Assembly: GCA_902541365.1 (NCBI GenBank)
Contig: CACBQK010000007.1
Coordinates: forward strand, 1 to 49,450
Source of the DNA: an uncultured SAR86 cluster bacterium
GTDB taxonomy: Bacteria > Pseudomonadota > Gammaproteobacteria > Magnimaribacterales > D2472
DNA length: 49,450 nucleotides
Direction of reading: 5' to 3'
Below, one piece after another: positions 1 through 49,450 of this stretch. Position numbers and translations under genes: made by a program. The first letter of the stretch is position 1; each line of letters starts with the position of its first letter. The notes under the pieces are model-generated. The model had not been told where the DNA came from. It did not search any database and worked only from the letters and a program-made list of their open reading frames with translations.

Positions 1-611
1 GCTGTTTTAATGCCAAAAAAATCTACATTCGAACTATTCTTTAGGCCATAATCTTGATCAATGGCATAAAGAACAGTTTTATTTTTCTTGAGCCATTTAA
101 TGAATGTAATTGGTGAATTTTTATCAGCGAGAGCATTAACCCCTTTCAATCTTCCCATGCTTTGTACTTTCTGCATGAAGGGTGAGTTATGTGCTCTTTC
201 TACCCCGTAAAGCTCACAATGCATTCCGAGTATTCTTGAGTCCAGCTCTAAATGATGAGAGTGTTTAAAAATGAGAAGTTTGCCTTTGGTTGCAATAAGT
301 TTATCTAAACCAAATATTTCATATTTAATTAAAGAATTTATCTTTGAATCACTCCAAAACCACGCTTTACCAGTATCAAATATTCCACGAATCATCGACT
401 TTAGATTTTTATTAAAAAGATTTATTTTTTCCTGCTTATTCAAGTAAGGAAAAGCAGCATCAATATTTTTTCTACTAAAAATATTTCTTTTAAGGTTGGG
501 GTTTTTTAGAAAAGAAAATAAAATATTTGCTAAAACATTTTGAAAGTTTATTGGAAAAGCAACAATTAGCTTCCAAAAAAATACGCCTATCTTTTGATTG
601 ATAAATTTCAT
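1..611 (-). CDS. Lipid A biosynthesis (LpxL/HtrB-family) acyltransferase, partial at window edge
   Basis: Reverse-strand reading frame open from ATG at 611 to the window edge: MKFINQKIGVFFWKLIVAFPINFQNVLANILF...KLLIFKHSHHLELDSRILGMH, with an HX4D-type acyltransferase motif; next to waaA. Missing from the ORF track because its stop lies outside the window. Confidence 0.8.
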   Translation of the reverse strand, partial: MKFINQKIGVFFWKLIVAFPINFQNVLANILFSFLKNPNLKRNIFSRKNIDAAFPYLNKQEKINLFNKNLKSMIRGIFDTGKAWFWSDSKINSLIKYEIFGLDKLIATKGKLLIFKHSHHLELDSRILGMHCELYGVERAHNSPFMQKVQSMGRLKGVNALADKNSPITFIKWLKKNKTVLYAIDQDYGLKNSSNVDFFGIKT

Positions 612-656
612 TTAAATCCTGTTGCGCAGTTATTATACTAACCAGAGTAATAAACT

Positions 657-1901
657 ATGCTTATCTTTATCTATAATCTCATTTTTCTGGTTTTAACCCC
701 AATATTTATTATCAGGATCTTTTTCAAAGCAATTGGAGATTCAAGCTATTTAAGGAATCTAAAAAATAGATTTGGCGTCTTATCAACCTCTATGGAACCT
801 GGCCTTGAATCAATATGGTTTCATTCAGTAAGTTTAGGAGAAGTAATTTCTTCGAGTGATTTAGTTAGAAAGCTATCAAAGAATCATAAAGTCATTCTTA
901 CTACAACAACTGGAACAGGATTTAAAAAAGCAAAACAACTTTTTTTTGATAATAAGCGAGTTGATATTGCATATGCGCCATGGGATTTTTATCTTTTTAC
1001 TTTGCTCTTTCTAAATAAAGTAAAACCTAAGGCAGCTATCTTTTTTGAGACAGAAATTTGGCCAAACTCTATCCATTTATGCAAGGCACTGGAGATACCA
1101 TCTATTATTAGCAATGGAAGACTATCTAAAAAGAGTTTCAAAAAATATATGAAGTTTAATATCTTTTTTAAAAAAGTTTTCTCTAATCTTGATCTTGTCA
1201 TGGCTCAAGGAGATCAAGATAAGAATTACTATCATCAGCTTGGCTGCAAAAATATTCACGTCACAGGCTCAGTTAAATTTGACCAAGGATCTAATTTTAG
1301 TAAATCAGAATCGCTAAGTTTTAAAAAGTTTTTAGAGCACCCATATTTTCTCGCTGCATCTACCCATGAGGGAGAGGATAAAATTATTTTGGAATCTTTT
1401 AACCTGATAAAAAGAGATTTTCCATCAGTTAAGTTAGTTGTTGTGCCTCGCCACCCAGAGCGGGCAAATAAAATTAAAGCCCTTTTTCTTAATATGGGAT
1501 CAAAGTCAATTTATGAAAATGAAGAGGAGACTACATCAGATATTTTAATAGTGAAATCGCTTGGAATTCTTCCCACACTTTACGCAGATGCTCAGCTAGC
1601 TTTTGTCGGAGGAAGCTTAGTAAACAGAGGAGGCCATAATATTATTGAGCCTGCAATAGCTCAGTGCCCGTTTGTATTGGGAGAACACTATTTTAATTTT
1701 AAAAATATCGTTGAATCTTTCATAAATGCTAATGCAACACACATTGTGAGAACTCCATTGGATATATTTGAACTTTTTTGCAAAACCTATAAGAATCAAG
1801 AAGACTTTAGAGAAGGCATGATTCGTAATGCAAACACAGTTGTTGAAAAGAATATCGGAGCAACCATGCGCCAACTTTTATTGATTAGAGCTAGTTTGTA
1901 A
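657..1901 (+). CDS. waaA: 3-deoxy-D-manno-octulosonic acid transferase
   Basis: 414 aa; KdtA/WaaA motifs WFHSVSLGEV, FFETEIWPN, GSVKFD, RHPER, GGSLVNRGGHNIIEPA. Confidence 0.95.
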   Translation: MLIFIYNLIFLVLTPIFIIRIFFKAIGDSSYLRNLKNRFGVLSTSMEPGLESIWFHSVSLGEVISSSDLVRKLSKNHKVILTTTTGTGFKKAKQLFFDNKRVDIAYAPWDFYLFTLLFLNKVKPKAAIFFETEIWPNSIHLCKALEIPSIISNGRLSKKSFKKYMKFNIFFKKVFSNLDLVMAQGDQDKNYYHQLGCKNIHVTGSVKFDQGSNFSKSESLSFKKFLEHPYFLAASTHEGEDKIILESFNLIKRDFPSVKLVVVPRHPERANKIKALFLNMGSKSIYENEEETTSDILIVKSLGILPTLYADAQLAFVGGSLVNRGGHNIIEPAIAQCPFVLGEHYFNFKNIVESFINANATHIVRTPLDIFELFCKTYKNQEDFREGMIRNANTVVEKNIGATMRQLLLIRASL

Positions 1902-1902
1902 A

Positions 1903-2841
1903 TTGCAGAATAGCAAGATTAAAAAGAAAATAATTACTCTGATTGGACCAACTGCATGTAATAAAACTTCTACTGCAGTTCATTTAATAAAAAAATTTCC
2001 AATTTCAATCATAGGCGTAGACTCAGTTCAAATTTATAAAAGATTTAATATTGGATCTGCTAAGCCTCCCAAAGAGATCCTTGAAAAATACAAACATCAC
2101 TTAGTTGATAGCACTGATCCAGAAAATATTTTTTCAGTAAAAGATTTTTATGATCAGGCCTACAGAATTGTCATGCAAGCGCATTCAAATAATAGGATTC
2201 CTTTGCTAGTTGGTGGAACAATGATGTACTTCAATGCACTATTTAAGGGAATAAATGATATACCTGAAGGAAATGAAGCTATCAGGGAAGAGCTTCAGCG
2301 AGAGCTTGATAGTCGAGGAGTGGATAAACTATTTAATGAATTGAAAGAAATAGATCCAGAGTCAGCTAAAACTATAAAGGAAAATGATAAACAGAGAATA
2401 ATGAGGGCTCTAGAGGTCTTCAAAATATCAGGTAAGAAGATTTCTGATTTCAAAAAAGAAGATACTGAAAATATCTTTGAAGAATTTGAGTTTATAAATT
2501 TAGGAGTTTTTCCAAGCGATAGAGAGATTCTTCAAGCAAGGATACGAGAAAGAATAGTAGAAATGATCAACATGGGCTTAATTAGAGAAGTCCAAGAAAT
2601 AATTAAATTAGACAATATCGCAAAAAATCATCCAGCTCTTAATTCAATTAATTACAAAGAAGTAATTCAAGTAATTAATGGAGAATTAGATGCCAATGAG
2701 CTTGAGGAGAAGTGTGTCATTTCCACTAGACAATTGGTAAAAAGACAGCTTACTTGGATGAGGAGTTTTAATTTCTCAAAAACTTTTGATATCAACTCAG
2801 CTATTGAAATTGAGAAATACTTAGAAGAGCAAATTTTTTAA
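1903..2841 (+). CDS. miaA: tRNA dimethylallyltransferase
   Basis: 312 aa, TTG start; IIGVDSVQIYK, GSAKPP, VGGTMMYF, W at C-terminal region; P-loop is GPTACNKT. Confidence 0.95.
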   Translation: MQNSKIKKKIITLIGPTACNKTSTAVHLIKKFPISIIGVDSVQIYKRFNIGSAKPPKEILEKYKHHLVDSTDPENIFSVKDFYDQAYRIVMQAHSNNRIPLLVGGTMMYFNALFKGINDIPEGNEAIREELQRELDSRGVDKLFNELKEIDPESAKTIKENDKQRIMRALEVFKISGKKISDFKKEDTENIFEEFEFINLGVFPSDREILQARIRERIVEMINMGLIREVQEIIKLDNIAKNHPALNSINYKEVIQVINGELDANELEEKCVISTRQLVKRQLTWMRSFNFSKTFDINSAIEIEKYLEEQIF

Positions 2842-2904
2842 AATAATTTGTTTAATTATCTTCTTTCATCCATATATTAATGTTAAACATATATAATAAG
2901 CGTT

Positions 2905-3945
2905 ATGAATTGGGATAATCAGGATAACAAAGACCCTTGGGGCAATCGCTCCAATGGAAATGATCAAGACTTTGATGATCTTCTAAAGAGATTTTCTTCT
3001 ATCTTAGGCAGCAAGTCTGGTGGAGGAAAAGGCTCATCATCAGGCGGCGGTTTTAATTTTTCGCCTAGTAGATTTCTTGGTTATGGATTTTTTATATTAG
3101 CAGTCGTCTATCTATCTGCATCCATCTATACAGTTCAGCCTGGTGAAAGGGTAGTTATCTTAAGACTTGGTGAGTATCACAAAGAGACAACAGAAGGTCT
3201 TAACTTTATGTTATTTGGAATTGATCAAAGATTTAAAGAGGACGTAGCTCTTACGAGAAGATATTCTCAAACAGCAAATATGCTTACACAAGACGAGAAT
3301 TTAGTCGATGTTACAGTTTCAGTTCAATACAGAATAAGCAATATTAAAGACTTTGTTCTCAATGTTAGAGATCCGGAAGCAAGCCTTAGAAAGGCTACAG
3401 AGAGTGCATTGAGATTTGTTGTAGGTGATAACTCATTGGAACAAACTTTAACAGTAGGAAGAGAGAAGATAGCTCAAGATGTTGGAGACAGGCTACAAGA
3501 ATACCTTGATATTTATCAAGCTGGATTAATTGTTCAACAAGTTAACATTGAAAAAACTGATCCGCCGGTTGCTGTAAAAGCTGCTTTTGATGATGTGGTT
3601 GCTGCAAGAGAAGACAAGATTAGGCTTCAAAATGAGGCTGAAAGATATGCTCTTACTATTGTCCCTGAAGCAAGAGGTCAGGCTGAGGCAACTATTAAAG
3701 CTGCTGAAGCATATAAAGAACAAGTAATACTTACTGCTGAAGGTGAAGTTGTAAGATTTAATGAAGTTTATGATGAGTACAAAAAGAATCCTGAAGTAGT
3801 TAGAAAGAGAATCCATCTTGATGCTATGAAAAAAGTTTATTCAGATTCAACCAAAATAATGATTGATGTCAACGATGGAAGCAATATAACACTTCTTCCC
3901 TTAGGTGATATTTTGCAACAAACAAAAGATGAGGATGAGGATTAA
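2905..3945 (+). CDS. hflK: FtsH protease regulator HflK
   Basis: 346 aa; Gly-rich N-terminus, single TM, SPFH/band-7 domain, adjacent to hflC. Confidence 0.96.
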   Translation: MNWDNQDNKDPWGNRSNGNDQDFDDLLKRFSSILGSKSGGGKGSSSGGGFNFSPSRFLGYGFFILAVVYLSASIYTVQPGERVVILRLGEYHKETTEGLNFMLFGIDQRFKEDVALTRRYSQTANMLTQDENLVDVTVSVQYRISNIKDFVLNVRDPEASLRKATESALRFVVGDNSLEQTLTVGREKIAQDVGDRLQEYLDIYQAGLIVQQVNIEKTDPPVAVKAAFDDVVAAREDKIRLQNEAERYALTIVPEARGQAEATIKAAEAYKEQVILTAEGEVVRFNEVYDEYKKNPEVVRKRIHLDAMKKVYSDSTKIMIDVNDGSNITLLPLGDILQQTKDEDED

Positions 3946-3947
3946 GT

Positions 3948-4820
3948 ATGTCTTTTAAGAATTCAACAGTTTTATTTTCTCTACTTGCTGTATTAATTTT
4001 ATTTAATAGCTTTTTTATTGTTGATGAGCGTGAAAAAGCAATTGTTCTTCAATTTGGAGAAACAGTTAGAGAAGATGTAGGCGTGGGCTTCCATTTTAAA
4101 GTACCTATTATTCAGGAAGTTAAAAAGTTCGATGCTAGGCTCAGATCGCTAGATGAGGATCCAGATAGAATTCTCACAAATGAAAGTAAATATTTGTTAG
4201 TTGATTCATTTGTTAAATATAAGATTAGTAATGTTCTACTTTTTTATAAAGCTACCGGTGGAAGCTTTAATAACTTAAATAACTTGCTTGGACAAAGAAC
4301 TGAATTCGAATTAAAGAACCAGTTTGGTAAGAGAAGTGTCACTGAAGTTGTTTCGGGTGAGCGTGATGAGCTAATGAGAATAATGAGAGATAATCTAGCT
4401 GCATCTGTTGTTGACCTTGGCATTGAGGTTATTGATTTTAGGGTTAAAAGAATAGATCTTCCCCCTGAATTAAGTAATTCTGTATACGAAAGAATGAGAA
4501 CTGAAAGAAATAGACTTGCAGAGGAGTTAAGATCAGAAGGTAAAGAGCTCTCAAGAGAAATCACTGCATCTGCTGACAAAGATAGAATAATAATTCTGGC
4601 TGAAGCAAATAAGCTATCACAACAATTAAGAGGAGAGGGTGAGGCTACTGCAGCTGCAATTTATGCTGAGGCTCATAATCAGGATCCAGAATGGTATGAG
4701 TTCATTAGAACTATGGAACTTCTTCCAGATGCATTCAGCAATAAGTCAGATGTCATGTTGATCGATTCAGATCAAGAGATTCTGAAATATTTCAAAGATT
4801 CTTCCGGCGAAGAAAAGTAA
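3948..4820 (+). CDS. hflC: FtsH protease regulator HflC
   Basis: 290 aa; VDEREKAIVLQFGE, ERMRTERNRLAEELRSEGKE. Confidence 0.96.
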   Translation: MSFKNSTVLFSLLAVLILFNSFFIVDEREKAIVLQFGETVREDVGVGFHFKVPIIQEVKKFDARLRSLDEDPDRILTNESKYLLVDSFVKYKISNVLLFYKATGGSFNNLNNLLGQRTEFELKNQFGKRSVTEVVSGERDELMRIMRDNLAASVVDLGIEVIDFRVKRIDLPPELSNSVYERMRTERNRLAEELRSEGKELSREITASADKDRIIILAEANKLSQQLRGEGEATAAAIYAEAHNQDPEWYEFIRTMELLPDAFSNKSDVMLIDSDQEILKYFKDSSGEEK

Positions 4821-4821
4821 A

Positions 4822-6042
4822 ATGTCTAACAATACCCTTATCCTTGGTCTGCAATGGGGAGACGAAGGAAAAGGAAAAATTGTTGACGCCTTAAGCGAAA
4901 GCGTTTATGCAGTATGCAGATTCCAAGGTGGTCATAACGCTGGCCACACGATAAAAGTAGATGGGGTTCAAACCGTTCTTCATTTAATACCATCAGGAGT
5001 ACTTCATAAGAATGTTAAGTGCCTTATAGGAAATGGAGTAGTCCTATCTCTTGAAGCAATTAAAAAAGAAATTGAAGGATTAAAGGAATTTGGTGTTGAA
5101 ATACGTGACCGATTATATATTAGTGAAAACTGCCCATTAATTCTCCCAAGTCATATAAAGATTGATCAAGTCAGAGATAAAGATGAATTTATTGGCACAA
5201 CAGGAAGAGGCATTGGACCTGCCTATGAAGATAAGGTTGGACGCAGAGCAATAAGATTTGGTGATCTGAAAAATGAGGAGTTATTAAGAAAAAAAGTTTC
5301 AAGGTTAATTAAGATTCATAATAAATTGTTGGAGCATTTTTATGATGCAGAACCTTTTTCTGAAGAAGAAATCCTTAATAATCTTCTATCTTTTAAAAAC
5401 TTTGCTGAAGCTTTCTCAGTTAATACAACAGACTTATTAATGAATTGGTCTGAAGAGGGAAAAGAGGTTTTGTTCGAGGGTGCGCAGGGGACTTTCCTTG
5501 ATATTGATCATGGAACCTATCCTTATGTTACTTCATCAAGTACAACAATAGGTGGAGTTTCATCAGGTCTTGGAATAGGGCCAAAGCATATTAATAATGT
5601 AATTGGAATTGTTAAAGCATATGCGACAAGAGTTGGAGAAGGTCCATTTATAACTGAGCTTTTCGATGAGGATGGAGAAGAAATAGCTAAACGAGGAAAT
5701 GAATTTGGAGCAACTACAGGTAGGCCAAGAAGGTGTGGGTGGCTAGATCTTGTTGCTTTAAAAAAGGCTATTTTTATAAATTCTGTAGACAGTTTATGTA
5801 TGACCAAAGCCGATGTACTTGATACTTTTGAAAATATAAGTGTCTGCGTAGCTTATGATGACAACAACTCACCTATCTATAAGATATTCGAAGGATGGCA
5901 AGAGGATACTAGTCAATGCAGCTCTTATGATGAACTTCCACAAAAATTAAGAGATTATGTAAAATTCATTGAGGAAACTGTTGAATGCGAAGTAAGCATA
6001 ATCTCTGTTGGCCCTTCTAGAGAACAAAGCATACATTTATAA
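4822..6042 (+). CDS. purA: Adenylosuccinate synthetase
   Basis: 406 aa; GLQWGDEGKGKIVD, GRGIGPAYEDK, GATTGRPRRCGWLD. Confidence 0.97.
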   Translation: MSNNTLILGLQWGDEGKGKIVDALSESVYAVCRFQGGHNAGHTIKVDGVQTVLHLIPSGVLHKNVKCLIGNGVVLSLEAIKKEIEGLKEFGVEIRDRLYISENCPLILPSHIKIDQVRDKDEFIGTTGRGIGPAYEDKVGRRAIRFGDLKNEELLRKKVSRLIKIHNKLLEHFYDAEPFSEEEILNNLLSFKNFAEAFSVNTTDLLMNWSEEGKEVLFEGAQGTFLDIDHGTYPYVTSSSTTIGGVSSGLGIGPKHINNVIGIVKAYATRVGEGPFITELFDEDGEEIAKRGNEFGATTGRPRRCGWLDLVALKKAIFINSVDSLCMTKADVLDTFENISVCVAYDDNNSPIYKIFEGWQEDTSQCSSYDELPQKLRDYVKFIEETVECEVSIISVGPSREQSIHL

Positions 6043-6053
6043 ATTTATCTCAT

Positions 6054-6455
6054 CTAAATTTTATCTAAACTCGCATTTATAAATTTATATGATTCAGGAT
6101 TAGAGAATTTTTTTGTTAACCTTATACATTCATCAATGACAACAGTTCTTGGTGCCATTTCGTTATTCATTTCTATTATGCCAAGATACAAGATTGCTTT
6201 ATCAATAAGTTCAATTTCATTTTCTTTAATTTTCATTTTTTTTGAAATAGTTTTCTCAATAACCTCATTTTCTTTAATGAGTTCATCTAAACAAAGTTTA
6301 AATCTTTTGAAGTCAACTTTTTCAGGCCGATGTTCTTTTCTAAATTGTTCTAATATTTCTTTAGAAGAAGTTTTCTCAAATAAATGCTGATAAATTGCTT
6401 GAACTAGGACTTCTCTAGTTTTAACAGCTATTTTATGTTTCGCTAGATTTTTCAT
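6054..6455 (-). CDS. nusB: Transcription antitermination factor NusB
   Basis: 133 aa; position after ribH; AILYLGIIEM, VVIDECIRLTKKFS. Confidence 0.92.
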   Translation of the reverse strand: MKNLAKHKIAVKTREVLVQAIYQHLFEKTSSKEILEQFRKEHRPEKVDFKRFKLCLDELIKENEVIEKTISKKMKIKENEIELIDKAILYLGIIEMNNEMAPRTVVIDECIRLTKKFSNPESYKFINASLDKI

Positions 6456-6858
6456 TAATGAGAGCTATTAATGCATTGGCATTATTTGTCGTTGTAGTGA
6501 CATATCTTTTTTCAAGTTGATCTTTGTTCTCTACACAAATTACGCCATTTATTATTGATATATGAGGATAATCAAGAGCTAGTTGTCCCAGTGATCTAAA
6601 AGTTTCATTGCTGACCAAGTCATAATGTGATGTTTCACCTCTTATGATAATTCCTATAGCAAGAATTCCTTTTGTTTTAGAGGTAATCTTTGCTTTGGCT
6701 AAGGCTGGAATTTCAAGTGACCCAGGTGCTTTAAAGGATTTAATCATACAATCCTCAGATTCCAATCTTTCAAGAGCCGCATCTGTCATTTCATTAATAA
6801 AGTCTTTGTACCAGCTGGTATAGATAATTAAGATTTCATCATTTTTAGTCATTTTCAA
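6433..6858 (-). CDS. ribH: 6,7-dimethyl-8-ribityllumazine synthase
   Basis: 141 aa; FKAPGSLEIPALAK, GIIIRGETSHYDLVSNE, INGVICVENKDQ. Confidence 0.93.
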   Translation of the reverse strand: MKMTKNDEILIIYTSWYKDFINEMTDAALERLESEDCMIKSFKAPGSLEIPALAKAKITSKTKGILAIGIIIRGETSHYDLVSNETFRSLGQLALDYPHISIINGVICVENKDQLEKRYVTTTTNNANALIALINEKSSET

Positions 6859-7915
6859 AACCTACTATTTCAATGTTAAATCCAGAAATATTATTATATT
6901 GAGTTGGCGTACCTAAAACTTTTATTTTTGTGAGCCCCAGATCTCTTAAAATCTGAGATCCGGCCCCAATAACTCTTCTGCTTTTTTTAGTTAACTCTTT
7001 GCCTTCAAGTAAAGAGAGCCAATAACTGCTAGCATCTCTATGATTTATTAAAACAAACACACCAGCTTCTGATTTTGATATCTTTTCTAGAGATTTCCTA
7101 ACTGACCACTTCTTTCCAAGATCATTTATTGCTAATGTATCTTGCAGAACGCTTTGCGTCTGAACTCTGACTAATGGGGTATCTACATTTTGGATATCAC
7201 CCTTCGATAAAGAAAAATGGAAGTTTTTCTCTAGCATATCTTCCCAAATCCTTAACTCAAATTCTCCAAAGTCTGTTTTGACAGATTTTTTTTCAACCTC
7301 CTTTACAGTTGCTTCAGTTGTCAGCCTAAAATCGATTAAATCAGCAATAGTACCAATCTTTAAATTATGCTTTTTAGCGAACTCAATAAGATCATCTCTT
7401 CTTGCCATTGAGCCGTCATCATTCATGATTTCACAAATAACACCTGATGGAGAATATCCTGCAAGTTCTGCAAGATCACAAGAAGCTTCGGTGTGACCGG
7501 CTCTTGCTAGGACACCACCATCCATTGCTTGTAGAGGAAAGACATGCCCAGGTTGAGCAATGTCTTTTTTTGTTGCATCTGGATTGACAGCTGCAAGAAT
7601 AGTTGTAGCTCTGTCTTGGGCAGAAATTCCTGTAGTTATACCTTCTTTTGCTTCTATAGAGACAGTAAAAGCGGTTTTATTGCTGGATTCATTTGAATCA
7701 GTCATTTGTTTTAAGCCCAAAATAGAGCACTTTTCCTTGGTAAGCGTTAGACAAATTAAGCCTCTTCCATGCTTTGCCATAAAGTTAACAATATCTGAAT
7801 TAACCTTATCTGCTGCACAAACTAGGTCACCCTCATTCTCTCTATCTTCATCGTCGACGATAATGACCATTTTCCCCTCTTTTAGGTCATCAATGATTTC
7901 TCTTGTTGTATTCAT
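6845..7915 (-). CDS. ribB: 3,4-dihydroxy-2-butanone-4-phosphate synthase with degenerate GTP cyclohydrolase II-like C-terminal domain
   Basis: 356 aa; RibB motifs DDEDRENEGDLV, GRGLICL, GHTEASCDLA; C-terminal RibA-like region lacks the zinc-ligand segment. Confidence 0.93.
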   Translation of the reverse strand: MNTTREIIDDLKEGKMVIIVDDEDRENEGDLVCAADKVNSDIVNFMAKHGRGLICLTLTKEKCSILGLKQMTDSNESSNKTAFTVSIEAKEGITTGISAQDRATTILAAVNPDATKKDIAQPGHVFPLQAMDGGVLARAGHTEASCDLAELAGYSPSGVICEIMNDDGSMARRDDLIEFAKKHNLKIGTIADLIDFRLTTEATVKEVEKKSVKTDFGEFELRIWEDMLEKNFHFSLSKGDIQNVDTPLVRVQTQSVLQDTLAINDLGKKWSVRKSLEKISKSEAGVFVLINHRDASSYWLSLLEGKELTKKSRRVIGAGSQILRDLGLTKIKVLGTPTQYNNISGFNIEIVGFEND

Positions 7916-8916
7916 ATTCTTTTTAAATAAGTTTCTTTACTATCATCATTAATTTTAAGAGAGGATTTTAAATCAAAACCTAAGCTTTCTATAGTTTTAT
8001 TTTCAAACCAGGAAACTCCTTCATCTCCCAATGTAATATTAGACTTATATATAATTATTTCATCAACCAAATTATTTTCCAGAAAGGCCTTTACTAAATT
8101 TGGACCTGCTTCAACTAAAATTGAATTTATTTCTGTATTCGATAGCTCTGTAATTACTTTATTTAAATCAGATGAGCGGTTAATTATTACATCTCCAGTT
8201 TTGAAGAAATTTGATTCTTTATTAATTTTTTTAGAAGTTAGAAGTATTTTTTGAGGCTGATTAACTTCAAAATTAACTCTGGCATTCATCCTAGGATCAT
8301 CATTTCTGACTGTATTACCGCCAGTGAGGATTGCATCAAATCCTGCTCTTACAATTTGCACATCATCTCTTGATTGTTCAGAGGTAATCCATGTAAATGT
8401 ATTATCTTTTCTATGAGACATTCCATCTGCTGAGGAAGCAATTTTTACTGCTATGTAGGGCCTGTTATAAGTATTTTTGAAAAAGAAATGTTTATTCAGT
8501 TCAATCAATTCTTCCTCAAAAAAGCCAGATAAGACTTCAATACCATTATCTTCCAATTGCTTAATACCAGATCCAGAAACTTTTGGGTTTGGATCTTTGA
8601 TTCCGATTACAACTTTTTTAATACCAGACTTTATTATTGCATCTGTACAAGGTCCAGTTTTACCATGATGGCAGCAAGGTTCTAACGTGCAGTATAAAGT
8701 GAGCTCTCTTAATTCTGATTCGGAAATATTATTATTTTTATAAAGATCTTCAAGCGCGTTTATCTCTGCATGATTAGAGCCATATTTCATATGATGTCCC
8801 TCTGCAACTACCTCGTTGTCTTTGACTATAACGCATCCAACCATAGGATTAGGTTTAGTTAAATATTTCCCTTTATGAGCAAGATCAATTGCCCTTTTTA
8901 AAAAAATTTCATGCAT
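7912..8916 (-). CDS. ribD: Bifunctional riboflavin deaminase/reductase
   Basis: 334 aa; NPMVGCVIV, HAEINAL, TLEPCCHHGKTGPC, reductase domain KIASSADG...GGNTVRNDDP. Confidence 0.95.
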   Translation of the reverse strand: MHEIFLKRAIDLAHKGKYLTKPNPMVGCVIVKDNEVVAEGHHMKYGSNHAEINALEDLYKNNNISESELRELTLYCTLEPCCHHGKTGPCTDAIIKSGIKKVVIGIKDPNPKVSGSGIKQLEDNGIEVLSGFFEEELIELNKHFFFKNTYNRPYIAVKIASSADGMSHRKDNTFTWITSEQSRDDVQIVRAGFDAILTGGNTVRNDDPRMNARVNFEVNQPQKILLTSKKINKESNFFKTGDVIINRSSDLNKVITELSNTEINSILVEAGPNLVKAFLENNLVDEIIIYKSNITLGDEGVSWFENKTIESLGFDLKSSLKINDDSKETYLKRI

Positions 8917-9392
8917 TATTTCTTTTTAGATTTTTTCTTATCTTCTTTACTTAGCGACTTTATTTCATCTGAAAAATCACTGATATCTTGGAAATCTCTA
9001 TAGACAGAAGCAAATCTGACATATGCAACTTGATCAACATCTTTAAGAGCATTCATCATAATCTCTCCTATTTTTTCAGAGTGAATCTCTCTTTCTCCAA
9101 GCACTCTTATATCACTTAAGATCTTTGAAAAGAGGGCATCAGTTTTCTCAGCCGAAAGAGGTCTTTTTTCTAGGGCTCTTAGCATCCCTTTTTTTAACTT
9201 AGAACCATTAAACTCTTGTCGTTTCCCATCATTCTTAATAATCTTCGGAAGAGCTAGATCAGCAACCTCAAATGTTGTAAACCTTGCGTTACAAACATCG
9301 CATTTTCTTCTTCTTCTGATTTGAGAACCATCAGCAAATATTCTTGAATCAACAACTTTTGTATCTTCTGCTTGGCAAAAAGGACAATACAT
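8916..9392 (-). CDS. nrdR: Transcriptional repressor NrdR
   Basis: 158 aa; [34 protein letters not shown] zinc ribbon and ATP cone. Confidence 0.97.
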   Translation of the reverse strand: MYCPFCQAEDTKVVDSRIFADGSQIRRRRKCDVCNARFTTFEVADLALPKIIKNDGKRQEFNGSKLKKGMLRALEKRPLSAEKTDALFSKILSDIRVLGEREIHSEKIGEIMMNALKDVDQVAYVRFASVYRDFQDISDFSDEIKSLSKEDKKKSKKK

Positions 9393-10687
9393 TACTTATA
9401 TACTGGAAATTCTTTGCATAAAGACAGAGCTTTATCTTTAATTCCCTCAATTTTTTTCTCATTATCTAAATCAAGGACTATATCGCAGATCCAATTTGAA
9501 ATTTGAATAATTTGATCCTCTTTAAAGCCTCTTGTTGTAACTGCAGGTGTTCCAAGTCTTATTCCTGATGTTACAAAGGGAGACTGTGGATCGTTAGGAA
9601 CAGCGTTCTTATTTACTGTGATATTAGCTAAACCAAGTTTATATTCAGAGTCCTTTCCTGTTATCCCTTTATTTCTAAGGTCGACAAGAATCATATGATT
9701 TTCGGTGCCGCCTTTTACTATGTCGACTCCTCTTCCAATAATAGTCCTCGACATGGTTTTAGCATTACTAATAACTTGAGACATATAAGTTTTAAATTCA
9801 GGCTCAAGAGCTTCTTTAAAACAAACTGCTTTAGCAGCAACAACATGCATTAAAGGACCTCCTTGTGATCCTGGAAAAACTGCGGAGTTTAATTTTTTTT
9901 GTATCTCTTCATTTTTCCTTGCAAGAATAATCCCAGACCTTGGACCTCTAAGTGTTTTGTGAGTCGTAGATGTAACAACATCTGCATACGGCACAGGTGA
10001 AGGATACATACCTGCCGCTACAAGTCCTGATATGTGTGCCATATCTACTAAGAAATAAGCATTAATTTCATCTGCAATTTCTCTAAATATGCTCCAGTCA
10101 ACTAAACCAGAGAAAGCTGAAAACCCGGCAATTATTAGTTTTGGGTTATGTTTTTTTGCTAAATCACGAACTTGGTCATAATCGATATCATGTGTTTCAG
10201 GATTTAAACCGTATTGAAAAGATTTATAGTTTCTTCCTGAAAAATTTACTTTCGATCCATGTGTAAGGTGTCCTCCATGATCAAGACTCATTCCGAGTAT
10301 TGCGTCATTTGGCTCAAGTAATGCTAAATATGCAGCAGCATTTGCAGAGGAACCAGAATGAGGCTGAACATTGGCATAATCAGCATTAAAAAGCTCCTTA
10401 GCTCTATCTATTGCTAACTTCTCAGCAATATCAACAAACTCACAGCCGCCATAATATCTTTTGTCAGGATATCCCTCAGCATATTTATTTGTTAATACAG
10501 AACCTTGAGCCTGAAGCACTCTTTGACTTGCATAATTTTCTGAAGCTATAAGTTCAATATGTTCTTCTTGTCTAACCATTTCCTTTTCAAAGGATTCCCA
10601 AAGCTCAGCATCATAAAGTTCTATATCTTTTTTATTTGAAAAGATCGCATCAGTTTTAAGATTAGATTTATTATCAAGCATAGACAT
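9392..10687 (-). CDS. glyA: Serine hydroxymethyltransferase
   Basis: 431 aa; [44 protein letters not shown]. Confidence 0.97.
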
Positions 10688-10749
10688 TTCTAAAGTTTCT
10701 CCAAGATCGAGGGTTACAATTTTTAAATATTAAGTATATTTTAAATGAA

Positions 10750-11403
10750 CTATGGTTTTTTGTGGATAAAAGTTTTTTTTCTATTAGGTGATGTTTGTTT
10801 ACAAATTTTACACTCCAGTCCAAAGCATTCTCTAGCTTGGCAATATTCTCTTCCCCAGAAAATAAATTGCAAATGTAAATCATTCCAGTCTTCAGGCGGG
10901 AATACTTTCTTTAAATCTTTTTCTGTTTGCACTACATTCTTTCCTGAAGTAAGTCCCCATCTTTGAGCTAACCTGTGAACATGAGTGTCTACAGGAAAAG
11001 CGGGTTCACCAAAAGCCTGACTCATCAAAACAGATGCAGTTTTGTGGCCAACTCCTGGTAATTTTTCTAACTCATGAAAGCTTTCAGGAACTTTGCTGTT
11101 ATGTTCTTTAACTAATATTTTTGACAACTGTTTTATGGCTTTTGATTTTTTAGGACCCAGACCACAAGGCTTAATAATAGAATATATTTTTTTTTCAGAT
11201 AGTTTTGACATCTCGAGAGGGCTTTTTGCTAACTTAAATAACTTGGGAGTTACCTGGTTTACTCTTTCATCAGTACACTGGGCTGATAGTAAAACGGCTA
11301 TCAAAAAAGAAAAATTATTGAAATGATTGAGTGGTATAGGTGGATTAGGATATTTTTTACCTAAAATCTTTTTAACTATTAATGCTCTCTCTTTTCTTGT
11401 CAT
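10750..11403 (-). CDS. nth: Endonuclease III
   Basis: 217 aa; HhH LEKLPGVGHKTASVLM, catalytic FPVDTHVHRLAQRWGL; Cys cluster CQARECFGLECKIC. Confidence 0.94.
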   Translation of the reverse strand: MTRKERALIVKKILGKKYPNPPIPLNHFNNFSFLIAVLLSAQCTDERVNQVTPKLFKLAKSPLEMSKLSEKKIYSIIKPCGLGPKKSKAIKQLSKILVKEHNSKVPESFHELEKLPGVGHKTASVLMSQAFGEPAFPVDTHVHRLAQRWGLTSGKNVVQTEKDLKKVFPPEDWNDLHLQFIFWGREYCQARECFGLECKICKQTSPNRKKTFIHKKP

Positions 11404-11429
11404 ATAATAAATATTTAAATTAATTCTAA

Positions 11430-11735
11430 ATGATCAAGTATAGGAAATATCTACTTAAGCTTAAAGATGCATTTTTAGAAGAAAATGTACAAAACACAAA
11501 GATGTTGGATTTATATCTGAAATATCTTGAGGGCGAGGCTTCGGAGCAAGATCTAGAAAATGCTAACAAACAGCTTGCAGAGATACTTAAAAGCTTAGGT
11601 ATGGGCGTACTAGTCGTTTTACCTTTTAGCCCAGTTAGCATTCCTTATCTTGTTAAAAAAGCTAAAGAAAATAATATCGATATAATTCCCAAGTGGTATA
11701 AAGCTTTAAGAGAACAGGATGATAGATTAGAATAA
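11430..11735 (+). CDS. Small LETM1-like protein
   Basis: 101 aa; C-terminal KQLAEILKSLGMGVLVVLPFSPVSIPYLVKKAKENNIDIIPKWY resembles the bacterial LETM1 ribosome-binding-like motif (hydrophobic helix, LPF...P, NIDIIP). Confidence 0.55.
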   Translation: MIKYRKYLLKLKDAFLEENVQNTKMLDLYLKYLEGEASEQDLENANKQLAEILKSLGMGVLVVLPFSPVSIPYLVKKAKENNIDIIPKWYKALREQDDRLE

Positions 11736-11758
11736 TAGAGTAAATTTTGGAGTAAATT

Positions 11759-12952
11759 ATGAAAACAGCTGTAATTGTAGATAGTGTTAGAACGGGACTA
11801 GCTAAGTCATTTAGAGGCGGATTCAATATGACAAGGCCCGATGAAATGTTGGCACATATCATAAACGCAACATTGGAGAGAAATCCCAATTTACCTCCAG
11901 AAGCTGTCGAAGATATCATAATGGGGTGCGGAAATCCTGAGGGTGCTCAAGGGCATAATGTTGGAAGAAATGCTGCAGTTCTCTCTAATCTGCCCATAAC
12001 AACTGGAGGAACAACTATAAATAGGTATTGTTCTTCTGGAATGCAGTCAATATCTATGGCGGCATCTCAAATTATGGCTGGTTGTTATGACACTGTTATT
12101 GCTGGAGGAGCAGAAACAATTTCTATGATGCAAGGTAAGCAAAATATGGATAATTTTGTTAATGAAAGACTTGCTGAAAAGTCTCCGGGAATATACTACC
12201 CAATGGGTATGACAGCTGAAGTGGTTGCTAAAAGATATAACGTATCTAGGGAGGCTCAAGACGAGTATGCTTTTGAAAGTCAAATGAGAACAGCAGCGGC
12301 TCAGCAAGCTGGAGCATATGATGATGAAATTATTCCAATGGAAACAAAAATGCTTCTTATGAATAAAGAAACTGGCGACTCAAAAGAAATTGATTATTGT
12401 GTAGAAAAAGATGAGTGCAATAGACCTGAGACAACTCTTGATGGATTGGCTTCTTTAAAACCAGTTTTTGATCCAGAAAATGGATCAGTTACTGCTGGAA
12501 ATTCTTCTCAACTATCTGATGGCGCGTCTGTAACCTTGGTAATGTCAGAAGATAAGGCCCTTGAGCTTGGTCTTAAGCCATTAGCATATTTTAGAGGGTT
12601 TACAACCATGGGATGTGAGCCAGATGAAATGGGTATAGGCCCTGTTTTTTCTGTTCCAAAACTTTTAAATAACTACAATCTTTCAATGGATGATATAGAT
12701 ATTTGGGAGCTTAATGAGGCCTTTGCAGTGCAGGTAGTGTATTGCAGAGACAAGCTTGGTATTCCAATGGAAAAACTTAATCTAGATGGAGGATCTATAT
12801 CTATAGGCCATCCATTCGGTATGACTGGCTCAAGACAAGTGGGGCATATAGTTAGACAGCTTCACTCTCATGATAAGCAATTTGGTGTTGTAACTATGTG
12901 TATCGGCGGCGGTATGGGAGCAAGTGGATTGTTTGAAAGATATCCTTCTTGA
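11759..12952 (+). CDS. Acetyl-CoA C-acyltransferase (thiolase)
   Basis: 397 aa; NRYCSSGMQSI, NEAFAVQ, GGSISIGHPFGMTGSRQ, CIGGGMGASGLFE. Confidence 0.94.
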   Translation: MKTAVIVDSVRTGLAKSFRGGFNMTRPDEMLAHIINATLERNPNLPPEAVEDIIMGCGNPEGAQGHNVGRNAAVLSNLPITTGGTTINRYCSSGMQSISMAASQIMAGCYDTVIAGGAETISMMQGKQNMDNFVNERLAEKSPGIYYPMGMTAEVVAKRYNVSREAQDEYAFESQMRTAAAQQAGAYDDEIIPMETKMLLMNKETGDSKEIDYCVEKDECNRPETTLDGLASLKPVFDPENGSVTAGNSSQLSDGASVTLVMSEDKALELGLKPLAYFRGFTTMGCEPDEMGIGPVFSVPKLLNNYNLSMDDIDIWELNEAFAVQVVYCRDKLGIPMEKLNLDGGSISIGHPFGMTGSRQVGHIVRQLHSHDKQFGVVTMCIGGGMGASGLFERYPS

Positions 12953-13842
12953 TATCTGAATCTGACATTCTTAAATGCTTTCAACACCTAGTTGACAGCT
13001 CTTATCACAAGGATTCTATTCTTTTAGGTTCAGGAGATGATGCCGCTGTTATAGATACTCAAGGTAGGAAGCTAGTGCACTCGGTCGATATTTCCAGAAT
13101 AGGGGTCCACTTTCATGAAAGCATGAGACCTGAAGATATTGCCTATAGGTCTATAACTACAGCACTGAGTGATTTGGCAGGAATGGGCTCTTTTCCATCC
13201 TTTATTTCTATCGCACTAACCAGCGACATTGAAGAAATCTCTTGGTATGAAAAATTTTCTAAGGGCATCAAGGAAACTTTGGATGAATTTAGTATTGATC
13301 TCGTTGGTGGTGATGTAACCAAGGGAGAATTAAATATTTCAGTAAATGTATTTGGATACCCATTTAAAAAACCAATACTAAGAAATGGTGCAAATCTTGG
13401 AGACTCCATCTTTGTAACAGGTCAATTAGGAAAAGCAAAACAAGGTCTCAACGATTGGCTCAACAAAAAAGATTCAATATATTGCAAGGACTTTCTTAGG
13501 CCAAAGCCACAATTCCAAAAAGCGAAAGATATTTCAGATTTTGCAACTTCATGTATTGATATATCGGATGGGCTCATAAAAGATTTAGGTGATATCTGCA
13601 AACAGTCAAATGTAGGTGCTGAATTATGTTATGAAGATATTCCCATCCTCAATGATCATAAAGACTTAGCTCACGGAGATGATTATGAGCTATGTTTTAC
13701 AGCGCCAAGCCATCTTGATGACCAGATAAAAAGCCAAGGATTCTTTCTTATTGGGAAAATAATTCAAAAGTTAGGTCTTTTAGTTAAAAAGGACGGTTGC
13801 GAAATAACATTTGAAAAAAATGGATGGGATCCATTTGAATAA
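12949..13842 (+). CDS. thiL: Thiamine-monophosphate kinase
   Basis: 297 aa, TTG start; GDDAAVID, ALSDLAGMG, GGDVTKG, IDISDGLIKDL, HGDDYELCFT. Confidence 0.94.
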   Translation: MISESDILKCFQHLVDSSYHKDSILLGSGDDAAVIDTQGRKLVHSVDISRIGVHFHESMRPEDIAYRSITTALSDLAGMGSFPSFISIALTSDIEEISWYEKFSKGIKETLDEFSIDLVGGDVTKGELNISVNVFGYPFKKPILRNGANLGDSIFVTGQLGKAKQGLNDWLNKKDSIYCKDFLRPKPQFQKAKDISDFATSCIDISDGLIKDLGDICKQSNVGAELCYEDIPILNDHKDLAHGDDYELCFTAPSHLDDQIKSQGFFLIGKIIQKLGLLVKKDGCEITFEKNGWDPFE

Positions 13843-14890
13843 TAAAGTTGGTATTGTTGGTGGTGGTATCACAGGACTAATATCCGCATATTTTTTATCT
13901 CTTGAGGGATACGAAGTTGATCTGTATGAAAAGAAAACACTCTTGAGTGAGACAAGCTCAAAGACAACTAAGCTAATTCATGGCGGAATAAGATACTTAG
14001 AAAATTTGCAATTTTATGAGGTAAAAAATGGAATTAATGACAGAAAATGGTGGCTTGAAAATTTTCCTAATCAAACAAAACTTCAGGAAATTATAATTCT
14101 CTCAAAAAAAAGATTATCTCCTGAAATTCTTAAGTTTTTTGTTGGCATAAAAGTCTATGAGACATTTGCTGGTCGATCAAATATTAAAACTGGTAGATTT
14201 TATAAACAAGATGATCTCTTATCTTTTGGTATAAAAAATAACACTACAGCGGGTATATCTTTCTATGATGGGTTGATGCAGGAAAGTGTGGGCCAAGAAA
14301 TTATAAAAAGATGTAAAAGTAATGGAGTAAATTTCTACGAGAATAATGAAATCAAAAGTATAAGATCGGATGGATATATTGAAGAAAAACAATATAAAAA
14401 AATAATCATTGCAACCGGGCCTTGGGTCTCTTCATTTCTCGAGCAAAATAAAATTAAAACAAACAAAACTATTGATTACATAAAAGGTAGTCATCTGGTA
14501 ATTAATAGGAAAATTAAAAATGGCCTTATGTTCAGGGATCAAAAAAAGCAGAGATATATATTTGCTCTTCCATACGAAGGCAATCTACTTCTTGGAACAA
14601 CTGAAGAAAGAGTTAGCACACCTGAAGATAAAGAGATATTAGATTCAGAAGTTAATTACCTTCTAGAAAGTATTAATATTTATATTGATAGACCAATTAA
14701 CAAAGATGAAATAATTGAAAGTTATGCAGGAGTTAGACCACTAATTAAATCAAAAGCTAGAGATTTTCATTCGTCATCAAGAGATTTTTATATACAAAAA
14801 GATAAAAATTTATTGAGTCTTTTTGGAGGGAAGTGGACTACAGCACCTTCAATAGCAAGAAATATTGTTAGAATTGTTAATAATGAATAA
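13811..14890 (+). CDS. GlpD-like FAD-dependent glycerol-3-phosphate dehydrogenase family protein, short form
   Basis: 359 aa; GIVGGGITGLISAYFLSLEGYEVDLYEK Rossmann motif, KTTKLIHGGIRYLE, GVRPLI, LFGGKWTTA; lacks the usual GlpD C-terminal extension. Confidence 0.8.
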   Translation: MKKMDGIHLNNKVGIVGGGITGLISAYFLSLEGYEVDLYEKKTLLSETSSKTTKLIHGGIRYLENLQFYEVKNGINDRKWWLENFPNQTKLQEIIILSKKRLSPEILKFFVGIKVYETFAGRSNIKTGRFYKQDDLLSFGIKNNTTAGISFYDGLMQESVGQEIIKRCKSNGVNFYENNEIKSIRSDGYIEEKQYKKIIIATGPWVSSFLEQNKIKTNKTIDYIKGSHLVINRKIKNGLMFRDQKKQRYIFALPYEGNLLLGTTEERVSTPEDKEILDSEVNYLLESINIYIDRPINKDEIIESYAGVRPLIKSKARDFHSSSRDFYIQKDKNLLSLFGGKWTTAPSIARNIVRIVNNE

Positions 14891-15368
14891 TAAAAAAACA
14901 TTAAAAAATCCATTTTTTTTCATTGCTTCATTGGGTGGAGTTGGATTAATAAAATTTGCACCTGGAACATTTGGCTCCATTTTTGCATGGTTCTTATTTA
15001 TTTTTTTATCTCACTACATAAATATGATCTTGTTAACCTCTTTGGTACTCTTATTAGCTATTTGGGTTTGTGAATACATTTCAAAAGATCTTGAAGTAAA
15101 AGATGATAAGTCAATAGTTATTGATGAGCTTGTAGGAATGTGGATTGCACTGATGCCTGCTATTTATTTTGCTGACACACAGTCCGAAAGAACGATAATC
15201 GCAATTCTGGCTTTAATTCTATTTAGATTCTTTGATATTTCGAAGCCATTCCCAATAAATTATTTTGATCAAAGATTTAAGAATGGTTTTGGGATAGTTA
15301 TAGATGATGTGGTTGCAGGAATAATTACTCTACTAATTTTAATTCCTCTATCTCTTTTATTATTCTAG
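14883..15368 (+). CDS. pgpA: Phosphatidylglycerophosphatase A
   Basis: GLIKFAPGTFGSIFAW, IVIDELVGMWIAL, RFFDISKPFPINYFD, GIVIDDVVAGI; start set at the internal ATG overlapping the upstream stop. Confidence 0.93.
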   Translation: MNNKKTLKNPFFFIASLGGVGLIKFAPGTFGSIFAWFLFIFLSHYINMILLTSLVLLLAIWVCEYISKDLEVKDDKSIVIDELVGMWIALMPAIYFADTQSERTIIAILALILFRFFDISKPFPINYFDQRFKNGFGIVIDDVVAGIITLLILIPLSLLLF

Positions 15369-17202
15369 AAGCTTTTAAGCCGCATTCTTCGATCATTTCT
15401 TCTCTGGATTGATGCTCAATGAATATATCAGGTATGCCGAAAAGTTTAGACTTAATATTGATGTTATAGTCTGAACAAAACTCTTGAACCGCACTTCCTG
15501 CACCACCAGCTACTGATCCATCCTCAATTGAAACAAATGCTTGTGCTTTAGATAAATATTTTCTAAGAATATCTTCATCAAGAGGTTTCACAAAACGCAT
15601 ATCTATTAGAGTAAGACCTAGAATACTTGCAACTTCTCTTGCTTGATCGAGTAAAGCTCCAAAATTGATGACAATTAAATCTTTTGATCCTTCTTCAATC
15701 AATCTTCCTTTACCTATTTCAACTGGTGAAAGATCATTCTCAACAATAACATTAGGACCAGATCCTCTTGGATATCTTATTGATGCAGGGCCATTATGAA
15801 AAAAGCCAGTTGTCAAAAGCTTTCTAGTTTCATTTTCATCTGATGGAGTCATCACGATCATATTAGGAATGCACCTTAAGTAAACCAGATCATAGTTTCC
15901 CGAATGAGTAGGCCCATCCTCACCAACTAGTCCAGCTCTATCAATAGCAAAAGTGACATCTAGTTTTTGAAGTGCTACATCGTGAATGAGTTGATCATAG
16001 GCTCTTTGAAGGAATGTAGAATAAATTGCTACCACTGGCTTCTTTTTTTCACAGGCTAATCCAGCAGATAAAGTAACAGCATGCTGTTCAGCTATTGCAA
16101 CATCAAAATATCTCTCTGGAAACTCTTTACTAAATTCAACTAATCCTGATCCTTCCCTCATAGCCGGCGTTATTGCAATAAGATCACTGTCTTCTCTAGC
16201 CATGTCTACTACCCAGTTGCTAAATATATCCTGATATTTTGGTTTAGTTTTTCCTGTATTTTTTGAAGTATTAGTTTTAGATATTGCATGATATTTAATT
16301 CTGTCCTCTTCAGCTAAATCATATCCAGCACCTTTTTTTGTAATTATGTGAAGGAACTGCGGCCCCTCAAAATTCTTTAGATTTCCAATTACTTTCAAAA
16401 GTTGATCAATATCATGCCCATCAATTGGCCCAATATAATTTAGTCCAAGCTCCTCAAAAATAGCTCCTGGCGCTACCATTGTTTTCATATGAGTTTCGAC
16501 GGTGCGGGCTAGATGATGAGCAGCAGGGATGTTCTTTAAAAACTTTTTACCATTACTTTTAATCCCTTTATAAAGTTTGGAAGCCCATATTCTTGAGAAG
16601 TAATTATTTAAGCCTCCAACATTCTCAGAGATTGACATGTCATTATCATTTAGAATTATCAGCATATCTGGCTTTATGCCTCCAGCATGTTGCATTGCTT
16701 CGAAAGCCATTCCTGCAGTCATTGCACCGTCTCCAATAACAGCTACTGTTTTTTTCTCTCCCTCATTTAATTTGTTTGCAATAGCCATACCAACTGCTGA
16801 ACTTATAGACGTACTGGAATGTCCAGCACCAAAAACATCATAATCACTTTCATTTCTTGATGGAAAGGGAGATAGGCCATCTTTTGATCTTATTGAGCCT
16901 ATTTGATTCTTACGACCAGTCAATATCTTATGGGGATAGGCTTGGTGACCAACATCCCAGACAATGTTGTCTGATGGAGAATCATAAAGGTAATGTAAAA
17001 CAATTGTTAACTCAACAACACCAAGACCTGCTCCAAGATGCCCACCACTTTTACCAACTGAGTAGAGCAAAAATTCTCTTAACTCATCAGCTAAAATCTT
17101 TAGATCAGGAGGCGAGAGCTCTTTAAGGTCTTCAGGATAATTAATTTTATCAAGTAGCCTAGTTGAAGGAACTTCATTAGGGATTTCACTAAATATTTTC
17201 AT
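15325..17202 (-). CDS. dxs: 1-deoxy-D-xylulose-5-phosphate synthase
   Basis: 625 aa; GGHLGAGLGVVELT, GDGAMTAGMAFEAM, IGPIDGHD, DRAGLVGEDGPTHSG. Confidence 0.97.
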   Translation of the reverse strand: MKIFSEIPNEVPSTRLLDKINYPEDLKELSPPDLKILADELREFLLYSVGKSGGHLGAGLGVVELTIVLHYLYDSPSDNIVWDVGHQAYPHKILTGRKNQIGSIRSKDGLSPFPSRNESDYDVFGAGHSSTSISSAVGMAIANKLNEGEKKTVAVIGDGAMTAGMAFEAMQHAGGIKPDMLIILNDNDMSISENVGGLNNYFSRIWASKLYKGIKSNGKKFLKNIPAAHHLARTVETHMKTMVAPGAIFEELGLNYIGPIDGHDIDQLLKVIGNLKNFEGPQFLHIITKKGAGYDLAEEDRIKYHAISKTNTSKNTGKTKPKYQDIFSNWVVDMAREDSDLIAITPAMREGSGLVEFSKEFPERYFDVAIAEQHAVTLSAGLACEKKKPVVAIYSTFLQRAYDQLIHDVALQKLDVTFAIDRAGLVGEDGPTHSGNYDLVYLRCIPNMIVMTPSDENETRKLLTTGFFHNGPASIRYPRGSGPNVIVENDLSPVEIGKGRLIEEGSKDLIVINFGALLDQAREVASILGLTLIDMRFVKPLDEDILRKYLSKAQAFVSIEDGSVAGGAGSAVQEFCSDYNINIKSKLFGIPDIFIEHQSREEMIEECGLKASRIIKEIEELKLVE

Positions 17203-18077
17203 TACATTTTCCGCTGGTAAATATAATCTATTATTTTAAAAATATCTTCATCATTTTCTTTATCAAAAATTTTTTCAGCAATTTCAAGTGATTCAACATG
17301 ATTTTCACTAATTATTTTCAAACATTCTTCTTCATTAAGGATGCTAAGAATATTAATTTTTTTATTCTTTAAATCCGACCCCGTTGGCTTACCAATTTCC
17401 TTTTGACTACCAAATTCATCTAAGTAATCATCAACTGTTTGAAATCCAACCCCAATAGATTTTCCAAGTTTATAAATTAGATCTTTATCTTCAGAGAATC
17501 TTTCATATCCAAGAAAACCTAAAACTAATGATATCTCTATTAACTTTCCTGTTTTTAAATAATGCATTTTCTTAATAAATTCTTCATCTGCTTGCATTGA
17601 TTCAGCAGTTATATCGAGTTCTTGACCAAGAACCATTCCCTTATAACCACATGCATCGGTTAAAAGAGAAATGGCAGAGACTTTTAAATCGCTATCAAGA
17701 TCATCATCATTTGTTATTACTTCAAAAGCCAATGTCTGCAATGCATCTCCTGACAATATGGCTATCGCTTCACCATACTTAATATGATTAGAATCTTTAC
17801 CCCTTCTCATATTGTCGTTATCCATTGATGGCAAATCATCATGAATTAATGAGTAGCTATGAAGTAATTCAATACTTGTAGCTAAATTGATAGCAGATGA
17901 TTTAGTTAGGCAGGTATTTTTTTTACTTGCTGTGATTAGAAGGGCAGATCTAATCATTTTACTTTCGGCAGTTGAGGTATATAACATTGAATCCGAAACT
18001 TTTGATTCAGCCTTTATAAGGCTGTTTATTCTTTCTAGGACTAGTGACCTAGCCTCTGTAAGGATTTCAGGAAACAT
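17202..18077 (-). CDS. ispA: Polyprenyl synthetase (farnesyl/geranyl diphosphate synthase)
   Basis: 291 aa; LIHDDLPSMDND (first Asp-rich motif), FQTVDDYLD (second); between dxs and xseB. Confidence 0.94.
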   Translation of the reverse strand: MFPEILTEARSLVLERINSLIKAESKVSDSMLYTSTAESKMIRSALLITASKKNTCLTKSSAINLATSIELLHSYSLIHDDLPSMDNDNMRRGKDSNHIKYGEAIAILSGDALQTLAFEVITNDDDLDSDLKVSAISLLTDACGYKGMVLGQELDITAESMQADEEFIKKMHYLKTGKLIEISLVLGFLGYERFSEDKDLIYKLGKSIGVGFQTVDDYLDEFGSQKEIGKPTGSDLKNKKINILSILNEEECLKIISENHVESLEIAEKIFDKENDEDIFKIIDYIYQRKM

Positions 18078-18085
18078 AATTTAAA

Positions 18086-18301
18086 TTAATCTTCTAAAAG
18101 TTCAGAGTCACCGCTATCTAAGAGCTTCTCAACTTTTAACTCTGCTTCAGATAATTGTTTTTGACACTCCTTAACAAGCATGACTCCTTCTTCAAAGGAT
18201 TTTATTGAATCATCGAGGTCAATGTTACCTTCCTCAAGCTTGGCAACAATCTTTTCAAGCTTCTTTAGCGAGGACTCGAAGTTATTCTTTGAATTATTCA
18301 T
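18086..18301 (-). CDS. xseB: Exodeoxyribonuclease VII small subunit
   Basis: 71 aa; FESSLKKLEKIVAKLEEGNIDLDDSIKSFEEG. Confidence 0.96.
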   Translation of the reverse strand: MNNSKNNFESSLKKLEKIVAKLEEGNIDLDDSIKSFEEGVMLVKECQKQLSEAELKVEKLLDSGDSELLED

Positions 18302-18323
18302 ACCATATTGTAACTAAAAATTA

Positions 18324-21300
18324 TTATTGTGGGTTAATTTGAAGCTGCTCCCTTTTTTCTAAAAATTTTTTTATCTTTGGAGGGATTGATAATGCTGCAG
18401 GAGTAAATATTAAAGTAAGCAAAGTACTAAAACTCAGACCAAAAACAATTGATTGGGCAAGATTCGACCACCAGTCGACAACTCTACTTCCAACTGAAAT
18501 ATCTCTTCCAATAATGTCTACACTTAAACCAAGAGCTAGTGGAAGAAGTCCAAGAATTGTTGTGGTTGTGGTTAGAAGGATAGGTCTCAATCTTTGCATG
18601 CATGCTATTTTGATAATCTTAGTAATTTCTTCATGAGGCATATCACTTTTAAGTCTGTTGTATGTATCAATTAAAACAATATTGTTATTAACAACGATAC
18701 CTGCAAGAGTAACTATTGAAATTCCAGTCATTGTTGAGCTGAACGGCTTATTAGTAATTAGAAGTCCTAATAGAACTCCAACAAAAGACATAACAACGGC
18801 AGACAAGATTAAGAGAGACTGATAGAAGCTATTAAACTGAGTAAGTAACATCAATAGCATTACAAAAATTGCTGTACCTCCAGCAACTCCTAAAAATTCA
18901 TTAACTTCTTCAGTTTCTTCAGCTTGACCCTGAAAGCCATATTTTATATCGCCACCAAAATCCTGGACAGAAAGCCAACTATCAAGTTCTTCCACTTTGT
19001 CATTGACTAGAACTCCTGGAGCATTTGAGGCATAAATTTCATGATAAAAATATCCATTTCTTCGAGAAACATTCTCTTTGTATTGTTGAGGCTTCAGAGA
19101 GATAAAACTACTTACGGGAACTAATCCATTTGGTGTTTGCACCTTAAGATTATTTATTCCAGTTATTGTTCTATCCTGAGGCTGGAATCTTGCTCTTATT
19201 TCAATTGCATCTTTTGAGTCATCTGGAGTGAATTCCCCAACCTTAAATCCTGAAGTGAGCATCTGAACAAGCGCACCTACATTAAAAACACTTACCCCCA
19301 ACTGAGCAGCTTTTTGATTATCAACTTCAACACTCCACTCTACAGCTGGATAAGCCCTAGATGAAAAAATATTAGTTATGCCATTTACTTCAGAGCGCAT
19401 ATGATTCTCAATTTCTTTAGCAGCATAAGTAACACTTTCTTCAGTATCTCCATAAATACCCAGCATTATTGGAGCACCAAATTGAGGGCCTCCCATATCA
19501 GGCTCAGCCTCAACAACAACACCAGGAATATCTTGCGTTACTTTGGTAATTAGACCGATTGATTCGAGCCCGCTAATTTCCCTTTCTGATGGTGGAACAA
19601 CCTCAACAAAACCACTTCCAATCTTATCGCTTCCAGAGTCAAACCAATCTGCACCAGCTTTTAAATAAATACTCTTTAATTCAACAATTTCTAATAATCT
19701 TTCTTCAATGGATTCAATAATTTCTTTTTTCTCAAGAGCAGAAAAATTACCTCTTCCACGAATAGATATTTTTGCCTCAAGCGGATCAATAGTTGCAAAG
19801 TATTCAGTTCCTTTTCCATAAAAGTTATATGTTGTAACAATGAGCGCAATAACTGAAATACAGGCAACCATAGTCTCTATTGGATTTTTAATAAAGAACT
19901 TTATTTTCTTTGAGTAGAACTCTGAAATCGTATCAAAAACAATTTGACCAGTTTTATCTACTGAATCTTTTGAGCTTAATACTGATTTTTGCTGACCAAA
20001 GTATGTCCCAATTACTGGAGTAATTATCATTGCATAGAAAAATGAAGCACAAAGTACAAAGAAAACTGTCATTGGGAGATATTTCATAAATTGTCCAGTG
20101 TATCCAGGCCAGAATATTAACGGAATAAATGCAGCTAAAGTTGTGCCAGTTGAGGCAAGAATTGGATAAAACATTCTTTTGGCACCCAGTCTATAGGCTT
20201 CAAATCTTGATAAGCCCTCACTAATTTTTCTATCAGCATATTCTGTAACCACTATTGAGCCATCAATAAGCATCCCCATTGACAACAACAAACCAAACAT
20301 CACCAAGAAATTTAATTCATAGCCCATACTAACTAGGACTATAAAGGTGAATAAAAAGCAAAATGGAATAGATAGACCAACCAGTAGCCCAACTCTTAAC
20401 CCCATTGAAGCTACAACCACAATCATAATTAAAATGATTGCACCCAAAATATTCCCTTCAAGCTCTGAAACCATTTGCTCAGTAATAACAGTTTCATCAT
20501 CTGTAATCAGAATATCCAAGTTTGGCGGAAGGCTTTTTTTAAGATCTTCTAGGACGCCAGTAATAGAACTTTTTGTATCAAGAGCATTTGCTCCATCTCT
20601 GAGGAATATGTCTAATGCAACAGTATCTTTTCCATTGATTCGAGCATACTCATTGAAATCTTTAAATGTTCTTTTTACAGTAGCAATGTCTCCAAAGGTT
20701 ACAACCGCATCTTTTGTAACCTTAACCGGAATACTATAAACATCTCTTGGTGTTTCCAGAACGCTTGGTACTTCAACATTAAAACTTCCCAGACCTGTGT
20801 CCTGTCTTCCCCCCGGGATAACAATATTATTGTTACTTATAGAATTATAAAGATCATCAAGAGTTACCCCATAGGCTTCCATCTTGGATTTATCAATCAC
20901 TCCTTCTAAAACTTCATCTGGTGCTGCAACAAGATTTGCTTCATAAATCCCATCAATTGATTCAAGCATATCTTTCATTTCTTCAGCAAAGTAGATTTTT
21001 TGTCTGAGCGAGCCATCTCCTTGGAGACTTATCGTCATTGCTGGGAAACTTCTTTCTGAATATTCCTGTATTTGAGGATCCTCAGCACCTAAAGGAAGTT
21101 CTGATTTAACTTCTTCTATCGCCTGTTGAATATCGATTATAGCCTCATTCATATCCTGTTGGATTTCAAATTCAACTATCATTCTAGTTATACCAAGAGT
21201 GCTATATGAGCTTATATTTTTAACACCTTGAACACTTCGTAAATTATTCTCAAGCGGTCTAGCAATCAAGCGCGAGCCATCTTCTGGAGAAGCTCCCTCA

Positions 21301-21455
21301 AGAAAAACTGAGACACTTATAAATGGAAGCTGAATATTTGGGCTTGATGAAACTTGTATTTCTTGCCTAGCATATGATCCAGCCAAAAGGACAAGAACGG
21401 CAATTACGATAGTGGTTTTAGCTTTTGAAAGAGCAAAGTCTATAATACCGGTCAT
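18324..21455 (-). CDS. RND-family efflux pump permease
   Basis: 1043 aa; AcrB/MexB-like topology, GMLIDGSIVVTEYADRK, duplicated TM block, preceded by an adaptor gene. Confidence 0.93.
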   Translation of the reverse strand: MTGIIDFALSKAKTTIVIAVLVLLAGSYARQEIQVSSSPNIQLPFISVSVFLEGASPEDGSRLIARPLENNLRSVQGVKNISSYSTLGITRMIVEFEIQQDMNEAIIDIQQAIEEVKSELPLGAEDPQIQEYSERSFPAMTISLQGDGSLRQKIYFAEEMKDMLESIDGIYEANLVAAPDEVLEGVIDKSKMEAYGVTLDDLYNSISNNNIVIPGGRQDTGLGSFNVEVPSVLETPRDVYSIPVKVTKDAVVTFGDIATVKRTFKDFNEYARINGKDTVALDIFLRDGANALDTKSSITGVLEDLKKSLPPNLDILITDDETVITEQMVSELEGNILGAIILIMIVVVASMGLRVGLLVGLSIPFCFLFTFIVLVSMGYELNFLVMFGLLLSMGMLIDGSIVVTEYADRKISEGLSRFEAYRLGAKRMFYPILASTGTTLAAFIPLIFWPGYTGQFMKYLPMTVFFVLCASFFYAMIITPVIGTYFGQQKSVLSSKDSVDKTGQIVFDTISEFYSKKIKFFIKNPIETMVACISVIALIVTTYNFYGKGTEYFATIDPLEAKISIRGRGNFSALEKKEIIESIEERLLEIVELKSIYLKAGADWFDSGSDKIGSGFVEVVPPSEREISGLESIGLITKVTQDIPGVVVEAEPDMGGPQFGAPIMLGIYGDTEESVTYAAKEIENHMRSEVNGITNIFSSRAYPAVEWSVEVDNQKAAQLGVSVFNVGALVQMLTSGFKVGEFTPDDSKDAIEIRARFQPQDRTITGINNLKVQTPNGLVPVSSFISLKPQQYKENVSRRNGYFYHEIYASNAPGVLVNDKVEELDSWLSVQDFGGDIKYGFQGQAEETEEVNEFLGVAGGTAIFVMLLMLLTQFNSFYQSLLILSAVVMSFVGVLLGLLITNKPFSSTMTGISIVTLAGIVVNNNIVLIDTYNRLKSDMPHEEITKIIKIACMQRLRPILLTTTTTILGLLPLALGLSVDIIGRDISVGSRVVDWWSNLAQSIVFGLSFSTLLTLIFTPAALSIPPKIKKFLEKREQLQINPQ

Positions 21456-21456
21456 G

Positions 21457-22332
21457 CTAATTTGATTTGCTATCTAATATCATTTGACCGTCTTCAACAA
21501 ATCCATGCCCTTTAACAACCAAATCAACTGTTCCAGGAATACCAGAAATCCATAATCCCTCTTCAAGATCTTCAACAATATATATTGGAACAAACCTAAT
21601 AATATTTTCAGAATCTAGAACTTTTACTCCGATATTTCCTGAATCGTCAAGATCAAGAATCGATGGTGAAATCTTATGAGACAAAATTGCATCAGTTTGT
21701 ATAGTAATTGTAGAGGTAACTCCATCTTTTATAGCCCCCAAAGGATTACTAATCTCGCTCTCAACCCTGAATGTTTTTGTTTGAGGTGAAGCACTTTTAG
21801 AGACGAATGAGAGTTTTCCCTCAATTTTTTCCCCTGTAATCAATTCGATTAAGACTTTTTGGCCAACTTTTACATCGGCGATCCTTATTTCTGGGATTTC
21901 GGCAATAAACTTAATTGGATCTAAATCAATGATAGTTGCACAAACTTGACCTCTATCAAGAAAATTTCCAGGCTTTACTATAGATTCGATATAGCCACTA
22001 AAAGGAGATTTAACTTCAGTTCTATTAAGTTCAACAATGCCCAGTTTACAAAGAAGAGAATCCTTTTTTACAAAATCTCCTTCCTTTGCTCCAATCTCTA
22101 CAACTTCTCCAGTTGTTTTTGCTTTTACAGCAACTCTTCTTTCGGAGTTACTTGTAGCTTTGAGTTTAATTGATGGACTAAACATGGTGGGAGTGCTTTT
22201 TCTTATTTCTATGGAAGCAGCATTATTATCTTCTACAAGAGTTGGCCCTTTTTCTTCTACAAATATTCCCGAAAGCATCCAGAAGATGATCGGGATGATT
22301 ATGTATAGGGAAATTCTAACGTTTTGATTCAT
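21457..22332 (-). CDS. RND efflux periplasmic adaptor subunit
   Basis: 291 aa; N-terminal TM, lipoyl-like KTTGEVVEIGAKEGDFVKKDSLLC ... VKSPFSGYIESIVKPGNFLDRGQ. Confidence 0.9.
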   Translation of the reverse strand: MNQNVRISLYIIIPIIFWMLSGIFVEEKGPTLVEDNNAASIEIRKSTPTMFSPSIKLKATSNSERRVAVKAKTTGEVVEIGAKEGDFVKKDSLLCKLGIVELNRTEVKSPFSGYIESIVKPGNFLDRGQVCATIIDLDPIKFIAEIPEIRIADVKVGQKVLIELITGEKIEGKLSFVSKSASPQTKTFRVESEISNPLGAIKDGVTSTITIQTDAILSHKISPSILDLDDSGNIGVKVLDSENIIRFVPIYIVEDLEEGLWISGIPGTVDLVVKGHGFVEDGQMILDSKSN

Positions 22333-22358
22333 AAATTTACTTCTTCACACCTTGTGGT

Positions 22359-22781
22359 CTAGATTTGGTGTTTTTTTCTCAGTTTTTCAAGAGTATCGAG
22401 ATCAAATCTATCAAAATCCTCATCCGAATAATCATTTAGTTCCTGAAAATCTGATAGCTTTGCTTCTTCACAACATTTTATGAAGTCAGATAATGTTGGT
22501 AAAAAGTCATTCTTGGCCACAACTTTAAGTATTGCGTCCTTGATATGGTGATTTTCAAATCTTTTTAGACTCATAGCCCAAAGCTTTTTGCCTTCTTTTA
22601 GCCTCTCATCATCACCAAAGACTTTATAGAACTGATAATGATAGGACATTTCAAGTTTCAGGAATAAATCATCAATAAGATTTATGAAATCTTGATCAAG
22701 CTTTTTTTTACTCGATTTCTTCTGCCCAAGACTGGTCACTTTTTCTTTCTTTGAATGTTTTGGTGAATTTTCCTGGCTCAT
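22359..22781 (-). CDS. Lambda P-like replication protein (putative helicase-loader family)
   Basis: ORF track start 22802 is TTG; ATG at 22781 preferred. KKLWAMSLKRFENHHIKDAILKVVAKNDFLPTLSDFIKCCEEA resembles the W...I..A...P.SLPEF...C core of phage replication protein P. Confidence 0.6.
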   Translation of the reverse strand: MSQENSPKHSKKEKVTSLGQKKSSKKKLDQDFINLIDDLFLKLEMSYHYQFYKVFGDDERLKEGKKLWAMSLKRFENHHIKDAILKVVAKNDFLPTLSDFIKCCEEAKLSDFQELNDYSDEDFDRFDLDTLEKLRKKHQI

Positions 22782-23472
22782 TTTTACTATTATAACTCCC
22801 AATCTCTTTTCTTTTCACAAAATCAACAAATTTAACGTTCCATGTTTTTAATGCAGCTCCATTATCCTTCCAAAAAAGAATAAATTCACTCAGGTAGCTC
22901 AGAGCAGTATCTTTTTTAATTTCTGATAACTCAAGGATATCAAGAGCTGAACTACTTGGTATCCAATCGTCAGCCATAGTATGAGGCATGCCTTTATTTT
23001 TTGAATTGAATTGCACCCATTCTTTTCTTATGTAGTTTATAAAAACAGAGTTCCAATTATCTTTTTGTACCCTCTTTTCTTTCCAATAAATCCTGAATTC
23101 TTTAAGCTTTAAAGAAGCAAAATCTAAGTCAATTCCACCAAGCTCAAGAACCTCAATAGCCTCTCTTGAAGGCTCCCAGTCAGAATCTAATATATTTGAT
23201 TTATCTGATTTGGATCTTTGCGGCAACTTTAGCTTATCCTTACTGTATTTATTAGACTTAATTTTAATCAATCCGAGGCTGGCAATCTTTTCAATGCTGC
23301 TAACTATTTTTCTCTCTTCCATAAAAGAGAATTTCTCTAAAATAATTTCTGCAATATCTTCTATCGAACTTGATGAAATCTTATTGTCTTCAATGAATTT
23401 AAGAATAACTGCAGCTTCTACACCAATTGTATCAGCAACATCTTTTGAAAAAGAAAGATTATCTGACTCCAC
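22708..23472 (-). CDS. Tandem DnaT-like ssDNA-binding-domain protein with N-terminal winged-helix-like region
   Basis: 254 aa, GTG start; two DnaT-type repeats: DSDWEPSREAIEVLELGGIDLDFASLKLKEFRIYWKEKRVQKDNWNSVFINYIRKEW and ADDWIPSSSALDILELSEIKKDTALSYLSEFILFWKDNGAALKTWNVKFVDFVKRK. Confidence 0.72.
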   Translation of the reverse strand: MESDNLSFSKDVADTIGVEAAVILKFIEDNKISSSSIEDIAEIILEKFSFMEERKIVSSIEKIASLGLIKIKSNKYSKDKLKLPQRSKSDKSNILDSDWEPSREAIEVLELGGIDLDFASLKLKEFRIYWKEKRVQKDNWNSVFINYIRKEWVQFNSKNKGMPHTMADDWIPSSSALDILELSEIKKDTALSYLSEFILFWKDNGAALKTWNVKFVDFVKRKEIGSYNSKNEPGKFTKTFKERKSDQSWAEEIE

Positions 23473-24525
23473 CTAGCTCTTTGATCTCCTTGCTTGAACA
23501 GCCGAGGAGAGCTCTGAAAGACATTGTTTTGTATCTTCGAAGTGAATGCATGCATCTGTAACACTTTGTCCATATTCCAAATCTTCACCAATCTTCTGAT
23601 TACCTTCTCGTAAGTGACTTTCTATCATTACTCCTCTAATTTCATTCATACCATCAGATATTTGCTTAGATACAACTCCGATATTCTCAAGCTGTCTTTT
23701 AAAGACTTTTTGACTATTACCATGGCTCACATCAATCATGATTGAGTCATTTGCTTTCGCTTCATTGAGCGCATCAATAGTTTCTCTTATATCATCTGGA
23801 TAAAGGTTTGGTTTGGTTCCACCTCTGAGAATGATATGTGTATCTGAGTTTCCAGATGTCTTATATATAGAAACCATTCCTTCTTTAGTATTAGAAAAAA
23901 ATACATGTGAATGATTTGAAGCTTTCATACCATAAATAGCTGGATTTAAATCGCCCGTCGTTCCATTTTTAAAGCCGATTGGACATGAAAGTCCTGATGC
24001 CAACTCTCGATGAATCTGACTTTCAGCAGTTCTTGCTCCAATGGCACCCCATGAAATAAGATCAGCGACAAACTGAGGAGAAATCGGATCAAGAAACTCT
24101 GTGCCAACAGGAAGTCCAAGCTGAGAAATCTTATGAAGTATAGATCTTGCAAGAAAAAGCCCTTTATTTGCATCAAAAGTATTATCCATATCTGGGTCAT
24201 TAATAAGACCTTTCCAGCCAATGCTTGTTCTTGGTTTTTCAAAATAGACTCTCATAATCAAAAGAATATCTTCTTCATATTTTTTCTTTTCATCAATTAA
24301 AAGTTTTGCATATTCTTCAGCCGAATCCGGATCATGAATTGAGCAGGGACCAACTACAGCTATTAATCTGTCGTCTTTACCATGCAGTATTTGACTTACC
24401 TCATTTCTAGTTCCATATACTAGTTTAGATATCTCATCAGTTAGAGGATATTTTGAGATCACATCATTAGGAGTAACTAAATCTACTTTGTCAATTATTC
24501 GGGTATTGTCAGTTGAGTAATTCAT
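23473..24525 (-). CDS. aroG: 3-deoxy-7-phosphoheptulonate synthase (class I, AroG/F/H type)
   Basis: 350 aa; VVGPCSIHD, MRVYFEKPRTSIGWKGLINDP, GARTAESQIHRELASGLSCPIGFKNGT. Confidence 0.95.
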   Translation of the reverse strand: MNYSTDNTRIIDKVDLVTPNDVISKYPLTDEISKLVYGTRNEVSQILHGKDDRLIAVVGPCSIHDPDSAEEYAKLLIDEKKKYEEDILLIMRVYFEKPRTSIGWKGLINDPDMDNTFDANKGLFLARSILHKISQLGLPVGTEFLDPISPQFVADLISWGAIGARTAESQIHRELASGLSCPIGFKNGTTGDLNPAIYGMKASNHSHVFFSNTKEGMVSIYKTSGNSDTHIILRGGTKPNLYPDDIRETIDALNEAKANDSIMIDVSHGNSQKVFKRQLENIGVVSKQISDGMNEIRGVMIESHLREGNQKIGEDLEYGQSVTDACIHFEDTKQCLSELSSAVQARRSKS

Positions 24526-24655
24526 CTTTTAATCACTTATTAAATTAGGTTTACAAATATAACTATGATGCAAATCAATTGAAAGCTATATATTAAATAT
24601 TTAGATTTATTTTTTTTTAGCCCAATCATGCTTAAAAAACCGTTTTTTTGTATAA

Positions 24656-24671
24656 ACACAATATGTTGTAT
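24656..24671. promoter_or_regulatory. Imperfect dyad ACACAATATGTTGTAT (candidate operator; loosely NrdR-box-like)
   Basis: Read directly in the aroG-scpA divergent intergenic region; 16-bp imperfect inverted repeat. Confidence 0.3.
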
Positions 24672-24689
24672 TTAAGACTTTCCACAATT

Positions 24690-24703
24690 ACACTATGTAG
24701 TGT
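24690..24703. promoter_or_regulatory. Perfect dyad ACACTA-TG-TAGTGT just upstream of the probable scpA ATG
   Basis: 6-bp perfect inverted repeat with a 2-nt spacer; centre about 33 bp from the preceding dyad. Confidence 0.4.
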
Positions 24704-24705
24704 TT

Positions 24706-25509
24706 ATGAGCACTTTCCAACCTAAACAAAGCGAGTTAGGCATTGTTAATGGCGTTCCATTGCCAGAAATGCCAGAAGACCTTTTTATTCCTCCGCAAGC
24801 TTTAGAGATTTGTCTAGAAACTTTTACTGGCCCAATGGACTTGCTGCTATACCTCATAAAAAAACAAAATATAAATATCCTAGATCTGGAAGTATCTAAA
24901 ATTACCGATCAATACATAGATTATATAAATCTTATGGATTCTTTAAACTTTGAGCTTGCTGCAGAATACTTGGTAATGGCTGCTACGTTGGCTGAAATTA
25001 AATCTAGAATGCTTCTGCCGAAAGTCGAAGAGGAAGATGATGAAACTGATCCAAGGCTGGATTTAATAAGAAGGCTTCAGGAATACCAAGTTTTTAAGAC
25101 TGTTTCAGAAGAGCTTGCAAATATGGATAGAGTAAATAGAGACTTTTACCTAGCGAGCGTCGGTATGCCTAAAGTTGAAAAAAAGACAAATGTAATTGAC
25201 TTTAACGCTGCAAGGCTCAAGTCAAGTATGGTTGAGGTTTTATCAAGACCTAAACTAGATAAAAGCCATCAGATAGCTTTCGAAGAGCTCTCAACGCAGG
25301 ATAGAATTAAGCTTATATTATCAATTCTTTCAAAAAAGAATCTAATTGGTTTTTATAAGACCCTTCAAAAATCAGAAGGCAAAATTGGAGTAGTAGTTTC
25401 ATTCTTAGCTTCGCTTGAGCTTGCTAAAGATGGATGTGTAGACTTAATCCAAAATAACAATGAAGAAATTTATATCAAATCAAAAGTACTAAATGCAGTA
25501 AATGAATAA
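24706..25509 (+). CDS. scpA: Segregation and condensation protein A
   Basis: FTGPMDLLLYLIKKQNINILDLEVSKITDQYIDYI; ORF track start is GTG 24700, but ATG 24706 does not overlap the dyad fully. Confidence 0.95.
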   Translation: MSTFQPKQSELGIVNGVPLPEMPEDLFIPPQALEICLETFTGPMDLLLYLIKKQNINILDLEVSKITDQYIDYINLMDSLNFELAAEYLVMAATLAEIKSRMLLPKVEEEDDETDPRLDLIRRLQEYQVFKTVSEELANMDRVNRDFYLASVGMPKVEKKTNVIDFNAARLKSSMVEVLSRPKLDKSHQIAFEELSTQDRIKLILSILSKKNLIGFYKTLQKSEGKIGVVVSFLASLELAKDGCVDLIQNNNEEIYIKSKVLNAVNE

Positions 25510-26074
25510 GAATATCGAAAATTTTATTGAATCTTTACTATTTGCATCAGGAAGGCCATTGCGACTATCTGAAATTAGGTCAATTCTTGAAAATGAAGGA
25601 ATTAAATCTGATTTGGCTGAAATAAAAGTTGGATTAAATAATCTTGAAGAGAGATATGCAGAATCTTCTTTAGAGTTATCCGAAGTAGCTTCTGGTTTTA
25701 GATTGCAGATTAAAAAAGATTTCACTCATCTTTTATCTTCATTGTGGACAGAGAACAACAGATTATCTAAATCTTTGATGGAAACTATTTCCATAATAGC
25801 CTACAAGCAGCCTGTAACTAGGGGAGAAATTGAGGAAATTAGGGGAGTCCAGGTTAGTACTAACATTATAAGAAATTTGCTTGAAAGAGATTGGGTAAAG
25901 ATTTCAGGATATAAAGAAACACCCGGAAGACCAGCATTGTTGGTAACTACAAAAACCTTTTTGAATGATCTCAATATTAAGAAAATCTCAGACTTGCCGG
26001 CGTTACCTGAAAAAGAACAAATTTCTTCAAAAGAAATCACCGAAACAGCGGAGATTAATCTAGAGGCAAGTTAA
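25502..26074 (+). CDS. scpB: Segregation and condensation protein B
   Basis: 190 aa; IESLLFASGRPL, TISIIAYKQPVTRGEIEEIRGVQ, PGRPALLVTTKTFLNDL. Confidence 0.96.
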   Translation: MNKNIENFIESLLFASGRPLRLSEIRSILENEGIKSDLAEIKVGLNNLEERYAESSLELSEVASGFRLQIKKDFTHLLSSLWTENNRLSKSLMETISIIAYKQPVTRGEIEEIRGVQVSTNIIRNLLERDWVKISGYKETPGRPALLVTTKTFLNDLNIKKISDLPALPEKEQISSKEITETAEINLEAS

Positions 26075-26080
26075 TCACTA

Positions 26081-26809
26081 ATGAAAAAAACTCGGTTGCA
26101 AAAAATACTTGCAAGAGCAGGCTATGGCTCAAGAAGAGGATGTGAAGAGATAATTAGCTCAGGGAAAGTTACTGTAAATGGAGAAATAGCAAAACTTGGT
26201 TGCGTGGTTAACAATGATGATGAAATTAAAATAGGTAGTAAAAAAGTTGAATTTATAGATGTTCAAACCAGACTATTTGTTTTAAATAAACCAACGGGAG
26301 TTATTTGTTCTAAAAAGACTGAAGGTAATTTGAAATCTATATATGATTTAATTCCTAAGATTGATAATGAAAAAAACTTAATGATTGTTGGCAGGCTGGA
26401 TGCAAATTCGTCAGGCTTAATTTTTTTTACTAATGATGGAAAGCTTTCTGAATTTATAGCTCATCCAAGTAATTTATTCGATAGGGAGTATCTCGTCAGA
26501 GCACGAGGCCATTTTGATGAAGAGATTAAAGAGAATATGTTAAGAGGAATAAAGATAGATAATCAGTTGCTAAGATTAAGCGACATTGTTGATGGGGATA
26601 AAACAAATTCAAATAGATGGTATACAGTTTGCCTGCTTACAGGTCGTAACAGAGAAATACGAAAAATTTTTGAGTCTCAAGGGCTTCAAGTAAGCAGACT
26701 TAAGAGAGTAAGGTTTGGACCAATATTTCTTCCAAAAGGATTAAAGGAAGGTGACTGGCAGGAATTAAAATCTAAAGATTTAGAAAAAATATATACCTAT
26801 GGAAAGTGA
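26081..26809 (+). CDS. rluB: 23S rRNA pseudouridine synthase (RluB-type)
   Basis: 242 aa; S4 domain RLQKILARAGYGSRRGCEE, VGRLDANSSGLIFFTNDG, GRNREIRKIFESQGL. Confidence 0.93.
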   Translation: MKKTRLQKILARAGYGSRRGCEEIISSGKVTVNGEIAKLGCVVNNDDEIKIGSKKVEFIDVQTRLFVLNKPTGVICSKKTEGNLKSIYDLIPKIDNEKNLMIVGRLDANSSGLIFFTNDGKLSEFIAHPSNLFDREYLVRARGHFDEEIKENMLRGIKIDNQLLRLSDIVDGDKTNSNRWYTVCLLTGRNREIRKIFESQGLQVSRLKRVRFGPIFLPKGLKEGDWQELKSKDLEKIYTYGK

Positions 26810-27410
26810 ACAGGCGTACAAAGGCCTTCTTATTCTTACTAAGAAATACAAATTTAATGAGCTTCACAGTCACATAAAAAATATTGGCCCACTCAAAATT
26901 AAGCTTTCAAAACTCAAATTTGATCATCATTTATGCAAGATAATTGTAGGACAACAAATCTCGACAAAGGCCGCAGATGCGATCTGGGTAAGAGTAGAAA
27001 AAATCTTAAAGGGAAAGCTACCTAAGAAACCAACTAATAATCTTCAAAAAAAATTAAAGGATGCTGGCCTTTCTGCAAGAAAAGTAGATTATATGATTGG
27101 AATTATCTATAACGATGAAATTAGAGGCTCTAACAGAAGAAAATTAAAGACTAAATCAACCGAGGATTTTTCAAAGCTTCTCCTGTCTATTAAGGGAATT
27201 GGTAAGTGGACCGTTGATATGTCGAGAATCTTTTATTTAGGAGATTCTGATGTGATGCCCTTAACGGATCTAGGAATTATATATGCTCACAAGATTGCAT
27301 TTCCAAAGAAAAAAATAGAGGAAAAATTTTATAAACAATTCAGTCCATATAATTCCTATCTAAGCTTATTTATGTGGCGTCTTTTGGAAGATGAAAATCT
27401 GAGTATTTAA
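26799..27410 (+). CDS. DNA-3-methyladenine glycosylase II-like (AlkA family, HhH-GPD)
   Basis: 203 aa; IIVGQQISTKAADAIW, LLSIKGIGKWTVDMSRIF, DVMPLTDLGI (catalytic Asp context). Confidence 0.88.
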   Translation: MESEQAYKGLLILTKKYKFNELHSHIKNIGPLKIKLSKLKFDHHLCKIIVGQQISTKAADAIWVRVEKILKGKLPKKPTNNLQKKLKDAGLSARKVDYMIGIIYNDEIRGSNRRKLKTKSTEDFSKLLLSIKGIGKWTVDMSRIFYLGDSDVMPLTDLGIIYAHKIAFPKKKIEEKFYKQFSPYNSYLSLFMWRLLEDENLSI

Positions 27411-28116
27411 AATGAACATTCTTTGAAAGCGAACTTTCATCCGAAAAAAACCATTCAAAACAATGAATTAAATCTTTTGGTGTCTTTATAGAATCCTGAT
27501 CTTCAGAAGGCCTTGCTGCAAAACGCATTTTTGTTTTTGTTGCTCCAGGATCAAAACTAAAAACTTTCATATTTTTATTAACCTCAGTCTCTTCGCTTAG
27601 GATTTCAGCCAAACCCCTTTGTGCAAATTTTGATACTGAGTATGCGCCCCAGAATGCTTTTCCAGCATTTGAAACACCTGAAGAAACAAAAATAATCCTT
27701 GCTTCATTAGAATAAGATACCAACTCTAACAAATGCTTTGTGATTAAAAATGAAGAGGTCAGATTAACTTGCAAAACATCATCCCAAGTTTTTGATTGGT
27801 AATCTTCAATCCTTGTAAGATTTCCTAAAATAGCTGCGTTATGAATTAAGCCATCAATATTCTCATAGTATTTCTTTATCTCATCTGAGATCTGAATTGC
27901 ACCTTTCTCATCTAACTGTCTTAGATCTGATCTTATAATTAGGTTTTTACCACTATGTGCTGAAATCTCATCATAGAGTTCATCAAGCTTATCTTCATCT
28001 TTCCCAAGCATAATAATATTGGCACCTTTTGATGAAAATGATTTCACGAGCTCAAGACCAATACCGCTTGTTGCTCCGGTAATCATAATATTCTTTCCTT
28101 GAATAACTTCAGACAT
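27370..28116 (-). CDS. SDR-family oxidoreductase (YciK-like)
   Basis: 248 aa; TGATSGIGLELV, NAAILGN, YSVSKFAQRGL; conserved ubiG-phosphatase-SDR order. Confidence 0.9.
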   Translation of the reverse strand: MSEVIQGKNIMITGATSGIGLELVKSFSSKGANIIMLGKDEDKLDELYDEISAHSGKNLIIRSDLRQLDEKGAIQISDEIKKYYENIDGLIHNAAILGNLTRIEDYQSKTWDDVLQVNLTSSFLITKHLLELVSYSNEARIIFVSSGVSNAGKAFWGAYSVSKFAQRGLAEILSEETEVNKNMKVFSFDPGATKTKMRFAARPSEDQDSIKTPKDLIHCFEWFFSDESSLSKNVHFKYSDFHLPKDAT

Positions 28117-28777
28117 TTCTTTTAATAAAATCTAAGATTTGTAATGGTGATTCAAAGTTCTCTACACCATCAATAATTAATCCTTTTTTAAACCCATAGC
28201 CAAAAGTGCATACACCTGAAATTGTTCCTGCAGCCAAAGAAGCATTTAAATCATTTTCATGATCTCCAACATAAATACATTTTGAATTTGGGACTCCAAG
28301 AATGTTGCATGCATGATTAATTCCTTCTGGATTGGGCTTTGATTTAAAGCCGTCATCACAACAAATAACTACTTTAGATTGTCTAAGTAGGCTTGATTTC
28401 TTAAGTATGATTTCAGTATATTTTCTTGGCTTATTAGTTACTATTCCATATGGAATATTTTTATCCAATAAAAAGTTGAGTAAGTCAGAAACTCCATGAA
28501 ATAAGTTCCCATACATCAAAATATTCTTCTCATATTCATTTAAGAAGTTTCTTTTGTGCTCATCAAAGCCTTCATTATCTGCATCTATATCAAAGACAAG
28601 TTTAAGAAGTTTTGAGCTTCCATCAGAAACATTTGCTCTAACAATGCTCTCATCAATTTTTTTTGATGAACTATTTATGTTTATATTTTGCAGAGATGCT
28701 AAGAAGTCAGGGAAAGAATCAAGCAAAGTGCCATCTAGATCAAATAAAATTGCTTCTATTTTACTCATTGATTCCAT
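28109..28777 (-). CDS. HAD hydrolase, phosphoglycolate phosphatase/MupP-like
   Basis: 222 aa; ILFDLDGTLLDSFPDF, IVTNKPRK, YVGDHENDLNASLAAG; gene order as in Pseudomonas ubiG-mupP-yciK. Confidence 0.88.
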   Translation of the reverse strand: MESMSKIEAILFDLDGTLLDSFPDFLASLQNININSSSKKIDESIVRANVSDGSSKLLKLVFDIDADNEGFDEHKRNFLNEYEKNILMYGNLFHGVSDLLNFLLDKNIPYGIVTNKPRKYTEIILKKSSLLRQSKVVICCDDGFKSKPNPEGINHACNILGVPNSKCIYVGDHENDLNASLAAGTISGVCTFGYGFKKGLIIDGVENFESPLQILDFIKRNV

Positions 28778-29459
28778 ACATCATGTAATTAACTCCTAAA
28801 TCATTGTTCAGGCTTACATGATGAGTAACAGGGTTATAGAACATACCTTTGGCTTCCATAAGTTTCACTGAAGCATTTTCCATATATTCACTAAGCTCAG
28901 ATGGTTTTATAAATTTTTCAAATTCATGAGTTCCTTTTGGGAGAATACTAAAAATATACTCAGCTCCAACAATTGCCGATATCCACGACCTGGGATTTCT
29001 ATTAATCGTAGAAAGAAATAAAAGACCATCTTTTTTGAGCATTTTTGAGCATGCCTCAACTAAAGAGGCTGGACTTGGAACATGTTCTAAAACTTCTAAA
29101 CAAGTAACCACGTCATAATAACTTTCTTTATCAATGCAAAAATCTTCAGCTTGAGCTGTTGCATAATTAATTTGCTTATCCTCTCTTTCTGCATGAATCC
29201 TAGCAACCTCAATACCAGGACCGGCAGCATCGATTCCGTCGACTTCTGCACCAAGGTCATAAAGTGCTTCAGCTAATAAACCCCCGCCACATCCGACATC
29301 TAAGACTTTTTTTCCTTTTAAATCTATTTTAGAGGCAATATATTTAGATCTTATTGGATTTATATTGTGAAGAGGCTTGAATTCCCCAGAGGAATCCCAC
29401 CACTTATCAGCAAGTTCAGCAAACTTATTTACCTCATTTTGATCTATATTTTTATCCAT
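28761..29459 (-). CDS. ubiG: 3-demethylubiquinol 3-O-methyltransferase
   Basis: 232 aa; FAELADKWWDSSGEFKPLHNINPIR, VLDVGCGGGLLAEAL, LEVLEHVP. Confidence 0.97.
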   Translation of the reverse strand: MDKNIDQNEVNKFAELADKWWDSSGEFKPLHNINPIRSKYIASKIDLKGKKVLDVGCGGGLLAEALYDLGAEVDGIDAAGPGIEVARIHAEREDKQINYATAQAEDFCIDKESYYDVVTCLEVLEHVPSPASLVEACSKMLKKDGLLFLSTINRNPRSWISAIVGAEYIFSILPKGTHEFEKFIKPSELSEYMENASVKLMEAKGMFYNPVTHHVSLNNDLGVNYMMYGINE

Positions 29460-29564
29460 TTTTAAAAAATTAAAAACTAATTTTATTTAAGACTAATATT
29501 GAGTTTATAATCAAAACACATTATTTTTTATAATAATATCAAAAAGTTAAAGAAAGGGTTCAAA

Positions 29565-30683
29565 TTGATTATCTCAGCTATTAAATCCAAAGATGTTTTA
29601 GACAAAAGATCTGTCTTACATCCTGAAACTATTAAAAATTTAATTTCAAAAGGAATAGAAATCATTTTTGAGAGTGGTATTGGTGATGGAATACATGTGG
29701 GCGATCAAACTTTTATAGATTTAGGAGCAAAACCAGTAAGTAGAGAAAGCTGTTTTTCCGATGCCGAAATAATTTTAACTCCAAGCCCAATTGATGATCA
29801 TGAAGTCAAACTAATTGGTCGTGGTAAGACCTTAATGGGGATGGTAAACCCATTTGATAACCAAGAACTATTAAAAAATTTGTGTGATTCAAATATAAAT
29901 TTAGTATCAATGGAATTTGTTCCAAGAATTACGCGTGCGCAAAAAATGGATGTTCTCAGCTCCCAGGCAAACTTAGCCGGCTATGTTGCCGTAATAGAAT
30001 CTTCATCTTTATTATCAAGCGCTATGCCGATGATGATGACAGCTGCAGGGACCCTAAAGCCGGCAAGAGTTTTCGTTATTGGGGTTGGTGTGGCAGGCCT
30101 TCAAGCAATAGCAACAGCAAAGAGACTCGGAGCAAGAGTAGAGGCATTTGATACAAGAGATGTTGTAGAAGAACAAGTTCAGTCATTGGGTGCAAAATTT
30201 GTGAAAATCGATTTAGGCGAGACAGGTGAGACTAGTCAAGGTTATGCAAAGGAATTGACTGATGAGCAGTTGGCCAAACAAAAAGAACTTCAATCAAAAG
30301 TTTGTGAAAGATCAGATATTGTTATAACTACAGCTCAACTTTTTGGCAGACCAGCTCCACGAATAATTGATAATAGCACCATTAAAAAAATGAAGAGAGG
30401 AAGTGTAGTTTTAGATATGGCTGTTGAATCTGGTGGAAATGTGGAGGGTTCAAAAGTTGATGAGATTGTAGAGGTTGATGGAGTCAAGATTGTTGGGATA
30501 TCTAACCTTGCATCTAAAGTCGCCGGACATGCATCCTATGCATTATCAAATAACTTTAATAACTGGCTATTAGAATTTTATGACGAGGGAAGCAAAAATA
30601 TAAGATATGATTTTGAAGATGAAATCATTTCAAGCAGTGTTTTAGTTTTTGATGGCGAAGTAAAAAATGAGAGGTTCAAATAA
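29565..30683 (+). CDS. pntAA: NAD(P) transhydrogenase subunit alpha 1
   Basis: 372 aa, TTG start; alanine dehydrogenase/PNT fold, PARVFVIGVGVAGLQAIATAKRLGARVEAFDTR. Confidence 0.94.
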   Translation: MIISAIKSKDVLDKRSVLHPETIKNLISKGIEIIFESGIGDGIHVGDQTFIDLGAKPVSRESCFSDAEIILTPSPIDDHEVKLIGRGKTLMGMVNPFDNQELLKNLCDSNINLVSMEFVPRITRAQKMDVLSSQANLAGYVAVIESSSLLSSAMPMMMTAAGTLKPARVFVIGVGVAGLQAIATAKRLGARVEAFDTRDVVEEQVQSLGAKFVKIDLGETGETSQGYAKELTDEQLAKQKELQSKVCERSDIVITTAQLFGRPAPRIIDNSTIKKMKRGSVVLDMAVESGGNVEGSKVDEIVEVDGVKIVGISNLASKVAGHASYALSNNFNNWLLEFYDEGSKNIRYDFEDEIISSSVLVFDGEVKNERFK

Positions 30684-30955
30684 TGGAAATATATATTTTG
30701 CTTGGGTTTGTTCTTATTCTTTCTATTTATCTTGGTCTTGAGTTAATTTCAAAAGTTCCGAGCACTCTTCATACACCATTAATGTCTGGTGCTAATGCAA
30801 TCTCAGGAATTGCACTTGTTGGAGCATTAACCTTGACACAAGATACTTTCCTTCAAACTGTAATTGCATTTTTAGCTATAACCTTTGCATCAATTAATGT
30901 TTTTGGCGGCTACTTGGTTACTAATAGGATGCTGAGTATGTTCAAAAAGAAATAA
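30683..30955 (+). CDS. pntAB: NAD(P) transhydrogenase subunit alpha 2 (membrane)
   Basis: 90 aa; GLELISKVPSTLHTPLMSGANAISGI, FGGYLVTNRML. Confidence 0.95.
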   Translation: MEIYILLGFVLILSIYLGLELISKVPSTLHTPLMSGANAISGIALVGALTLTQDTFLQTVIAFLAITFASINVFGGYLVTNRMLSMFKKK

Positions 30956-30956
30956 T

Positions 30957-32339
30957 ATGGAAAATTTTGACATAACACTCTTACAAAACATCGCTTATAT
31001 CTTTGCTGCGATATTGTTTATAACAGGCATCAAGATGCTTGGAAAAGAAGCAACAGCTCAGAAAGGTAATATCATTTCGGCTGTTGGAATGTTTATAGCA
31101 ATTATCGTAACAGCTATTAATATTGTTAATCCTTTTGTTGTGCTAGGTGGAATCTTGCTAGGTGCCTTTATCGGCTCTGTAATTGCAGTGAAAGTTAAGA
31201 TGACCTCAATCCCTGAAATGGTTGCTCTTTTCAATGGCTTTGGGGGATTAGCAACTTTCTTCATTGCCTGGTCCGAGATGAGCAATACAAATGATAATCT
31301 TTTTCAATACTTATTAGTAATACTGACAATATATATAGGAGGAGTAACCTTCTCAGGAAGCTTGATTGCTTTCGGGAAGCTTTCCGAAAGGCTTAAGATT
31401 GGTAAAGGTAACTTGCTTACAAATTTATTTATCTCTATTTTCTATGTATCTTTAGTTTCAATATTAGCAATGCTTGTCTTACCAATGATTGGGAGTTTGC
31501 CGCTAAATTTTGAAACAATTTTTTATGTATACCTTGCCTTAGTGATGCTGGGTGGAGTAGGTTTTGTTCTTCCTATAGGAGGAGGAGACATGCCAGTTGT
31601 AATATCATTGCTTAATTCTCTTTCTGGAATTGCTGCTGCATTTGCCGGCTTGATTCTTGTCAACAATGTTTTAATCGTTGCAGGTTCGCTTGTTGGCGCA
31701 AGTGGATTAATCTTGACCATTATTATGGCAAAAGCTATGAATAGAACAATTGGCAACATTTTATTTGTTGGATATGCTGCCTCAGCTGCCTCCTCAAGCT
31801 CTGAACAGGGCGAGGTTAAACCAATAAATGCTGAGGATGCTTTCTTAATTCTTGAAAATGCCTCATCAGTTTTAATTGTTCCAGGATATGGAATGGCAGT
31901 TGCTCAAGCACAACATGTTGTTAGAGAGCTTGGTGAACTACTTGAAGAAAATGGTACTGATGTGAAGTATGGCATTCATCCAGTCGCTGGCAGAATGCCT
32001 GGTCATATGAATGTGCTGCTTGCTGAAGCTAATGTTTCTTATGATCTACTTGCCGAACCAGATGATGTAAATCCAATGATGGACACTGTTGATGTTGCAA
32101 TTGTTATTGGAGCTAATGACGTTGTTAACCCATCTGCAACTGAAGAGCCAGGAAGCCCAATTTATGGAATGCCCATTCTCGAAGTAGCAAATGCAAGAAC
32201 AGTATTCGTTCTAAAGCGATCGATGTCTTCAGGGTTTGCAGGGGTTCAAAATCCTTTATTTTTTAAAGAAAATACTAGAATGCTATTTGGAGATGCAAAA
32301 GAATCAATAAGCGGTCTAGTCTCCGAGTTCAAAGACTAA
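30957..32339 (+). CDS. pntB: NAD(P) transhydrogenase subunit beta
   Basis: 460 aa; GGGDMPVVISLLNSLSGIAAAFAG, GIHPVAGRMPGHMNVLLAEA, VIGANDVVNP. Confidence 0.96.
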   Translation: MENFDITLLQNIAYIFAAILFITGIKMLGKEATAQKGNIISAVGMFIAIIVTAINIVNPFVVLGGILLGAFIGSVIAVKVKMTSIPEMVALFNGFGGLATFFIAWSEMSNTNDNLFQYLLVILTIYIGGVTFSGSLIAFGKLSERLKIGKGNLLTNLFISIFYVSLVSILAMLVLPMIGSLPLNFETIFYVYLALVMLGGVGFVLPIGGGDMPVVISLLNSLSGIAAAFAGLILVNNVLIVAGSLVGASGLILTIIMAKAMNRTIGNILFVGYAASAASSSSEQGEVKPINAEDAFLILENASSVLIVPGYGMAVAQAQHVVRELGELLEENGTDVKYGIHPVAGRMPGHMNVLLAEANVSYDLLAEPDDVNPMMDTVDVAIVIGANDVVNPSATEEPGSPIYGMPILEVANARTVFVLKRSMSSGFAGVQNPLFFKENTRMLFGDAKESISGLVSEFKD

Positions 32340-32370
32340 GCTAGTTCTAAAAAGTGATAAAATAATACAT

Positions 32371-33147
32371 ATGAGAATTGTTGTCGTAAGCGGAGGCTTT
32401 GATCCAATACATTCTGGTCATATTGCCTATTTTAAGGCTGCAAGATCATATGGTGATAAATTAGTAATAGCTCTCAATAGCGATGCTTGGCTTGAAAACA
32501 AAAAAGGCAAAGCATTTATGCCATTTGATGAGCGAAAAACTATTATTGAAAATTTAACTTTTGTCGATGAAGTAATTGATTTTGAAGATGATGATCATGG
32601 TAGTTGCATAAAAGGTTTAGAAAAAGTTAAATCCATGTATCCCAATGAAGAGATAGTTTTTGCTAATGGCGGAGATCGTAATAAAGAAAATATTCCTGAG
32701 ATGCAAGTTAGTGGAATAGAGTTCTTGTTCAGTGTAGGCGGAGATGATAAAAAAAATTCTTCAAGCTGGATTCTTAAAAATTGGCAATACTACAAAGAAG
32801 ATAGATTGTGGGGAACTTTCTATAATTTGTTTGAAGATGGTCAGGAAATAAAAGTGAAGGAATTAATAGTTAGTCCTGGTGAAGGCATGAGTTTCCAAAA
32901 ACACTTTAAAAGAAATGAAATCTGGCTCGTAAGTAAAGGTAAATGTATTGTAAATTATAGCGACGATACTCCAGATAATAGAAAAAATATTCAACTTGAA
33001 AAGTTTGATTATTATCATGTTCCGGTTGGAAAATGGCATCAAATAACAAATCCTTTTGACGAAACTTGTCACCTTATTGAGATTCAATATGGAGAAGCTT
33101 GTGTTGAAGAGGATATTGAAAGAGTTGATTACTATAAACCTCAATAA
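32371..33147 (+). CDS. Fusion: cytidylyl/adenylyltransferase-like (HxGH) domain + cupin (phosphomannose isomerase type II-like)
   Basis: 258 aa; GGFDPIHSGHIAYFKAARSYGDKLVIALNSDAW then KVKELIVSPGEGMSFQKHFKRNEIWLVSKGKCIVNYSDD...VPVGKWHQITNPFDETCHLIEIQYGEACVEEDIER. Confidence 0.85.
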   Translation: MRIVVVSGGFDPIHSGHIAYFKAARSYGDKLVIALNSDAWLENKKGKAFMPFDERKTIIENLTFVDEVIDFEDDDHGSCIKGLEKVKSMYPNEEIVFANGGDRNKENIPEMQVSGIEFLFSVGGDDKKNSSSWILKNWQYYKEDRLWGTFYNLFEDGQEIKVKELIVSPGEGMSFQKHFKRNEIWLVSKGKCIVNYSDDTPDNRKNIQLEKFDYYHVPVGKWHQITNPFDETCHLIEIQYGEACVEEDIERVDYYKPQ

Positions 33148-33188
33148 AAACAGGTATTTCAAGCCATTTTCGTGGTAAAATAATAATT

Positions 33189-33216
33189 AAAATTTGATCC
33201 AAAACTATCAAATTTT
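33189..33216. repeat. 10-bp perfect inverted repeat AAAATTTGAT-(8 nt)-ATCAAATTTT followed by T, between the nucleotidyltransferase-cupin gene and gyrA
   Basis: Read directly; could be an AU-rich terminator-like hairpin or a gyrA operator. Confidence 0.5.
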
Positions 33217-33237
33217 TATACTTTAAAAATCCAAAAA

Positions 33238-35775
33238 ATGTCAGATTTTGCTAAAGAAATCCTTCCTGTTAATATCGAGGATGAATTAAAACAATCTTAT
33301 CTAAGCTATGCCATGAGTGTAATTCATGGAAGGGCGCTTCCAGATGTTCGAGATGGCTTAAAACCTGTGCATAGAAGAATACTTTATGCGATGCATGATC
33401 TTAAAAATAATTACAACAAACCATATAAAAAATCTGCAAGGGTCGTCGGAGATGTAATTGGTAAATATCACCCTCATGGAGATTCTGCTGCATATGATGC
33501 GATTGTAAGAATGGCTCAAGATTTTTCAATGAGATATACACTCATAGAGGGCCAAGGAAACTTTGGTTCAATAGATGGAGATCCTCCAGCTGCTATGAGA
33601 TATACGGAAGTCAGGATGCAAAAAATTTCTGATGAAATTCTTGCTGATTTAGAAAAAGAAACTGTCTCTTTTTCAGAAAATTATGATGGCTCTGAGCAAA
33701 TGCCTGATGTTATGCCAACTAAAATCCCAAATCTTTTAATTAATGGATCATCAGGTATAGCAGTAGGTATGGCAACAAATGTTCCTCCGCATAATCTCAC
33801 TGAAGTAATAAATGGTTCTCTAAAGTTGCTTGAGAATCCAAAATTATCTATTGATCAGATCATTGATTCAATAAGTGGACCTGATTTCCCAACCGGGGGA
33901 ACCATTGATGGCAAAATGGGTATCTATGAGGCATATAAGACTGGAAGAGGGATAATTTATGTACGATCTAAATCAAAGGTAGAGGAAAGCAAAAATGGAA
34001 AGAAATCTTTAGTTATCTATGAAATACCTTTCATGGTCAACAAAGCAAGAACTCTCGAGAAGATAGCAGAGCTTGTAAAAGAGAAAAAACTCGATGGTAT
34101 AAGTGAGATCAGAGATGAAAGCGATAAAGATGGACTAAGAATAGTCATCGATGTTAAGAAGGGTGAGTCTGTCGAAGTATTAGAAAATAATCTTTTTGCT
34201 CAGACTCAACTTGAGCAGTCATTTGGGATTAACTTCACTGTCTTGGTTGATGGACAACCAAAGGTTCTGAATTTAAAAGAAATCCTTCAAGAATTTTTAA
34301 AGCATAGAAAAGACGTTGTTTTAAAAAGAACAAAATTCGAGCTTAGAAAGGCTAAAGAAAGAGGTCATATTGTAGAAGGCTTAATGGTTGCCATTGCTAA
34401 CATCGATGAAATCATAAAGATTATTAAAAAATCTAAGGACCCAAAGATAGCAGCTCAGGAGTTAGTTAAAAAGAAATGGAAAGCTGGCCCTGTAGAAGCA
34501 ATTCTTAAGAAAGTAGGAAAAGACGCATGTAAGCCAAAGGGTGTAGCAAAAGGTGTTGGGTTAACAGGGAAATCATATAAACTTTCTAATGATCAGGCAA
34601 AAGCTATTCTTGAATTAAGGCTTGGAAGATTAACAGGACTTGAGCAAGATAATCTATCTAGTGAGTTTAATGCTTTAATTGAAAAGATCACTTCACTTCA
34701 AGAAATCATTGATGATAAAGGGGTTCTTCAAAAGGTTATAGAAGATGAGCTTAATGAAATAAAAGAAACTTATGGTGATGATAGAAGAACAGATATTAAT
34801 GACACTAGACAAGATATTTCAAATGAAGATTTAATACCAGAGGAAACAAGAGTACTAACAATATCGAGGACAGGATACGCAAAAACTCAACCGCTTGAAG
34901 AATATAGAGAGCAGAGAAGAGGAGGTCAGGGCAAAGCCGCTGCCTCAGTTAAAGAAGAAGATGTTATTCAAAATCTTTATGTATTAAGCAGTCATTCACA
35001 AATGCTTTGTTTTACAACAAAAGGGAAAGTTTATTGGTTGAAGGTGTATGAAGTTCCTGTTGCAAGTAGAACATCAAAAGGAAGACCTCTTGTGAACATG
35101 CTTAATTTAGATGATGATGAAAAGGTCAGTGACATTTTACCTGTTGGTGAGTTTTCAGAGGATAGATATGTTTTCATGGCAACTAGAAAGGGGACAACTA
35201 AAAAAACACAATTAAGCTTTTTTGCAAAAAAATATAAATCAGGCATCAAAGCAATTAATTTAGATGCCGATGATGAACTTATTGGTTCAGCAATTACAAA
35301 TGGAGACGATGAAATACTTTTGGCTTCCTCAGCAGGAAAGCTGATAAGATTTTCTGAGAAGAAAGTAAGACCAATGGGTAGAACAGCTAGAGGCGTAAGA
35401 GGAATGCGTATCAAAAAAGATCAACAAATTATCTCTTTAATGGTTGCAGATAATGAAAAAGAGATTCTATGTGTTTCTGAAAATGGGTTTGGTAAAAAGA
35501 CACCAGTTGATGATTTCCCAACACATAATCGGGGTGGCCAGGGCGTAATTTCTATTAAAACTAGTGAAAGGAATGGGCTTATGGTTGCGTCAACTCTCGT
35601 TGATAATAATGATGGAATAATGCTCATAAGTGATAAAGGCACAATGATCAGAACCTCTGCGGAACAAATACCAACAATTAGCAGAAATACTCAAGGTGTA
35701 AAAATAATTACTCCAAAAGAGGGTGAGAAGATCCTCGAATGTGTAAGGATAGATCCTGAAGATGAGGAAGAATGA
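33238..35775 (+). CDS. gyrA: DNA gyrase subunit A
   Basis: 845 aa; [52 protein letters not shown] GyrA box. Confidence 0.98.
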
Positions 35776-36860
35776 GGAAGTGGAATTTTTGTGCTGGCCC
35801 TGCAGCAATTCCTGAAGAAGTTCTAATAGAAGCGCAAAATGAACTCTTGGAGTGGGGCCTCTCTGGTTCTTCAGTCATGGAGGTGAGTCATCGATCTAAT
35901 TTATTTGCTGAAGTTGCAACCTCTTCAACTACAGATATAAAAGCTCTTTTAAATATAGGAGACGATCATGAAGTTCTTTTTCTGCAAGGTGGAGCAACCC
36001 TCCAATTTACATCTGTTCCATTGAACTTCACTAAAGAAAGTTCTATTGTAAGCTACCTAAATACCGGACTTTGGTCAAAAAAAGCCATTAAGGCTGCATC
36101 AAAATATGCCTCAGTTAATGTTGTCGCATCTTCAGAGGAATCAAACTATACATATGTTCCTAGTACTAGAGAATGGAGAGTAGATTCTGATAGCATTTAT
36201 TTTCATTATGTTATGAATGAGACAATACAGGGGCTTGCAATGCGAGATCCAATCTCATCTGAGATACCTGTTATTTGTGATATGTCTTCATGCATTCTAA
36301 GTGAAGAAGTTGATTTTCATAACCTTGATCTTGTATATGCGGGCGCTCAAAAGAATATTGGCCCTGCTGGATTAACTTTGGTAATCATAAAAAAAGATTT
36401 TTTAGAAAAAGCAAATGAAGATATTCCTGACATTCTTAGCTATAAAAAAAATAGTCAGGCAGGCTCTATGTTAAACACTCCACCTACCTTTGCATGGTAT
36501 CTTGCAGGAAAAGTATTTAAATGGCTTTTAAAAAAAGGTGGAGTAAAAAGTATTCAAAAAGAAAATGAAAAAAAAGCAAAGCTCCTTTATGACTTTATAG
36601 ATTCCTCTTCTTTTTACTCAAATCCAGTTGAGAAAGAATATCGATCAATTATGAATGTTCCTTTTCTTCTTGATGATGAGAATGCTGATTCTTCATTTCT
36701 TGAAAAGGCAGAAAAAAAAGGCCTCTTAAATCTAAAAGGTCACAGATCAGTTGGAGGTATGCGTGCAAGTATATATAATGCTACTCCGTTTGAAGCTGTG
36801 GAGGATTTGGTTTCTTTCATGAGTGATTTTGAGAGAAGCTATACTGGGAATGGAAAATAA
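35772..36860 (+). CDS. serC: Phosphoserine aminotransferase
   Basis: 362 aa; [41 protein letters not shown]. Confidence 0.96.
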
Positions 36861-37932
36861 AGTAAAAGATCTAAGAGATAAAATAGATGAAATCGATCTC
36901 AAAATACTTGATTTAATACAATCAAGAGCTATTCATGCTTCAAAGATAGGCGAAATTAAAAAAGAATCTCCTGATTTCGATGGAGTCTTTTATAAACCAG
37001 AAAGAGAGAAAGAAATAATTGATAGGCTGAGTAAGAAAAATAGTGAGCCTCTAAGAATTAATAACGTAAAGAATATCTTTAAAGAAATTATTTCTGCGTG
37101 TCTTTCGATTGAAGGCGAACTATCAATATCATATTTAGGTCCTGAGGGGAGTTTTTCAGATTCCGCTAAAAAAGATCATTTTGGAAGCTCTGTTACTTCA
37201 CAGCCAAAAAGTACAATTGAGGGAATTTTCAAGAGTGTCGAGATGGGAGCTACAAATTTTGGCATAGTTCCTTTCGAGAACTCCTCTCAAGGAGTAATTA
37301 ATACAACTCTAAATTGCTTATCCGACTTCAATATCCAGATTTGTGGAGAGACAATTGTTAATATTGAGCATCATCTTGCTGCTAAAAAAAATATTGAAAT
37401 TTCCCAAATCAAGAAAGTAGTTTCTCATCCTCAAGCTCTGGGTCAGTGTTCAAAATGGATTAGTAAAAATTTTAGAGATATTAACCAAGTTCCAATGAAC
37501 AGCACGGCTGAAGCAGCAAAGTTTGTTAGTAATAACGATAACTGTGTTGCGATTGTCAGTGATTTAGCTATCGAAAAATATCAATTACATTGTGTTGCAA
37601 AGTCAATTCAAGATTTTAAAGATAATCAAACTAGATTTCTTGTAATAGGGAATTTTGAACCAGAAATTGCAGAAAAAAATAAGTCTAGTCTTTTGATAAG
37701 GACTGAAAATAAACCCGGAGCTCTTTTAGAAATATTAAAGCCATTTAATGAATACAACATAAATCTCTTTAGGATTGAAACCAGGCCCTCAAGATCAGAT
37801 AGAGGCTCTCATGATTTCTTTATTGATAGTGAAGGACATATCGATGAAAAAGAAATGCAACTAGTTATAAAAAAAGTAAAAGATGTGAGCAGCTTTGTAA
37901 AAGTTCTTGGATCATACCCCATGCATTCATGA
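36850..37932 (+). CDS. pheA: Chorismate mutase/prephenate dehydratase (P-protein)
   Basis: N-terminal AroQ-type mutase, YLGPEGSFSDSA, ACT domain NKPGALLEILKPFNEYNINLFRIETRPS; start at ATG 36850 preferred over GTG 36823. Confidence 0.94.
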   Translation: MENKVKDLRDKIDEIDLKILDLIQSRAIHASKIGEIKKESPDFDGVFYKPEREKEIIDRLSKKNSEPLRINNVKNIFKEIISACLSIEGELSISYLGPEGSFSDSAKKDHFGSSVTSQPKSTIEGIFKSVEMGATNFGIVPFENSSQGVINTTLNCLSDFNIQICGETIVNIEHHLAAKKNIEISQIKKVVSHPQALGQCSKWISKNFRDINQVPMNSTAEAAKFVSNNDNCVAIVSDLAIEKYQLHCVAKSIQDFKDNQTRFLVIGNFEPEIAEKNKSSLLIRTENKPGALLEILKPFNEYNINLFRIETRPSRSDRGSHDFFIDSEGHIDEKEMQLVIKKVKDVSSFVKVLGSYPMHS

Positions 37933-38756
37933 AGAGTATTTTAATTTTAGGTTTAGGTTTAATAGGTGGTTCACTTGCAAAAGCTATGAAAGAGAGTGGG
38001 CTTGAATATCGAATCTATGCTTATGATCCAGATCAATTAAGTCTTGAAAATGCATTAAATGATAAATCAATTGATGAAGCGGTTTATAAAATAGAGACAA
38101 TACTCCAAATAGAAGATCTGTCATTTATTATGCTTTGTTCATCTATTGATAAAACAATTGAAAACTTGAAATCTTTGAAAGCCATAGATGAAAAAACTCT
38201 TTTTGTATCTCTAGCAAGCTCCTTATCCTCAATAAATAACTTTGCGGTATCAGAGGGTATAAAAAATATTATATTTACGCATCCAATTTCGGGTTCACAT
38301 AAATCAGGTTATGAAAATGCATCCCCAGATTTATTTAATCAAAAAAATGTCATAAGTGTTCATGTAAACGATCTTTATGAAAATAAGACTCATGAAATAG
38401 AAAAGATTTGGTCTTCTATTGGATCAAATATTATCAATATGTCACTTGATGATCATGAAAGATTTTTAATGTTTACCAGTCATCTACCCCATTTAATTGC
38501 ATACACTACAATGCTTTCAATAGATGATGAGGTAGATATTTCTAAATTTTCAGCTGGAGGTTTAAAAGAGTTCTTGAGAATTGCAGAATCTAATCCAGAT
38601 CTGTGGGCAGATATTTTTTCTTCAAATTCAAAAAATTTAAAGGTTGGCTCAGAAATTTTCATTAATAATTTGAATAAAATTATCGATTTATTAAAAGATC
38701 CTGAAAGTCTCAAAGAATTACTAGCTGAAATAAGAAACAAAAAACAAAAATTGTGA
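37929..38756 (+). CDS. tyrA: Prephenate/arogenate dehydrogenase
   Basis: 275 aa; ILGLGLIGGSLAKAMKE, THPISGSHKSGYENA, SHLPHLIAY. Confidence 0.93.
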   Translation: MKSILILGLGLIGGSLAKAMKESGLEYRIYAYDPDQLSLENALNDKSIDEAVYKIETILQIEDLSFIMLCSSIDKTIENLKSLKAIDEKTLFVSLASSLSSINNFAVSEGIKNIIFTHPISGSHKSGYENASPDLFNQKNVISVHVNDLYENKTHEIEKIWSSIGSNIINMSLDDHERFLMFTSHLPHLIAYTTMLSIDDEVDISKFSAGGLKEFLRIAESNPDLWADIFSSNSKNLKVGSEIFINNLNKIIDLLKDPESLKELLAEIRNKKQKL

Positions 38757-40066
38757 AAGCATACTCAAAAAGATCAAATAATTTACAAGGCACAGTTACT
38801 TGTCCGGGAGATAAGTCTATTTCACAGAGATCAGTGATAATTGGCTCTTTACTTGATGAAGATATTCAAATAAGCGGGTTCCTATTTGCTGAAGATCCTT
38901 TATCTACTATTGGCGCTTTAAGAAACCTTGGTCATGAAATTAAAATCGAAGATGACATAGTTTCGGTTGAGAATTCTAGGAAAAATATTTCTGATCAAAA
39001 AGTTTCTTGCAATTTAGGTAACTCTGGAACAGGATTTAGATTAATTTCAGGTTTGATTGCTGGTCAAGAAATAGACGCCGAACTCACAGGTGATGATTCT
39101 TTAAGTAAGCGTCCAATGAAAAGAATAATAAACCCTTTGAATGAAATGGGCGCCAAGATCGAATCTAATAAAGGTTGTGCTCCATTAACTTTTAATAAGA
39201 GCCAGTTGGTAAAAGAATTCCTATATGAAATGCCAATTGCCAGCGCACAACTTAAATCATGTCTTCTGTTAGCAGCTATTTCATCAAATATGAAGTTAAC
39301 TTTGCATGAGAATAGAGTTACTAGAGACCATACCGAAAGAATGCTTAAATATTTTGGAGCAAATATAATTACAAAAAAATATGAAGGTGGGCTAGATATC
39401 ATTCTTGATACTAACAATAAACTCGAAGCAAAAGATTATTCAGTGGTTGGAGATTTTTCCTCAGCATCATTTTTAATAGTGGCTGCTCTAATAACTAAAG
39501 ATAGTTCAATTACAATCAAAAATGTTGGAATTAACGAGACAAGATTTACATTACTGGAAATCCTAAAGAAAATGGGCTCAGATATTAATATTAAAAATCG
39601 TTCAATTTGTTGTGGTGAAGAGATGGCAGATATTGAAGTTTCTTCTTCTGCTTTGAGCGGGATAAGTATTGACGAGGAATCTATTCCTAAAATTATTGAT
39701 GAAATTCCGATTTTGTCTATTGCAGCAAGCTTTGCTGAGGGTGAGACATCTATAACTGGTGCTGGTGAGTTGAGATTCAAAGAATCTGATAGGCTTATGG
39801 CTATTGAAGAGGGATTAAATAAGTTGGGTGTAACTTATAAATCTTCAGATGACAGTATTGTAATTATGGGAAATAGAGATCTAAATATATCAAAAGAAGT
39901 TAATATTGACTCTTTTGGTGATCACAGAATCGCTATGAGTTTTTTAATTGCTGGATTAAGATTTGATTCAGAAGTGCATGTAAATGATTGCAAAAATATT
40001 GATACATCCTTTCCAAGCTTTTTTGAAACCTTTTCGTCTTTAGGAGCAGATATAAAAACAACATGA
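38753..40066 (+). CDS. aroA: 3-phosphoshikimate 1-carboxyvinyltransferase (EPSP synthase)
   Basis: 437 aa, GTG start; PGDKSISQRS, LTGDDSLSKRPMKR, ASAQLKSCLLLAA, RDHTERML, RFKESDRL. Confidence 0.97.
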   Translation: MKAYSKRSNNLQGTVTCPGDKSISQRSVIIGSLLDEDIQISGFLFAEDPLSTIGALRNLGHEIKIEDDIVSVENSRKNISDQKVSCNLGNSGTGFRLISGLIAGQEIDAELTGDDSLSKRPMKRIINPLNEMGAKIESNKGCAPLTFNKSQLVKEFLYEMPIASAQLKSCLLLAAISSNMKLTLHENRVTRDHTERMLKYFGANIITKKYEGGLDIILDTNNKLEAKDYSVVGDFSSASFLIVAALITKDSSITIKNVGINETRFTLLEILKKMGSDINIKNRSICCGEEMADIEVSSSALSGISIDEESIPKIIDEIPILSIAASFAEGETSITGAGELRFKESDRLMAIEEGLNKLGVTYKSSDDSIVIMGNRDLNISKEVNIDSFGDHRIAMSFLIAGLRFDSEVHVNDCKNIDTSFPSFFETFSSLGADIKTT

Positions 40067-40716
40067 ATAAGGTAATAACTATCGACGGACCTTCAGCGTC
40101 AGGAAAAGGTACTTTAGCAATCTTTTTGGCAGAAAGATTGAATTGGAAAATACTTGATAGTGGAGCTTTGTATAGGGCTTTTGCATATTTCTCAATAAGC
40201 GAAAATGATCAGAGATTTATTGAACAAAATTTAAGGAAGATCAGCTTTAATATCGATGATAGTAGTATTCAAGTCATATTTGAAAATGAAGATATATCAG
40301 GGCATTTAAGAACTGAAGAGACAGCCATTCAGGCATCGAAAATAAGCTCTTTGCCATCAACAAGGGAAATACTTCTTCCCATTCAAAGATTCTTTTCAGA
40401 AACAAGTAATCTTATTGCAGATGGAAGAGATATGGGGAGTGTAGTTTTTCCTAATGCAAATTTAAAATTTTTCCTTGATGCAGCTCCTGAAGTGAGAGCA
40501 AAAAGAAGGTATTTAGAGTTGCAGAAAAGGGGACAAGAAGTTAATATGCACGACCTAATAAATGATATTGTTGAAAGAGACAAAAAAGATAGAACAAGAG
40601 AATTGTCTCCACTGATTAAAACAGAAGATTCTATATTATTAGACTCTACAAATTTAAATCAGGAATCTATATTAGCCGAGGCTCTTCAGCATATTAAAGA
40701 AAGGAATATTTTATGA
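40063..40716 (+). CDS. cmk: Cytidylate kinase
   Basis: 217 aa; ITIDGPSASGKGTLA, DSGALYRAFA, DGRDMGSVVFP. Confidence 0.96.
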   Translation: MNKVITIDGPSASGKGTLAIFLAERLNWKILDSGALYRAFAYFSISENDQRFIEQNLRKISFNIDDSSIQVIFENEDISGHLRTEETAIQASKISSLPSTREILLPIQRFFSETSNLIADGRDMGSVVFPNANLKFFLDAAPEVRAKRRYLELQKRGQEVNMHDLINDIVERDKKDRTRELSPLIKTEDSILLDSTNLNQESILAEALQHIKERNIL

Positions 40717-42020
40717 GTGAATCTTTTGCAGACCTTTTAGACGAAAGTATTGCAAGTCTTGAAATGCAGCCTGGATCAATAGTCTCCGGCGTTGTTTTGG
40801 ATATAGACAAAAACTGGGTCACAGTTCATGTTGGTCTCAAATCTGAGGGAGTAATCTCAATTGATGAATTTAGAACAAATGATGGCCAGTTAAATATTGA
40901 GGTTGGTGATCAAATTGAAGTTGCTTTAGAAGCTGTTGAAGATGGCTATGGTGAGACAAGAATCTCAAGAGAGAAAGCAAGAAAAATTTCTACTTGGAAA
41001 AATCTTGAACATGCATTAGAAACCGGTGAATTTGTAACTGGTAAAATATTAAATCGAGTCAAAGGTGGTTTTGCAGTTGAGGTGGATGTAGTTAAAGCAT
41101 TCCTTCCAGGGTCGCTGGTAGACACTAGACCACTAAAAGAAGCTCCTAACATTGAAAACACTATTCAAGACTTCAAAGTTATTAAGCTCGATTACAAAAG
41201 AAATAATGTTGTTCTATCAAGAAAAGCTGTACTTGAAGAAGCTAATTCTGCTGAGAAGTTAGAGTTACTTAAAAATTTAGAAGAGGGGCAAATAGTCAAA
41301 GGAATAGTTAAGAATATCACTGACTATGGCGCATTTATTGATCTTGGCGGACTCGATGGACTATTGCATATAACTGATATTTCATGGTCTAGAGTCATCA
41401 ATCCCTCGGATTCACTAAATCTAGGAGAAGAGATCGAAGTAAAAGTATTGAGCTTTGATAAAGAAAAGTTAAGAGTATCTCTTGGTTTAAAACAAATACA
41501 AAATGATCCTTGGGAAGAAATTGATTCCAAATATAGTTCAGGCGGTATTTATGAGGCAGTTGTCAGCAATGTCACTGATTATGGTTGCTTTGCAGAGCTT
41601 GAGCAAGGTATCGAAGGCTTGATTCACTTATCAGAGCTAGACTGGACGTCAAAAAACATACATCCTTCAAAAGTTGTTTCTCAAGATGAAAAAATTAAAG
41701 TAATGATTTTAGAAATTGATAGAGAAAAAAGAAGAATATCTTTAGGGTTAAAGCAAACCAAACCAAACCCTTGGGTTGAGTTTGATAATAAATATAATCT
41801 TGGTGACAATGTTGAGGGTGAAATAAAATCTATCACTGATTTTGGTATTTTTGTTGGCCTTGAGGGCAACATTGATGGTTTAATTCATCTTTCAGATATT
41901 TCTGAAGAAGATAATGCAAAAGAAGCTTTAGAAAAATTCTCAAAAGGCGACAAAATTACATGCGTTATTTTTGGAATTGATTCTGATAGAGAGAGAATTT
42001 CTCTTAAATTGAGTGAATAA
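40713..42020 (+). CDS. rpsA: 30S ribosomal protein S1, five-domain form
   Basis: 435 aa; FADLLDESIASLEMQPGSIVSG, five S1-type repeats, position cmk-rpsA-ihfB. Confidence 0.94.
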   Translation: MSESFADLLDESIASLEMQPGSIVSGVVLDIDKNWVTVHVGLKSEGVISIDEFRTNDGQLNIEVGDQIEVALEAVEDGYGETRISREKARKISTWKNLEHALETGEFVTGKILNRVKGGFAVEVDVVKAFLPGSLVDTRPLKEAPNIENTIQDFKVIKLDYKRNNVVLSRKAVLEEANSAEKLELLKNLEEGQIVKGIVKNITDYGAFIDLGGLDGLLHITDISWSRVINPSDSLNLGEEIEVKVLSFDKEKLRVSLGLKQIQNDPWEEIDSKYSSGGIYEAVVSNVTDYGCFAELEQGIEGLIHLSELDWTSKNIHPSKVVSQDEKIKVMILEIDREKRRISLGLKQTKPNPWVEFDNKYNLGDNVEGEIKSITDFGIFVGLEGNIDGLIHLSDISEEDNAKEALEKFSKGDKITCVIFGIDSDRERISLKLSE

Positions 42021-42306
42021 GAAATCAAATAAGCTTAATAGATCCGATATAGAAGCATATATTCAAAACCAACTTCCTCATATTTCCAACAACCAAATAA
42101 AGCTTTCAATAGATCTTATTATCAATCAAATAGTTGAAACTGTTGCTATGGACGAAAAAGTAGAGATAAGAGGATTTGGAACATTCTCAAAGAAGTATGT
42201 AAGACCCAGAAAATTTGTTAATCCCAAGACAAAAGAGATTTCATATCTTGGAGAGACCGAAACTATACATTTTAAACCCTCAAAAAAGCTGACAAAGATT
42301 TTATGA
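42013..42306 (+). CDS. ihfB: Integration host factor beta-like HU-family protein
   Basis: 97 aa, GTG start; IEIRGFGTF-type motif VEIRGFGTFSKKYVRPRKFVNPKT, HFKPSKKL; follows rpsA. Confidence 0.87.
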   Translation: MNKKSNKLNRSDIEAYIQNQLPHISNNQIKLSIDLIINQIVETVAMDEKVEIRGFGTFSKKYVRPRKFVNPKTKEISYLGETETIHFKPSKKLTKIL

Positions 42307-42953
42307 ATAAGAAATTAATAGTTGCTCTTGATTTTGATAGTGCTGAGTTAGCATTAAATTTCTTAGAAAATTTAGACCCGCAAAAGTGCTTAGTAAAAGT
42401 TGGATTAGAGCTTTTTATTTCGGAAGGATGGAAAGTATTAGACTCAATCTCAGAAAAAGGATTTGAAATCTTCCTTGATCTTAAGCTGCATGATATTCCG
42501 AATACTGTGGCAAATTGTGTTAGAAAGATTTCAAATTTTAATGTTGCTCTTACCACTATTCATCTTAATGGCGGCAAAGATATGATTGAAGCAGCCTCTT
42601 CAGAAAAAGAGAATATAAAAATCCTTGGAGTTAGCATACTTACAAGCCTGTCCGAGAATGATATTTTTGAAATAACTCATACAGAATTCGATGCTTATTT
42701 TAATAATCTAATATCTATTGCATCTAACACGAATGTTGATGGAGTAGTTTGTTCCCCAAATGAACTCGATAAACTGAAGGATTTTAATAAGCTCAAGGTT
42801 GTTCCAGGTATCAGAAATGATATTTCAAATGATGATCAAAAAAGAGTGATGAGTCCTGTGGAAGCCTATAAAAAGGGTGCTGATTTTATTGTTGTTGGAA
42901 GACCAATAACTAAATCAGAGGACCCAAGAAAAGCTTTGGAGCTTTTCTTATGA
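42303..42953 (+). CDS. pyrF: Orotidine 5'-phosphate decarboxylase
   Basis: 216 aa; LIVALDFDS, LDLKLHDIPNTVAN, VVPGIRND, GADFIVVGRPITKSEDP. Confidence 0.96.
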   Translation: MNKKLIVALDFDSAELALNFLENLDPQKCLVKVGLELFISEGWKVLDSISEKGFEIFLDLKLHDIPNTVANCVRKISNFNVALTTIHLNGGKDMIEAASSEKENIKILGVSILTSLSENDIFEITHTEFDAYFNNLISIASNTNVDGVVCSPNELDKLKDFNKLKVVPGIRNDISNDDQKRVMSPVEAYKKGADFIVVGRPITKSEDPRKALELFL

Positions 42954-44266
42954 AATTTAACTCATTTATTAAAAGCTTAAGAGAAAAAGGTAATTCGCAA
43001 TTTACTGACAATCAATTATCTACCGATGTAATTTGCATAGATCAGATTTCTCATCCGATAAATAATGATAGAAGGGAGTTATTTTATAAATATGCTGAAG
43101 AAAAGGAAGTAATTCAAAAATTTAACAATATTGTTATTGGAGAAATAGCTAACTTTACAGAAAAAAAATCAGTAACCCATTTTGAATATAAAAAAGGAAA
43201 TAAAAAAAACTTTGTAGAAGACCAGAGGAATATTTTATTTATGGCAGAAAAAATCAGAAGAAATTCTAAAAGAGTTATTATTTTTAGTATCGGTGGGTCA
43301 AATCTTGGACCGTCGTTAATGAATGATATTTTTAATGAGAATGATTTAGAAATTATCTTCATAACAGGAAGCGATCCTGATGAATATTCTAGTATCCAAA
43401 TACAAGAAAATGATGTTCTAGTTATATCTTCAAAGTCTTTTGGGACGCTGGAAACATTATCATCATATAAGGAGGTTTGTGGCAATAATTTTTATCATAA
43501 TACTTTTGCAATTACGGCAAATAAATCTAAAGCCATAGATTTTGGTATTCATGAGGAAAATATTGTTTCTTTTGACTCCTCAACAGGCGGAAGATTCTCA
43601 ATTTGGAGTCCTATAAATCTAGTTTTATGTCTATTGGAGGGAGAAAAAGGATATAAAGATTTTTTAGAGGGCGGCAAGGAAATGGATGATGCATGCTTGA
43701 AAAGCGCAGAAAATAATCCAGCTTTCCAGCTTTCAGTTCAAGATATTATTTATAACAATTTATTAAATGTAGAAACGACCCTTGTAATGAATTATGACTA
43801 TAAACTTAGAAATTTTATAAGTTTTGCGCAACAGGTAGAAATGGAATCAAATGGTAAAAGTACTGATTCAAGTAATACTAAAGTTGATTACCAAACAGGC
43901 TCAATTATTTGGGGTGGCTATGGCCCTGAATCACAACACTCATTCTTCCAACATGTATTTCAGGGGACAAAGCAGTCAAATAAATATTTTATTTGCTCAA
44001 GGTCTGATAAGCTCAATTACAAACAAATGGCTGCTCAAATTAAATCTTTAGTTCAAGGGAATGGACAAGAAACAGATATCCATAAAAAAACAAATATTTC
44101 AGGAGTTACTAAAATTGAGTTAAGTGACTTATCTACCTATTCAATAGGACAGCTAATATCATTGTGGGAGAATAAAACTATTTTCAATAGCATTTTCTGG
44201 AATACAAACGCATTTGACCAATGGGGTGTCGAATTAGGTAAAATTAATACCAAAAAGCAATTGTAA
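42950..44266 (+). CDS. pgi: Glucose-6-phosphate isomerase
   Basis: 438 aa; SIGGSNLGPSLM, GGRFSIWSPINL, FDQWGVELGK signature. Confidence 0.92.
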   Translation: MKFNSFIKSLREKGNSQFTDNQLSTDVICIDQISHPINNDRRELFYKYAEEKEVIQKFNNIVIGEIANFTEKKSVTHFEYKKGNKKNFVEDQRNILFMAEKIRRNSKRVIIFSIGGSNLGPSLMNDIFNENDLEIIFITGSDPDEYSSIQIQENDVLVISSKSFGTLETLSSYKEVCGNNFYHNTFAITANKSKAIDFGIHEENIVSFDSSTGGRFSIWSPINLVLCLLEGEKGYKDFLEGGKEMDDACLKSAENNPAFQLSVQDIIYNNLLNVETTLVMNYDYKLRNFISFAQQVEMESNGKSTDSSNTKVDYQTGSIIWGGYGPESQHSFFQHVFQGTKQSNKYFICSRSDKLNYKQMAAQIKSLVQGNGQETDIHKKTNISGVTKIELSDLSTYSIGQLISLWENKTIFNSIFWNTNAFDQWGVELGKINTKKQL

Positions 44267-44269
44267 GAT

Positions 44270-46042
44270 TTGAAAGATAAGATTAAGAATATCCCTGAAT
44301 CACCAGGAGTTTATAAATTTTTTTCTAAAAAAGAACTAATTTATATCGGAAAAGCAAAAAACCTAAAAAAAAGGACTTCATCCTATTTTGGAAAGTCTCT
44401 TAAGGATAGAAAAACAAACCAAATACGAAGACTTACCGATCATATTGAAGTTTTTATAACTAATAATGAAGTTGAAGCACTATTGCTTGAGCAAAATCTT
44501 ATAAAGGAAAATAAACCAAAATTTAATATTCTTTTAAGAGATGACAAAACATATCCATATATATATTTTTCTCTTGATCAAGAATTCCCAGGAGTTTATC
44601 TCAAAAGGACAAAAAGTTCTGTCAATAATAATTATATCGGTCCATTCATAAGTTCTCAGGCTGTTAAAAACTCAATAAAAGATATCCAGAAAATATTTAG
44701 GGTCAGAAATTGTTCTGATACAACTTTTAAATCAAGAACCAGGCCATGTATTGAGTTTCAGATGAAAAGATGTAGTGCGCCGTGTACGAAAAATATTTCA
44801 AAAGAAGAATATATGGAAGATATTGAAAAGTCTAAAGATTATTTAACATCCTCAAAAAGAAATATGGTTTCTAATTTAAAAAAAGCTATGAAAAAAGCTT
44901 CTGATGAACTTAAGTTTGAAAAGGCAGCAGATATAAGAAATAGGATTCATCAAGTTGAAGTCATTAACGAAAAACAAGCCATAACTCCTAATGGGATTGA
45001 TGCTGATATTTTCTCAGTTGAAAAGGTAAATAATTATGCTGGAATATGCATAGTAACTATCAGAGATGGAAAAATACGAGGAACAAAAACTCATTTAGTA
45101 AAGGATGCTTTTCTTGAAACTGTAAATAACCTTTATGAGATAGCAGTTTTTAATTTCTACTCAAGTAAGGCTAATTTACCAAAGAAAATATTCTTTGCAT
45201 CGCCTCTAAATGAGCTTTATCTCATTAAGAAATGTATTAGAGATAATATCTCAGATAGGATAATTTTCCCAAAAACAAAGAATTCTTTCATCAAGCCCAT
45301 AGTCTCGCTTGCAAAGAATAATGCTGCTCAAATTATTAAAAATCATCTAAGTAAAAAAGAAAAATATGCTTTTGCATATCAAGAACTTTCTGAGAGGCTA
45401 GGTATTAAAAAAATTAAAAGAGTAGACGCATTCGATATAAGTCATCAATACATGCAGCAAGGGGTTGGATCATGCGTGGTATTTTCAGAGAGCGGGCCCT
45501 CAAAAAAAGATTACAGACTATTTAATATTCCAAATGATATTGCTGGCAATGATGTTGCATCAATGGAGCATGTAATTTCAAGGAGATTAAAATATTATGA
45601 GGATCAGAAACCTGACTTGATTTTAATAGATGGGGGAAGAACCCAGTTAAATTTTACAAATAAGATACTCAAGAATTTTGGCATGGAGGAAATTCTAGTT
45701 TTAGGGATTGCCAAGGGCAAGGGAAGAGTAAGGGCTACTGAAACTATATATACAAATAAAGGTATTTTAGAAATAGATCCTCATTCAGAGTCTTTTAAGC
45801 TTTTAAATGAAGCAAGAGATGAATCTCATAGATTTGCTATAACTGCATCAAGAAAAAAAATACGAAAATCAAATAAATATTCTGTACTGGATTCTGTTAA
45901 GGGTATTGGACCAATAACTAAAAAAGCTTTACTGAAAAAGTTTAAGAGCCTTAAAGGTATAAAAGAAGCTTCAAAGGGTGATCTAATGACTATCAAAAAT
46001 ATAAATGAGACAATGGCATCAGAAATTAAACAAAAATTATGA
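44270..46042 (+). CDS. uvrC: Excinuclease ABC subunit C
   Basis: 590 aa; GVYKFFSKKELIYIGKAKNLKKRTSSYF, RPCIEFQMKRCSAPC, AFDISHQYMQQGVGSCVVF, IDGGRTQL. Confidence 0.97.
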   Translation: MKDKIKNIPESPGVYKFFSKKELIYIGKAKNLKKRTSSYFGKSLKDRKTNQIRRLTDHIEVFITNNEVEALLLEQNLIKENKPKFNILLRDDKTYPYIYFSLDQEFPGVYLKRTKSSVNNNYIGPFISSQAVKNSIKDIQKIFRVRNCSDTTFKSRTRPCIEFQMKRCSAPCTKNISKEEYMEDIEKSKDYLTSSKRNMVSNLKKAMKKASDELKFEKAADIRNRIHQVEVINEKQAITPNGIDADIFSVEKVNNYAGICIVTIRDGKIRGTKTHLVKDAFLETVNNLYEIAVFNFYSSKANLPKKIFFASPLNELYLIKKCIRDNISDRIIFPKTKNSFIKPIVSLAKNNAAQIIKNHLSKKEKYAFAYQELSERLGIKKIKRVDAFDISHQYMQQGVGSCVVFSESGPSKKDYRLFNIPNDIAGNDVASMEHVISRRLKYYEDQKPDLILIDGGRTQLNFTNKILKNFGMEEILVLGIAKGKGRVRATETIYTNKGILEIDPHSESFKLLNEARDESHRFAITASRKKIRKSNKYSVLDSVKGIGPITKKALLKKFKSLKGIKEASKGDLMTIKNINETMASEIKQKL

Positions 46043-46578
46043 TGACTAAAATACTTAATGCCATAACGCTTTCAAGAATTTTATGCGCAATACTAATTTA
46101 TTTAATTTTATTTTTAGAAAATAATTACTCAATCGCTTTATTTTTATTTTTTATTGCATCCATTTCTGACTTTCTTGATGGCTATCTTGCAAGAAAAACA
46201 AACTCTGTATCAGTATTAGGAGAAATTCTAGATCCTATAGCTGATAAATTATTAATTGTATTTGTTCTAATTGGACTGAGTATTAACCTTGATAGTTTTT
46301 TGATTGGCTTTATTTCAGCTGTTATTATTTCAAGAGAAATTTGGGTCGCTGCTTTACGAGATATTAACTCTAGAAATAACCAATCTCACAAGACAAGAGT
46401 GACTTTTTTAGCAAAGACAAAAACCGCAATGCAGATGTTGTCGATATTAATGTATCTCTTTGGTCTAACGATTAATAATATGATGGTTCTTTTCTTTGCT
46501 GATATTATTCTTATAATCACCCTTTTAGTTACAATTCAGACAGGTTTTCAATATACAATTTCAACCTTTAAGAAATGA
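46039..46578 (+). CDS. pgsA: CDP-diacylglycerol-glycerol-3-phosphate 3-phosphatidyltransferase
   Basis: 179 aa; SDFLDGYLARKTNSVSVLGEILDPIADKLL CDP-alcohol phosphatidyltransferase motif. Confidence 0.95.
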   Translation: MMTKILNAITLSRILCAILIYLILFLENNYSIALFLFFIASISDFLDGYLARKTNSVSVLGEILDPIADKLLIVFVLIGLSINLDSFLIGFISAVIISREIWVAALRDINSRNNQSHKTRVTFLAKTKTAMQMLSILMYLFGLTINNMMVLFFADIILIITLLVTIQTGFQYTISTFKK

Positions 46579-47543
46579 GTAAAGATAAAAAAACAATAGA
46601 TATAGCTAGGCAAGTTATTGATGATGAAGTCGAAGCACTAATTGGTTTAAAAGACTTCATTGACGAAAAGTTTGAAGAGATTGTAGATGTTATATATAGG
46701 TGTAAAGGTCGTCTTATTCTCAGTGGTATAGGAAAATCTGGTCATATAAGTAAGAAAATATCTGCAACTTTATCAAGCACTGGAACTAGCTCTTTCTTCA
46801 TGCATTCCACTGAGGCTTTTCATGGAGATCTTGGGATGATTCAGAGCAATGATATAGTTGTTGCAATTAGTTACTCAGGTGAGACAGAGGATCTTCTAAA
46901 AACAGTACCTATTATAAAAAAGTTAGGCTGCTCTGTAATAGGCGTATCAGGAAATGATGAATCAACTCTTGCGAAGATTTCTGACTACCATCAATTAATA
47001 AAAGTTGAAAAAGAAGCATGCCCCCTTGATCTTGCTCCAACTTCAAGCGCTACAGCAACTCTTGTTTGGGGAGATGCGCTGGCAATTTCGTTAATGAATA
47101 AAAAAGATTTCAAACCTGAAGATTTTGCAAAGTCTCATCCTGGAGGTACTTTGGGGAAAAGGCTGCTCCTCTCTGCAAAAGATGTCATGGTGTCGGGAGA
47201 CGAGATACCAATTATCAATCATGATGAGCTTTCAAAAGATGTCATTAAAACTATTTCTGAGAAGGGCTTAGGAGTTACATTTGTAAAAAATCATGACAAC
47301 AAGATTACTGGTTTAATAACTGATGGAGATATTAGAAGGGCTATCGATAAATCAAATTATTTTTTTGATATGACAGCACAAGATTTTATGAGCAAAAACT
47401 TTATCTCAGTAAATCCTGATGATTTAGCTTCTGAATGCTTAAAAATTATGGCTGATAAAAAGATTGGCTGTCTTGCCGTAATGGCGGACAAAACATTAGT
47501 TGGAATTATTAATCAAAAAGACTTGGTAAAACTCGGTATCTAA
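46575..47543 (+). CDS. kdsD: D-arabinose 5-phosphate isomerase (SIS + tandem CBS)
   Basis: 322 aa; SGIGKSGHISKKISATLSSTGTSSFFMHSTEAFHGDLGMI, LAPTSSATATLVWGDALA, CBS repeats. Confidence 0.94.
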   Translation: MSKDKKTIDIARQVIDDEVEALIGLKDFIDEKFEEIVDVIYRCKGRLILSGIGKSGHISKKISATLSSTGTSSFFMHSTEAFHGDLGMIQSNDIVVAISYSGETEDLLKTVPIIKKLGCSVIGVSGNDESTLAKISDYHQLIKVEKEACPLDLAPTSSATATLVWGDALAISLMNKKDFKPEDFAKSHPGGTLGKRLLLSAKDVMVSGDEIPIINHDELSKDVIKTISEKGLGVTFVKNHDNKITGLITDGDIRRAIDKSNYFFDMTAQDFMSKNFISVNPDDLASECLKIMADKKIGCLAVMADKTLVGIINQKDLVKLGI

Positions 47544-47950
47544 TGAAGATTTTAATTATGGGTTTATCGGGGAGTGGAAAAACCTTTTTATCCAAGCTTT
47601 TGCAAAAAGAGTTATCTTGTGCTTGGTATAATGCTGACAATCTCAGAGAGATGGCAAATGATTGGGATTTTTCAAATGAAGGACGTAAAAGACAAAGTTT
47701 TAGAATGAGAGCATTAGCTGATTTTGAAAAAGAAAATGGAAGGTTGGTTATTTGTGATTTCATATGTCCCACTAAAGAAGCAAGAAAAATATTTGACGCA
47801 GACTATTGCATCTGGATGGATACAATAAAAGAAAGCAACTACAAGGATACAGATAAAATATTTGAGGATCCTGAAAAATTTAACTTAAAAATTTCTTCTT
47901 GGGATCAGTATAGCCCCTCGCAAGTGGCAAGTTTAATAAGAGATGTTTGA
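47543..47950 (+). CDS. APS kinase (CysC)-like small P-loop kinase
   Basis: 135 aa; ILIMGLSGSGKTFLSKLLQKEL, WYNADNLREMANDWDFSNEGRKRQ, VICDFICPTKEARKIF. Confidence 0.75.
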   Translation: MKILIMGLSGSGKTFLSKLLQKELSCAWYNADNLREMANDWDFSNEGRKRQSFRMRALADFEKENGRLVICDFICPTKEARKIFDADYCIWMDTIKESNYKDTDKIFEDPEKFNLKISSWDQYSPSQVASLIRDV

Positions 47951-48335
47951 TCCAAAAAAACCAACAGTCCTTCTTTTAGGTAGATGGCAGCCATGGCATG
48001 AAGGCCATCTTGCTCTTTTTGAAAGAGCGCTTGCTAAGACTGGTCAAGTGGTAATACAAGTTCGAGATGTAGAAGGTTCTTCTGGAGGAGAAGGCCAAGA
48101 CGATAATCCTTTTTCTTATGAAGATGTATCAAAAGATATTGCCGAGAAGCTTTTTTCAGCTGGCTATAAAATTAATGAAGATTTTGTGATTCAATTAGTT
48201 CCTAATATAACTAATATAACTTATGGAAGAGGAGTTGGATATAACATTGATCAAGAGTCATTTAATTCAAATATTGAATCCATCAGCGCAACAAAGATTA
48301 GGAAGAGTTTAAGAGATGAAGGTAAGATTAAATAA
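47943..48335 (+). CDS. NadM/cytidylyltransferase-like nucleotidyltransferase
   Basis: 130 aa; LLLGRWQPWHEGHLALFERAL (HxGH) and ISATKIRKSLR motif. Confidence 0.8.
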   Translation: MFDPKKPTVLLLGRWQPWHEGHLALFERALAKTGQVVIQVRDVEGSSGGEGQDDNPFSYEDVSKDIAEKLFSAGYKINEDFVIQLVPNITNITYGRGVGYNIDQESFNSNIESISATKIRKSLRDEGKIK

Positions 48336-48338
48336 CTT

Positions 48339-48412
48339 GGCTGGGTGGCAGAGTGGTCATGCAGCGGACTGCAAATCCGTTTACGCCGGTTCGATTCCGG
48401 CCTCAGCCTCCA
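48339..48412 (+). tRNA. tRNA-Cys(GCA), CCA encoded
   Basis: Acceptor GGCTGGG/CTCAGCC, anticodon loop CTGCAAA (GCA), T-arm GCCGGTTCGATTCCGGC, CCA end. Confidence 0.97.
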
Positions 48413-48462
48413 TTTCAACCAGTCTTCAATTTTATTTCAAATATTAGGGTAATATAGATTTT

Positions 48463-49450
<988 letters not shown>

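Follow-up and report, generated by a model that had tools for sequence, protein, structure and literature searches.

The window, by which we mean the whole stretch of 49,450 nucleotides that was analysed, comes from a SAR86 assembly of 1.02 Mb with a completeness of 91%, and its named homologues of 87–98% identity belong to SAR86 single-cell genomes and MAGs, bar one titled 'Pseudomonadota bacterium'. On the minus strand the genes follow each other in the order aroG, dopC-like, dopE-like, hlyD-type and acrB-type, with scpAB divergent (Table 1). As a preliminary description of this DNA had pointed out, no phage genes flank the pair in the window, where its neighbours are aroG, scpAB and the hlyD-type and acrB-type genes. 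In SAR86 the dopC/dopE pair is single-copy, and its locus is fixed across the order; aroG also lies upstream of dopC at other SAR86 loci, the HlyD-type gene is found there in the same order, and the aroG-dopC-dopE synteny is fixed in families f1 and f3 (SAR86 families are here numbered f1 to f4). Within the genus both genes are under purifying selection, with dN/dS values of 0.13 for dopC and 0.08 for dopE over 21 pairs. Since the sequences are conserved and distributed order-wide, the pair is not a chance resemblance. The overlap between the two genes, which is also present in other genera of the window's family, is of unusual length for a coupled gene pair, and the region 22708–22802 (74–95 nt) codes in two frames for the W-containing tail of DopC and the N-terminus of DopE. 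Iterons or an origin embedded within the pair, as in lambda O, were looked for as well, and just weak two-copy repeats were seen.

Table 1. Features of the dopC/dopE locus in the window (nucleotide positions unless marked aa)
Feature	Position	Strand	Remarks
dopC-like gene	22708..23472	-	254 aa; GTG start; 0 nt gap from aroG stop; ORF
dopE-like gene, truncated form	22359..22781	-	140 aa from ATG at 22781; lambda-P/G39P-type helicase-loader core
Alternative dopE-like start	TTG at 22802	-	Product then 147 aa
DnaT domain 1 of DopC	22996..23190	-	PF17948 E=2.8e-16
DnaT domain 2 of DopC	22807..22980	-	PF17948 E=2.0e-15
DopE C-terminal tail	22362..22394	-	TLEKLRKKHQI, 11 residues; tail alignment, PSSM test
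Overlap, dopC 3' end with dopE 5' end	22708..22781	-	74 nt, different frames; from coordinates
aroG (DAHP synthase)	23473..24525	-	Conserved upstream neighbour; PF00793
HlyD-type membrane fusion protein gene	21457..22332	-	Conserved downstream neighbour; PF16576
DopC protein parts	aa ~5-72; 95-159; ~165-222		Winged-helix-like N-terminus; DnaT domain 1; DnaT domain 2; C-terminal tail ending QSWAEEIE

The preliminary description had assigned, by eye, a winged-helix-like region and two DnaT-type domains to the 254-aa reading frame directly behind aroG, and a likeness to lambda P to the small reading frame that follows; the two family calls, DnaT and lambda P, hold in profile searches. In a Pfam profile search DopC contains two copies of PF17948 (E=3.4e-32 for the protein as a whole; 110 bits, cut-off 25), and it matches the replication initiation proteins of PHROG 1408/1032; an NCBIfam search gave no family match, and no phage relatives of DopC were found by tblastn. 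That the N-terminus is winged-helix-like is supported by a weak match to PHROG 11233 (E=0.0025), by the helical layout of the AF2 model (mean pLDDT 78) and by weak Foldseek matches of this model to Fur/PadR winged-helix proteins, next to a match to DnaT 6aeq. The number of DnaT copies varies among DopCs, with two in f1, f4 and f3 (L030) and three in f2 and in genomes G114 and G156. Both DnaT domains of the window's protein carry the aromatic ssDNA-contact motif F-x-x-Y/F-W, as F126/Y129/W130 and F197/F200/W201 for F124/Y127/W128 of E. coli DnaT, with Y changed to F in the second domain, and the basic residues are kept in part only. For DnaT, a double mutation of the base-contacting aromatic pair nearly abolished binding (PMC4132743), and, judging from the conservation of this pair in both domains, DopC would hold ssDNA.

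The truncated DopE of the window matches the PHROG 109 family 'P-like helicase loader' with E=4.9e-8 and our family profile A1 with E=2.6e-45. Its match to Pfam PF06992 (E=0.0013, 19 bits) lies under the gathering cut-off, which is exceeded by the full-length SAR86 homologue L019 (27.7 bits against a cut-off of 26, E=2.7e-6; PHROG 109 E=1.1e-13). Full-length DopE, of ~190–230 aa, occurs in other genera of the window's family and in family f3, and has a block 'WSHPIVYFAGKKxGW' preceding the C-terminal tail. In the window's genus (140–147 aa) the middle block is gone and the core and the last 11 residues are retained; G114, which belongs to a different family of the class, likewise has a short DopE (169 aa). 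For the AF2 model of a full-length DopE (mean pLDDT 80) the four best PDB matches in Foldseek were lambda P in its complex with DnaB (9oa1 chains Y, Z and V, with a probability of 1.00 and E-values of 0.003–0.025 that are marginal for a helical protein) and SPP1 G39P (1no1, TM 0.80 by target length), the latter also being the sole PDB match of the DopE sequence profile (E=0.014). The fold search supersedes a comparison of A1 with lambda P alone by hhalign (E 1e-4, probability 57%). Identity between SAR86 DopE and phage P is ~25%, over part of the length only.

The preliminary description had proposed that the pair might be a domesticated loader system standing in for dnaC or dciA, and the distribution of loaders supports this for dciA. 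DopC is present in 92/101 SAR86 genomes and in 38 of the 39 near-complete ones. The PF05258 profile detects DciA in none of these 101 SAR86 genomes, against 221 of a class-wide sample of 274; the SAR86 absences are those of profile searches in incomplete genomes (MAGs and SAGs). DnaC was considered as the SAR86 loader and rejected, as the SAR86 hits of PF01695 are weak AAA+ cross-matches (best E=3e-10) in frames of 430–518, ~320 or ~800 aa with no DnaC-sized protein among them, and the best of these hits, which are DnaA-sized (430–518 aa), sit where DnaA is expected, at the start of chromosomes. Neither DopC nor DopE gave a match to PF01695 (AAA+ P-loop). PriA is present in SAR86. A DopC, DopE or DciA match was found nowhere in G033, an f4 genome in a single contig that is 93% complete, which points to a gap in the assembly or to one more loss. 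The best explanation of the sequences and the replacement pattern, and a well-supported one, is that the pair stems from phage O/P-type genes, was domesticated as a DopC/DopE module for helicase loading and probably takes the place of DciA in SAR86; that the whole order seems to depend on DopC-type modules is a finding new here. Helicase contact and loading themselves we infer from homology and from this pattern of replacement.

Beyond SAR86, matches to the DopE profile outside a phage context were confined to three genomes of the class, G114, G156 and G271, all without a DciA match. In the first two a DopC with three DnaT domains adjoins DopE. G156, a high-GC genome of 3.2 Mb from another family, also shows the aroG-dopC-dopE synteny (L071, L151), which suggests that the locus is older than SAR86. 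G271 encodes a fusion protein of 385 aa (L073, L153; 2371–3528 in L153) in which a lambda-P-like core follows a winged-helix-like N-terminus and precedes a basic C-terminal helix, located between a hydantoinase-like gene and a gene for an RpoD-type sigma factor; it constitutes a third arrangement of the loader module. An O/P-like pair or fusion accounts for only some of the DciA-less genomes of the class outside SAR86. All other P-like matches in the class, among which that of G122 is weak and partial, come from DciA-positive genomes. The P-like genes of G151 (three; L074, L079, L080) and G291 (L077) are paired with O-type initiators, and some adjoin phage-type repressors while some precede genes that do not look like phage genes. 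That the P-like genes of DciA-positive genomes are mostly found beside phage-type O and repressor genes would be in keeping with the idea that the SAR86 pair, too, is a conserved prophage remnant or an anti-phage decoy that has kept an O/P pair with no role in host replication; yet a single-copy locus fixed across the order, low dN/dS values of 0.08–0.13, the absence of DciA and the lack of phage neighbours all speak against this, and we consider it very improbable and strongly disfavour it.

A loader of the domesticated kind is already described. Brezellec reportedly proposed in 2017 that DopC/DopE, a chromosomal pair derived from lambda O/P, is a putative third type of helicase loader in bacteria without DciA and DnaC/I. 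The Cellvibrionales had been described the year before as devoid of both DciA and DnaC/I (Brezellec 2016, PMC5109545). Like DopC/DopE, the SAR86 pair consists of adjacent chromosomal O-type and P-type genes in a host without DciA and DnaC/DnaI. It differs in its host order, Magnimaribacterales, in the shortening of DopE in the window's genus and in the loss of DopE from two families that carry a tail on DopC. By its features and the replacement pattern, the pair is best filed as a SAR86 form of DopC/DopE. A limited literature search, which is weak evidence of absence, found no work linking SAR86 to DopC/DopE; as far as could be checked, the reduction series and the tail transfer described below are new. 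With phage lambda and other O/P pairs SAR86 shares the order of an initiator gene directly followed by a loader gene, and full-length SAR86 DopE shares with lambda P the PHROG 109 profile and the fold, but the window's DopE does not contain the middle block of lambda P, the SAR86 pair does not have a phage context, and the annotated lambda O is apparently no tandem-DnaT protein, unlike DopC. A pairing of DnaT with P also occurs in phage, in O157 typing phage 10. SPP1 G39P has a folded core like that of DopE but is distant in sequence and belongs to a Firmicutes phage. E. coli DnaT and DopC have the DnaT domain in common and differ in the winged-helix-like N-terminus and the tandem domains of DopC. 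DnaC of E. coli and DciA would share their task, DnaB loading, with the SAR86 pair; DopE is neither an AAA+ nor a DUF721 protein.

A mechanism can be proposed by analogy with these systems. DopC would act as the recruiter. Its winged-helix-like and DnaT domains would hold melted DNA or ssDNA at oriC or at forks marked by PriA, and its C-terminal tail, which is acidic and contains W, would bind DopE. As the adaptor, DopE may bind DopC through its folded G39P/lambda-P core and dock on DnaB through its C-terminal helix (LRKKHxI), so that DnaB is delivered to DNA; all these contacts, the opening of the ring, loading and the roles assigned to the tails are predictions. In the cryo-EM structure of lambda P with DnaB, the last visible segment of P, which was assigned to the C-terminus with a chain direction called tentative by the authors, rests against the linker helix of DnaB (PMC6391071); this linker/docking-helix module is the common loader site on DnaB (PMC9912922), and G39P recruits the helicase G40P once G38P has bound the origin (PMC5615212). 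Because of the position of the lambda P C-terminus at the DnaB linker helix and the order of recruitment by G39P, we take the DopE tail to be the putative DnaB-docking helix and the core the probable adaptor to DopC. The C-terminus of lambda O is also W-containing and acidic (TDWIYGVDL), and the W-tail of DopC may be the partner of the DopE core. The two proteins might instead serve only in PriA-dependent fork restart, with loading at the origin left to DnaA alone or to another factor. The presence of PriA in SAR86, the occurrence of DnaT domains in the E. coli preprimosome (PMC13377028) and the alignment of F124/Y127/W128 of E. coli DnaT (PMC4132743) with aromatic residues of DopC would all fit such a restricted role. 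Restart in E. coli, however, still requires DnaC, so that in SAR86, which has neither DciA nor DnaC, the sole loader-like protein would be needed at the origin too, and the winged-helix-like N-terminus of DopC is nearer to phage initiators than to E. coli DnaT. We therefore regard a role in restart only as unlikely.

In families f2 and f4, DopC is found at the same locus with no adjacent DopE. A search of eight near-complete f2/f4 genomes at E<=10, a set that included no positive control, gave no DopE, and a strongly diverged DopE core could still be present elsewhere in these genomes. A DopE-like tail is found at the C-terminus in 39/39 DopE-less DopCs versus 0/31 DopE-partnered ones, counts that come from related sequences in which the independent units are two lineages. 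All 31 DopCs of f1 and f3 end with the W motif (SWAEEIE, EWAVDIEN etc.), in all 20 of f2 a new tail, e.g. LKKLKEKHQI, comes after an SSW or similar W motif, and all 19 of f4 have a tail such as LREKYKI at the end; the SSW/SWA motif is gone from the f4 proteins and kept in f2. The new tails resemble the DopE C-terminus LRKKHNI. On a profile (PSSM) built from 16 distinct f1 DopE tails, the C-termini of f2 and f4 DopCs score 5.7 to 26.9 bits, against a maximum of -7.9 for f1 and f3 DopCs; as controls, 848 other C-termini encoded at the same loci reach 6.7 at most.

It is conceivable that these tails are unrelated basic C-termini with another protein- or nucleic-acid-binding motif, and that the true loader in f2 and f4 is another protein. 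Some room for such a coincidence is left by the shortness of the motif, 11 residues with many lysines, by the score of -6.4 that the lambda P C-terminus obtains on the SAR86 tail profile and by the low scores of most f3 DopE tails on it. Against it stand the position of the match at the exact C-terminus, its restriction to DopCs that have no DopE partner, the control scores, and the fact that tail presence tracks the loss of DopE in two lineages, which makes an unrelated tail the less plausible reading, at perhaps one chance in several. Apparently, then, two families have dropped DopE by moving its last residues onto DopC: with the docking tail placed directly on DopC, DopE could be lost, and an in-frame deletion joining the dopC and dopE 3' ends would offer a route to the fusion. 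In the tree of AroG+HlyD+AcrB, f4 groups with f1 (98/96), and a single clade of f2 and f4 is rejected both by this tree (p_AU 0.0003) and by the AroG tree (p_AU 0.005). Because the trees of the neighboring genes reject that clade, the loss of DopE and gain of the tail in f2 and f4 are taken as two independent events. A single origin of the tail, rejected by these two trees, is not rejected by the tree of tail-stripped DopC, which weakly joins f2 and f4 (56/67) and would mean one event of tail transfer. Published SAR86 phylogenomics (PMC11582366) joins Suzuki to CHAB-I-7 and Magnimaribacteraceae to RedeBAC7D11, and the flanking-gene tree fits this phylogeny if, as we infer from genome sizes, f1 is Suzuki, f4 CHAB-I-7, f2 Magnimaribacteraceae and f3 RedeBAC7D11. 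That the DnaB-docking tail of DopE has moved twice independently onto the recruiter DopC, leaving DnaB to be loaded by a single protein that is no ATPase and retains no loader domain, has in our estimation an even chance of being correct.

SAR86 are abundant ocean bacteria, of which a cultured isolate exists, HIMB1674; genome size and the published clade structure lead one to expect that it belongs to f2. Every bacterium must place the DnaB ring on DNA, and to our knowledge the DopC/DopE solution to this is so far a prediction only. From a whole DopE, through a DopE of core and tail, to a tail alone on DopC, the SAR86 modules form a natural deletion series, which suggests that a single short element makes the contact with DnaB and is relevant to the lambda P–DnaB structure with its tentative chain direction.
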